Source: Ptychodera flava
Taxonomy: Eukaryota > Hemichordata > Enteropneusta > Ptychoderidae
Direction: 5' to 3'
DNA: 64,000 nucleotides
NCBI RefSeq assembly: GCF_041260155.1
Contig: NC_091928.1
Location: 39,249,388 to 39,313,387 of the forward strand
In this document: positions 1-64,000 of the stretch, one piece after another
How positions within the stretch are numbered: the stretch's first letter is position 1
How the letters are laid out: every line of letters begins with the position of its first letter
Position numbers and translations under genes: made by a program
Notes under the pieces: generated by a model
What the model was told of the DNA's origin: nothing
The model's input: the letters and a program-made list of their open reading frames with translations, nothing else
Database searches by the model: none

Positions 1-2106
1 TGAAGTCAGGGATGAATCATGCATTATAGTTGGCAAGCCAAAGGAAACTACGAACTTCAGTTGCGTTTTCTTGTTCATGGGCTTCATTTGTCGCCTTCAC
101 CTTACTCTCAATTGGCCCTGTACCACACACCTTGACAGGAGTAAATTACCCCATGAATTCCAACTGTGACATATAGAATGCACATTTTGACTTGTTCTGT
201 GTCGAGTTTTTCTCTCTCAGTCTCTCTAGTACTTTCACTAACCACTGATTGTGTTCCGCTTCATCTTTTGCATGTAGAAACATCTGATATGTGGGCAACG
301 CCTTCACAACCTTGTAATACCTGTTGTACCGGTATAATGTGTTTGGTAGATCTCTGGTGTAGCATTGATTCCAAACATGAGGTGCTGGTACCTGTTCAAC
401 CCACAGCGTGGATGAACATTGTGAGACTTCGTGTTTCAGGGTCAAGTTCAATCTGATGGAATCCCCATTTCAGATCAAGCTTGCTAAACACAGTGTTTAG
501 GTTCACCTCTTGTAGTATTATGTGGACTGTTGGTATGGGGTGGCGCTCACGAATGATTGCTTGGTTTGCTCGGTGCATGTTTACACAGCGCAGGATTTCC
601 CTATTTGATTTGGGTACAACGACCACTGGACTGACCAATGGCGTTTTGCCATCAACATATTCTATAATCTCCAGGTCAATCAGTTCATCAATTTTCGCTT
701 TCACTTTCTGATGTAAGCTTAATGGTATGTGTTGAACTGGCTGCGCCACTGGTGTCACATTATGTGTCAACATGTAACTTGAGTGGGTAGTCTCTCAGTT
801 TCCCAACACCTTTGAAAACATTTCCATATTTTTCAAAGATTACTGCTTCATTCAGGATAGCATTGATGTTTAGTCCAAGCTGTAGCACTCCAAGTTGAAT
901 AGCAGTTTCTTGGCCTAGACATGGTTCCCCTTTACCTTTACTTTACTTTTCAGCTTCAACCTCTTTGTCTGCACGTTTTATCAGTACAGTAAAACTTCCC
1001 ATCTTTAGTGGTTCACTGGCCCCATATGCATGCATTTTTTTTGTCGAGCCTTTTGCACAGTCGATGCATTTTATTTTTTCCTTTTTCAGCTCATGCCACA
1101 GCTACTTGTCAATAATATTACTGCCAGATCAAGAGTCAATCACCTTTCTAATTTGGACCCCACCAACCATGATTTTAAGTTTCTGTATACCTCGCTGCTG
1201 TCGGATGGTGAACGCATACTTGTCCTCAGACAGTGTGTCCACCTGACAGACTGTCTAGGTTTTCCATTTCCTCCCCTGTTTTCCTTTGGTTGGGATGATT
1301 TCGGATGATCTTGGATTGGTTGACTTTGATTTACACTGGGCTACGAAGTAATCTGATTTACCACATTTTGCACAAATTTTTGCTTCTGATGGGACATTCA
1401 GGATCTCTACCAAAATGTCCTGTTAAAAGCTACCAGATGGTTTCTTATTTTGAGTATTGGCTCCTCTATAAAATGGTTTTTCTCTATGCCGTTTCCTTGT
1501 ACAAGATTTATTGATGAAACGGGACTTTTGGCTTCCATCCCTTCAAGTTGTATCTGGTTTGCATCGTATGCAGAGGAAATTTCTAGCACCTGTGTCAGTG
1601 TTAGTGCTTTTCCTTTTTCCAACAGTTTCCTGCGTAGCTCGGTTGATCTACAATTTTCAACAACTTGGTCTCGTATTTGTTTATCTGACTGGTCACTTTA
1701 GTCACAGTCTTTGACAGATTGTTTCTGTCTGGTCACAAATTGGGCAACATTTTCGTTTCATGCTGTTGCATCGCTCTGAAAAAATGGTTCTCATAAGTAG
1801 TGTTTACTTACGTTTGAAAGTACTTATTCAGAGCGTCTTCTGCTTTCTTGTAGTCTTTGGCGTCACTGTGTTATCTATTATTGTCTCAAATATAGCCTGT
1901 ACCTCCTCACATGCTGAATGGAGAAGCACTGCTCTTCTCTGTTGCTTGTTATCATCCTTCCTTTATTCGATTATCAGTCCCTTGCTGTCTACACATATCA
2001 TGAAACCTTTTAGCCATTGCTTCTAATGTGTACCAACACTTTTCAGGTCTCCGGTTGAGTCAAATGGTTTTATGCCAGCCACGTCACCAATGTTGATTCC
2101 AGCCAT
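1..2106 (-). mobile_element. Ty3/Gypsy LTR retrotransposon fossil, gag-protease-RT part
   Basis: Read on the minus strand, the parts come in Gypsy order. A gag start lies near 2106 and gag-like sequence covers about 1400-2100. A zinc-knuckle region lies near 1330-1420 and an aspartic-protease-like stretch near 1090-1250. Reverse transcriptase covers about 150-773, with the typical PVVVVPK and FSKLDL..GFHQI blocks. The element runs off the left edge, so RNase H, integrase and the 3' LTR of this copy are not seen. It is broken in several places and looks old. The family call rests on RT and gag signatures seen in the sequence. Confidence 0.85.
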
Positions 2107-2454
2107 CACAGAATTATACCACAGCTGTGTAGATGTCTAAACATTATCCTTTTCACCAGTTATAGTATCTGCCAATAAGGATGGTTGGGGATTATATCGG
2201 ATTTAATCACAGATACACGTGGTTGCAATACAACTGTCAGCCATACTTTTATTCAACAACTTTCAACACGCAATGCAGTACTCCATGGCAATTGCTAACA
2301 AATATTCATACAGCTGAGGTGTCATGAGTCCAAATACTGTTCATACATGTCAACCCATTTCAGTGGCAAATTGAGGTGGTGCCGTGAGGGGGGTTTGTTC
2401 GGTTTGACGAATCGCCAAAAGCCATGGTTTGGTCACCCTCTCTGCTGCTAATGT
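2107..2454. other. Possible leader or LTR of the adjoining Gypsy fossil; otherwise unassigned
   Basis: This stretch lies directly upstream (minus sense) of the gag start, where a leader, primer-binding site and 5' LTR would be expected. I could not delimit an LTR because no second copy is in the window. No coding potential is seen. Confidence 0.25.
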
Positions 2455-2690
2455 TTTGTATGTTGTTCAATTTATTAATTTCTGATATATTTAATTATTT
2501 ATTTGTTTGTTTTTGTTTGCTTTTCTCATGCAATTTATTGCTATCTGTAAAATTCTTTATTTGTTGTTTATCCCACTGATACGAGGTCACATCTTGAATA
2601 TGTTGCATGTGTTGTTCAGTTAAATATTTCAATACTTATTCAATTTATTGATTTCCGTTATATTTATTTCCCTGTCTGTTTTTCTCAGTA
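2455..2690 (-). repeat. AT-rich imperfect duplication at the LINE 3' end
   Basis: Two similar AT-rich blocks (about 2460-2535 and 2612-2690) share a TTCAATTTATT.ATTTC core and a TTTTCTCA end. They lie just beyond the coding 3' end of the minus-strand LINE and may be its 3' UTR. Confidence 0.3.
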
Positions 2691-2746
2691 TAGAAGATGA
2701 TCCTAAAAACTCAATCACAAATAGCACTGATTAAAAAGATGAGTTT

Positions 2747-4330
2747 TTACAAGACGTTTAAAACAGTCAACGATCTGGCGTTGCGAATCACAGGCGGCAG
2801 CGAATTCCACAGAGCAGGTGCACAAACAGAGAATGCTCTCTGCCCATATGCCTTATTAAAGTTTCCATGAGGTGGCACCAACCGCAAAGAGTCAGCTGAT
2901 CTGAGATCTCTCACTGGGGTGTAAATTTCAAGCAAATCAATTAAATAAAGTGGTGTGACGCGATGAATGGTTTTATAGGTAGTTAACAAAATTTTGAATT
3001 TGATGCGAGCGCCAAAAGGCAGCCAGTGCAGATCAATAAGAACAGGTGTGATGTGATCGAATTTCCGAGTCTTTGAGACGAGACGAGCCGCAGCATTTTG
3101 AAGTGATTGTAGGCGATCCAGCTGAGTCTTATTAACACCATACAGGAGACTATTACAATAATCAAGCTGAGACGTAATGAATGCATGACCATCTTTTCCG
3201 TTGTATATTTGTCAAATAATGGGCGGATCTTGCCAATTATGGAGAGTGCGTAGAAACATTTCTTGCAGACATGGCTAAAATGATCAGAAGCAGAACCGTC
3301 GTTGTTGAGCTTCACAACAAGATTGCGAACTGAAGTGGATGGGGCAATATCAAACTCGCCTATCCTAAGGCTGTAAATTTTCACCGCATCTGATCTCAGG
3401 CGAGACGAAAACTGAATCACCTCTGTCTTATTGTCATCGAGAATCAACATATTGGATCTCATCCACCTGCGAATTTCATCTACGCATATCTCAAGAGAAA
3501 CTTGTACTTCATCAGGTCTCTTGCACACAACATAAATCTGTGAGTCATCCGCATACAACTTATAGTTGAAGTCATGCTTGACAATGATTTCTTCAAGTGG
3601 CGCTGTATACAGTGTAAAGAGAATTGGTCCCAAAACAGAACCTTGGGGGACGCCACATATCATTTGTACTGGGTGATGTAAATGAGTCTATCTTTACACG
3701 CTGATTACGATTGTTGAGATAGGATCTGAACCATGATAGAGCTTTACCAGTGATGCCAAAACGGAATTGAAGTCTGTGAAGGAGTACATCATGGTCAACC
3801 GTGTCGAAGGCAGCAGACAAGTCCAACATGATATGGAGAACATCTTTCTTTTCATTGAGAGCGAGCATGATGTCATTATGCACACGCAGAAGGGCAGTCT
3901 CTGTGCTGTGGTGAGCGCAATACGCACTTTGGAACTTGGTTAACAGTGAATGGTTAGCTAGGTGAATGTTCAATTGTGAAGCAACAACCTGTTCAAGTAA
4001 TTTCGATTGAAATGGCAGATTTGACACAGGTCGGTAGTTCTTCAGAATGTTTGGATCAAGGTCCGGATCTTTCAGCAATGGTCGAATGATCGCAGATTTA
4101 AAATGATTAGGAACGACACCAGATGATAGTGATGCATTAAAAAGATGCGTAATGAACGGTGCAAGAACAGAGGCGAATTTCTTGATATAGTTTATCGGGA
4201 GGATATCCAGATCGCATGATTTTGGAGCTGCCCGCTCAATACGAGTACGAACCTGATGAACCTCACTGAAAGTTGGTAAATTATGAGATGGTAAGGTGTT
4301 GCCGGTGTCGGTACTGTAACTAATGAGGCT
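2747..4330 (-). pseudogene. Reverse transcriptase and C-terminal region of the L2/Crack-like LINE
   Basis: The RT runs from NYRPVSNLPF (about 4040) through [52 protein letters not shown] and the thumb-like region. It then continues into HWLPFGARI and RAFSVCAPALWNSLP near 2800. The catalytic YADD is intact. It is split over at least three reading frames: 3593-4078, 2983-3663, then 2747-2989. The flanking linker at 4320-4865 belongs to the same element. Confidence 0.8.
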
Positions 4331-4843
4331 TCACGAAGTTTGGCAACTTGGAGTTGAAATAGCTCAGGAATCTAGATGGTAGTTCCTGCAATGGAATCTC
4401 ACTGGGTTGAGCTTTAGGGTTGATAGCTTTCGTATCAGATAACTCAGAGACGATCTTAAACAACTTCTTGTCATCTGTCTCTTGGATGCGAGCGCGATGG
4501 TAGTCGGCCTTTAATTTGTCACAGCGGCGAAAATACTCAATTCGCTTTATCAGAAAAATCTGCCGATCAATCTCAAGCTTTGTCGAGCGATACTTTGATT
4601 CCAGCCGTCTCACTTTCTGTCACAACATCAGTAGCTCTTCGCAGTACCATGGAGCACGTACCTTTTCAGTCACCAATTTCTTCTTAATGGGCGCTACAGT
4701 GTCTAATATCTCCATAACGGTGTCAAAATGAAATGTAGAAATGGCTTCAGCGTCGAAATCTAGTGGGTAAGGGGACAACTTGGTAGAGATTTCATCTTGA
4801 AAGAGATCGATGTTAACAGATCGGAAATCGAGATGCAAAATAC

Positions 4844-5535
4844 TCACTTTTTTGGTGTAGGGCATCGAAGATTCAGATTAAACCGTATGAGACTATGATC
4901 GGAGTTCATAAAGTTCGATACATCCACCGAGTGAACAAGCCCATCTGTCGAACGTGTAATTCGGAGATCTAGAACATGGCCCTTGTTATGTGTCGGTGTG
5001 AGAATATGTTGATGTAACCCCATCGAGTGCAACAGGTTCATAAACTTGACTGTGTCGGGCGAGTTCAGTTCATCAAGGTGAATGTTAAAATCGCCAGCGA
5101 TGATAAGATGGCCGGGCGACGGTACAGCGGACTCAAGTAGAATGGAAAATTCAGCAAGAAACTCGTTGACGGTTGAATTATTCTTCTGCGATTTCGGTGG
5201 GAGGTAGATGGTAATAAAGCGTAAAGACTGGCTAGATGATTTAAACATGACGTGTAAACACTCAAAAGATTGGTATGAACCGGCTCGTTTCTCAGTAACA
5301 CGTAGATTAGAACGGGCAATTACAGCGATGCCACCGCCTCTACGTTTAGAGCGAGACTGGTGGTGAATAGAATATCCGCTACTGCCCGAGTTGAATTCAG
5401 CGATTGCAGGGTCAGCTTGATTCTTGAGCCATGTTTCGGTGAATGTCCAAATCATCGTTAATCAGGGTTGTTGCAATGGCACCAATTTTTCCAGTTACAG
5501 AGCGAGCATTCCAAAAGGCAGCATGAGTCGTAATT
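4844..5535 (-). pseudogene. AP endonuclease domain of the L2/Crack-like LINE
   Basis: This is the apurinic-endonuclease-like domain that nicks the target in LINE retrotransposition. The start AFWNARSVTGKIGAI is seen near 5530. After a frame change near 5455-5460 come TETWL, the glycine-rich RGGGIAV, the catalytic-type AGDFN.HLD block, and NSDHSLI with the expected SDH at the C-terminus. The residues needed for metal binding (E in TETW, D/N in GDFN, D/H in SDH) are present. Only the frame change near the start and the lost connection to RT show that it is a dead copy. Confidence 0.8.
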
Positions 5536-5890
5536 TTTGCAAACAAGTCGACAACTTTTCCACAGATTTCCAATAGGACTGGAATTCGTCTCTCTACAGC
5601 TGTTTGAATAATACGATGTGTAATGGAACTTTGAATAGCTTTGGGCTCACAGTATGCACGATCATGACAATCTACCTGGAGAAGTGCGCTTGGTCGAAAG
5701 GTTTTCCTTCAGGCATCGTAGGGCTCGCTCAGTCGTTATGATGGTAGGAATATTGTGTACTGGTTTCGGATGTTTCAGTCCAGCGTTTCGCCCCGGGGTT
5801 TGAAAGGAAGAAAGAAAGTATTGCGTAGTAATGAACAAAGACTATGACATAATAGTGTAGCTCGGCTCGCTGCCATGTTGAACCAGGAAA

Positions 5891-6849
5891 CTGCGTCGCA
5901 ACTGGTATAAGAAATCACAATTTACAGTCTCTGGAAATGATGAAATATGTCTTCTTCTGGACAGAACGGTAACAGGATAACTAAAACCACAGGATGAAAC
6001 AAATTAGCGTAAAACCACGACGAAAAAATATTAAAAATCGCTGAAAACCCGAGAGCAGATAAAAAGGGGCAGCCGATCAACAGCGCCATAAACACTCATT
6101 GTCAGTTCCCTGTTGCTCTGAGGGATTGTTTTTTTTATTTTGCCAACCGTCATTTCTATCAAGGAGGTAAAACATGTTTCTGTGTAGGCAGGCGCCTGTG
6201 CCAAACTGATCTGGCCCTCCCCTTACTAGACTGCAAAAATGGACCATAATACGAGAGCGTAAAAGACCAACCCATCACTACATTGGATTTTAATCAGATA
6301 AATGTCTGTGTGGTCATCAGCGCAGTCATGTACATTCTCAGTACAGCAGTATACCAGCAGTTTTGTTTAAACATATCATGAATGATCTTGATGATCGCCT
6401 TTACTTGCATCATTATTTTTAGTGAAACTTTTTTAACTTGCCGTTTTGTTGCTTGAATCCTCCAAAAATGAACAATTTCTGCCAAAATAGGAAGAAATTG
6501 GCTGAGACAGTGTTACGTGGTGTATCTATGTTCTTGGTCACTTGACGAAGTCAGTTCTGACTTTGAACAACACATTCAATAAACTCAAGCAATCAGAACA
6601 CGCAGTCGGCTGTAGCAGCTCGACTGCGAGCATGCACAAATACAAATCAAATATACAAATGATCAGGTCAGAGTTCGTGAGTCCATTATTAACCCATCTT
6701 TTGGCATATATCGTTACATCCCTTTTCCTTTGAAAGAGAACTGAAAAGAAACCTAATATTCGTTCGGTTTTGAATTTACAGCCTGAAAATCATGGCATGC
6801 AAAACTGTAAACTTCAACTACAGTCCATTTCTCCAAAAAACATTAAGGT
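5891..6849. other. No gene recognised
   Basis: AT-rich sequence with scattered short ORFs and no recognised domain. It includes a T-run near 6130. It may contain the remote 3' end of the neighbouring Gypsy fossil, but no LTR could be delimited. Confidence 0.4.
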
Positions 6850-8760
6850 TATGAGGTCTTCTGATGATTCTTCCAGGTCGAGTCGTTTTCATCGAAGTTT
6901 CAACTGTGGACTGGCTGGCTATTTTGCCTAGTACTTCTCCATTGTTGTTGTCCAACCTTTCTGCAGATGACTGTGTAGACGTAAATATATTCATTTCTGT
7001 TCACATGGTCCACTGATATCTGCAGGCCTTTCTGTAGCACCGGGATCTGAGGTACTGGGAAAATATTTCTCCTCGGTTTTCCTCAAATGTCTGCGATTAC
7101 TTCAATATGTTCTGCCATTCTAAGTTGTCACTTTATACGATCGGATATTGACCTGTTTGTTGCCTTCTGCTCTCTTCCAATCTCTCTGATTCTTTATGGC
7201 TAGCATTATTCTGACTACATCTTTTGGTTGTAGAGATTGTAGATCATTGGCTCCTCTATTGTAGTAGTAAATCTGTTTTGGAGCCTTCTTATTGTAGTAA
7301 CTGCTGGTTTGAGAAGTTTATTTGTAGGTGACATAGTATTTGTTCTTCTGCTCACAAGTCTCTGAACAGGACTGGTATCCATACCTTGGGTTGGAGTATT
7401 TCTGAAATAAAGTATTGCTAGGTAAGGATCTGATTTGGCCAGCTTTGCATTGCCATTTCTCATGGTGGTCTTTACAGACTTTACTGTGTTTTCCACTTTT
7501 CTGTTGCTTTGTGGATATCCTGGGGATGATATGTTATGCTCAAAGTTCCATTCTTTGCTAATTATCTTTAATATTTCTACTGTTGTTTGTGGTGCATTGT
7601 CTAAAATATATATATCTGGTATTCTATGTCGTGCAAACTTGGCCTTCAGTTTCCTTACAACTGCCTTTGTTGTGGTATCAGGCAAATAGATAATCTCCAA
7701 GTAGTTGAAGAAATAGTCAACTGTAGTCTCTTTCATTGAATAATAGTAGATCAAAACCAACGTTTGACCGTAGTTGTGCTGGAACTTATGGTTTCTCCGT
7801 TGACACAGTCCTACTGAATGACTACATATCATTTCTTTATGTAGTCTCTCACTTCAGCATTCATGCCAGGCCAATAAAGAGACTCTCTTGCTCTTTGTAG
7901 ACATCCTTCCATGCCATGTGTGATGAGTGAACGCACTGGAGCATGTCATTTCTCAGACTCTCAGGAATGACTGTGCTTTCACCTTTAAAGATGATTCAAT
8001 TCTGGACATTTATTTCATCACAAACATGAAAATATGTTGTTACTTGAAAAGGGTAAATCTGCTTTGCATTCAGGGAACCCATTCTGTATCACAGATGTCA
8101 GGATCTGTGGCGCTTAATTGTCATTCTGCTTATTATGCTGTATATCTTGAAATCTCGGCTCTGAGATTGGCAAACTCTTTACCATGTTGACTCTCTCTAG
8201 ATCTGCTTGCAACCTGTCTGATGGCTAAAATATGCATTGCTCAGAGTATCTGCAAGTTGCATCTGCTTGCCTGAGCAGTAAATCAAGTGAACATCATACT
8301 GTTGTAACCTCAGCAACATTCTTTGCAAGCATTATGGAGTGCTGTTCAAAGGTTGCTTCAGAATTATTTCTAACTGTTTATGATCAGACTGCACTGTAAT
8401 TGGTCTACTGTAAGTGTATTGATTGACTCTTTCCATTCCAAACACAACAGCAAGAAGCTCCTTCTCGATCTAGGCATACCTGGGCTCTGTGTCTGTACTG
8501 GCACGGCTGACAAATGCTACCGGTTGGTCATTCTGGATCAACACTGCACCTAATCCTGTCTCTGAGGCATCTGTTTGCAGGACTAGATCCTCCTTCTGGT
8601 CATAGTATCTCAATACTGGATGTGCAGTAACGAGTTGCTTTACCTCTTCAACTGCTTTATCATGGATTTCTTACCGACACCACTCACTGTCCTTGAAGGT
8701 CAGTTTTCTCAATGGCTCACATACTTTACTTGGCTTGGGTAAGCACTCAAGTTCTCAAGC
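6850..8760 (-). mobile_element. Ty3/Gypsy LTR retrotransposon fossil, RT end-RNase H-integrase part
   Basis: The minus strand shows the RT/RNase H connection near 8740-8600 and an RNase H-like segment near 8600-8330 with AVLIQNDQPVAFVSRA. The integrase core lies near 7832-7215, with the conserved SPGYPQSNRKVENTVK block and the downstream YFRNTPTQG..SPVQ region. The tail extends to about 6900. LTRs were not identified. The element is broken in several places and looks old. It supplies the half missing from the fossil at 1-2106, but in this order it must be a second copy or a rearranged piece. Confidence 0.85.
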
Positions 8761-10079
8761 CATCAATGAAACAATCGCAAGAATGAATAAATGGTCATGA
8801 CCATATATTCATTCTCGTGATGGTCACATTTATGGTGTCTAAAACAGGATCGAATATATGAATGGTCACCCATTAATTCAGTATCTTTCAACATGTCAAA
8901 CAATATAAGTTGTATCTCGTATCAAACAAAATTCATGAAAAATTGCCGACTTTGTCCGTTTAAGATTGGACCAAACCGTGAAGATATTTACACAGTAAGT
9001 CTAGTGTGAGTGTCTTCAAAAGCCCCAAAGAGTCCAAAGAATATAGCACTCTATTAATATGCTAATTACTGTTCTAATAATATCTTCACTTACGGTAAAA
9101 TGACCTTTTAGAAAGTTCTAAAACTAACTAATTGAATTCAAGGTCATGAAGGAGAACGAACTTCAACTTATGACCTTCAGAATGTTCTAGACTAGTGATA
9201 CTCAGTTCATGGGTGGGAGTTGACCAAAATAACAAAACTTAGTATGAGACTTTTGTACTTTTTTCTCGTTGCTAGGCAACCTGACTATTTGACAGTAAGC
9301 ACTAAGGTGTCAGACAGCTCCTTTCATGTTTGCAATCTGGTAAGCATGCAGATCCTATTCACCCAGAACAAATTGTTAAATCAGCAAAAAGGCGGTGAAG
9401 TCAGCGATTTTCTTTAAAATAAATTCATTGAAACTAATAACTAAACTAAGGGTGTCAATTGAATAAAAATTACAATGCAGAGCAAAATTACTTATCTCAG
9501 CTGGGATGGCACAAGACTCCTAAATTAGTCTCCAAAGAGTTGAGTATATATTGTATCTGTGAATGTAGAGTGATTGCATGTATGTCGAAAATGCGTTTAA
9601 AAACATTGCTATTTCATGCGGAGAACGCATATTTTCACAAAGCATGGTCTCAGACTGTCCATTTGACTCTGGTACTAAATGTCATTGAAAGCTTTCAATC
9701 AATTCAAATTGCGTGCTGGCCGATCTTGATCACTGCTGGTACCATTAACTAACTGTTCCTTAACAGGCCTATAAATAACATATAACACAATAATGAGAGA
9801 CTACTAATGAACATGCAAGAAACAGTGTTCTCTTTTTGAGTGATTGGTGGCCCTGAAGAACTGTTCTGCCATGGTCCTGTAAAAGTTATGAATATTGCCA
9901 CATTAAGAGTCTTTAAACATCGTTTAAAGGCATTCAAAATTTCGTTTCTTCCTTCAGACATCGAAACTGAATCTTTTCTCTCACATTTTGGGAATTACAC
10001 GAAGCATTGTGACTGGTTTGATCATTTCCTTTTGCCGTAATTCCTGTAACTCAGAACAAAATGCTTAAGGTAGAATATT
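8761..10079. other. Non-coding, nothing recognised
   Basis: No domain-bearing ORF on either strand. A short palindromic cluster of TGGTCATGACCA type with TGAATA/TATTCA lies at 8785-8825. The rest looks like neutral intergenic sequence. Confidence 0.4.
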
Positions 10080-10830
10080 TCGACTGAATCACTCAGCCTT
10101 CATCAACTGCTTTGTCATTGTGAATGGTATGATGTTGTAGATAGGTTTAATCTGTAATCTGTTGTAAACTGCTGGAATTTCCATCCCCCTCATCCTTATT
10201 GAGGGTTTGCTGCCCGTTTTTATTCAATTTGAATGGTCTCTTTCACCCTGCGTTTGATGCAATGATCTTGACATGATATGATCTCGATGTTATCAGTACT
10301 GATTGAATGTCCTGTCATTTTGCAATGTTCATAAATTGCAGAGTGAGGTTTCTCGACTCTGGTGTTCTGTTAGTCTCTATCGCAGTTGTCAAGCAGTCTT
10401 CTCGATGAAGTTTTGGTTACAGACTTCACACTTGACACAATAAATTACACACACTTTTTAGCTTTGCACTTCTATCTTTAACATGGATGAGTATCTACCG
10501 CATGGAGTTGAACAGTCTGTGGTATATTTTGATCCCATCGGGTTTAAAACCCCTCTGTAAAACTTCAAAAGTGCCTCTCAAATATGGAATGCCTACATCA
10601 TTGATGTTGACTTTCTTTGATTTGTGTCTTTTGTTTAATCTTTCTTTCTATAAAAGATTCTGAACATCCACTCTGTGTATCAGTCGGTTCTCAGAGCTAT
10701 TTTGATGTCTTCAATTTCTTTCTGCTTATTTCTGTGACTATTGATTCAGCTCTAAATCGGGATCGTACTATACTTGTAGATCAGTTTGACAAAAAATTTC
10801 TTCACTCTTTTCTGTAATTTGTTTCAGAAT
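10080..10830 (-). mobile_element. Penelope-like element, 3' part with GIY-YIG endonuclease, broken
   Basis: Minus-strand translation gives, in order: the post-RT stretch DIKIALRTD.YTEWMF (near 10730), the conserved VGIPYLRGTFEVLQR.FKPDGIK linker (10615-10530), and a CVKCEVCNQNFIEKT segment that replaces the usual Cys/YIGET of the GIY-YIG fold. Then come SAIYEHCKMTGHSI, a KRRVKETIQI block (10330-10240), and MEIPAVYNRL at the end. This order is characteristic of Penelope-like elements. The pieces lie in different frames with internal stops, for example after the linker near 10500. RT proper is missing, so this is a 5'-truncated dead copy. Confidence 0.75.
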
Positions 10831-11654
10831 ACCTAAATTTATACTGAAAATATAAATGGATGAAGATTTTTTTTTCAAATTCACAGGTTTTTTAGCGTGT
10901 CTTTGCGTTATTTTTCTGTGTGTTTTATAGCCGGTCCAAAGCTGAGCTCAGCCTGGCGTTTTATTCGAGTGAACAGCTATATCTACATCACTGCCTAAAA
11001 CAAAGCAATAAGGCTAAAACAGTAGAAGATTCCGTAACTTAAGATTGCTCTAAAAGCGTCACAATCTGCTGTCATGCTTAGAGACTGTAAGTTGTTTGCT
11101 AGACTTTCCTCTTATATATTGTTTAAGTCTCCAGTGTACGTGCTTGTAGTGAACACAAGACGCTCATAGAGATAAATTGAATACAATTCAGTGGCCGAGA
11201 AAATTCTCACCTTGATCTTGAACTAAGCCAAAATTTTCAGTTTATCTTCCTTCAGAAGCTTGAAATATGTATATTTCTACAATTCGCTTCCATCAAGTTC
11301 ACAGCACTGCAACATTCAAATCACCTGCTGCTGTAAGAAAGTCGTCATTCCAACTTGAAAGCCAGGTTTGAAAATGCGGGTCCCATCGGAAATCACACGG
11401 ATGTTTTTTTGAAAAAATCGTTTTTGACGCAAAGACAATAATAGATAAAAATTCAGAGATGTATTGAGAGCCATGCATCGTTGCTTGTTTATTGGATAAT
11501 ATGTGGCATTTTGTTGGGGCAATCCGTCTCTATTCAGTGATACGTGCGTATAAAGGCAAGTCTGTTTCCCAACTCCCAATATTTTTAATGCATACCACAG
11601 CGGCCGTCACCTTGTGTATCGAACCACAAACAACTGTGGTTTGAATTCAGTAAA
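10831..11654. other. Non-coding, nothing recognised
   Basis: No recognisable coding or RNA feature apart from a T-run near 10868. The open frames are short and unlike known proteins. Confidence 0.4.
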
Positions 11655-11745
11655 TGTTCCGGTGGCATTCGAACTCACAAAGTACAGTATCCAGTCATCT
11701 GGCGAAGACAGCATAGTCGAGAAGGGTCTGTCGGCCAAACATTTT
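11655..11745 (-). mobile_element. tRNA-derived SINE head, degenerate
   Basis: On the minus strand an A-box-like TTTGGCCGACAGA (near 11740) and a B-box-like GAGTTCGAATGCC (near 11665) stand about 60 bases apart. The sequence between them aligns with the clearer copy at 19121-19200, sharing CGC.AG..GACTG and GTA..TTGTG before the B box. This suggests two copies of one SINE family. The body and tail are not delimited. Confidence 0.5.
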
Positions 11746-11999
11746 TATTAGAGCACTTTGGGGACTGTTCAGACACAGTCAACAAACCCTGGTTTGTATG
11801 AGCTAGGCTCGAATCGTGCCAACACAAACTTTCCACAATATTCAGGCAAAGGTGATAATCGGAAGCTCCTGGTGTAACAGATAGTTTATGTTTCTCTGAT
11901 AAGCCAATGACTACTGTCGCAATCCTGCTAGTGTTTGCTAACATCCAATGTCAATATCACGTAGTCCGATGAGCGCCCATGGCGCTGGACCTCTTCCTT

Positions 12000-12895
12000 T
12001 AATTTCAGGTCACTCTTGTCTGTGTCACTGCATGTCTCCACTATGGCACATATAGTTTACCTGTCACAAGGGCACAATTCCATCAGTCCCATAACATATT
12101 GCCTATAATCCCCTGGGTTGAGTTTCCTTGTTTCCATCACTTCACGTCTCCTCTTTGGCTCAGGTCTCTCAGTAGTCAGCTCTGTGTCTCAACCTGAATT
12201 CACACAACACTCCGTCCACTTCCCCCCTGAAAAAACCCAGTTGCATTGGGCCCCATATCAAATTACCCATGACCTCTTCAGCTGGTGTTCGTCTATCCGC
12301 CTGCGATGGTACAGGCCAGTACAATATTACATACTTACATCCCTTTGGCTCATTAAGTCTACTGTATCTTGTCATATGCCATGTCTCCCTTTGGGCTTGT
12401 ACACTAAATGCACCCCCATGGACCACATCCATAATCTGCGTCATGCTCTTGTATCATACCATAGGCCAGGAGATTTTTTCCATGTGCACGTCCCTGCATG
12501 TCTAATAGCCTGTGCCACATCAAGTCAATTCTCTATCCTACCCATACATTACATTCTCTCTCTGGACCTCACTTTTGTCATTCTCCCTTCAATTGGGCTG
12601 TGGATTCCATCCTGACCCTCACTTTCCACCTTGCAGGATGGATCAACACTTTGGGCAGTTGCCTTACCTTTATTCTAGGTCGGCCACTACCCCTAACTTC
12701 CCTGCTTGGCAGAAGGAGCCTTTTCCCATATTTAGTCATGTAGTAATGCATTAGTTTTTTAGAGACGCCTTTTTATTGTTTGTACACTTTTTTATCTGTT
12801 AGCTGCTTGTAATTTGGCAATAAAGCATTCTCAGTTTTTCACAATGCAGTTGTGGTTTGTTCACAGGTGTAATCTGTGTTTATTATAATTTACAT
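12000..12895 (+). repeat. Diverged relative of the 26.2-28.4 kb repeat unit
   Basis: Read on the plus strand, this matches the minus strand of the 26-28 kb repeats. Degenerate minisatellite-like text (TAGTTTACCTGTC...CCCCTGGGTTG) lies at 12050-12120. GGATTCCATCCTGACC is at 12600-12615, a GCAATAAAGC signal near 12820, and GGTTTGTTCACAGGTGTAATCTGTG at 12855-12880. The last part corresponds to the junction between the two tandem units at 26.9 kb. The copy is old and no protein product is supported. If the family is an LTR relative, this is a fossil copy. Confidence 0.55.
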
Positions 12896-13073
12896 CAGAG
12901 CCCTCAAAGTGCAAATATATACAAAAAATACAAGATTCGACTTTAGTCAAGATAAAATCCGAAAGTTAACAAGTGATGAAACCTAATCGAGTGAAGAGCC
13001 TTGATTTTTAAACTTAGCATGCGGAAAACTATGTAAATGTGCTTTGAACTGTGACAATTTTTCCGTATTCATG

Positions 13074-13201
13074 ATAGATGAAGGATTACTATTCCAGATG
13101 TTAGAACCATGGTATTCAAACTATCTTTGTCCATTGGAATATAAGCTACGTTTGTCCATATACCATGGTTCTAACATCTGGAATAGTACTCCTTCATCTA
13201 T
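13074..13201. repeat. Hairpin: inverted repeat with 41-bp arms
   Basis: The left arm (13074-13114) and right arm (13161-13201) are reverse complements with one mismatch, around a loop of about 46 bases. The right arm reads as part of a LINE-like C-terminal tail, so the left arm looks like a small inverted duplication of it. Confidence 0.85.
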
Positions 13202-13226
13202 TAGGAATATAAGTTGGAATATATAA
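13116..13226 (+). mobile_element. Small LINE C-terminal remnant
   Basis: The plus-strand frame gives YHGSNIWNSTPSSIRNIS, which resembles the G..IWNSLP..IRN motif at the C-terminus of many LINE ORF2 proteins. The fragment is too short for clade assignment and ends in a stop soon after. Confidence 0.4.
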
Positions 13227-13439
13227 ATCAGCATTGCTATAACTTCGGGTATTGAAATGATACATCTAAAAAACATAAAAAAAACTGCTGTGAGCAATCA
13301 GGTGCAAAACAATTTAGTCTTTAAATGTCTGAACAGAAACAACATTATGAATATGTCAATCAATAGGTAGCCAATTGAGACTTTAAAGAAGGGAGCAAGA
13401 TGAAACTGTAACATCTACTCCCAGTATAACCCTGAAATA

Positions 13440-13790
13440 TACTCTGATCTTTCATGGTCATCTATGATGTTTGACACAGATGTGTTCTGTAAACTGTCCG
13501 CACTTCTCCCTTTGTACTACAAGTCACTATCAACTGTCACATGATCCCTCCAGATTTCTCTCAGCTAACCAGGCCCTCCTCTGCAAACAGCACACAGTCT
13601 CAATCGGGCTTTGTTCTGTCACCTTGGGTCCCTCCTGAGCCGTATTCCTTGTAAATTCTGCTCTGTTCCCTAACATTTGGCCTTGCAAGATGGATCTACG
13701 CTTTTGGCAGTTGCCTGACCTTGGTTTTAAGTCATTCACTGCCCTTAACTTCCCTGCTTCACTGAACGGGCCTTTCCCACATTAAGTTTT
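13440..13790 (+). repeat. Second diverged relative of the repeat at 12.6 kb
   Basis: The segment 13678-13785 aligns with 12636-12735. Both contain CCTTGCA.GATGGAT, GGCAGTTGCCT and AACTTCCCTGCTT in the same order and spacing. No coding function is supported. Confidence 0.5.
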
Positions 13791-15547
13791 GCCAGTTTTA
13801 CCATATTTGAAAACTCGCCGTCAAAAGGATCACTTCCTAAAATTGAAAGTTAAAACTCTTTGCAAATACAATAGCACTTTTAATTCACAAGTGAATATAG
13901 GAATACTTCTTTTCCTTTGCCTAATGGTAGCAACATTGTGCCCTTGGTGATATTACATGAATCATCATCTCTGAAATAGCTTGGCTACTAGGTCTTTAAC
14001 TTTCAAGATTTTTTTCCAATAGTCAGTGTAAGCCTCTACCTCATGTAAGAGACAGATGGCAAAGAGGCTATTCCTCCATGGCAATTTTCTATGCTGGCTA
14101 TTGTTGTATGTCTGTGTTGCTAGGGGTCTGTAAGGGGCCGTGGACAATTCAAACATGTGCACAGTAAACACAACTAAGTATATTTGGCCTCAACCCCCTC
14201 CCCTAAACAAAAGTTTGGAAGTGCAAAAATCCAAGCAAGCCTCATTCTGTATCAGCGTACCTACAGTCAGTAATTATGTCACAACGAAATCACACATATG
14301 CTACTAACCCTCTCCCTGGGCAGATGCCCTCTAAAATAAATATTTGTTCAGCGCCAATTCGACAATGACACAACCAACAGAATGAAATAATTGAAATGGT
14401 GTATCCAAAATGGCTGTTGCATCATTTCACTCGTACACTGAATCACACGTATGTCAAAGAAATGCTGGTGTTGCGCTGGTGCTGCATTGGCCTGGTACAC
14501 ACCAAACAATAACACGATATTTTGCAATATATAGAAACATGTAGCAGCATGTTGCGATATATAAACATGTTGTGCTATTGTTTCGCTCAGTAATCGAAAT
14601 ACAACAAAACCTCCCCTAAACTCAGAAATTGCGTTTACTATACGTTTGTTTTAATGATCTATGGCCCCTACGTTTAAGCAGTACGGAAACAATTCTGCCA
14701 ATTCTGCCATAAAAAATTTGCCAGAGGACCTCTGCACTCACTGTCTGGTATCATGCTATGTATGTCTCCCATACCATATAAAAAAGTGGCTACAGGACCA
14801 AAGGCGTTATTTTTCATGGCACAGAAGATGACAAACAGTTCCATCACATGCAAGAATATTGAGTTTAAGTTGATCCATGATATGCAAAATAGGCATATTA
14901 TTCAGGCAGATGGGGAATATTAGTGTTAAAATTTAAAACGATGTTTCACAGCACTATTTAACCAGATTAGCCCTGACAGACTCAGTACTTTGCGGAATCC
15001 CCAACTATGTTAGTTAGCCAGTTGGGTATTTATGTAGGTTTGATAAACTATCTGGCAGTTCAAAAAAATCAGAATCAGTTGAAACAAGTTTGGCTTCCCA
15101 GGCTTGTGACACCTATGTTATCAACAATAACTATCCTAGAGTAGGACATATCCCTACCCGATTCTATACAGTGGGAAACACTTTAAACCAGTTTGATATC
15201 CAAAAGTAGGACTTATCTTTCTACAATCAACAAAATATGCATGCATTACAAAGGGGCTATTACACGAAGTTTGGATGATATTGCTTAGTATGCAAATGAT
15301 GTATCCACCTTTGGACTCCTTGCTGCACAAAATGTGGTCGGTACTGTAATATGAAGTGATATCGATCAAACATCTTTTTATTACCCCTCTAATATATAAA
15401 GGGTTATGTGTAATTATGACATTTCAGAAAATGTTATAACAAGTGATAGTTACAGCCTTTAATCACGTAATGCTACTTTGTCTTTTTTGTAATAAAGAAG
15501 ACTATCTTGATCGGTATAACTGTAATCTTTCTTGTCCTACATTGCAG
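13791..15547. other. Upstream intron or intergenic sequence, nothing recognised
   Basis: AT-rich, with no domain-bearing ORF. The downstream exon opens with a splice acceptor, so upstream exons of that gene should exist. I could not identify one here, and part of this stretch is probably intron. Confidence 0.4.
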
Positions 15548-18177
15548 AAACGGAGGTAAAACTCATCAGTGAGGGAACTGAGCTTCAAACTCCACCAGTA
15601 ACAAATGAACATGTCAGTTTAGTTGTTAAAGGATTACTTTCACCCCAATTTAGTCAGATCCAAATCACAAAGTACATAGTTTTACAGCTGTTAGCACAAC
15701 AGTCTGTACAAAAGAAACGACTGGATGAAGCTATACAGGAAAATGCAAGTTTGGCAGATCACATCAGAAAATTAACTGAGACAAATGATACAACTGAAAA
15801 CGAATTAACCAAATATCATAGCATAAAGTCTAAGTATAAGGAATTTTCATGTAAAATCGAAAAGGATGAAAAGACTATCAGTGATCTAAAGGCAAAACTG
15901 TCAGAACAGAAACAATCTCAGATCGATCAACAGTCTGTATTAGAGCAACTACAAGATGAAACTAGACAGGAAAAAGCCAGTTTAGCAGATCGCATCACAG
16001 CATTAATTGACACAAAAGTCATAACTGAAAAGGAACTAACCAAATGTGCTAGCATAGAGTCTGAGTATAAGAAACTGTCATCTGACATGCAAGAGAAGGA
16101 AAATATCATCATTAATCTAGAGGCAAAACTTTCAGAAGAGAAACAATTTCAGTTGGAACAACAGTCTGTATTAAAGAAATTGCAAGATGAAATTAGACAG
16201 GAAAAGATTAATTTGGCAAATCATATCAGAAAATTAACTGAGACAAAAATCATAACTGAAAATGAATTATCCAAACGTGTAAACATAGAGTCTGAGTATA
16301 AGAAAATGTCATCTGAAATGGAAGGAAAAGAAAAGATCATTATTGATCTAGAGGCAAAACTGTCAGAACAGAAAACATCTCTGTCTGAACTTAAGCAACT
16401 GCAAGATGAAACTAGACAGGAAAAGGCCAGTTTGGCAGCTAACACCAGAAAATTAACAGAGACGAAAGACATATCTGAAAAGGAATTATCCAAACGTCTT
16501 AGCTTAGAGTCTACGTATGCGAAACTTCCATCTGAAATGGAAAAGAAGGAGAAAACAATCAGTGATCTAGAGGCAAAACTGTCAGAACAGAAAAAATCCC
16601 TGTCAGTACTGAAGCAACAACTGGCCGACGCTAGACGGAAAAAGGCAATTTTGCCAGACCTCATCAGAGAATTAACTGAGACAACAGACAAACATGAAAA
16701 GGAATCAACTAAACGTGTTAGCATAGAGGCCCAGTATGAAAATCTTTCATCTAAAATGGAAGAGACGGAAAAGATCACCAATGATTTAGAGGATAAACTG
16801 TCAGAGCAGAAACAATCTCTGTTTGTACTAAAGCAACTACTAGGTGAAGCTAGACAGGAAAAGGCAAGTTTGGCAGATTACATCAGAGAATTAACTGAGA
16901 CAAAAGTCACAGCTGGACAGGAATTAACCAAACGTATTAACTTGGAGTCTAAGAATGAGAAACTGTTATCTGAAAAGAAAGAGAAGGAAAAGATCATCAG
17001 GGATCTAGAGGCAAAACTATTAGAAGAGAAACAATCTCAGTCGGAACAACAGTCTGTATTAAAGCAGCTACAAGATAAAACCAGACAGGAAAAGGCAATT
17101 TGGCTGATCAAATCAGAAAATTAACTGAGACAAGAATCATATCTGAAAAAGAATTGATCAAGGAAAGTAACTATTTGGAAGAACAGATTAAAGAATCAAC
17201 ACAGAAGTTAGGCAGTATTGAGAAATCACTCATGAAGCAAATACACTCTATAAGACAAAAAGATTTATCTGAACTAGAAGATAATGGCAAGTTCATCAGT
17301 GCTCTAGAAGCAAAATTGTCAGGTCAAGAAGAGAAACAGTCTGAGTCAAAACTACAGTCTGTGCTAAAACAACAACTTAATGAAGCTAGAAAGGAAAAAG
17401 TTACTTTAAGAGAACGTTCTGTAGAATTAACCCGGAATATAGATAGTATTGAAGATGAATTAATCAGAAAATGTTCTACCATGAAGTCTGTACATGAGAA
17501 ATTTTCATCTGAACTAAAAGTGGCGAAAAAGATCATCAGTGCTGTACAGGCAAAACTGGCAGGAGTACAGCAGATACAGTCAGAGGTGAAGCTACAGTGT
17601 GTATTAAGGCAACAAATTAATGAAGCTAGACAGGAAAAGGCAACTTTAGAAGAAAGATCCAATGAATTAGCATGTTTGGCAGATACAATTGAAGGGGAAT
17701 TAATAAGACAATGTGCTGACATAGAGTCTGAGCTTAAGAAACTTTCATCTGAACTGGAAGCAAAGGAAAAGATCGTCAGTGATCTAGCAGCAAAACTGTC
17801 TGGGCTGGAAGAGATAAATATTGTGCAAAAGCAACAAGTCCATGAAGTAAGTGAGGAAGATTCTGAGATAGGTACTGAAAAATCAGTTCTAAAGAATCAA
17901 CTAGATACAGCTAGACATGAAACGACCACTTTGGAAGAAAAAATTGAAGAATTATCACAGAAATTAGGCAAATTAAATACAATATTAAAATCATTTATCA
18001 AGCGACTACGCTCTATGAGAGAGAAATTTTCATTCAAACTGGAAGAGACGGGAAAGATCATCAGTGATCTAGATGCAAAACTGTTAGGTCTAGAAGACAA
18101 TCAATCAGAGAGGAAAAATAAATTTGAAGGTATCAAGGTCGAACATCTATATTCCAAAGACAGAGACGAAGTAAAAG
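15548..18177 (+). CDS. Large exon of a repetitive coiled-coil protein (about 876 codons), one frame break
   Basis: I infer a structural or oligomerising coiled-coil protein; the exact gene is not recognised. A pyrimidine tract ending in ACATTGCAG precedes 15548. No in-frame ATG occurs in the first 180 codons, so this is an internal exon. It ends at AAAAG/GTAAGC (18177/18178); both borders are phase 1. The body is about ten diverged units of 73-80 residues. Each contains motifs such as RQEKASLAD, RKLTET, IESEYKKLSSEM and ISDLEAKLSEQ, all rich in Glu, Lys and Leu. Unit identity falls toward the C-terminus. Around 17097 one base is missing relative to the other units (AAGGCAATTTGG versus AAGGCAAGTTTGG), which shifts the frame. 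This is either a real lesion or an assembly error. An NHL exon lies downstream on the same strand with compatible phase. Confidence 0.75.
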
Positions 18178-18183
18178 GTAAGC
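18178..18183 (+). other. Splice donor of the coiled-coil exon
   Basis: AAAAG/GTAAGC matches the donor consensus. A decayed duplicate of this exon end at 18907 keeps a GT at the equivalent place (AAAAAG/GTATTT). This supports the exon border over the stop codon that lies further on at 18243. Confidence 0.65.
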
Positions 18184-18606
18184 AAAAGGTGTCATCTGGT
18201 TCACCACTTGACAGAGAGAATTTAATTAATGATAGCACTTACTGAAATTTTGTAAGTATGGAATAATCAATAATACAGCAAAACTGGAAATCCTTGGCAA
18301 GGACATGTTATCGTAAAACAAAACTTTAGCTATAAGATTTCGTATTTGGCAAGTGCGTTGCAAGACTGTTTGAACCTTTTAAAACCTGCAGTCAACATAA
18401 CCAAAAAACTTTGGTTTTTGATAGGAGACTGTTGCTCGATAATAAAAACATAGTATAAATGTGAAAATCTAAAACAACAAAAAGTACAGTAAAGCCTACC
18501 ATTTCCAAGGGTTTCAACGTATTCCACAATTCTAAATGTGTATGGCTGGTTTAGAAAGACTGAAATGTAATTTTGAATGCATATAAAACAGTATTTGTTA
18601 TTTTGG

Positions 18607-18907
18607 GATAGGTATCCTAAAGAATCAACTAGATAGAGCTTGGAAGGTAAAAGCTATATTGGAAGAATACTTTATAGCATACATCAGATGGTGGACATAG
18701 CTGAAAAGGAATTAAACACGCAATGTGCTGGCATAGAGTCAATGGTTGAGAAATTTCATCTGATCTGAAAGAGAAGAAAAAGATCATCAGTCATATAGAG
18801 GAAAAACTTTCATGTCTAGAAAAGGAAGAGTCTGAGTTGAAGATACACGGAATGGATGACATCAGAGATCGAAGTCCATATTCTGGAGATAAGATAGGAC
18901 AAAAAGG
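18607..18907 (+). pseudogene. Decayed duplicate of the last coiled-coil exon segment
   Basis: This aligns with about 17868-18177 of the main exon. Shared parts in order include CTAAAGAATCAACTAGATA, the GAAAAGGAATTAA and CATAGAGTC stretches, AAGATCATCAGT, and an ending of the type SPYSGDK.GQK before GT. It carries internal stops and frame changes, so it is a dead exon copy. It shows that this locus has expanded by local duplication. Confidence 0.65.
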
Positions 18908-19110
18908 TATTTACTTTTATAATCTACTGATCATATTGATCTATCGACTTCGATCACATATAATAATGACACACATCATCATTGTACAAAGTTTGATGTG
19001 CGATGTGTGATAGTGAGCGTGCGTGAGTGAGTGCTTCACGAACTCTACAACGTGTGGAGCGCGGTCTCAGTCAGAAATATGTAACAACTTAGCCGGCTAT
19101 TGAACCACTT
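18908..19110. other. Intronic sequence
   Basis: No feature recognised other than short GTGTGATAGTGAGCG-type runs. Confidence 0.35.
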
Positions 19111-19340
19111 TTTTGGGAGTGGAGATTTAGCCGAGCGGTTCTCTCAGTTGCCTCTCCGCTAGGCGACTGATGCCGTATATTGTGGGTTCAAACCCGATTG
19201 AAAACTAGCCGTATTTGAACATTTAGTTGAAACTTTCATGACAAATATGAATGCCAGTATGCTGGCTCTACCAATGAAATTATGTATCTTTTCTTTGGCT
19301 AACTTTAAGGACATATATCCTCATTAGACTATGAATTGAA
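19111..19340 (+). mobile_element. tRNA-derived SINE
   Basis: An internal pol III promoter is visible: A box TTTAGCCGAGCGG (19126-19138) and B box GGGTTCAAACCC (near 19184-19195). The wide spacing is like that of class II tRNAs (Leu/Ser type). The 3' side (GAAAACTAGCC) does not pair with the 5' GGAGATT, so this is not a working tRNA gene. Some SINE body probably follows to about 19330. A related head is at 11655-11745. Confidence 0.6.
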
Positions 19341-19392
19341 ATTAACTAAGGGACCGATCGATTTCTTTGGCATAGGGGTCAGTGTGTGTTGG

Positions 19393-19457
19393 GTCAGTGT
19401 AGGTGTGTGTGTGTGTGTGTCTGTGCGCGCGCGCGCGTGTGTGTGTGTGTGTGTGTG
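19393..19457. repeat. (GT)n microsatellite with a (GC)n core
   Basis: Runs of GT with an internal GCGCGCGCGC segment, near 19400-19457. Confidence 0.95.
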
Positions 19458-19828
19458 GCATTTTGTTTTACCTTTGTTTCGGAGGGTCAGCTTGTTTTCG
19501 AAAGTTGGAATGAGGATCAGTTTCAAGTTGAAACTTGACCATTTGCTAATATAAATATCAAATGATTAAGCAACCAGCAAAACTACACTAAAGAGACACG
19601 CTTGATGGTTTCATTGCATGTGAATTTGACAAGCAATAGCAAAACAAACATTTGTGGTAAAAAAGTATTAAACTGTGAGTGAACACTATCCTTTGTGATA
19701 TCAAGTGATATTGTTTCCAAGGGTCATTTGCTCAAAAATAGCAATAACAAAATATGATGATGTACAATGGCATCAGAGAATCTCACATTTTTGTGTCGAA
19801 ATTTACAGACAATTTCAAGCAACCTTGA

Positions 19829-20035
19829 ACAATAGAGAGTCATGTCCAAGGTGGCCTGAAAAATAGAGGGTCATGTCCAAGGTGGCCCTGAAAAATAGAG
19901 GGTCATGTCCAAGGTGGCCTTGAAAAATAGAGGGTCATGTCCAAGGTGGCCCTGAAAAATAGAGGGTCATGTCCAAGGTGGCCTTGAAAAATAGAGTGTC
20001 ATGTTCAAGGTGGCCTTGAAAATATAAGGTAGTGT
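19829..20035. repeat. Minisatellite, about 32-bp unit, about six copies
   Basis: Tandem copies of a unit containing ATAGAGGGTCATGTCCAAGG then TGGCC(C/T)TGAAAA. The edge copies are the most diverged. It lies in the intron between the coiled-coil and NHL exons. Confidence 0.95.
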
Positions 20036-21224
20036 TGTCATGAACAAATTTTAGACATTTTCAACTTTTCAATTTCAAAATATCTTTTTAATATAAATAT
20101 TTTACCAGCTACTTGAATTCCTTGTATTTTTTAAGTAGATAGAATAAAAAAATACAATTTTAACTATTTTACTTTGCCTTCTTGAGGTACTAACTTCAAA
20201 AGTACGAAATACCTTAATTTCCTGAACATCTACCACACAATGAAAATGACAGTTTAGCAAAATAGGAGAGTTTACAATGTACTATCAGCAGTCAAACAAA
20301 GTAGTGGTTAAAACTGTTCGAAAAATCGCAATTTGACAACCGTGATATTTCAAAAACAGGTAAAGGATCAAAATTTGTAAGATTCAAAACATTCTGCAGA
20401 ATTATATGATAAGTACAGTTTGCAAAAGTTTTGTTTATTTCACTGTATTTACATTGCAAAAAAAGGAAATTGACTAGATTTAGTAAAAGCAGTTAACTTA
20501 ACTTTGTTGCCAAGTAGATTAAACAAAATTAAGAAATTTACCTTAGTCTGTAGCAACAAATTATGGTCCGGTGCCTTATTTTTCAATAATTTTTAGCAAA
20601 TTTTTCCAAATCCTATAAACCCAAAATATTTCCAATCGTGTTAAAGTTAATTATCAAATTTTGTTAACAAATTACACACACAAAAGCTGTTAAATTGATA
20701 ACATTTGGAAATAACCATTTTTGACAAAATATATATTACTCTCATTGTCTTGTTGTGGTGTGAACATTATAATTTAAAAGATTATGGTGACAAATACATT
20801 AATATATATCATCTGTTCCTTCGTCGAATCAATATTTGTGCCATTTTGTACTATGTCAAACAGTGTCTGATGCTGCAGCAATGATATGAATGCTGATTCT
20901 ATGCAAGGAACAGACAATATTATGTTATAACCACTTCATTATATACCATACCAAGAATCCAACAGATGATAGGGAATCCTGAAATTTAGATTTTCCTTGT
21001 ATTCTGCCACATGCATGATAGGGAAACAATAATATTAAACAGGCTTCGTTCATAAACTATATGCCGTTTCTGCATAAATCCACCATCGCATCCGACGATT
21101 CCTCCATATGTCACATCATAACAAAAAATATTAGAAAGAAACAATAATAGTTACCCAATAAAAACTGTTTATGTTCAATATATAATTACAGTCGTTACCT
21201 ATCTGATACTCTCCTTTGTTTCAG
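20036..21224. other. AT-rich intron-like sequence
   Basis: No recognised element. It ends in the pyrimidine-rich acceptor CTCCTTTGTTTCAG at 21211-21224. Confidence 0.4.
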
Positions 21225-21397
21225 GCACTGTGTTTGTTTACACTCAGTGTTGCGACATCAACAGATGTTACAAACAATATAACTGTCAGGCCACCTGTTC
21301 ACTGCCTGTATTTTTGGATGTAGATAATGTTGTTCAAATGGTGGAACGTTTGCAAGAACTTGTCAAAATGACTATAAATAGAATAACTATAGGATAA
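21225..21397 (+). CDS. Candidate short Cys-rich alternative terminal exon
   Basis: A strong acceptor (CTCCTTTGTTTCAG) is followed by a 56-codon frame. It reads TVFVYTQCCDINRCYKQYNC, then QATCSLPVFLDVDNVVQMVE, then a helix-like stretch and a TAA at 21395-21397. The exon enters in phase 1 (two leading bases complete a codon), so it can follow the coiled-coil exon in frame. The five cysteines in 24 residues suggest a disulfide or metal-binding knot; this is a guess. No family is recognised. It could also be a chance ORF. Confidence 0.4.
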
Positions 21398-21667
21398 CAT
21401 CACAAGATTTAAGTTATTATTCTCACATTTAGCAACCCCAAATATCCTTGCTCCTAGAAGGTTTTCAATTTTATGTCGGTAATTGTGTTTGTTCTTTTGT
21501 GTACTTAAAGTTACAAATATTGTTCAGGAACACTCAGAAACTGATGACATTTATCGTTTATATCTCAGCATTAAATGACCATAAAATATCACGGCTGATA
21601 TTTTATGGTAAGTGTCACCAGAATAATAACATGATAAAATTAGTGTGTTTCTATTTTTAAATTTCAG

Positions 21668-22473
21668 TACGTTGGTCAAGAAAAAAATTGAGAGGTCCCC
21701 TGCAAGGAAAGAAGTTCAAACATGTGAGAGGTCTGATCTTTCACAGGGATAAACTCTTGGTGTGTGATCTAGAAAACAGTATTGTGTATATACTGAATCA
21801 AGATTACACATGTGAAAAGATGTTGGGAAGTTTCAGTCATTCCTTTCCCAAGCCATTCCAGCCACGATCCATAGCCGTCTCTCAGGACAAACTGTACTTC
21901 ATCCTTGATGTTGGCAATTTGCAAATCATCGTTTGCGATCATCATGATAACATCATAAATAAAATTATGCTACCAACAGACTCAGATCCCCGTCGCATAG
22001 CTCTTGTGAACGGGTTTGTTTTGATTACAGATGTCAAATATCACCGCGTCCTGAAGTATAGCCAGGGTGGACAGTATATTGCAGAGGTTGGTGGGAAAGG
22101 TGTCGGCCAAACACAATTCAACAACCCGTTCTTTGTCGCTGTTAACAGCAGAGATGTCATCATGGTGTCTGACTGTGACAATCACTGCATCAAGTGTTTT
22201 GATACTGAGTTCAATTACCTGTACCAATTCAGTCAGTACAATAATGGCCAACTGTTTCGCCCACGCAGCATTGCTATTGATTGTGAAGATAATGTTTATG
22301 TTTGTGATGCTGGCAATAAAAGGATTGTACAATGCAGAAGTGATGGAACATGGATCCGTAATCATTTTGAGTGGGTTGTGGATAGACCCTGGTACATAGC
22401 AGTGGCCAATGATTGTGATAGAGTTGCTGCAAGTGGATATCAACCAAATGAAATTACTGTATTTAGTCAGTAG
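21668..22473 (+). CDS. NHL-repeat beta-propeller exon (C-terminal part of a multi-exon gene)
   Basis: An acceptor (TTTTTAAATTTCAG) precedes 21668. The open frame runs phase 1 to a TAG at 22471-22473, about 267 residues. It contains about six NHL-type blades, each with a hydrophobic strand and D-x-G/N-x-x-I-like turns: RGLIFHRDKLLVCDLENSIV, RSIAVSQDKLYFILDVGN, RRIALVNGFVLITDVKYHRV, FFVAVNSRDVIMVSDCDNHC, RSIAIDCEDNVYVCDAGNKR and WYIAVANDCDRVAASG. NHL propellers bind protein or RNA, most familiarly in TRIM2/3/71-type proteins, where a coiled coil precedes the propeller. The upstream coiled-coil exon is on the same strand and phase-compatible, so a coiled coil-NHL product is likely. No RING or B-box was seen in the window. 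The frame is intact. Confidence 0.8.
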
Positions 22474-22999
22474 TAAGATTTACCAAAATGAATTATATGT
22501 TGTGAATTTCATCAAATTATTGAAATTCTGTTGAAATTTTGACAGGCTCATTTTGTTTGTCACTCAAACATGACTGTTACCATCACCCTCCAAATGAATA
22601 ATTAACTACTTCTCAAAATTATAGCAGATATAGAAAAAATGTTCAGAGTTTAAGTTTTTGTTACCACATCTCTTAACGAATGGCTTACTAATGAGGCATT
22701 TTCAACTTTTATATAAAGTGAATGAGAGTGGAGGATTATCGGTTAACTTTGAATCTCAAGTATTAATGCCACCAAGTCAATAGTTTCTGCATTTCCCATA
22801 CAGGAGGATGTTTATATTTGATAGTTGTAAATTTCATGACAATCTTACGTTTAAAGAGAATGAATGGTTCTTGACTACAATATTTATTCATTGCTCAAGG
22901 TAATGTTCATGATTACTATACTTGCTCTCCTTCTAGTCAGGATTCTATTCTTATTTACCTAGATGTGTTTAGAACACCAGATATCTAGTTTTCATTTTC
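22474..22999. other. 3' UTR and downstream sequence of the NHL gene
   Basis: AT-rich, no ORF. No strong AATAAA close to the stop. The first clear ones are at 23206-23220, which may belong to a LINE remnant. Confidence 0.35.
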
Positions 23000-23220
23000 A
23001 TAACACCAACGTTTGTAATTCATTACCTACTGAAATCAAGCAGTTATCAAGCTTGAGTACATGTAAAGTGGAAGAATATGTCAAAAGCAACGTGCCCTTG
23101 TGATTTACTGTATTTTTGTATGTAATTTTTTTTCTTTTCTAGGCGTATTTATGATTCCTGATGAAAACTACTTTACAGGTAATTCGGCCGCTTTTAAAAA
23201 GTGTAAATAAATGAATAAAA
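23000..23220 (+). mobile_element. Possible LINE 3' remnant
   Basis: The plus-strand frame gives NTNVCNSLPTEIKQLSSLST then a KVEEYVK stretch, close to the NSLP.EI...SSL..FK..L pattern of LINE C-termini. AATAAA-rich sequence follows at 23206-23220. No RT domain upstream. Confidence 0.4.
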
Positions 23221-26200
23221 AATTAACATTTTACACATTTTCTCAAGAGCGATGTTCTACAATGCATAAGTTTAATTACTGCTTACATAACCAATCCCAT
23301 CACATCTCCATTTGTAGAGAAGAGAAAATCGACTGTAGTGTGTGCAAAATATTTTTAACAAGTACCTGAGTATCCTGTGATTTATTTAATCAAGCATGAT
23401 TGAACGAATTTCAGTCAGTGGTCTAAGTTTAATTATCCTACTTGAAGGAAACAATTTTAGCCTGAATCACGTATAGACCTGATGTTGACTCAAAGCAAAC
23501 AACTTTGCAAAGTACCAAGATTTTAGAGGACGTTATTCTTGAGCTGACTATTATGGAAATATAGTATCATGGCTCTAGACCTGACCTGCGATGTTGATGG
23601 ATGTCTCTGCAACAATTAAAAAATGCATTACAAAATCAAAAAACTTCAAATGAAAACGAGTGACGCATTTTTAAACATTTGTTAAAATTGTTTTTAGATC
23701 TTTTCCGATTTAACCTTTCAAGGTTGTAAACAGGAACGTGAACAGAATGCTCAGCTGAGTTAAAAAAAAACGAAACGAGGTAATAAACTTTCATCTAATT
23801 AATAAGCTTCATTACAGCTTTTCTGAACAATTGAGATGAGCTTGGCTGTCTTTCCCTGTTCTGGATTTCGGTACAGTGCAGTCAACACGATTGGAACTAA
23901 TTTGAGATAATTGGATTTTCATATTTTCATATTTCTCAAGTGTTAGGTGCCATATGGCTGAATGTTGCAATATTGTAAATTACTCATAAAAACAAGTGTG
24001 TAACGTAAAAAGAAAAGCAGATGAGATTACACTTGTAGATGAACTCGACATTAACAATTATCCCAAATCAGTCCCAATCGTGTTTGTCTTACACTTAATT
24101 CAACTATTTAGTGTGATTTAATCAATTGATAAAACTTCACTGTCATTTCTAAGGAAAAAATAATATTTATCTCCCCGATCTGTGATATACATTGTATTTC
24201 TAGAAATACACATATTAACCCATCTTATAATGGTTGATTTATACTGTGTTCAAGACCTTCGAACAATCGTGCAACGATATTAATTATTCACAAAAGATAA
24301 TTAAAAATAGTCACAATAGCTCGTATCTCCTATTCAGCAGTACATATTTTCAATCATTGCTACTCTAGCTTTGTTTCAATGCATATAACGTGTATGCGGC
24401 AAAACCTCATACAAATCCTACATCTTATTTAGAATCTTTAGAGAAAATTGCAATTATTGTGAATGTCATTTAGTTCATAAATTTACAGTCGCTGGTCTCT
24501 ATTGACTCTGTTAAAGTTTAACCTCATTTTATTCGTTGCTTCATATTCTTAGACTCTTGTTCAAAGGTTTTAAATCACTTATAATTAATCTGTTTGGAAA
24601 CATCTATTCAGCACATTATGTAGGATATTTGGATTAAAGCCACAAGTCTAATAAATTTTGTAATTCATGTTTTGTCAACCATAGTAGAGTAACAGCATCT
24701 TAACTTGTACGAATCTATCAAGTTTGTAGAATTTTCAACAAGACATTTGTAATATCTTATTTGTAAAACTCAAAAGTAGTACAAGCTTTAATATATGTCA
24801 TCAGTTTTGTATTTTAATACTTTGAAACTTTAAAGTACAGGAATTATATGTTATCAGTTATGAATTTTACCCGGTGTCTCTTCAAAGTTAACTGTAAAAA
24901 GAGGAAGAAGCTAAAAAATAAATCAAGTAACATGTTTGAAGGAGAGAAGTTGTACACAATCATGCAGCTGTCTCAAGATTAGAATGATGCTTAGAGTTCA
25001 TCTGGAAAAGTTTTTTTAATGTCCATGCTGTAATATGACCTCTGTGTGATTCAAAAGGATAACACAGGCAATAACTGCCGCCATTAAAAAACAATGAGTA
25101 TGACTATGATAGGCATGCAGTTTCAGGCGTCTTTCTGTAAATCTATCGAAATGAAAAATAGTTGCATTTGCTATGCCATGTTTTAACACTTTTGAGCATC
25201 TCCTGGTTTTTCTTGCATCTGAGGTGACGATTTCCATTCCGGTCAAAAGACGACTCTGAGTATTGAGAAAGTTCAGAGAATCTCACATGCATTCTTCATT
25301 GCAATTTCATCACAAGTCCATCCCCAAAGAACGGCAAATACATTTATACATACAAATAACAATGAGATCTTAAACCTTGTACAATTGGATTTGCTTAACA
25401 GACTGGTAGAATAAAGGAATGTGTCATTATTGTTTCACGTTAGCAAAACAATGGCGGCTGAATGTTGATTTAACAGTTTTGACACCTTAAACTGACCAAT
25501 TAGCATCTCTAGCACACAAATTGGTTTTGGTGACTATGTAGAGTTCTCTGCGACTTATCTTATCAACTGATATGTAGAGGACGTTTGCCTATCCTCTTAT
25601 AAGTCCTGGCCTGGAATGGCATGCAGAATGTCTTTATCATAATAATTGTCCAATAATTTGAATCACATTATCCCATACCTTTAAACAAAACTTATAATTC
25701 ATTACATTAAATCTTAGTAAGAGACTATTTTCAATGCATTTTTGTTTTGTCTGTAAAATACAGTTTCGTGTTCTACTTCCAAAGTGATGTTGAAATGTAG
25801 AGTCTACTTTTCATCTGTCAACAAGTGTGTGTGTTATATCAAATTGTATTATGATTTCTATTCAATTATATAATAGACTTGAATAATTTTTAAACAATAA
25901 AATACCATATTGCATATTATGAATAGTGTTGAGACAATTAATATTTGTAAGTTTTACAGAAAAAAAAGAAATGCAATCCCTTTAGTCGCCTGCTTGTACC
26001 ATGAATCTATAACACTATGTCCACAATAAACGCTGTCTGAACTAGAAATGCTTCAGTACACTCAGCACAGAATTCTGTGTTTTAATACTTGAAAAAATAT
26101 GTTAAGCTTTGGAGTACAAAATTTATACCACTCACAAGTAGGATAAGACTGATTCAAGAATCAAACAATCAAAGAATAAAGAGTCATGCTTATTTAGCAT

Positions 26201-26222
26201 CTGCAGAATCACTTACAATATT
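23221..26222. other. About 3 kb without a recognised gene
   Basis: AT-rich on both strands. All frames are short and lack known motifs. No tRNA-like or inverted-repeat structure stands out on reading. Confidence 0.4.
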
Positions 26223-26921
26223 ACTTTGTGAACACACCACCGCTAAGTTGAGGAAAGACAGGAGGGTTTATTGCAAAAAGGAGAACGTAAATGCCAACAA
26301 AGTATAGAATAAAGCACAAGATGAAACGGCAAATATAAAGCAGTAAAGGGCATAGAACTAGTGCCCTCGCAGATCTCAAACTAAGTACTATCAAAACTTA
26401 CAATACAAAACAGTCAAAATAGAAGTAGCAAACTAACCTATAATAAAATATAAGCAAAATATATGGGAGAGGGCCCCTTCAGTCAAGCAACCGAGCAACG
26501 GTCATTGGTGACCTTGGGGTCAAGGTCTGAATGACCTTGATGATGAATCCATCCTGAGAGGCCGCAATGTGGGAAAGGAGTGGAATTCCCGAGAAATGGG
26601 GGTCAGGATGGAATCCAAAGCCCGGACACTTGAAAGAAAGGGAAAAAGAGAGGAGGAGACAGGGGATGGTGGTGGGATAGGCTGAGCTGGTATGGCATGA
26701 ACCCAGCGGCTGAATGAATGAATGAATGAATGAATGGGAGCGATGAGACAAAGGCTTGGTATGTAGTGTCGTGTGCAAACGTGGCTGATTGGCTGGGAAG
26801 GAGGATTGATAACAGTCATGGGTAGAAGAGCCGATTGGCTAAGGGGACGACAGTGAAGATGTACGGAAGGCAGATAGCTAGGTGTAATCACAAAACACAT
26901 CTGTGATAAAACACAGATTCC
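26223..26921 (-). repeat. Tandem repeat unit 1 (401-bp block + short spacer + 36-bp block)
   Basis: Block A (26223-26623) recurs at 26922-27322 with the same length and, by eye, no difference. Block C (26886-26921, with ACACATCTGTGATAAAACAC) recurs at 28384-28419. The spacer (26624-26885) is unique and has a (GAAT)n run at 26711-26738. On the minus strand block A carries an AATAAA signal and ends GTGTTCACA beside a TGGAATCTG start. That is reminiscent of an LTR followed by a primer site, so a small LTR-type element (TRIM-like) is possible, but no TG...CA terminus was proved. Confidence 0.75.
26711..26738. repeat. (GAAT)n microsatellite
   Basis: About seven GAAT/TGAA repeats inside the spacer of repeat unit 1. 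Confidence 0.9.
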
Positions 26922-28419
26922 ACTTTGTGAACACACCACCGCTAAGTTGAGGAAAGACAGGAGGGTTTATTGCAAAAAGGAGAACGTAAATGCCAACAAA
27001 GTATAGAATAAAGCACAAGATGAAACGGCAAATATAAAGCAGTAAAGGGCATAGAACTAGTGCCCTCGCAGATCTCAAACTAAGTACTATCAAAACTTAC
27101 AATACAAAACAGTCAAAATAGAAGTAGCAAACTAACCTATAATAAAATATAAGCAAAATATATGGGAGAGGGCCCCTTCAGTCAAGCAACCGAGCAACGG
27201 TCATTGGTGACCTTGGGGTCAAGGTCTGAATGACCTTGATGATGAATCCATCCTGAGAGGCCGCAATGTGGGAAAGGAGTGGAATTCCCGAGAAATGGGG
27301 GTCAGGATGGAATCCAAAGCCCAAACGAAGGAAGTATGACTGAAGTGACCCCCAAAAGGAGGGAAGAAATTGAGAATGATGTTAGTAAAGGGGTTCTCGC
27401 ACCCAGGGGAACACCGCGGTGGTGATACGGCCAGGGGGGAGGGGGTCATGGGGGACAGGTAAACTGTACGAGCCCAGGTGGAAACATGATGAAATGGAGA
27501 CGAGGTTCTCACACCCAAGGGATCACCGCGGTGGTGATACGGCTTGGGGAGGAGGGGGTCCCGGTAACTGTGCGAGCCCGGGTGGAAACATGGAATGAAG
27601 ACGAGGTTCTCACGCCCAAGGGATCACCGTGGTGATGATACGGCTTGGGGGAGGGGGTCCTGGGGGACAGGTAGACTGTACGAGCCCAGGTGGAAATGTG
27701 GATGGAACAAGACAAGGTTCTCGCACCCAAGGGATCACCGCGGTGGTGATACGGCTTGGGGGAGGGGGTCCCAGGGGACAGGTAAACTGTGCGAGCCCGG
27801 GTGGAAACATGGAACGAAGACAAGGTTCTCACGCCCAAGGGATCACCGTGGTGATGATACGGCTTGGGGGGAGGGGGTCCTGGGGGACAGGTAAACTGTG
27901 CGAGCCCAGGTGGAAACAACGTACATGTAGGAATGTTAGGTGACAGAACACAAACGTGAAACACGACGAGACATGTAACGTGTGAGTCATAATGCAATGG
28001 AATGAGACTGACTTGCAATGACGTATAGGCAGGTGTTAAAAAGTGTTTGAGTGTGCACCCGGTGAGTCCAGATGGCAAAACGCAGACATGGAACAGAGGG
28101 TCCTGGGGACAGGTAAACTGTACGAGTCCAGGGGGAAACATGATGAAACAAAGACGGGGTTCTTGCACCCAAGGGATCACCGCGGTGGTGATACGGCTTG
28201 GGGAGGGGGTCCCAGGGGACAGGGTAGACTGTACGAGCCCAGGTGGAAACGTGGATGGAACAAGACAGGGTTCTCGCACCCAAGGGATCACCGCGGTGGT
28301 GATACGGCTTGGGGGGAGGGGGTCCCAGGGGACAGGTAAACTGTGCGAGCCCGGGTGGAAACATGGAACGAAGACGAGGTTATCACAAAACACATCTGTG
28401 ATAAAACACAGATTCCACA
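26922..28419 (-). repeat. Tandem repeat unit 2 with minisatellite interior
   Basis: Same ends as unit 1 (block A, then block C), but the interior is about 1.06 kb of GC-rich minisatellite. The near-identity of block A in both units suggests recent duplication or, if these are LTRs, recent insertion or gene conversion. Diverged relatives in the opposite orientation lie at 12.0-12.9 and 13.4-13.8 kb. Confidence 0.75.
27391..28383. repeat. GC-rich minisatellite, about 110-bp unit, about seven copies
   Basis: Copies start near 27391, 27505, 27606, 27717, 27827, 28158 and 28271, with a partial one at 28378. A different segment interrupts at about 27917-28080. Each copy holds the near-palindrome ATCACCGCGGTGGTGAT, then a G-run (GGGGGAGGGGGTCC) and ACAGGTAAACTGT. 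Long open frames on both strands here come from the repeat's base composition. I do not regard them as genes. Confidence 0.9.
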
Positions 28420-28699
28420 TTACACTTCAAGGGTGTCCATTATTGTCCTCTTTGGTACAGATTGTATTTGAAAAATGAAGTGATGCTCCTTCTCATTTAA
28501 TGTTATTGTTTCTCGTGGAATGATAACATTTAATCATACCTAACTCTCAAACCTTGAGGTTATCAAGGTATACCAAAGGAATTTTTCTTTTTAAAGTATT
28601 ATTTGACTCCGACTTTTTCAAACGGAGCTCTAAAAATGATGAAAATAGCTTTTTATCTGAACAAAATCGGTTGAGCCGTTCATAAGTTATCATAATATT
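28420..28699. other. Spacer before the 2A-bearing LINE
   Basis: AT-rich, no feature recognised. Confidence 0.4.
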
Positions 28700-28863
28700 A
28701 ATGTTGGGGGGTCGCTAGAGGGCGTTCGTGGAGTGAGCATCTCAGTCGCATCGGCTCCAGATAAAATTCGAGATTTTCGCACTAGTGAGAGAAACAACAA
28801 CTTTTTGGAGCACTACCAGTTGTTTAAAGTGTTTCTGAAGCCATTGAAAACACTCATTTCAAC

Positions 28864-29823
28864 ATGGGTGTCTCAACTGAGCAGTGGCGGACAAGAATTG
28901 GTGTCTTTGACCACCGACCATGTGCTATAGGTAACCGCCATGACGTCAAAATCAGTGGTAATGGTATGTGTGCCGCCTTGCGCTTTGTCCTGCTGAGCAT
29001 GCTACTGCGGTCGGGCGACATCGAGAGCAACCCTGGTCCCAATCCTGGCAGTCAACAACCAAGTGAAAAGCGGGCAACACGACAAACAACATTACTTGGG
29101 GCATATTCGACATCGGCGAAGGACAGTGGAAACTTTGAACTTTCCGATATCATGCGGGAATTACGCAACGTGAAAGCAGACCTTGGCAGTAAAATGGACA
29201 GAATGTCATCCGAACTGAATACAAAAATCGACAACTTAGTGCAAGATATTCAGAGTGTGCAACAAGAACTTGGAGAGGCACGTAGAGAAACTGCTCGTCT
29301 CGCTGAAGAAAATAAAGCCCTAAACGACCAAGTTTACGACTTGACAAATGAATTAGACGCCATGAGAGGTCAGATGAAGAGGGACAATCTAATCTTCAAA
29401 GGCATAGCTCAAGATGAAAACGAATCATGGGATCAGTCAGAAGCTAAGGTAAAATCATTTATTACCGATAAGCTTGGGATCGATGGAAGCGATATTGAGT
29501 TTGACAGGGTTCATCGTCTCACAAATGCCCGATCAAGACCACAGCCAATCATCGCTAAATTTTCCCGCCACCAGCAACGCAAACAGGTGTTTGAGGCGGC
29601 CAAGAATCTGAAGGGCACACAATACAGAATATCGGAGGATTTTACGCGAAGAGTACGTGACGTGAGGAGAAAGCTCGGACAGTATCTTGTATCGGCTAGA
29701 GCTGAAGGAAAGAGAGCGTTTCTGACATTTGACAAATTGAAGATCGACGGAAGAACATTCGTCTACGACAGTATACAAGATGATATTCGCCCATTATCGA
29801 GAACAGAGTCGACGAACAGCTAG
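28864..29823 (+). CDS. LINE ORF1 protein with N-terminal leader, 2A motif, coiled coil and RRM-like domain
   Basis: This is the RNA-binding chaperone of the LINE, 319 residues. Residues 35-50 (MCAALRFVLLSMLLRS) form a hydrophobic, signal-like leader, followed by GDIESNPGP (51-59), a canonical 2A motif. Residues about 95-172 are a coiled coil (RELRNVKADL, LARLAEENKAL type heptads). From RDNLIFKGI (about 175) to about 265 comes the RRM-like domain, then a basic C-terminal domain (RRVRDVRRKLGQ). This order matches L1/Tx1 ORF1p, where trimerising coiled coil, RRM and CTD bind RNA. By analogy with known 2A sequences, translation should skip between G58 and P59, releasing a short leader and a 261-residue ORF1p that starts with Pro. 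A start at Met35 instead of Met1 is also plausible. The frame is intact. Confidence 0.85.
   Translation: MGVSTEQWRTRIGVFDHRPCAIGNRHDVKISGNGMCAALRFVLLSMLLRSGDIESNPGPNPGSQQPSEKRATRQTTLLGAYSTSAKDSGNFELSDIMRELRNVKADLGSKMDRMSSELNTKIDNLVQDIQSVQQELGEARRETARLAEENKALNDQVYDLTNELDAMRGQMKRDNLIFKGIAQDENESWDQSEAKVKSFITDKLGIDGSDIEFDRVHRLTNARSRPQPIIAKFSRHQQRKQVFEAAKNLKGTQYRISEDFTRRVRDVRRKLGQYLVSARAEGKRAFLTFDKLKIDGRTFVYDSIQDDIRPLSRTESTNS
29014..29040 (+). other. 2A ribosome-skipping motif GDIESNPG/P
   Basis: It fits the D-(V/I)-E-x-N-P-G-P consensus exactly. The skip point would lie between 29037 and 29038. It is preceded by a leucine-rich stretch, as in 2A-bearing non-LTR retrotransposons of sea urchins and trypanosomes. 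Activity is inferred from the consensus only. Confidence 0.9.
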
Positions 29824-29919
29824 GAAGACGGCAAGGCCAAAGTAATGACACACACCGAAGAGAATCATCACCACATCCACATCCGACCTTTATACAGAAT
29901 TCCTCGTATAGAACTTCAA

Positions 29920-32900
29920 CCAAAATCAAGTCCAGTTCATTTGTTGGAATATTCACGGTCTCATCTCCAAAATGTGCGATTTAGATTTCATTCTTATTTG
30001 CAACAATTTGACGTAATCTTCTTGCTAGAAACCTGGATAAAACATGATTCACGTTGTATAATTGATGGGTTTAGTTCATTTAAGAAGGCTGGTTGCAAGA
30101 AATCAAAATATGGAAGACATCCAGGTGGTATTAATGTATTTTTTAAAGACGCTCTTTCCATGGTTGTAAAAGAAATGTCGAGTGTCTCTGACAATATTGT
30201 CTGGATATCACTTTATTGTAATCATGTCGAGAAGTCACCTTTAATTGTAATTGCAACTGTTTACATTCCTCCTGATGAATACGACAAAAGCAATAGTGAT
30301 AACACACTTGAAATTTTAGAGTTTGAGTTAGCTAACTATTCTAGCAAGTTTCCAAATTCACGTTTTTACATCTGTGGAGATTTCAATGCTCGTACAGCTG
30401 ACAAGACAGATTGTGTAAATGAGGATGTAACAAATTTTGTGCTTCCAATTGACTTTGTATCATCCCACTCCAATATTGATGTTCACAAACGGGTTTCAAG
30501 TGAAAAGACTGTAAATACATCTGGCCAGAAGTTTCTTGATTTTTGCAAAGCTACGGAATTAAGTATTGTCAATGGTAGGCTTTTCAGAGAAATAGGAAGC
30601 GGTGATTTTACGTACGTTAGCCACTCTGGATGTAGTGTCATAGACTACCTTATCACCAATGTACGTAATTTCTCAGATATTGACAAGTTTTACATTGACA
30701 AGAGAGTGGAGTCTGACCATCAACCCCTTGTATTTGATATCAATGTACCTCGAGAATGTCATTTCAAGGCATCAGTAAATACCATCGATGGTAACCTTAG
30801 CACTGGAATTTTAACTCCTTCTTATGATAGATTTTTCTGGGAGAGTAAGCAAGAATCTTTTTTACAGTATTGGAATTCAACTCGAATAAGGGACCAGATT
30901 TATGAATTCAATGCACTTGTTGATGATTCATCAATTGAACAAGCTGCTGAATGTCTTTTAAATATGATCAAGTCTGCTGCAAGTGAAATGAAGCGTACTT
31001 ACAATTGTAACCAAAGGTCAACAAATAATGATAGCGACTGTAAGAGAATGAAGCGTTCACTCAATTCAAAGGTGAATGGATTTAGATATAATAGATTAAC
31101 GAACAATCTAGAATTATTAAAAAAGTGTTAACAAGAGTACAGAGAGCTGATTAACAATAAAAAGAAAGATCGACAACGTGAAAATATCGAAAAGTTACAA
31201 ACAGCAGGCAGGAATGTGAACTCAAGGGAATGTTGGTCTCTTGTTAAAGGAAAATCAGCTCCAGTGTCCCAGAATATACAAAATGATGATTGGTTTGGGT
31301 ACTTCTCAACATTGTTAAATACTCCAGGTTTTGAAAACGAGGATTTTGTTCCATTTCACGAAGAAATTAGGGATTTTGTTGAAACTATTGAAAATGAGGA
31401 TAATTTTTTAAATATGGATGTAGATGACTTGAATTTGCCAATTGTAATTGATGAAGTAGACCATTGTATCAAGAAACTTAAGTGTGGTAAAGCCCCAGGT
31501 CTGGATGGTGTATCACCAGATGTTTTCAAGGCTTGTACACCTATTGCTAGACAAATGATGTGTAAACTTTTTAATGCTGTTTTAGACTCTGGTCACTTTC
31601 CGGCTGCTTGGGCGCAAGGTATTATAACTCCAATTTATAAAAAAGGTGACAATAATTGTGCTGGCAACTACAGGGGGGTAACTCTGCTTCCTATTATGGG
31701 AAAATTTTCTGTAGTATCCTTAATAACAGACTTCGCATATGGCTCGAGAAAATGTATCCAATTGTTGATGAGCAGGCTGGCTTTAGGAAAACATACTGTA
31801 CTTCAGACAACATATTTATTTTATCCACCATTATTTCAAAGTACTTGGCACACAAGAGAAGTAGACTATATATAGCATTCATTGACTTTGAAAAAGCATT
31901 TGACAGAATTGATCATTACTGTATGTTTTATAAGCTTATTCAGTGTGGGGTTTCTTGTAAAGTTTATAGAGTTATTCTGTCAATGTATAGCAATGTAAAA
32001 TCATGTGTCAGAACCCCGTCAGGTTTTACAGATTTCTTTGATTGCAGTTTTGGTGTACAACAGGGATCAGTATTGTCACCCCTTTTATTCACACTTTTTG
32101 TAAATGATATTGGAATTACTCTAGCTGATACGCACCAGTATTCTGGTGTCGAAATTGGTATTTTAAGAATTTTGTATTTGCTCTTTGCAGACGACCTTAC
32201 TATGATCAGCAGTTCAAAGATAGGATTGCAGCGCTTGTTTGATCAATTGTATCTTTATTGCTCAAAAGTGGAAACTTACTGTTAATACCAGTAAAACCAA
32301 AGTTATAGATTTTAGGAGGGGTGGTGGTCTTCGGAAGTATGAAAACTTGTCGTATAATAACCAGCCTGTTGCTGTAACTTCTTTTTATAGCTATCTTGGC
32401 ATTGTCCTATCCTGGACCGGTAGCTGGTTTCAAGCACAAAAAACTCTGAGTGAACAAGCTAACAGAGCCTTGTATGGTCTGATCAGTTGTCTTTTTAAAT
32501 TTGGTCCACTGCCTGTTACTATTGCCTTGAAAATATTTGACTGCAAAATACTCCCCATTTTACTTTATGGTGCTGAAATCTGGGGCTTCCACCATGCTCC
32601 AGATATTGAAAAAACTCACAATAAGATGCTGCGCTATGTACTTCAACTATACACAGCAATACATCCATTACTGCTATGAGAGGGGAGTTGGGTAGACCAA
32701 CAATGACAGTAAATATTTATTGTAAAATCATTAGATACTGGTTAAGAATTTTGAAAATGGATAGAAATAGAATTGTATACCGATGCTACGAATTTCAAAA
32801 AAGCAAGATTGATGTTAATAGGTATGACTTATGGGCCAGGGGAGTGAGAGGCTTGTTGCAGAGTTATGGTTTTGGTGAAGTCTGGGAACAACAAGGGGTT

Positions 32901-33389
32901 GGTAATGAAACATTGTTTTTACGGCTTTTTAAACAAAGGTGTAGTGATATCGATGCACAATGCTGGCTGAATGATATCAACAATAGTAACAAACTTTATC
33001 TTTATTCTACCTTCAAAAAAGAGCTGGTATTAGAGCCATACTTGACCTGTATAGATAACCCTGTTTTCAGACATGCTCTTTGTAGTTTTAGAACATCATC
33101 ACACACTCTGAGGATTGAGACAGGTCGTTGGAATAATATTCCAAGACAAGATAGACTATGTGAGTTGTGTAATTTGCAGGCAGTAGAAGATGAGTACCAT
33201 TTTCTACTCGTATGTCCGACGTATAATGACTTGAGAGCTAAATACATGTCTTCCTATTATTTTAACCCTCCTGTAATGTACAAATTTAAGATACTTCTTT
33301 CATCACAAAATACTGCCACATTGAGGAAACTGAGTAAATATATTTTTTTAGCAACAAAACGTAGGAAAGAACTTACCATCGATGCGTAA
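29920..33389 (+). pseudogene. LINE ORF2: endonuclease, reverse transcriptase and CCHC region, lightly broken
   Basis: The endonuclease starts near 29927 (WNIHGLISK) and changes frame near 30006. It continues with LETWIK, ICGDFNAR and ESDHQPLVFD. RT shows GKAPGLDGVSPD, NYRGVTLLPIMGK, IDFEKAFDRIDH, VQQGSVLSPLLF and FADDLTMI; the catalytic FADD is present. The C-terminal end has CELCNLQAVEDEYHFLLVCP, a Cys/His zinc-binding pattern. Breaks: a TAA at 31129-31131 and frame changes near 30006, 31701, 32264 and 32640. At the first three frame changes the shift falls in a run of A or T, which may be replication slippage or sequencing error. The protein would nick the target and copy the LINE RNA into it. 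Confidence 0.85.
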
Positions 33390-33450
33390 GTTAAGCATAC
33401 AGTTGTATTCTCTGATGCTTATTTATTTGTAAATAAGTTATTCTTTTTTC

Positions 33451-33470
33451 TCTCTCTCTCTCTCTCTCTT
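33451..33470. repeat. (TC)n tract in the LINE 3' region
   Basis: CTCTCTCTCTCTCTCTCTCT run after the ORF2 stop. Confidence 0.9.
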
Positions 33471-33592
33471 TTTGTGGATGCAATTATTGCATTGACTAGC
33501 GATCTGTAAGCAACATTACTGCTAGTATTTGTACATATTGGCCGGAGGCCACAAGTACTGAATAAACTGAAATTGAAAATTGAAATTGAAAA

Positions 33593-34380
33593 ATAAGCTT
33601 ATTAGTGTTGAACATTTCTTGCCAAAATGTTATATTTTCGGGAAAAGGTAAAAACTGAATTACCATTATTTCATTATATTTATACAACTTGCTAATATTG
33701 AGCCCCTGTTTCATTGTAAGTCTTCCGAATGAAATTACTATGTGCATATACTGATGTATATTCCATCAAAAACACCTTGTTTCTCGTCACTCTACCATTA
33801 ATATCTATGAGCGAATCCCCCGAAATATCAGTATTTCGTATTTCTGCTATGTTTGGCAAATTCGGCACGGTAAAACTGTTGTAACTCTGATATTGTAACA
33901 TGATTACACAAATTTTGCAATAGTTCCGTGAAGTTTTCAGAAATATTAATTAAATTTGCATTTCTGACATACGAAAAAACTGCATCTCGGTAGTCTTGCC
34001 AAACTATCCGTGCGAATGGTATTTGTATGTAGCATTTTAATGTCATTGAAAAGGAAAATGTGCAACTGAAGATTGGACAGGAAACCAATCTGTTGCATAT
34101 TTCGGCTAACCAAAAAAGCATTTGCATCTTCAAGAAAGAAAATTAAAATGAAGCTAATTTTCAATTTTCAATTTTCAAATGGTTTCATCATCTTGATTAT
34201 TAACATTTAGGCCTACTTTTAAATTGATAATCTTTTGTCTGAGATTAAAATATTGGAAACAGGCTAATACCGCATTATAGGAAATAGAGTTTGTTAGAGG
34301 GAAATTTGAATGGCCGCAAAGTGCCATCCTAACGGCAGTGTTCACCTGTATACAGTTTCTTTTCCGCTCCCCCGCGCACA
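33593..34380 (-). other. Unassigned; two overlapping minus-strand frames with protein-like composition
   Basis: Minus-strand frames at 33828-34133 and 33692-33901 overlap out of phase. They read like one diverged protein (for example ISENFTELLQNLCNH, then SGDSLIDINGRVTRNKVF). I recognise no family. It could be a transposon or host fragment with a frame break near 33840-33900, or chance. A poly-(AATTTTC) tract at 34152-34178 resembles the reverse complement of the LINE tail at 33570-33592. Confidence 0.25.
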
Positions 34381-34484
34381 GGCACTAGACACGTCGCTTG
34401 GCGATTTGTACTGATTTACAGTAAACACAGAGAGACAGTTTACTGTGAATCAGTACCGATCGCGAAGCGACGTGTCTAGTGCCT
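34381..34484. repeat. Hairpin with arms of about 46 bp
   Basis: Left arm (34381-34427, GGCACTAGACACGTCGCTT...) and right arm (34438-34484) are reverse complements with about four mismatches around an 11-base loop. Probably the inverted-repeat end of a DNA element. Confidence 0.8.
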
Positions 34485-34624
34485 ATGCCGCTGCGCCGAA
34501 TAAGAAATGTAGATTCCTTATTCGTAGCGCTGCCGGGCAAATGGAGAAAAGTACTTTAATTCTTCTTCGCACCGCTGCCGGGCGAATAAGGGACGGACCA
34601 TTAGATCTTGGGAAGGGGTGGTCA
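34485..34624 (+). repeat. Hairpin-rich repeat, plus-strand copy
   Basis: Contains CGAATAAG...CTTATTCG (8-bp arms), GCACCGCTGCCGGGCGAATAAG, and a 34-base end (34591-34624, GACCATTAGATCTTGGGA) that recurs inverted at 40758-40791. The two copies may mark the ends or scattered pieces of one family. Confidence 0.65.
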
Positions 34625-35488
34625 CAATCAGATTGTGAATAGTTTGTTTTTACAATTGTAAATTTTTGAATTTTTTCCAAGTGAGTCATGATGTGCTTAA
34701 TTTTTTCTTAGTAAACTGTAAGATTTATGATGTTTTTAAATTAAGTTTAATTAAGTCTATTAAGAGGACTATTTTACTCATTATATCCATGTAAATAAAT
34801 AAAGATTGTACACCAAAACTCTAACATACATAATATATAGCTACGTGGTTAGCTGATAGTATTGCACAGTAGTGTTGCACATCATCTTGCAGTCTGTTAT
34901 CACAACAAATAGGTTTCAGCTAGGGATTCATCTGGATATATAGTTACATTGCCATTGCAAGCAAAGGAGAGCAAAATTATAGTAAGTCAGAAGGGGAGAT
35001 TTGAATGTTAACACATTGTGAGTTTGTTAGTGGTGCAATTTGAAAAAATCTTTGTATCTGTTTTTGATTCTATCTCACCCCCTCCAGAGGTATTTGTGTG
35101 CGCAGCAATATTTTTGTGGGGGTTGTCATGAAATTTTATCATCTTAAAAGGGGGAATCATCAATTTTGGTGCAATGGGTAGGAGGTTTACTAATATTTTG
35201 ACTGATTCACAGGAAGAATTTACCGGCCCATCCCCAGCCATAATATCTGAACGCTCCCTATGTGTATTCAAAATCTGAAAGCAGCAAATTTATATCATAT
35301 TCATTACTGCTATATGACAGAACATGATCTTATCATGATTAGCCTCATCAAGTTCAACCAAACAACACGTCTACAATTTTAAAGCATTGTCTCGATATAA
35401 TAAAACAACTTAATCAAATGATATACAGAGAACAATTATTATTCACTGACTAAGGACCGTACTGCCAGCAGTACAGTGCAAACAGTAT
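34625..35488. other. Nothing recognised
   Basis: AT-rich spacer without ORFs of note. Confidence 0.4.
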
Positions 35489-36945
35489 ATTGACCTATCT
35501 CAACTTTATAGTTATTTAAATGAGAATGGCCTCATATGTCACAACCAATCAGGTTTTAGGCCATCACACTCTACCGAAACTTCCCTTTTAAATGTTGTCG
35601 ATTATATTCTCTCCAACATGGACAGTGGAATGCTGACAGGTGCTATTTATATTGACCTATCAAAAGCTTTCGACACTGTCAATCATGTGTTGTTGTGGAA
35701 AAGCTGTCAAAGTTTGGCGTGAACGGTCTTGAACTTGATTGGATGAAAAACTATCTAGCAGATCGCACACAACGCACGAATATTAGTGGATCTCTGTCAG
35801 AAGCACCACCTGTCCAAATTGGAGTGCCCCAAGGCTCGATTTTAGGGCCACTTTTCTTTTTGATGTATGTAAATGATCTGCCATCTGTAACTAAATTATG
35901 CAAAGTGGTTTATATGCTGATGACACCGCATTGTTTTATGCAGCAGATGACTTACAAAAAATACAAAACTCGTTACTCAGTGATTTTATATCAGTTAGTA
36001 AATGGATGGATACAAACAGATTAATCCTTAACGTTGACAAAACTAAGTCCATGATTTTTGGTACACCTCAACGTCTCAGAAATAGAAATTTAGTTTTGAA
36101 ATTTAATGATATCGAAATTGATGTTGTCAGTCAATTTAAATATCTTGGTGTTGTGTTAGACCAATACTTAAACTGGGAATCTCATGGTAATATGATTGCC
36201 GAATCTGTATCGAGACGTCTTGGAGCCATATGGCGTATACGCAAATTTCTCGACCAGAAAACCTGTGAGTTGATGGTGAAAGCGTTAGTTTTTCCATTGA
36301 TGACGTATTGTGGCGTTGTCTGGATGACGTGCAGTAAAGGAATGCAAACAAAGATTCAGAGGTTGCATAGCAGAGCAGCCAAATTAGTTCTTGGTAGGGG
36401 AAAGTTTTCTTCGTCATCACTGGCCTTATCTCATCTAAAATGGCATCCTATAAACCATCAGTGGAATATACAGTTAGCTGTGATGACTTGGAAATGTTTA
36501 ATAGATTTGCCCCTCCATATTTATCTACTGATTTTCAAGAGCTTATTTTGTTAAGCGCTTCCAGCGTTTTACAAGATCTACTGTTAGTAATAAATTAATT
36601 GTGCCCATGTCCCGCCTACAGAAGGGTAGAAACACATTTCTGAATAGAGGCACAAGACTATGGAATACTCTACCCTCATATATAAAATCTCAAAAGAACT
36701 TTGTAATTTTAAATCTTTAGTGAAGAAATATGTTTAATTTGTACGCTTTGTGTTTTTAAGTCTCGTCACTTTTGATGTACTTTTGTCAATTTTATTCATT
36801 CTACGTGTCATTTTTTTATTTGTTTGTTGTGTACCTTTTGCTTTTTATGCAGGACGTCATGGGAGATCATACAACACCTTGTGTAGGAAATGAATTGACT
36901 TATCCTGTTTAAATAAAGTAAAATAAATAAATAAATAAATAGAGT
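35489..36945 (+). mobile_element. 5'-truncated LINE (Jockey/CR1-type RT)
   Basis: Starts inside RT and runs to an (AAAT)n tail. Visible motifs: NQSGFRPSHSTETSLLNVVD, IDLSKAFDTVNH, GVPQGSILGPLFFLMYVNDL, YADDTALFYAADD and LNVDKTKSMIFGT, then the C-terminal RLHSRAAKLVLG and HWHPI-like stretch. The catalytic YADD is present, but the reading frame changes at about 35690, in 35900-36020, and again near 36545, so the copy is dead. No endonuclease is present (5' truncation is normal for LINEs). The exact clade is not settled. Confidence 0.85.
36917..36942. repeat. (AAAT)n tail of the LINE
   Basis: AAATAAAGTAAAATAAATAA type run at the 3' end of the LINE. Confidence 0.85.
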
Positions 36946-37630
36946 ACTGCCCTATCTTAGGTCGTGAATATCGCTTCTGACAGACCGCATGTAGACTCTG
37001 GTCAGACATTAATTTGGAGTTTATGATTTTCAGGATGATTCACTCATAAAAATTACAAATTGGCTTCGGGCTAGTTGGTAAGGGGCGAGTTTGTATCGGA
37101 CGAGTTTGTATCGGGCGATTTGGTTTTGGGAAGGTCGCAATTGTGAATACGACTGAATTTGATCACGGTTACACCACCCCAAGTGACTCTCAATATCAGT
37201 AAAATGGTCAAATAGTTGATATATTGATTGTTTTAAACTGAGAATTTCCACTTTCACACAAGGATGTGCTTGATCTATTCTCAAAATTATCATAAAGAGG
37301 TATATACCCTATATAGTAAAAAGTACTGCGTCGGTTAACTCCACAGTTCGATTACTTCTAAAATAGTCCGATGAAACTAATCGATCGAGTTCCTGAGGTC
37401 AAAGGTATTTTCATGTAGTAGTGTAAATAGTGTTTCTACGATTTGTATTTTTATGAAGTCTTCAGGTAATTTGCTCTGTCAAAACTAACACTAAATATTT
37501 TGATTGCTATTTCAGAAAATTTCGTTTAGTGTTTGCTGCACACAAATATATGGTTGATATTTTTGTTTTTGCGAATTACGTTGATTAGTCTTGCAGATTC
37601 ATTCAGTATCTGCCATGCTATACACAAACA
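36946..37630. other. Spacer; short GGGCGAGTTTGTATCGG duplication
   Basis: A near-duplicate GGGCGAGTTTGTATCGG / GGACGAGTTTGTATCGG occurs at 37083-37120. Otherwise no feature recognised. Confidence 0.4.
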
Positions 37631-40174
37631 TTAAAGGGAAACCTAAGTCCAGCGACATTGACCGTTTATCCCTTCCAAAATCACCCTTGATTAAAATGCA
37701 GCTCAAATTTGCAACATAATTGCACGCGCTGACGACTACGGAGCGACGAAAAGAGAAGTTGAAGTAGACGACATTTATGGAAATGAGCTCGGAATCCCAT
37801 GGGCGCGAAAGGGCTCATGGGAGAAGCGTGCGTGACGTCATCGGCGATACAGACGATCATTGTAGCTTGCAGCTGGAGGAGTACCGTGAACAGTTTAGCG
37901 CGTTCGTAAGACGACTCTGGAGAGTTCGGACAGCGATATTTCTGACATCGAGTATTACTTTCCCCACACTAAAATCAAACCATACTAATTTGAACCAAGA
38001 TATGTAATAATGGGAAAGTATCTCCACACATCGTTCGTAATTCCGCGGAGGGAGTCACTGTGCTTGTACAGACCCCGAACTGGATTGGAGACCTGACACT
38101 GAGTGACTCTGCGATCCTTCAGCGTTACGTTTCTAAATCAGAGTTTTCTTTATCAGTCCCTTAAAATAATTTTTGGTTCGTGAATGATACGTAAGTCGAG
38201 CTTAGCCAGATCTTTTAGGTTGCGAAATCTTCAATATACGGTATATCGGAAAATATTTATTCGCAATTTGACAAATGTATAGCGTCGTCTTTTTTCGAAG
38301 TTGGTGTCGAACTTAGGAAGTCGGGCTTACTCAGATCTACAAAGTGATGAAAATCTCCGATATAATGGATATTTGCCCGCTATTTAAAACAATAGTATCG
38401 TCTATATTGTTGTAAAGAATGCATTTCATACAAGACCAGCCAAAACTCTCGACGATGTCCGATATGTCCTCTGTTCAGGTCTCGATCGCCAAGTAAAAAT
38501 GTATTACATGTAAAGAATGTTATTCCTGCACGGCAATCCCCAACTCACGGTGATATCTGATTGGCCCTCTCGACGAAGTTCCGATTGTAGTGTATGAAAG
38601 TTCGTGTGGAAATTTAATGAAAAAAATCCTTTACATGTAAAAAATGTATTTCGTGCATGAATAATTCTAATAATGTAAAACATACAGTATTCTTGACTAT
38701 CGGCCACGGATGCTATGAACTAAGAGTCGGACAGAGGTGGTCGGGTGTAAAAAATGTGAAAGAGGCTCCCCACCTAACTATCCAAAATGTTTTTGTGTCG
38801 AGTTTGTGTTTGATTCGTTGCAAAAAAATGTGTTCCTACATTCTTATCCGATTGTTTGTGTTAATGAAATGTTTGTTTCGCTCGGATATTTGTAGGGAGG
38901 TTTGGATTAGTGTGTACGGTAATGTTTTGTTTGTGTGGGGAAAGCTTATGTCCAAAGTCGCCGATATTTATCGGATAAATATCCGTGATTTCGCAGACCC
39001 GTCGTGCCGACACCACACAGTGCACGTAAATCTAGTATCGTCTGGTATCGATATCGATATTAGCCTAGGAGTCCCGGTGCAATTGATATTTATTGGGTAA
39101 ATATAATATCGGCGATTTCTCAGACCCGGCGTGCCGATCGAGACACATCATTCTCGACCGCGGGCCATCCGGGTACTTGCGGATTCTTACGTCATTTTTG
39201 CGTCAGCGCCGTTGGAAGTTTGAATTTTTCAACCACCAAAGAAATATTCGAAGTTTCAATATACATAATGACATAACTTTTAGTTCTGCTTTTTTCCACA
39301 CAATTTCTGTATCATTCTCTCTTCTGTATCGTCTGATCTCTCATTCACCTCGCTCGTATGCGTTTCACCTACTGACGTCACTCCGCGGTCGAGAATAGGC
39401 AAGAAGACATTCCAGTATCTTGTAATATCAATATTACCAGATATAGTCACGAAATCGCCTATATTAATCGTGTATATAAGAGCGATTTCGCAGATCCGGG
39501 CTGTCGAGATGAGAGACGCTTTGTGTAGTTTCGTCTTCGGATTTTAGAGTCCCGAAATCGCCAATATTAACATTTATCTGGTTAAAACCGGCGATAGTAG
39601 GCTGACTCAGCATGTCAAGATACGAACCGCATTGTGTAGTACCGTCTTGTATCGGTATCAGAGTCCCGAAATCCCTTATAAAATCATCCTGAAAGAAGTA
39701 GAACATAACTTTGTATCTTTTGAGATTTAAAAACTCGCCCGACTTTCTTTAGCCACTGTCTTCGAAAAAGCTGTTCTGTGGGACGACGATAAAAGCTGAC
39801 TCCGTTTGTTCTTCCTTGAGTGATTTTTGCACTCAACTGAACAACAGTTAATAATTTTTTATGCTACTGATGAGAATTAAAGAGTCGTAACGTGCAGAAC
39901 TGCACTCCTGCAGTCATAGACTCCAATGCTTTGGTAAGCGGTCACACACGTTCGTGTATCACCGATGACGTCACGCACGCTTCTCCCATGAGCCCTTTCG
40001 CGCCCATGGGATTCCGAGCTCATTTCCATAAATGTCGTCTACTTCAACTTCTCTTTTCGTCGCTCCGTAGTCGTCGGCGCGTGCAATTATGTTGCAAATT
40101 TGAGCTGCATTTTATCAAGGGTGATTTTGGAAGGGATAAACGGTCAATGTCGCTGGACTTAGGTTTCCCTTTAA
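37631..40174. mobile_element. Non-autonomous DNA transposon with about 220-bp terminal inverted repeats and TTAA target sites
   Basis: The left arm (37635-37851) and right arm (39953-40170) are reverse complements, nearly perfect. Both start AGGGAAACCTAAGTCC and are bordered by TTAA (37631-37634; 40171-40174). That is the signature of a TTAA-targeting superfamily (piggyBac or Kolobok type). No transposase frame is seen in the 2.54 kb, so it is non-autonomous. Each arm holds a TGACGTCA (CRE-type) palindrome. The interior (about 38940-39690) is built of repeated modules such as TATCGGCGATTTC.CAGACCCG and GAGTCCCGAAATCGCC. Confidence 0.88.
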
Positions 40175-40757
40175 GTTCAACCCTAGATAGATGGCATGCT
40201 ACATAATGTATTGTTAACTGATAAAAAAGTTTGTTGCAAACTTGAAATGCCTTTTGATTTGTTTTTTCATCATTATGGGCATATTTCTAACACTTGATCA
40301 CCCATTCTTGCCTTCATAATTGCAAGAAAGCAAGAAAATACTGTGAACAGTGAATGACCTGCTTACTTGGTCTGTATCTATATCACCTAGATCTTAAAAA
40401 GAAAAAATGTAACTTTTTGTCTTGACAGCTACGCAATAGTTTCAGTGGTTTACCTAGTTTACCTGTTACATTCTAAATTATGTATGTAGGAGGCGAATAG
40501 AAAACTGACTTTATAATTTATATATTCAAGTGATCAGAGATATAAATTCATGAAAAGATGAGATGATCGCAACTTCCAGTATGAGGGGTATATGCAATAT
40601 AGATAGTTGCTTCCTGCTGGTTAAAATCTCAAAAAATTCAAGATTTTAGAGAATTTTTCAAATGTTTTTACATATTTGCGCTCTGATTTTTTTATTTTAC
40701 AAACTAGTCTGAAGATTTTTCCCCAAACTTTTTGGTTTGAATTTTTTTTTCTGTATT
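40175..40757. other. Spacer, nothing recognised
   Basis: AT-rich with T-runs; no ORF or repeat recognised. Confidence 0.4.
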
Positions 40758-40872
40758 TGACCATCCCCTCCCAAGATCTAATGGTCCATCCCTAAGAAAT
40801 GTAGATTCTTTATTGGCACCGCTGCGGGGCGAATAAGAAATTTAGATTCCTTATCCGCAGCGGTGCGAATAA
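40758..40872 (-). repeat. Hairpin-rich repeat, minus-strand copy
   Basis: The reverse complement of 40758-40791 matches 34591-34624. It also contains a strong hairpin, GCACCGCTGCGG (40817-40828) pairing with CCGCAGCGGTGC (40855-40866). The loop side is AATAAGAAATTTAGATTC, the same module as in the 34.5 kb copy. Confidence 0.7.
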
Positions 40873-42870
40873 CATTTTCCAAACATAATACCGAATGAAT
40901 CCATGCAAAACACTATAAGACTCAAGCGTTCCTCTGGAACTCAAGCCATAACGTTTTACATATTTTCCCGTATTTACGTTATGTCTGTAAAGCAATAGAC
41001 AATAGACAGTCAAAGTGTGATTGTCTATGACCAGAGTTTCTTGTCCTTCTCCAAACATCATGAAAAATGTCCCCGTGCCTATTTTACCGTCACATTTTAC
41101 ACAAGTCTGAAATTACTTTGTAAAATATCTGTTCAATTGGAAAAAATAAAAGTTCGGGTAGAAACCAGGGTAATTCGGAAATAAAACATTAGTCGATTCC
41201 ACTAATATATATTCTCATGTATTTAACGGCATATGATATATATGAGATAGTATTTTTAAACCTAAGCATACCCTAAGACAATTCCTTCACTGTACAAGTG
41301 GTCGAAAGAAAATAACCAGCTTTCTACGTACTTCACAAAGTCTATGTTACTGCAAACTTTCTTATTGCTGTTTTTATTTAGATTAGAGTTTTCGTTGTAA
41401 TCATTTCCAAGCTGTGTTTGGCATTGATATTTTTCTCAAAGGCTGACCAAAGCCAAAGATTTTTGTGGTCCAAGTGATTTTTTCGGCATTCTCAAAACGG
41501 GCTGCTGAAGTTCAGTAAAAATTTCAACGTCAGAGAAAGTGAACGCAATGACAGAAATATGATCAACATGAGCGTATCAATATTTCAATATTTCACGCTC
41601 TCTTGAACGGCACCCTCAGTATCTTTCATTTATGTCCGAACACATTGGACAATTTTGAGAGCGTGACGTAAATGAAGGTCAAATTGGTTGTTCGATTCAG
41701 TCACAGGATTATTTACGGATCACCATTGTATATATAGGAATTAAAGTCGGCATTAAATTTGCTTCTACACTATTATATACCACCCTTCTGTATGATTTCA
41801 AAGACAACTTTCCAAATATGTTTCCCGTGGTAACATTAAAATATAAATAGAATCAAGCAATTTTGACGCTTTTCTGAATTTAAAACATGGAAAAGTTAGC
41901 TATTTTGCACTGGGTTTTGGTACTGAATCAGGTTTTACAAAATTTACGCCTGCTGTCTGAGGTTGACATCATTGTACTAGTATTCCAATTTAACATTTTG
42001 TCGTCTGTACACAGCAGCCTGGTATTGATATAGAATAGATTGCAGAGACGACAACAATTTTTCATCTTTGAGTAGGCGCTCGACTTAATCAAGTAATTGT
42101 GATTATATTTAATTCTATTTTTTTCAAAGCAGTAAACTTGGCAAATAACGTTTTATTCAGTGTAAGAAGCACCCGGAACTTACTTTCACACACGGTATAC
42201 CATGGAAGTCCGTGGCCTGGGTACACTGCAAAGGCCCCTCGTAACCAAGGGGGGTTATACAGGGGCTTTCGTCATGCATTTAACCATAAGTGACTGTGTT
42301 ACAGACTCACTCGATCTCAGTTATAAAGTGTTATTACACCTCACTCATTCAACGTGCACTGCCATTGGTTAAACACGACTCACGTGACATGTAAAAGAAC
42401 GTGATGATGCCCTCTGCATTTGATATTCCATGGATGACGTTATTTTACTTACTGCGCATCCTTTCTGCGCAAAACATTTTGTCATTCGCTTGTTGTACTT
42501 TGCAGTTGGCAACTTATGGCTGCGAAACGTCATGCAGAGCTGTCACCGGCACAGTTAGACGATATTTGATGCAGGTAAACAACAAACGAACGAAAATGGC
42601 AACAAGGAATGCAATTTCTGTGTTCAGCGACTATACAAGCAACAAATTTGGATACGCCACCGAGGAGATCGGCAAACTTTAGCGGCAACCCTAGACTCGG
42701 CACTGACAACATTTACGCTGAGGTTCGGACTCAGAAGGCGAACTGTACTCGAAGAAGTCTTTGTGTTTTTGTTTCTTTGCATGTTTGCTTGTTCGGTGTA
42801 ATAAAAATAATAACACATGAGAGCTTGGGCAAGATCACGATTTTTTGCCTGCCCTCGGGCTGGTGGTCAT
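40873..42870. other. About 2 kb with no recognised gene
   Basis: Frames are short and lack motifs. The stretch 42400-42800 has higher GC but no recognised protein. Confidence 0.4.
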
Positions 42871-42927
42871 GATCGAAATACTGATGATGCCCGAGCCGTA
42901 GGCGAGGGCATCATCAGTATTTCGATC
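42871..42927. repeat. Perfect hairpin, 22-bp arms and 13-base loop
   Basis: GATCGAAATACTGATGATGC plus CC (42871-42892) pairs without mismatch with 42906-42927. The loop is GAGCCGTAGGCGA. Part of a GC-rich inverted-repeat terminus (GCCCGAGCCG..GGCGAGGGC). Confidence 0.95.
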
Positions 42928-42968
42928 ACAGCGTACACTGCGTACATTCCCTGTGTGCGTTCCTAACA

Positions 42969-43256
42969 CACAGCGTACACTGCGTACGTACGCAGGGCTA
43001 GCGATCGAGTTGCCGACATCGACGGTTATTTACGAAAAAGAATAAAAGACTGGCATTTTTGGAAGCGATCGAGTAGCTGAGGTAGGCAGGGATACGACTT
43101 GGGCCCAAGAACGCTGAATTTCGGCAGTAATTTGGCTTTTTACATCAAGTCCAAAATGGATTTGAAGTCACCAACTCTACGTACGGGTCTTTGCAGGGCT
43201 GTGGTGAGCGGGGCTATTAGCTGTAGCGGAACACACAGCATCGTACGCAGGGCTAG
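42969..43256 (+). mobile_element. MITE-like repeat, copy 1
   Basis: Shares about 270 bp with 50584-50897 in the opposite orientation. Shared points include the CGCAGGGCTAG module near both ends, TTGGGCCCAAG-type text, AATTTCGGCAGTAATTTGGC, and GGGTCTTTGCAGGGCTGTG. A CGTACGATGCTGTGT-like (or reverse) module adjoins the ends. No ORF of substance. Confidence 0.75.
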
Positions 43257-43513
43257 CTGTGACCGTGATTTGCCTCTCGTATTTTATTGTCGACATGAAG
43301 TTACTGTCAGCCAAACTTCGAGGTAAACACTGGTTTAGCAATTTTTGACAATTATTTGTATTATCTGTGATATGAATTATGTGTAGCTGAACACAAAATT
43401 CACCATATTGCAGTCCAAAATTGTGACTGCAGGCTGCCTACATGGTCAAAATACGAAAATGAGTTAGCCTAGCCTCAAACAAATCGCAACATAAACCATT
43501 CATGTGGTTTTGT

Positions 43514-44380
43514 CCACAGGCGTACGGAACGTTTCCTAGATCGTCGTCGGATGGGAAGTGACTGACACTGCACTGTGAGGCCGAAGGCCGAACCTCGGTA
43601 CTGTATAAGAATACAAGGTATGTCACGGAAAAACGACCGGTGGCCCGAAACAAATGAAATAAAGCATCTACCTCAAAAAAATTACATCGACCGGTCGGAA
43701 ATACCTTCAAACTTTCAAATCTTTACTCTGTTTACTGCATTTCTTTCAAATCTGCCAGTTATGGGCGATAATTAACTGTCCGGCGAGTACTCGCACTTGC
43801 ATTGCCACTCCGCCATTTTGAATAGCTTTTACTCCCGAAAGCCTTTGGGAGTGACGAGTGACCCTGTGACTCCACAACCGCTAAATTCAACCGTTAACCG
43901 TTAGGTAAATTTATACTGTCAGTGAATACAACTTCAGCTATCTGGCAACAAGGCAATCAACGCAAACCATGGGAAAGTTTATGCTTGTGAATCCTGCCAT
44001 CTGACATTTGTAAACAAACTCTTCACAGGGTCACTCGTCCACTTGCAAAGGCTTTCGGGAGTAAAAAAGCTATTCAAAATGGCGGAGTGGCAATGCAAGT
44101 GCGAGTATTCGCCGGACAGTTAATTATCGCCCATAACTGGCAGATTTGAAAGAAATGCTGTAACCAGAGTAAAGATTTGAAAGTTTGAATGTATTTCCGA
44201 CCGGTCGATGTAATTTTTTGAGGTAGATGCTTTATTTCATTTGTTTCGGGCCACCGGTCGATTTTCCGTGACATACCTTGTATTCTTATACAGTACCAAG
44301 GTTCGGCCTTCGGCCTCACAGTGCAGTGTCAGTCACTTCCCATCTGACGACGATCTAGGAAACATTCAGTACGCCTGTGG
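43514..44380. repeat. Large foldback element, arms of about 355 bp
   Basis: The left arm (43514-43868) and right arm (44024-44380) are inverted copies, about 90% identical by eye, with a 155-bp spacer (43869-44023). The mirrored small ORFs (MRPKAEP.YCIRIQGMSRK) on opposite strands are a product of the symmetry. The flanks show a possible 9-base direct repeat (TGGTTTTGT / TGGTTTTAT). A transcript would fold into a long hairpin. Confidence 0.9.
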
Positions 44381-44474
44381 TTTTATCGGGGTTTTTTACT
44401 CGAGTGATCCTGCCTATTGCGTGACTACTAAAAGTAGAGGAAAATGTTAAGATATGAAATTTAATTTTTAGCTA
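44381..44474. other. Spacer
   Basis: Short unassigned spacer. Confidence 0.3.
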
Positions 44475-44494
44475 CTATAGACTATAGTCTATAG
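44475..44494. repeat. Perfect 20-bp palindrome
   Basis: CTATAGACTATAGTCTATAG reads the same on both strands. It abuts a CGTCCGTC-rich repeat. Confidence 0.9.
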
Positions 44495-44536
44495 AAGCTA
44501 TTGGGATGGGTATCCGTCCGGCGTCCGTCGTCAGTC

Positions 44537-44599
44537 TGTATGTATGTATGTATGTATGTATGTATGTATGTATGTATGTATGTATGTATGTATGTATGT
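44537..44599. repeat. (TATG)n microsatellite
   Basis: About 15 tandem TATG units flanked by CGTCCG(T/G) motifs on both sides (44515-44530; 44600-44620). Confidence 0.95.
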
Positions 44600-44640
44600 C
44601 CGTTTGTGAGGCGTCCGTCCACTCAAATATCTTGAGAACC

Positions 44641-47079
44641 GCAGTACTTACTGATTTGATATTTGTTGTGTAGATGAAAAATACGATTTTGAGAAACAAT
44701 TTTTTTTAATTTTTTGATATTGTTGAAAATAGGCAAATTAATGCCAAAAAAGGTGTTTTTGGTAAAAAATCTTCTTCTTCATAACCGCTGGTCAGACAGC
44801 TTTGTTACTTGGTATACAGGTCCCTAGGGATAACCCAATTTAGATTTGTTCAAATTGTGATGAAATATGCAAATCTGTATTTTTAAGGAATTTTTTTGTC
44901 ATTTTTGGTCAAAATTTGACTTACATCGTATGTAATTCTTGTACTGTATAAACCCTATCAATTCACCCAGAAAAAAATAATTAATATGATTTTAAATAAT
45001 TGAATTAATTAGGAAATCATCAAAGCCAAAATAATTTTAGTGTAGAATTATCAGAAAGTTCAACTTTTTTTGACAGTTCATAGTGAATGCTTACCATCTT
45101 GGAGGATTAAAACATGTAAAGGCAACTTTCCTGAATCCCAACTTTGACATATTCTGAACCGTCATTTATTGTGCCCTGTATGTTATCTAAAAGAAATTGC
45201 TCAAAATAGTCAATAGAGATAGAATAGAGATAGAGCTAGAGAAAGTTCTAATTTCCATTTATGGTTGACTTGGTAAGGATAAAATAAAATTACTTTTTGA
45301 GGAAAAAAATAGAGTGGTCAATTAAAAGAGTGGTCAAAGTGATAGGGTTTTATGGTAAAGCTGGGCTGTATAAAGATTCCTCATGTGCTATTTATAGCAA
45401 TTATGCAATCTGTGTAAACAGTGCAATGAAAGTGTAACATGATTCCTTATAATGCTTTTGATGACCTTGAACTTCTTAAGTTTCAAACCTTTGTCTCTTC
45501 AGTGTGCTTTCTCTGAGTGTGTACAGTCTCAACTTATTAAACAGAACTCACAATGTTAATCAAAGATATCCACCTTCTTCATCAATACATGTGTCACAAA
45601 AGGTTATTCTCTACATAACTCAACAGAGCTCTGTCAACTGTTGAGTTGCTTGTTCTTTCAAAACCGCTGGTCAGACAGCTTTAATATTTAGTTTACTTGT
45701 CCGTAGGATGACCTTAGTGAGATAATTTCATACAGTAAGGAAATACTTAATTTTGTATCCATGTCTATAGTAGATTCAGGGACTTTGGCCCTATGTTTTC
45801 GTTTTTATTGCTTACGTTGTGGTTAAAATTTTGAATAATAAGAGTGCAAGAGTTCTTGGACTTTGTGGCATGTACTATTTCCCTCAATTCAGGGTCATGA
45901 ATTTAAATAGATATGTCGTTATTGTGTCATTTTTCAAAATCGTATCTGTAAAGTTTCAAGTTGTTACCATAGTAACCAGTCTCTTTAGAAGGCTGCCTAA
46001 GACATAGCATAGCATCCTGTTTTATCAGCTTTATGTTTTTAGAAGCAAACTGATTAACTGTACACAACTTTCAAATGACAACAAATGACTAAAATCACAT
46101 AAACAGTAAATGTCAACAATACTAATGCGAGAGCCAGGGATTGAGGATTGCCCGTTAAGTCCATAAAAGAATCATAAAGAGTTTACATAATTCTCATTAG
46201 GGGAAGGCTCCATTAACTTTGATGGTACCTGAAACCCGAGTTGCTGCCTGCCAACTCGGGTGACAAACAGAAGACTTTTAATCCCCAAGGTGTTAATTTT
46301 CCATTGTTGCGATTATCTTATCGAGCTGGTGCTATGATAGGAACGTCAGGACTGTAACGACTCACTCAATACCACGGGCACACACATATGCTTGCACATG
46401 GAACTATGTTGACAGGAAAAAGTGAACTGCCCTTTTTTCAATGCAAGTAATCTAGCTTAATCTTTAATTTAGGCTCTAAACTAAGTTTTAGAAATATGGT
46501 GAAACAAAATATCGTTCTTCGTTCATTTTCATTCAAGTTTTCTATTTTCGGACGCTTCACTTCAGTAACGCGCATTGATCATATATGCAAATGTGATCAG
46601 AACAGCATGGAACGTTCTTTCAACGTGGCGAGATTTTCTTGCACTTGCAAACAACGTAACGAGTGAGTAAGGACTCCAAGAGCTGCGCGTATCGTGTGAC
46701 ATTACATCTCCTATAGAGCGATGAATTGCTAACCGGATCCGTCTATAAACAGTATGGCCACTCGTACATATTATAAGAAAGGAGAAATAGTAGAGGCAGT
46801 TAACGAGGCCGGTTGGCGGACGGCACAATTTTCAGTGATTTAATCCCGGATTTAATTCACGGTATTAATTTCACAATAAAACGAATTCGCGAGCTTACCA
46901 TTGATTTTTGGTGATGTTGAATATAATTGAAAAAGAGAGCTAAATTCCAGTGTTCATGTTTGATAAAATTCCAAATTGACGACACCCAACTTCAACCTGT
47001 ACGACACCGTATGTGTACAAACCACCTGCAGTCGATTAGTCGATTGTGACACAGTAAAGCTTACACATAATGCAATATC
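44641..47079. other. About 2.4 kb with no recognised gene
   Basis: AT-rich. A 10-bp-arm hairpin, ACCCGAGTTG/CAACTCGGGT, lies at 46234-46261. Nothing else was supported. Confidence 0.4.
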
Positions 47080-47608
47080 GGTCGACCCACAGTCCCTCTA
47101 TCCATGCATTTCTGCAGTTGTCTTTCTTATTCTGCTCAGTTAACAGACATGATTTCACAGAATATTACACAGAAAACATATTTTATCATATTTGGAGGCA
47201 CTGAATACTAACATTGCAAGAGAAAGCGACGACAAATTTTCCGGTTTGATTCCAGCCGTTGCTTGTGCTACGTCAACACACTCGCAGCGATCAACCCTAG
47301 AAATTATCGCACACTATCATCATTTACGATGGGAGAAGGATCACGAAAAACAAACACCGGTTTCAGGATATGATGATTTCTATCTTCTTGTCGTAGACAG
47401 ACGCAGAGAACACTTGATAGAGCCAAAAACAGCGAAAATTCGAGAAAAGCGTACACACAATCGGGGACTGTGGCATGCAGGACAAACCCAAGCTACGCAT
47501 TATCACGTGACTGCCCCTCGTATGGCGGTTTGGCTGTGCGGTCCAAGTGATTGATACCTTTTACAATAGGCGTTTCCAGACCGGTGGATAGAGGGACTGT
47601 GGTCGACC
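47080..47608. mobile_element. Possible short inverted-repeat element
   Basis: A left end at 47080-47104 and a right end at 47585-47608 are inverted copies (GGTCGACC then ACAGTCCCTCTATCCA), with one base inserted on the left. Sequence outside each end is also weakly inverted (GACACAGT/ACACTGT), so the true border may lie further out. The 120-codon frame inside (47192-47554) has no recognised domain. Confidence 0.6.
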
Positions 47609-47631
47609 TGAAATTTGACACTGTGATCGAC

Positions 47632-48030
47632 GTAGCGTTTCAAAAGTACGAGAAATGAGACCAAGTAATTGTTTGTTTATTTAGATTTGATCTAAAACCA
47701 CCGGCAACCAACAGACAAAGTCTTACTCTTACGCAGAAAATCAATGTTTTCAAGCGTAGACTCCCGCGTAGACTTTCCCTTCCGCTTAAACCACGGCCCC
47801 TCCACAAACGCAATGTAGATCTATGATCGACTATGGATGAATAAACGTGGCGTTTCAAAACTATGAAAAATGAGACTCAGTAACTTTTGGTTGCTTTACA
47901 TTTGATCAAAAACCTATCCATCAGACAAGGCCCAACTTTTACGCAGAAAACAAAGCTCTGAAGCGTCGACTTTCTCTTCCGCGTTTGAGACTTTCTTCTC
48001 TTTCGCGTTTGAGAGAAACAAACGTCGGTT
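47632..48030. repeat. Imperfect tandem duplication, about 215-bp period
   Basis: 47632-47846 and 47847-48030 share GCGTTTCAAAA.TA.GA then AAATGAGAC, TTTGATC..AAACC, and TTTTACGCAGAAAA in order. Diverged and non-coding. Confidence 0.7.
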
Positions 48031-50583
48031 TTATTCGGAAATGGCCGGCTATTGGTGGGCGTAAGTCAGTCCAATGGTAAGTTGCACCCGATGTGAACGT
48101 CGGAATAATTCGGGCTGTAGTCGGGAAAGCAAGGATGACCTCGAGAGCGATTCCCAGTACAGTACACGTTCGCAGATCGCGGTACTACAGGCTGATACTA
48201 GATAGAAACAAGTTCACCGCGTAAATTGCTAGATTACATATAGCCACATAGGCACTTCTGAATGTTATCTCCGGCTTGCAAGACAACAAATATCAAAATA
48301 TTATTATCAAAACCAGAATTTTGGGCTAGAGAGCGAAACATTGCTGAAAAGTAGCCGGACAAAATACGGAAGTAGCCGGTCAATTTGGCCGGCATCCGGC
48401 TAAAAATTAACACGCGAATTCAAACAGAGAGGCTTGTTGCGATGGACAAGTAGCCTTTGGCTTTTGACCAGAAAATAAGTGAGTGTTCATTGATAATTCA
48501 AAGACTGAATCCGTTGACACCAAGTTTGCTCGTGACTTTCATTGCATTGCATACACCTTTCCGCAATGTGAGTCTGAACTGAAATTGAAAAAGTACGTTT
48601 TAGTAAAAGTCCTGTTTTGTTGTACTAAAGTCCTGTTTTGTTGTGCTGATTTTCGCTTACCGTACTTTCTTTTATAGGGGTATAAACATTCATACAAAAA
48701 TAGCTTTTCGTATGCAAAATCAGCGTACGTTAATTAACTGCTAGTATTGTTTAAACAGCATTTTATTTGAAAGGGATTCTATAGTACCATCGTTTTTGTA
48801 AACTCTTCATGCAATTTTATGAACTAAATAATGACCTCAAAGTAACAGCAAGTGTTGGACGGCACTTTTAATGCTGGTTGGAAATCCTGAGTGCCGGACA
48901 GGGGGGCCATCATCAAGTCAGGCGCCGACTGGCATTGACCATGCTAAAAGTAGTTCCGGCAGTGCTAATGTTTTGTTAACACTAAAAGATAATCTGTTCG
49001 CATATGTTGACATAGAGATTAATCCTCTGATAACCAACTCGGGTTACTCGGGTACGTTCAAGTTAATGGAGCGTTCCCCTCATGTTATTCTAGGAAGTAT
49101 TAATAACAGAAGAGGGTAAGATGTGTCCAGGTCAATTTATTTTGGTCACTTATTGTACTTGGGCCTCAGCCCAAGTACATTTGTTTTCATTCCGTGGGAA
49201 AAAACTCTGTAAGGTATAACCATTTCTGGCTGAGACCAGGGAGGGCAAAATGTCTTGGCTTCATCTTTCTTGGCATAATAAATGGCGTAATGATGTTAAC
49301 TGAATGGAAGTGCTGCTCTCAGCCAGTCTTGAATAAGTGAGATGTGAATATTAATGCTTCTCTATCTGAGTTTTTGCCACAAAATCTTCTGAATATAATC
49401 AAAATGTGCATCGAAATGCAACAATTAATGCACCCTCAGTTTCCTAGGCGATGGCACGACCCTTGCTACACCCACTGGACGAGCCAAAGTGGGAGGGGTA
49501 ATTTCAGTTTGGTTGAACAGGAGGGCTCGAGACCAGAATTTAACATTTAAACTTGAAACATGTTTAATCGCTGACAAGATGTGGACTCTTAATCAAAGTG
49601 AAAGAGTGAAAAGGAAAGGTTTTATATCCCGGACACAATGAAAAACATTACGACTGGAAACTGTACCCCCAGTTGAGAATAGTAATGCCCACAGCGATGG
49701 AGAACACTTATCCTTGAGCTGAGAAAACCAGACCATCATTTCGAAATAGAGCTGCAGATTCGAGAAGCTCGTTCAAAATAGCTAGGTACACCCCATAAAG
49801 GGGTGGTTTCGAGTTTTGAGGGCAAATTTCGCCTCCTTCATATAGAAATTGTACGTTTGTTTTTCCAGGAGAACACACCATTTGCACACAAAATTTACAT
49901 GTAAAGGGGTCGCCAGTAAGCACGTGGTCAAATCTGGCATAAGAAACAATATGAAATGTTGGGTAAAGCCAGTCCAAAATAAACTGATTTGAACTTTTGT
50001 GTTTTGTAATTTATACCACTGCAGTAACATTACCTTTTTTGACATGATCACACAATGTAATACGTTTTGAAACTGAATACTCCGACGTATTCTGTGTCTC
50101 CTTTGCTAAAAAATACGGTATGCCGATTACCATGTAAGGAGATGATGACGTCAAGACAGATTTGCAGTGCGTTTGGTCCTGGATGGTGCACGAAGTTTTG
50201 TCAAGGTGGCTTGTGTATTTATTTCCTAAATGGGAGAGATTAGGGTCGATCTAAACGAAGGCCGAAGAATGTTATGATACTCTAAGCGAGCTGAACTCTA
50301 ACGCGAATGGTTGGATAATTTGGAGGATGTCTAGAATGATCTCGTCTCATTAAGATTATTTGGCGGTCAGTATTGAATTTCAACTGCGTCACAAGTTTGC
50401 GAAATGAGTATTCCGTCGAACGGTCAACGAACGATATTTTAGAAATCTGGAGACATGGCACATCGCATTTTTATTTTAGTATTTTATATTTTACAAAAGA
50501 TTTAAGAAGCAATGATTTTGTCGAAAATTCTGAAAAAAATATATGAAAATTTGATCGCGAACACATTTTCACGTTGGGGTCAA
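48031..50583. other. About 2.5 kb with no recognised gene
   Basis: Contains a 10-bp-arm hairpin TGTACTTGGG/CCCAAGTACA at 49154-49179. No ORF carries a known motif. Confidence 0.4.
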
Positions 50584-50897
50584 CTAGCCCTGCGTACGAT
50601 GCTGTGTCCCGCTACAGCTAATCGCCCCGTTCACCACAGCCCTGCAAAGACCCGTACGTAGGGTCGGTGACTTCAAATCCATTTTGGGACTTGACGTAAA
50701 AAGCCAAATTACTGCCGAAATTCAGCGTTCTTGGGCCCAAGTCGTATCCCACCCTACCTCAGCTACTCGATCGCTTCCAAAAATGACAGTCTTTATTCAC
50801 TTCTCGTAAATAGCCGTCGATGTCGGCAACTCTCTCGCTAGCCCTGCGTACGATGCTGTGTGTTAGCTGTAGCACATAGCATCGTGCGCAGGGCTAG
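50584..50897 (-). mobile_element. MITE-like repeat, copy 2
   Basis: Reverse-orientation relative of 42969-43256. Its right end forms a hairpin: CTAGCCCTGCGTACGATGCT (50837-50856) pairs with the copy ending at 50897. The same CTAGCCCTGCGTACGATGCT module also starts the element at 50584. So the family has a triple terminal module with one copy inverted. Confidence 0.75.
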
Positions 50898-51265
50898 GGG
50901 TCAACATGGGTCGCAGCCATGTTGCCTCAAAACTTATTTCTGTCTGCACTCAAAACTCAAAAATGTCGGATATGAACGTGAAAAATCGATGCAATTTTGT
51001 CAAACTTCGGCGAAATTTCAGCCTATAGACAAAATTTCATCTAGGTAAGGTAAATTTACTGAAATTTGATCGACAAATAATCCTGAGCTTGAACGTGACA
51101 GCTCGCCTTCTCCGGGAGTCAAGCATCCAGCTAGCTGCACATACACAGTTGCCCATATGGCCAGGTTATGAGATTGTTTTCAAGCGACGGCGGCAGACCG
51201 TACGGGGCTCTGGATATGAACCTACCGCCAGTGTAGCTGTAATAACTGTTGTGTTGTTTTTAGTG
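50898..51265. other. No feature recognised
   Basis: Short frames only. Confidence 0.35.
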
Positions 51266-51670
51266 CCCACGGACGAAGTCCTGGGGGAGTTATAGGTTTG
51301 GTCATGTCAGTCCGTCGGCCGTCCGTCCGTCCGTTCACGCAGATATCTCAGACATGCCCTGGTCAATGTCTTTCAAACTTTGCACAAGAATAGTACCCAA
51401 CCCCATACAGATGCACGTCGATTTGTTTCACAATGCGATCGAATTTGGCCGTGTTAGAGGACTTTTTAGTTTACACCTCCATAGACTCCCATGTATAAGG
51501 CCAAGAAAAATAAAAATTTAGTTTCTCATCGTATTCATATTGCCTAAAGGATGCAGTGACACAGTTTTTTGTCCCCACGGATAAAGTCCAGGGGGCTTAT
51601 AGATTGGGTCATATCCGTCCGTGAGTCCATCAGTGAGTCCATCGGTTCACGCAGATATATCAGACATTTT
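51266..51670 (+). repeat. CCCACGGA-type repeat with CGTCCGTC tract, two copies
   Basis: CCCACGGACGAAGTCCTGGG (51266) and CCCACGGATAAAGTCCAGGG (51574) each precede TTATAG.TT.GGTCAT, a CCGTCC or GTCC-rich tract and GTTCACGCAGATAT. The second copy leads straight into the satellite, so this is probably its head. Confidence 0.7.
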
Positions 51671-52570
51671 GACAAAATATCATGTGACCTTGGTGACCTT
51701 TGACCTCAAATATACATTATTGTCCATAACTCAGTAACCACAAGTGCTAAACCTTTCATATTTGGTATGATGGGACACCTTATGACGCCACATATTGTAC
51801 CTCATTAATTATGCGCATATCTTATTTTGAGCGAGCCAATAGAGCTAGAGGTCTGATTTTTGGTAGGCCTATATAGGGATAACTTAGCAATATAATTTGT
51901 TTGACAAAACGTCACCTGACCTCCATGACCTTTGACCTCAAATATACATATTTGTCCACAACTCAGTAACCATAAGTGCTTCACCCTTCATATTTGGTAT
52001 GATAGGACACCTAATGACACCATATATTGTACCTCATTGATTATGCGCATATCTTATTTTGAGCGAGCCAATAGAGCTAGAGGTCTGATTTTTGATATAT
52101 AGGAATAACTTAGCAATACAATTATTATGACAAAATCTGACGTGACCTCAATGACCTTTGACCTCAAATATATATATTTGTCCACAACTCAGTAACCACA
52201 AGTGCTACATCCTTCATATTTGGTATGATAAGACACCTTATGACACCACATATTGTACCTCATCAATTATGCGCATATCTAATTTTGAGCGAGCCAATAG
52301 AGCTAGAGGTCTGATTTTTGGTATATAGGAATAACTTAGCAATACAATTATTTTGACAAAATGTGACGTGACCTCAATGACCTTTGACCTCAAATATATA
52401 TATTTGTCCACAACTCAGTAACCACAAGTGCTACACCCTTCATATTTGGTATGATGGGACACCTTATGACACCACATATTGTACCTCATCAATTATGCAC
52501 ATATCTAATTCTGAGCAAGCCAATAGAGCTGGATGTCCGATTTTTGGTATATAGGGATAACTATAGGGTA
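51671..52570 (+). repeat. Satellite-like array, four units of 226-232 bp
   Basis: Units start at 51671, 51903, 52129 and 52355. Each has GACAAAA, TGACCTTTGACCTCAAATAT, CACAACTCAGTAACCA.AAGT, CTTCATATTTGGTATGAT and GAGC(G/A)AGCCAATAGAGCT in the same order. Each holds a perfect TGACCT-T-TGACCT (51694, 51926, 52152, 52378), which is a DR1 nuclear-receptor site on the minus strand (AGGTCA A AGGTCA). Confidence 0.95.
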
Positions 52571-52884
52571 GAAATCTAAATATGCCCATTACATCTAAAT
52601 ATTAGACATCTACCATCGAGAACAAAAGAAATTTGCTGTAATTTGAATATTTAAGGAGTTTAAGCAATTTCCACTATAAATAAAGAACCCCTGCCTCAAA
52701 CTCCACAAAAGTTGCTAGACATATTTTGCCGTTGTCATGCCATTGCTTCGTTTAATAACCAGTTAATCAAATGCCTAATTGACAGGAGGAAATTCAAGAC
52801 CATTATTTGAATAGTAGTATATATTGTCCTCAAAATTACTCTATCACGGCCCAAGTACTCATTGCCTTCAGCAATACTGCCTTG
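52571..52884. other. Spacer
   Basis: No feature recognised. Confidence 0.35.
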
Positions 52885-54440
52885 TTATCATTATTATTAT
52901 TATTAAAAACTTCTTTAAAGCGCACTACACAAACGTCTCAGCGCGCTGTACATGACTGAAGAAAAAAAATACATGACTAAAATGACAGAAAAGATAGTTT
53001 TTAAAATAAAAAGTCACAAATACCGCAAAGAAATTTGGAAAGGAAGTAAAAACAGCGTAAACTGAGTGAAAAGGCTAAAAATCACAGTTGATAAAACTCA
53101 GTAAAAAGGTAAGTCTTCAAAGCACGTTTAAAACATTCAACATTTTTTGCAGAGCGAATCTCTGATGGCAATGAATTCCAAAGGAAAGGAGCATGAACAG
53201 AAAAGGCCCTATGGCCATAGGACTTATTATACTTCCCTTTTGGCGGGACTAAACGTAGCTTTTCCATGGACCGGAGATTTCTTGCCGGAACATACAACTC
53301 AATTAAGTCGCTCAAGTACATGGGTGCAATACCATTAATAATTTTATAAGTAATTAACAGAACCTTGAATCTTATTCGAGCTTCGATTGGAAGCCAATGC
53401 AGGTCGATCAACACGGGTGTAATATGGTCAAATTTGCGTGATTGAGTGACGAGACGTGCAGCAGCATTTTGAACTGACTGAAATCGAGAAAGCTCTTCTA
53501 TTAATACGCCATACAAGAGACAATTGCAATAGTTCAATTGCAATGTAATTTAGGCATGATCACTGTCTCAATAGTAACTTTGTCAGGTAATTTACGGATC
53601 CTGCTTATACTGTATAAGGAATAATATCCGTTCCTGTTTATTTGATTGATTTGGTCCGACATAAAGCCATCACTGTTCAGCCTAAGACCAAGATTTCGCT
53701 CAGAGGCGAAGGGGGCGATGTCAAAGTCACTAATCCTGAGATTAGCAATCACCGACACGTCCGACTTAAATCTTGTTGTAAAGTGGATAACCTCTTTCTT
53801 GTCGTCATTTAATATCAACATGTTTGACTTCATCCAGATCCGAATGTTGCTAATGCAATGTTTGAGACAAGAGCGCACATCAGCCGGCGTGTTGCAAATG
53901 ACATAAACTTGACTGTCATCCGCGCACATCATGCATTCAAGGCCGTGTTCGCCGATAATGTCCTCTAAAGGTGCTATGTTATGTAGAGCGTAAAAAGAAG
54001 TGGTCCCAACACCAATCCCTGAGGAACACCATATTTCATATGAGAGCTGGAGGATGACGCAGTCCCAGCTGTTACAGATTGTGTCTGATTTTCAAGGTAA
54101 GAGCGGAACCAAGATAAAGCTGTTCCTGTAGTGCCAAAACGAGATTCAAGCCTTTGAAGTAGGATTTCGTGGGTCTATGGTGTCAAACGCAGCCGACAGA
54201 TCCAACATGATGAGAACAACGTCCATTTTCTTGTTTAGCGCACACATGATGTCGTTATGTACACGAAGCAGGGCTGTCTCCGTGCTGTGATAGGACGATA
54301 CGCACTCTGATGACGTGGGAAGAGACGAAACTTGGTGAGGTGATTGCGCAATTGCAGGGCTACAATTCTTTCCAGATTTTTTGATATGAAGGGAAGGTTA
54401 GACACAGGTCTATAATTTTTCAAATTTTTCACTTTGACCT
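52885..54440 (-). mobile_element. 5'-truncated L2/Crack-like LINE
   Basis: The minus strand runs from NYRPVSNLPF (near 54430) through a frame-broken RT to a C-terminus at 53082. The 3' UTR ends in ACGTTTGTGTAGTGCGCTTT and an (ATT)n tail at 52893-52906, a hallmark of this group. RT shows CADDSQVYVI (catalytic ADD kept). The end has HWLPIEARIRFK, VPPKGKYNKSYG and FLWNSLPSEIRSA. Same family as the 2.7-5.9 kb element but a separate copy; endonuclease is absent. Confidence 0.85.
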
Positions 54441-54830
54441 GTCATTTGTCCTTCTGACTTGAATCCAGGTGATTGGAGATTAATTTGACTTGAATTCTTG
54501 CAATACACTAATACAGCTATTTTGGCTATCTGTTAGCTAACTGGCCAGCATACTGTGTGAGCCCTGAAAGCTACAAATATTGCAGATATGATCACTACCA
54601 GTAAAAGAGTCCACCTCCCCCTCCCATACATATATATTACATGCATCAAATCAAGATTGAGTAGTAGGTAATGCAGTGAGTGGCAAGAGGTTCTGTTGCT
54701 GCCAGCTGTAACATTTTAATATATATGCATTGTTTGTAATATGTTAATTGCTGACTTACCGAACAAATTCATGATTTTCATACTGTACTAATCTCAACAA
54801 GAAAACTAATCATCTTTTGTTGCACATTAG
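54441..54830. other. Intron-like spacer before the ankyrin exon
   Basis: Ends in the acceptor CATCTTTTGTTGCACATTAG at 54811-54830. Confidence 0.35.
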
Positions 54831-55635
54831 GTACCCTGTATCCTTTCCATGGACGAGGTCCTGATCCCATAGAGGAGATTTTTACAGCAATAAATAACAA
54901 CAAGGGCTACATAATGGCAGAGTGTCTGAAGAAAGTGGACCCCATGTCGATGAAACGAGGGATGACATTCTTACACCAGGTGGCAATGAGTAACAAGTAC
55001 AAGCTGATTGCTCCTCTGTATGCGCTCTGTAACTACGGCGAACTCCTCCAGGTGCGCGCTGGTGACGAATCGCAGTTCACAGGGATGACACCCATAGAGG
55101 TCGCTGAAAAGATGAAAAACAGATCCGTGCTTCAGAAATTGAAAATTCATAAAATGTTTGAGGACAGTTTGAGTGAGCTTCATATTGCAGCAAGAGACGG
55201 CGATGTTCAGAAAGTGGAGGACCTGTGTCATGTACAAAGTTGACGTTCGTGGGCTGTATGGAAATACAGCACTTTATACGGCGTGTGTTAGTGGCAAGCT
55301 GGATGTGGCAAAACAACTGATAAGATATGGAGCCAACCAACGGCAAAGAAATGACTGGGGAGACACCATACTTCATCGGTCAGCAAGATGGGGACAAACA
55401 AAAATACTGAGGTACTTGTTGGAGAATGATCCATACCTTGATGTCAATACCATGAATTATGACGGATGCACGGCTTTGCATATGGCTGCATTGTATGGAA
55501 GTTTACCAGCGTTGCAGCTCTTATTGGGGTATGATGCTTATTCTAGGGCCAGAAAGCAACAACGAGCGAATATCACTAGATTTTGCACAGGAAGAAGGAC
55601 ACCACCAAATCTCTATGACTTTGCAAAATGTTTGA
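54831..55635 (+). CDS. Ankyrin-repeat terminal exon with two frame breaks
   Basis: An acceptor ends at 54830. The exon enters in phase 1 (first full codon at 54833, TLYPFHGRGPDPIEEIF). It has at least six ankyrin-like units, including RGMTFLHQVAMSNKYKLI, ELHIAARDGDVQKVEDL, NTALYTACVSGKLDVAKQLI, DTILHRSARWGQTKILRYLL and CTALHMAALYGSLPALQLLL. The protein probably binds a partner through the ankyrin surface; its identity is not known. The frame changes near 55220-55232 and near 55545-55552. In the third frame the ankyrin end (SLDFAQEEGHHQISMTLQ) reaches a TGA at 55633. Either two real lesions (pseudogene) or two assembly errors. Upstream exons are not found. Confidence 0.7.
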
Positions 55636-55911
55636 AAGATGTGCACACTGCGCTGTTAGTATTCTATGCAGGATTTTGATTCAACAGCAGAAGAGTGGCA
55701 CCTTACTATAAAGATTTTTGAATTCTTGAAGTCAATTTGGGAATTTCTTGAAATATTCTTTGAATCTGTCTTATACCCATGCATGTAATAGGTAAAAATT
55801 TTCCTGAATTTATATGATAGGATGCACCTCAGGAACGTTCCAACTCTCAAACATTTATAATATTCATTTGGACTACCACCTGTTTTGGCTTATTTTTAAG
55901 CTTATGGATTA

Positions 55912-55917
55912 AATAAA
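55912..55917 (+). promoter_or_regulatory. Poly(A) signal AATAAA for the ankyrin gene
   Basis: AATAAAGATTTTAC lies about 280 bases after the TGA, a usual distance for a short 3' UTR. Confidence 0.55.
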
Positions 55918-56392
55918 GATTTTACTTTGTTGAAAGGGATAGTTTTGGTATAATGTATTAACAAAAGTAACAGTGCTATAGTGCGTATGTCAAAGGTTAT
56001 CAAAAAAACTTTACAAATCTGTTCAAGAGAGTGCCATTCAATACATCCATATTAGTGACTCGTGACTTTTTTGCCATTGCTAATTTTCACAATAATAATA
56101 AATCTGCCGCTTTCTTTGCAGTACTTCTGTAACAATCTTATATTACTCCAAACTGTTGTTGATTCAATTAAACTCCCACAATACTGTGTTATTCAAAACA
56201 GCCACATGACAAAATGGAAGTGTTTAGTTACAAAGAATGTTTTAGTGACAAACATGGCTGCCATGCAGGAAATTAAAGTTTGTGTGTAATATTTTGAAAC
56301 AAAAATGTTATCTATTAGCTGTTATTCATCGTTGATTAATGGCAAGAAACATATTTGAAATGACACCTATTGCTCTGAACAGAAAGACGCGA
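55918..56392. other. Nothing recognised
   Basis: AT-rich downstream sequence. Confidence 0.35.
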
Positions 56393-56745
56393 CATGGTTT
56401 CACAAAATAATAAAATTTGGCCTCCAAGGATTCACTATTTTGTATATTCAGGGCTGCATTCTCTCAATCTGAATCAAAAATTAACCTTGATATCAGAAAT
56501 TCAGACTCATATTATCTGAATCAGAATCTGAACTTGTGTCTATCCATGCATCTGTCACCAGCAATTTATAAAGCAATTTTTTTAAAAACTTTGCGTAAGT
56601 ATAGTACCCTATAGTCTTTTGATGCATGCCACTTGCTTTCACAAAACAATCAAATTTGGCCCCATTGATTCACTTTTTTGATATTCAGAGCTACATCCTT
56701 TTAATCTGAATCCAAAATTAACCTGGCATACCTAATACTGTCCAA
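56393..56745. repeat. Imperfect tandem duplication, about 238-bp period
   Basis: 56397-56500 and 56637-56735 share TTTCACAAAA.AAT.AAATTTGG, GATTCACT.TTTTG, ATATTCAG.GCT and AATCTGAAT..AAAATTAACC. Non-coding. Confidence 0.75.
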
Positions 56746-58669
56746 CTTGGTAAAAGGAACAACCCTATGCCATCATACTAATGCCAGATTGTTTGCAGTA
56801 CAATCCAATATGTGCATCAGTCACAGATAGGTCTTTGGTACCTTCATTTCGTTTTCACATTATCATAGTAATTTCAATTTTTAATTTCAATTTATTTACT
56901 TCTACTAATTCCCAATTACAAGCGGGTACTATGTCATCGCCAATGATTTGTTAACCACAAAATGGCTTCATTATGTCTCATCAATAATGACAGCATGATA
57001 AATGAAATGTTCATGAAATGTAGATAATATTTTATGTGAAAAATGTAAGCTTTTGACTACTGTTGTTCAAACAGAAGTCATATCTGATATAGGCGCCCTG
57101 CTTTTTCTCAGTATTTTTTTACAGAGTTTGATCATTTGTTCATTAACATTGTTGATTATGTTTACTCTAAGGGTATCAGATTTTGTTTTACATGCTGTAA
57201 TATAAAGTTATTTTTACTAGTTTGCAAATTTGTAGCAAAATTATTGCCATATACTCTGTTGTCTTACCACTGGATTCGCTTGCTGCTGGTGAAGTACACT
57301 TTTGAACTCCATCAGTGAAACCTAAATAAAGAGAAAAAATTACAATCACGTTATGTAGAGAACACACTGTCTCATCCTAATGCATGTAGTATACGCCGGT
57401 ATCGCAGTCACAATTTTTGAAACATGCGCATATTAGAAGGGCATAGTCAAAAAGTTGACAATGTATCTGTCATCTCGAAACTAAATAATACAACATTTTT
57501 CATTCAATTTAAGCTTTATATTGCCTAATTTTAATTTTTGTGTTCTTTACTAGTTTTCTCTATTTCCGCTTTTATATTATCGTTCTAATGAAGAGAAACA
57601 TGGAACGGCAATATACATCAATGATCATGAATTTTCTTTTGACATAAGACATGATAATTCTTGCAGTTAATAGCATAATTTATTACATATAGAATAGTTT
57701 GTGGTATTTAGGCAAATCTGGGACTGCCAGTTTGTAGTTGCAATTGTAACGAACTGAAATGCATGTTGCGATGGTGTTCTCCATGTGGAACACATCAATT
57801 TTACATATTACATACAACTTAACTTGTTGATGAGAGTAGACACTTAAATTTTACAAATAAATTTCAATAGATAATAAGTTTACTTTATCAGCCAAAAGTC
57901 CAAGGAACAAATTATGTCTTTTATCCCGATGCATTTTCCGTCACTTTCGTGGAGAGATTCGTCGGGAAATCAATATTCAGCACATATTCACTGATTGTTC
58001 ATACATGTATATAGCCTTCGGCACGTCTGGCTATCAAGTTAGGTCACGCCTCGAAAGTAAAAGAAAACTTTTGCCCAAACTAACCACAAGCAAACTTTCA
58101 ACCATTCTCTTTCAAAATCCCAATATGTGACCAATATTTGAAAATCAAAACGGCTCCAACTCCCGTTCTATATCTATGGGGAAATAAAATTCCCAATTAT
58201 CACAAAAATAAGCCTTTTAAAGCTTTACTTACTCCATAAACTTCAAAATTAGACCCTAAAACTGGTAGACCAAAAGGATATTGTGAAAGTTTGGGAGTCC
58301 CGAATATCTGTTCTCGAGGCGCAATCTCCCGTAAGATATTGTGAGCGGCACAATGTCTCACACAATAATTTAAATTGCATTGTTCTGCTTTATGGGATAT
58401 TACTATAAAACACTTTGAATTCGCGGTATGTCTTTTTAGCGATTGTGACCTCACAAGCCCTTTAGCGACATCTTAAATTAGCGAAGTCTTGTTATGCGTC
58501 AACAAATAAATGTTCATGGAGTTCATTTCAGTTTCTTTGATTCACCCCTTGTCAAGAGACGACTGTTGACACCTAATCTTCCTTCAACATGTAAACCGCA
58601 TTGTTTTTATACGATGCAACAAATGACTGATAATTACAGGGCAAGCCTTGTCTTCTCGACAACCCGTTA
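56746..58669. other. About 1.9 kb with no recognised gene
   Basis: AT-rich, short frames only. Confidence 0.4.
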
Positions 58670-59010
58670 AGTGTCAGCGACCTGTGATGTACGATCGGAA
58701 ACCGCGGCGGTGTGGGTTATCAACCAGAGGGTAACGAAAGGTGTGAAGTAATAATCTTTATTGAAACAAAAGAACAAGGAGTATAAAGATTTAATTGATG
58801 AACAACGCTTTATGTCTTCACGTTGGTGGAACGTCGCTGACAACAGTACCTTAGATGTCATACAGCTTAGGCGTTTTCACACTTCCATGTTAAACGATCG
58901 GAGATAGAGGTATGCTCCTTCGTCAACCAGTAGGTTGAGAAACGTGTGAAGTAATACAATTTTATTGAAGCACACGGAACAATGAGTATTAACTTTTGAT
59001 GAACAGAGCC
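58670..59010 (-). repeat. Imperfect tandem duplication carrying AATAAAG on the minus strand
   Basis: 58735-58815 and 58945-59010 share GTGTGAAGTAATA..TTTATTGAA, GAACAA.GAGTAT and TGATGAACA. On the minus strand both hold CAATAAA-type signals, so they may be two related transcript ends or terminal repeats. Confidence 0.5.
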
Positions 59011-59605
59011 GATCTTAGTGGTGGCCGGTACGGAAGTAGTGTGACAGCTGTGCTGAAAAAGGGGTGCGACTTATAATGCATGTACATTCTCCACTTTCGC
59101 TTTTTTTACGGATTTCATCCTATGCAAGTCAATCAAAGGAGGTTGCGACTTATAATGCAGATGCGTCTTATATAATGATTTTAACGGTAATAGTATGTCT
59201 GTCGGTCTATCCAACTTGAAGTGCCTACAAGGATCCATTACCAAGTTTTATTTAAAACCAAAGCTGTGGGAGTTATTTTATTCTCCTTCTATAATCTACG
59301 CATTGCGCTATGAAAATCAGAACACAATTTGAGCATCATGTTTATAGAACCTCTAATGTTTGCTGCCTCACGATGCTTCGATACAGCAAACACAGTCGAG
59401 AACCAGTACATTCTGACCTGTGCTTGCCTAACCCAAACGAGTCCGGTGAGCGTGCTGTCCTAGTCGCGCCAATAAACAAGAACGCTTAAGAAGAAATTTC
59501 GTCCATCCAAACGTCCGATTCGAAGTTCAAAGTCGACAGGCTTAAGGTTCCAAGACAAGAAACTGACCTTTTTAAGCTAACGATTCTCAAGTGGTTAATA
59601 AGCTC
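59011..59605. other. Spacer
   Basis: Nothing recognised. Confidence 0.35.
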
Positions 59606-61671
59606 AGAACGCCATAGCTGCAATAATTGTAGCCCTTGGTTGGTGGGGATTGGGCTTCTGTCGTGCGGCTCGCGCCTTGCCCCAACCAGGGCTACAATTT
59701 CTCCCTATACCTGCTAGTGTAAAAGCTGCAGTGAGGGTCTACACTGCATGGTCAAGGCACACACGGGGCCGCATTATTAGAGAATCTCGCCTTACCGTGT
59801 GCAAATTTCACTATAATCCTGCTCCGGATAATGTTAGAGCCCTTGTAACTAATATCGATGGTCAACTTTACTCCTTGCAGCTGAAAAATGACAGTTTAAT
59901 GACTCAGGCGCGAAGTCAATTCGAACTGGACCGCCGTCGTTGAACTCTGTACCCAGCTGACTTGTACCATTACATTTTAGGGGTGGCCGACAGGTGTGAG
60001 GGACTAATGAAAACGATGGCACTAGCAGTACAGTAGCGCGCTAGTGGCAGTATAGTTGTTGTTATTTTAACGCTATCTTTTCGGAGGATTGAAAAAGGTC
60101 ATAGGACCGTTTGCTCCTTTTCAATTACTGCTAAATACTAGTATCGCTGAAAGCAAAGAGAGACCAGGGACCATTGAAGAACTTGCCATCTTTATTTCGC
60201 TCGAGAGGCGACAGCGAGAGAATACCGCGTACGCATAAGAAGACGTCGCCATACTCTACATCTGATTTTAATCAGATTTGAGGAAGTCGTTCCTATATTA
60301 GGCTATTTCCATACTGAGTTCATCATGCACACTGTAAAGTTCACTATGGTTCGAAGCGAGACTACATATATGTCCTGTGAGAAAATTAACCTGGAATGTA
60401 ATGAGTTAAGAAATGCTACGACCGTACAAAAACAGTAAAATACCTACGTGTTGTATACAAATAGCAAAGTATTTGGCAAAGCTGCACTATAAGTAACTAT
60501 AAATAAATATCGGCGATTCACAGACCCGGCGTGCCGTGGCACAAGGCTAGTCATTGTAGTATCGTCTAGAGTCCGGAATTTGAAATGCCCGATAAATATT
60601 CTGTAAGTATAGGCGATTTCACAGACGCAGAGTGCTGAGTCCAGTGTCGATCGGCGATTTCACAGTAATCCCGAAATCGTCGATATGTCAAACTTTGATA
60701 CCAGATGGAAAATATCCGATTTAAAAAAAAAAATTTCAAAGTCACGCCGTCATGGACAAGAATGCCGTTTTGGCACCCCACTTCACACATTGTGACCTTT
60801 TTAGTCGAACAGATTTTGCTTGGAACCACTCTTTCCACATTGAACAACAGCGGCATCTTGTTAATGTAGCTGTGTTGTACCATGGAGGTGGATGGTTGAA
60901 CTTAGTTGTGAAAGTTGAACTAGTTATGGAGTTTAACTTAGGCACACGCCTCTGAACAATGTGCATGGACACAAAGTTCTAACTGCTTCAAATGACCCGT
61001 TCCCGTGTAGGATTTATTGAACTAGTACGTAACTTATTTGAGAAAGTTGGGAAGATAGAGCACAGGATTTATTGAACTAATTAAAATGCGTGGTTGAACT
61101 TCGGCAAAACTATCTCTCTTTATTAACCAAGAGTTATATATTGTCATGAAAATTACCCACCCCTTTCAATCCCATAAGCTAGTCCCACGAGTATGGCAAG
61201 AGTGTCCGGCTTTGGCTCCGGAGGCATGCAGTGTAGGGCTCGTAGGGCTACCCGTAAGCATGCTCATTCAGCTCCCTCACACCTGTCGGCCACCCCTAAA
61301 ATGTAATGGTACAAGTCGGCTGGGTACAGAGTTCAACAACAGCGGTCCAGTTCGAATTGACTTCGCGCCTGAGTCATTAAACTGTCATTTTTCAGCTGCA
61401 AGGAGTAAAGTTGACCATCGATAGTAGTTACAAGGGCTCTAACATTATCCGGGAGCAGGATTATAGTGAAATTTGCACACGGTAAGGCGAGATTCTCTAA
61501 TAATGCGGCCCCGTGTGTGCCTTGACCATGCAGTGTAGACCCGCACTGCAGCTTTTACACTAGCAGGTATAGGGAGAAATTGTAGCCCTGGTTGGGGCAA
61601 GGCGCGAGCCGCACGACAGAAGCCCAATCCCCACCAACCAAGGGCTACAATTATTGCAGCTAAGAACGCCA
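59606..61671. mobile_element. Mutator-like DNA element, about 385-bp TIRs, 9-bp target duplication
   Basis: The inverted arms are 59615-60001 and 61275-61662, starting TAGCTGCAATAATTGTAGCC. Outside both ends is the identical 9-mer AGAACGCCA (59606-59614 and 61663-61671). Long TIRs plus a 9-bp duplication are the signature of Mutator-like elements. No transposase is seen in the interior of about 1.27 kb, so it is non-autonomous. The mirrored ORFs (MGFCRAARALPQPGLQFLPI) come from TIR symmetry. The interior at 60490-60720 shares modules with the TTAA element at 37.6-40.2 kb. Confidence 0.9.
60490..60720. repeat. TATCGGCGATTTC module cluster
   Basis: Contains ATATCGGCGATT.CACAGACC, CGGCGTGCCG, TAGTATCGTCTAGAGTCC and AATCCCGAAATCGTCGATAT. 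The same set occurs at 38940-39690 inside the other TIR element. Confidence 0.75.
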
Positions 61672-62309
61672 GTGAATTATATATTTTCGGAAAGCCTAAA
61701 TAGAGGGAAGTATTTAGGTTACCATAGTGTCACAATAGTTTACATAACTATCACGTGACAGGTTATTTGCATAACCTTTTAAAAATCAGTTTTCCCTATG
61801 TTTTTTTCTCAATACTTTGGGATATGAGGCTGAAATTTGTGAGTACAAGCTGTCCTAAGGATCTCCAAGTTGTGTTAGCATTTGTTTAAACCTTTCTAAA
61901 TAAAACAATGTTTATGCCAGAAAAACTTCCAGAGAGGGTTTTAATCCTAGATGACTTCTTTTCCTTAACAAGGGGATGGCGGACATTTTGAATTTTAATA
62001 TCGCAAAATCTGGAGTAATTTTGATTGTTATTTTTGATTTGGTAAGAGAATGGTTAAAAAGTTTCATTTAGGAAAGTCTGAGCAAGAGCTTAAGTCTTTC
62101 ATTTTCGAGAGGCATACTACCTTAACGGTTCGATTTTAAAATAAATAACGGTGTATTTTCGAAGAAAAACTAAAAGCAATTGCATCACTACCGTCTATAT
62201 CAAACTTGAAACATCAACTTTCAATATCATGCTATTCAAAAACTGAAAGACGGTTAAAATGCCAGGCATACAGCGGAATATTTGTTCATTGACATCAGCG
62301 AGCCGCGTG
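61672..62309. other. Spacer
   Basis: AT-rich; no feature recognised. Confidence 0.35.
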
Positions 62310-63767
62310 CACTCTAAAGTTATGTGTTCAGTTATTGAACACATATTAGAACGCTTAACTGTAACACTTTTTGAACGCAGTTTAAGTGTTCAGTAAGAAA
62401 ACTAGAATGCATGTGTTCAGATTTAGAACATATAGTGTCTTTATTTTTGAACGCATTTCATATGTTCAAATTACATGAAATAGAACACTGTTTACGCATC
62501 AGAACACTGTAACACTTTTTGAACACAATGTAAGTGTGCAGAGTAAGTAAATAGAATACACATGTTCTGGAAAGCACTGAGACCACCATGTGTTCACCTA
62601 ATAATGTACACATAGAAATGTTGTGACTGACAAATATTGTAATGTGGCAAAATGGCATGTTAACTGGCCTGAAATGCATTTGAAATGTAACAACAGACTA
62701 TAACGTTTGGGTTACAGTTATATTAGAAAAAATGTTGCATGGTCAATGCTGAGCATTACCGAACACTAGCATTCTATTTGTGATTTACAAAATTTGGTTT
62801 GGACTAACGAATATGGCCCGAAAATTTGCAAACTGTCTAGTAGTATAAACACAAAACGAGATCATTATTAAAATTAGACCGTAAGTGACTCACAATATTG
62901 CGAGAGAAGGTACTCTACGGCAAAAATACACTTCTGAGGTGTGCCATGTGCTTATCGCCGGGCCACAGTTCACACTTGGTGCCTATTCAGTGCCATTTTG
63001 CCACGATATACAATACTTACCGTAACAGTCAAACTCTCTGTGTCAACAGCTATCACACCGTCACAAAATACTGGCAGAACTCAATCGCTAAAATCATAGA
63101 ATATGAAAATACCGCCGGCAACAAAATGTGTCGTCTGCAGCAGCGGCGCGGCTTGCATCTAATGTGCGCATGTTCAGAGGGGCCCTCGTGTGACCCGAGG
63201 AAGCCCGATTATCCGTGACGTCATACTCGGGACACCCAGGAACACAAGTGTTCATTTAGTTGGTAACACTAGTGTTCTCTGTTTGGCGTTCTGTTAGAAT
63301 ACGAATATTCACAAATTGAACACCAGTGTTCCGGAAGATTTTTGTCTTCACGATTTTATCGAAATAAAGAGTTTAAAGACATTTACCTCCTTTTATTATA
63401 AGCAATTAATAAACTTGAAAACATTTTCGGAACTACCAACATGTGCCTTTGATTTCAAAAAGTGTTCACTGACTCGAATTCACATATATACGAGTCAAAC
63501 AAAATATTTTGTTCGTTTTTTGTTTCAGAGGAGTTTACTGGAGCAGAAAACAAATTAAAGATATCGTGATGTGTGTCTCTCACTAAAAATAATATTGTCT
63601 GGATAAAAACACACGACAAACACTGTTGTCAGTTGGTGTTAGAATGGCAGCGGTCTATGGCTGACCACATCCATTCTATTTCTGAACACAAATGTTCAAT
63701 ACTTGAACACACATAACACTTAACTGAACGCATCCGACGCGTCATAAGCGTCCAAACGTTTAGAGTG
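62310..63767. mobile_element. DNA element bounded by CACTCTAAA with GAACAC/GTGTTC subterminal repeats
   Basis: Left end CACTCTAAA (62310-62318) and right end TTTAGAGTG (63759-63767) are inverted. Near both ends lie many GTGTTC or GAACAC hexamers, often as near-palindromes such as GAACACAAGTGTTC (63241) and GTGTTCAGTTATTGAACAC (62325). Subterminal arrays like this usually bind the transposase. The CAC termini recall CACTA/Chapaev-type families, but the target duplication is not clear (TG or three bases). The 106-codon frame inside shows no domain. Confidence 0.65.
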
Positions 63768-64000
63768 TGGTATCAGCTGATCGATACGATCAGTATTATG
63801 TCGATGGTAGTACAGCATTCGATTGCAAGCAATATCAACAGAGTTCAAAAATGTTGTTCAAATGTTTAAATTTCATTAGTAATTGTGTCTACAAATTAAT
63901 TTTCGATGTCTTCTTGAGAAGAGCTATTGTATTTTAGCGAGCGGGAAAACTCGATGTAAACGGGTGCTTGAAAGGTACGGTTGACAAATATACTGGAGAG
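63768..64000. other. Right edge, nothing recognised
   Basis: No feature supported. Confidence 0.35.

Follow-up and report, generated by a model that had tools for sequence, protein, structure and literature searches.

The presence of 2A sequences in animal LINEs is already known, as are the skip signal itself and the type of element considered here. The Odon 2013 survey reportedly recorded 2A in Rex1, Crack, L2, L2A, CR1 and Ingi elements and linked it to elements with one ORF. Human L1 ORF1p is not known to carry a 2A. L1Tc of Trypanosoma cruzi is reported to be a LINE with an in-frame functional 2A (Heras et al. 2006). Outside retrotransposons, the sea urchin NLR protein SpNLR2A6 carries a 26-residue 2A-like leader at its N terminus; according to that study (PMC4981915), mutating R11 or L13 lowered skipping, and the L14G and L14D changes weakened it. 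PMC12846837 gives a leucine-rich stretch directly before (S/A/C)G-D as the hallmark of one viral StopGo class, found all four of the wild-type StopGo motifs tested (1, 3, 4 and the L-rich 6) to be active in vitro, and reports more than 95% activity with Asn at p12.

We analyzed a 64,000-nucleotide stretch of Ptychodera flava DNA, referred to here as the window, in which the 2A core GDIESNPGP is encoded at 29014-29040 (+), in frame with a LINE ORF1. The first-pass annotation had called this sequence an exact match to the 2A consensus, and our results confirmed the claim. When all six frames were checked, the ORF1 site was the sole NPGP in the window, and D.E.NPGP appeared in none of 150 length-matched first-order Markov windows, in which NPGP occurred 48 times. 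The residues at 29017-29040, DIESNPGP, satisfy the core D(V/I)ExNPGP, and the six residues ahead of them, MLLRSG, put G at p11; D stands at p12 and S at p15. Visual comparison with the classes of PMC12846837 showed that MLLRSG-DIESNPGP fits the L-rich (LLLLSG-like) StopGo class, with (A/S/C)G before D at p12. These results indicate that the 2A in ORF1 is real. Ribosome skipping at this site is probable, with the predicted skip between Gly 29035-29037 and Pro 29038-29040 (+), and the 2A is probably functional in the element's family.

The locus resembles several of the systems described above. Like the LINEs of the Odon 2013 survey, it is an APE-RT element with a D(V/I)ExNPGP 2A near the N terminus of a LINE protein; unlike the one-ORF elements to which that survey reportedly linked 2A, it has two ORFs and an L1-type ORF1. 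It shares with L1Tc the in-frame 2A, which in L1Tc is functional. As in SpNLR2A6, a hydrophobic tract leads into D(V/I)ExNPGP, and the segment 28966-29040 (+), which encodes MCAALRFVLLSMLLRSGDIESNPGP, has R11, L13, L16 and L21 in common with the sea urchin leader (numbering as in PMC4981915). It differs in having Met at position 14 of the tract, which counts against skipping, and in that the window's leader is likelier 58 residues long, has its tract at residues 36-48 and stands on a retrotransposon protein.

Relatives bearing a 2A were sought by a degenerate 2A scan of contigs in assemblies labelled bacterial or archaeal and of viral contigs. The scan of genome contigs yielded 10 loci; from a reading of their frames by eye, we took L002-L007 to be real 2A contexts and L008-L011 to be chance matches. 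The single viral-set locus, L001, was also judged to be chance, and scanning the viral contigs with the ORF1, the RT piece, the RT alignment and the leader alignment gave no confirmed relative. That 4 of the 10 prokaryotic-labelled loci, in addition to L001, were judged fortuitous lends some weight to the idea that the window's 2A is itself a chance match within ordinary coding sequence. We consider this extremely unlikely in view of the empty random windows, the correct upstream class, the placement before a LINE ORF1 and the equivalent position of the 2A in L003.

In L003, GDVETNPGP stands at that equivalent place, before a coiled-coil/RRM-type ORF1, and is followed by an intact ORF2 of 1209 codons with APE and RT by Pfam. 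Its RT is 42% identical to that of the window, and the two elements match in ORF1 (E 3.7e-6), endonuclease (1.3e-27), RT (3.2e-42) and the C-terminal part (6.8e-25). In L004, L005 and L006 the 2A comes immediately before an endonuclease-like stretch, although for L004 Pfam gave RT only, and in L007 it precedes a PHD-like ORF1. L002 (contig VGXS01000063.1, labelled Planctomycetota) has two GDVEPNPGP sites in one 2462-codon ORF, which by eye is retroelement-polyprotein-like with an integrase-like part.

A search with the L003 ORF2 of the genomes behind six of these loci produced matches in four of the six. The assembly behind L004 (G002), by its title a Bathymodiolus brooksi gill symbiont, contained 22 LINE matches, and NPGP was found in the N-terminal part of at least 7 of the 21 for which DNA was examined (C184, C407, C73, C113, C243, C87 and C157), a lower bound because some were cut at the 5' end. 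Only one of these seven fits GAYNTNGARNNNAAYCCNGGNCC exactly. The G002 LINEs probably derive from the host mussel, whose DNA would have entered the assembly of its symbiont. More generally, the LINE loci in bacterial- or archaeal-labelled assemblies, L003, L004 and L016 among them, are presumably animal DNA. Further searches with the L003 ORF2 at strict E limits, which covered 12 genomes of the G002 genus, 83 of the G002 family, 84 of the G005 phylum, 95 of the G003 genus and the single genome of the G001 family, revealed one new locus only, L032 (1.4e-32), which lies outside the window's RT set.

The first-pass annotation had named related copies without NPGP as evidence against its proposal, and on this point the relatives divide. 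L016, a G002 element, combines an ORF1 of L1 type and a related ORF2 and shows no 2A, and L003 keeps GDVETNPGP. Within the window's RT set, ORF1 is readable in three elements; two of these, the window and L003, have the 2A, and its absence from L016 indicates that the group can do without skipping.

We also considered where translation of ORF1 begins. The frame opens at 28828 and runs to the TAG at 29821-29823, a stop-to-stop length of 331 codons, and ORF1, which comprises a leader, the 2A and an L1-type ORF1p, extends from the first in-frame Met to that TAG (28864..29823, +; 319 codons plus the stop). This first Met, at 28864, has the context AACATGG (A at -3, G at +4). The second in-frame Met, at 28966, has the context GGTATGT (G at -3), and three out-of-frame ATGs lie between the two. 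Translation from 28864 begins with the 15 residues MGVSTEQWRTRIGVF, which match the opening 15 residues of four mussel-type LINE ORFs (such as MGNSLEEYRAAIGIF), in whose leaders a 2A-like site follows about 70 residues past the matching start. Here and below, mussel-type, like CR1/L2-like and L1/Tx1-like, is a label of our own, based on features of the sequences or on the titles of records and not on a classifier. The codon context and the match of MGVSTEQWRTRIGVF to the starts of the four mussel-type LINEs make Met 28864, 34 codons upstream, the likelier start, and 28966, where the first-pass annotation had its feature begin, the less likely one.

The common signature is MG-x6-R-x2-I-G-x-F, also written MG-x6-[WYH]-R-x2-I-G-x-F, and begins at 28864 in the window, 209 in L004, 324 in L019, 323 in L020 and 382 in L023, in each case ahead of a 2A or 2A-like site. 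Scored against the four leaders, the window start reached 27.25, compared with 11.0 for the best of 3,865 other Met-started 15-mers drawn from 33 sources, the four training leaders being excluded. One of 200,000 shuffles attained the window score; the motif had been picked after the sequences were seen, for which the shuffles are uncorrected. The leader codons vary at synonymous positions between the window and the mussel-type LINEs, and therefore the protein is what is kept in the leader start. When the leader alignment was compared with 12 genomes, 10 gave a match with an E of 1 or below; past the 2A end, the only convincing match beyond the four training leaders was a fifth mussel-type copy, G007:C20 (8.9e-11), which has AYRAAIGLF and GNIESNPGP in different frames. 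The MG..R..IG.F start was not seen in L003.

The 2A itself varies among the mussel-type LINEs, being GNVELNPGP in L019, GNIESNPGP in L023, DNDIHQNPGP in L020, GDIHINPGP in L066, GDISTNPGP in L067 and SDTETNPGP in L068. N-myristoylation of the leader MG was considered as well and was dropped, the rule for this modification dismissing a leader with Glu at position 6.

The leader that skipping would release has 58 codons, from MGVSTEQWRTRIGVF to NPG (28864..29037, +). Within it, the hydrophobic tract CAALRFVLLSMLL occupies residues 36-48 (28969..29007, +), immediately ahead of RSG-DIESNPGP. In the reading drawn from the first-pass annotation, translation would start at 28966 and the leader would act as a signal sequence, ORF1p being divided between the cytosol when skipping occurs and the ER or secretion when it fails, as for the sea urchin NLR leader. 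Dual targeting has indeed been shown for an N-terminal 2A (Roulston et al. 2016, PMC4981915), Met 28966 has its G at -3, and the tract is hydrophobic, with an 11-residue Kyte-Doolittle mean of 2.22. The first-Met stretches of L003 and L006 are strongly hydrophobic too, with 19-residue means of 2.22 and 1.99, and the four mussel-type leaders have best 19-residue means of 1.91-2.36. We nevertheless regard the proposal as quite unlikely. Met 28864 comes earlier, has the stronger context and begins the common signature, and scanning ribosomes would need to bypass three further ATGs to reach Met 28966. The window's best 19-residue mean is borderline at just 1.58 from Met 28864 and 1.36 from Met 28966, and in L003 the 2A is immediately preceded by no more than the short MDPGSLLLLSGD, the mean next to the 2A being 1.07.

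Given the probable start at 28864, the tract is internal to a 58-residue leader and does not have the very N-terminal position of the hydrophobic sea urchin type of 2A leader. The evidence thus does not support an N-terminal signal sequence. The tract can be accounted for by skipping alone, because an L-rich stretch marks the StopGo class and because L-rich tracts precede 2A at plainly internal sites too, as in the 2462-codon ORF of L002. Judged by the hydropathy of L003, L006 and the four mussel-type leaders, membrane-seeking leaders appear to be common among these elements, and by analogy with the sea urchin leader, the window's leader or those of its relatives may be partly targeted to membranes.

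The predicted free ORF1p begins with an N-terminal Pro and has 261 residues (29038..29820, +). A three-row profile of the window, L003 and L016 found LINE-1 ORF1p 2ykp with an E of 2.4e-8 and, below some unrelated coiled coils, the mouse-type 2ldy (0.0015). In a structure model of the protein downstream of the 2A (average pLDDT 62, pTM 0.34), a long helix is followed by a beta-alpha-beta-beta-alpha domain and an uncertain tail. The helix is the predicted coiled-coil part (model residues 31-115; 29128..29382, +), and the domain is the predicted RRM part (model residues 117-189; 29386..29604, +), which matched the central domain 2w7a with E 5.5e-4, a TM by target of 0.60 and an rmsd of 4.4. After the RRM, a helix at 201-222 and short strands were modelled with pLDDT below 50. 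All 11 of the best structural matches were human LINE-1 ORF1p, 2yko having an E of 2.1e-5 with a low full-length TM (0.37/0.45). On single sequences the support for this type was weak: in phmmer, the protein matched LINE-1 ORF1p at E 0.011, ranked below the coiled-coil transcription factor 8ia3 (E 0.0044). Among the 25 of 37 Pfam matches listed, ORF1 of the window had only coiled-coil-like families, all below their cut-offs, and Pfam gave no family for the L003 ORF1.

By profile and model, then, the protein resembles human LINE-1 ORF1p in its coiled coil and RRM and appears to be an L1-type (type II) ORF1p; for the protein, the earlier description as an L1/Tx1-style ORF1 with these two parts holds. 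According to PMC4120745, type II ORF1s occur also in the CR1, L2 and R1 clades, and the type of ORF1 therefore does not place the element.

Taken together, we think it likely that ORF1, read from Met 28864, consists of a 58-residue leader ending in 2A and an L1-type ORF1p, and that working members of the family skip. In such a member the ribosome would synthesize the leader from Met 28864, the Gly58-Pro59 bond would not be formed, and the leader would be released as translation continues, so that the RNA-binding ORF1p would emerge free, with Pro as its first residue. The main role of the hydrophobic tract would be in the 2A arrest within the exit tunnel; the separation would rid ORF1p of a hydrophobic N-terminal extension. 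We infer from sequence the occurrence and efficiency of skipping, the start codon used and any role that the leader product may have of its own.

Downstream of ORF1, the element is in pieces. An ORF2 piece with an APE endonuclease lies at 29824..31131 (+; PF14529 2.4e-10, PF03372 1.8e-6) and ends in an in-frame stop at 31129-31131. The first APE motif, FICWNIHGL (named by eye), starts at 29936 in a different frame from this piece, and thus the frame breaks there in this copy. Reverse transcriptase pieces in two frames follow at 31132..32285 (+), with RVT_1 (PF00078) at 5.7e-21 on 31656-32282. The C-terminal pieces at 32224..33389 (+) contain H-x-L-x-I-E-x-G-R-W and further on a Cys/His-rich stretch, found in relatives too, and match L003 at 30% over 213 aa. 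A tail of short repeats, 2.2 copies of AAACTGAAATTGA at 33564..33592 (+), is the probable 3' end of the element. There was no clear target-site duplication around the element and no second copy of it within the window. Because APE and RT are spread over several frames, ORF2 is broken in this copy. The element is an APE-type non-LTR retrotransposon, and this copy retains an intact ORF1 and cannot make an intact ORF2p.

The decay of ORF2 at several places raises the question of whether the 2A is a relic, formerly used by the family and no longer of consequence in this lineage, in a copy that is a decaying insertion. That L016 manages without a 2A and that a single copy is visible in the window would agree with such a history. 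However, the 2A core has all its residues, ORF1 has an open frame throughout, and the 2A has been kept in L003 despite the distance between the two RTs, and on balance we find a relic unlikely.

We placed the RT in a 27-row tree, which omits two long rows (L024 and the second window LINE); a 29-row tree with both gave the same sets. The window grouped with L003, L013, L016, L017 and L018 at a support of 29/73, and a separate set of 11 (100/99) contained the 2A-bearing mussel-type elements. The tree fixes no position of the window set relative to L1, R2 and the larger LINE set. The AU test rejected a grouping of the window RT with the four leader-bearing mussel-type elements (p-AU 4.3e-5, or 5.7e-5 with L003 added), and hence the window RT is kept apart from four one-ORF LINEs that have the same leader start. 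The window with L003 alone was neither supported nor rejected (p 0.49). In the best tree the window joins L016 and L018, a pair that includes the 2A-less element, with almost no support (36/0). A constraint making all 2A bearers one clade was set aside, as it splits close pairs. A sister relationship of the window to all 11 members of the separate set could not be rejected (p 0.48), and we therefore claim no clade name.

The leader is thus common to RTs that do not group, which implies either exchange or an old presence with many losses. Since the AU test rejects the joint grouping, the leader and 2A may form a modular cassette exchangeable between LINEs. The occurrence of the signature on RTs that the AU test separates also suggests selection on the leader protein, beyond the skip site alone, and makes the leader a candidate small LINE-encoded peptide that can be tested.

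The junction between ORF1 and ORF2 shows a further common feature. In the window, the ORF1 stop TAG (29821..29823, +) is followed by G, and the frame continues open for 435 codons. TAG-G at the end of ORF1 with the same frame open downstream was found in all three elements compared, the others being L003 (minus-strand 1459-1461) and L016 (minus-strand 1171-1173). In L003, no in-frame Met occurs until 53 codons past the stop, and endonuclease motif I (by eye) is at codon 26; in L016, the corresponding positions are 142 codons and codon 96. Neither has an in-frame AUG able to start a full endonuclease. The lack of an AUG before motif I suggests UAG readthrough in L003 and L016 as the simplest reading, alongside non-AUG starts. 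In the window, a Met stands at the eighth codon past the TAG and motif I is in another frame, which leaves reinitiation as open as readthrough for this copy. PMC5972666 describes termination-reinitiation for SART1 and notes its proposal for LINE-1. Predicted RNA structure after the TAG was no better than that of shuffles in any of the three elements (z 0.35, -0.61 and 0.65), and there is thus no sign of a readthrough pseudoknot. In the literature searched, no LINE case of UAG readthrough into ORF2 appeared by title. If the TAG-G junction is held in more copies, it would provide a way to test how some LINEs express ORF2.

A joint reading of these features, which we put forward tentatively and consider less likely than not, is that an exchangeable leader and 2A cassette has moved between RT lineages and been placed before unlike first proteins, combined with UAG readthrough in the window's group. 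The cassette so conceived would be a conserved small membrane-leaning leader, made up of MG-x6-R-x2-I-G-x-F, a hydrophobic tract and the 2A; the first proteins behind it would be an L1-type ORF1 in the window and an endonuclease-like start in the mussel-type elements. If true, the leader, ORF1p and an ORF1-ORF2 fusion would arise from one initiation event, in a gag/gag-pol-like scheme without a LINE precedent in the literature searched. By title, no paper in the literature searched dealt with a 2A ahead of an L1-type ORF1. What may be new is that a 2A is combined with an ORF1 of L1 type in an element of two ORFs, together with the leader signature shared between LINEs and the TAG-G at the ORF1/ORF2 junction; earlier description of such cases in Odon 2013, Luke 2014 or Rao 2025 is possible.

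The window contains further LINE-like fragments at 2750-5461 (-) and 35450-36551 (+), where APE or RT families were matched, and at 53085-54091 (-), which was recognized by eye and gave no Pfam match at 1e-5 on the piece tested; NPGP was absent from all three. A 111-base tandem array of about 9 copies (27392-28381) ends about 480 bases upstream of Met 28864. A 219-base tandem repeat of 6.5 copies lies at 15697-17155 within a 532-codon open frame, and beyond it an NHL-repeat frame is found at 21661-22470.
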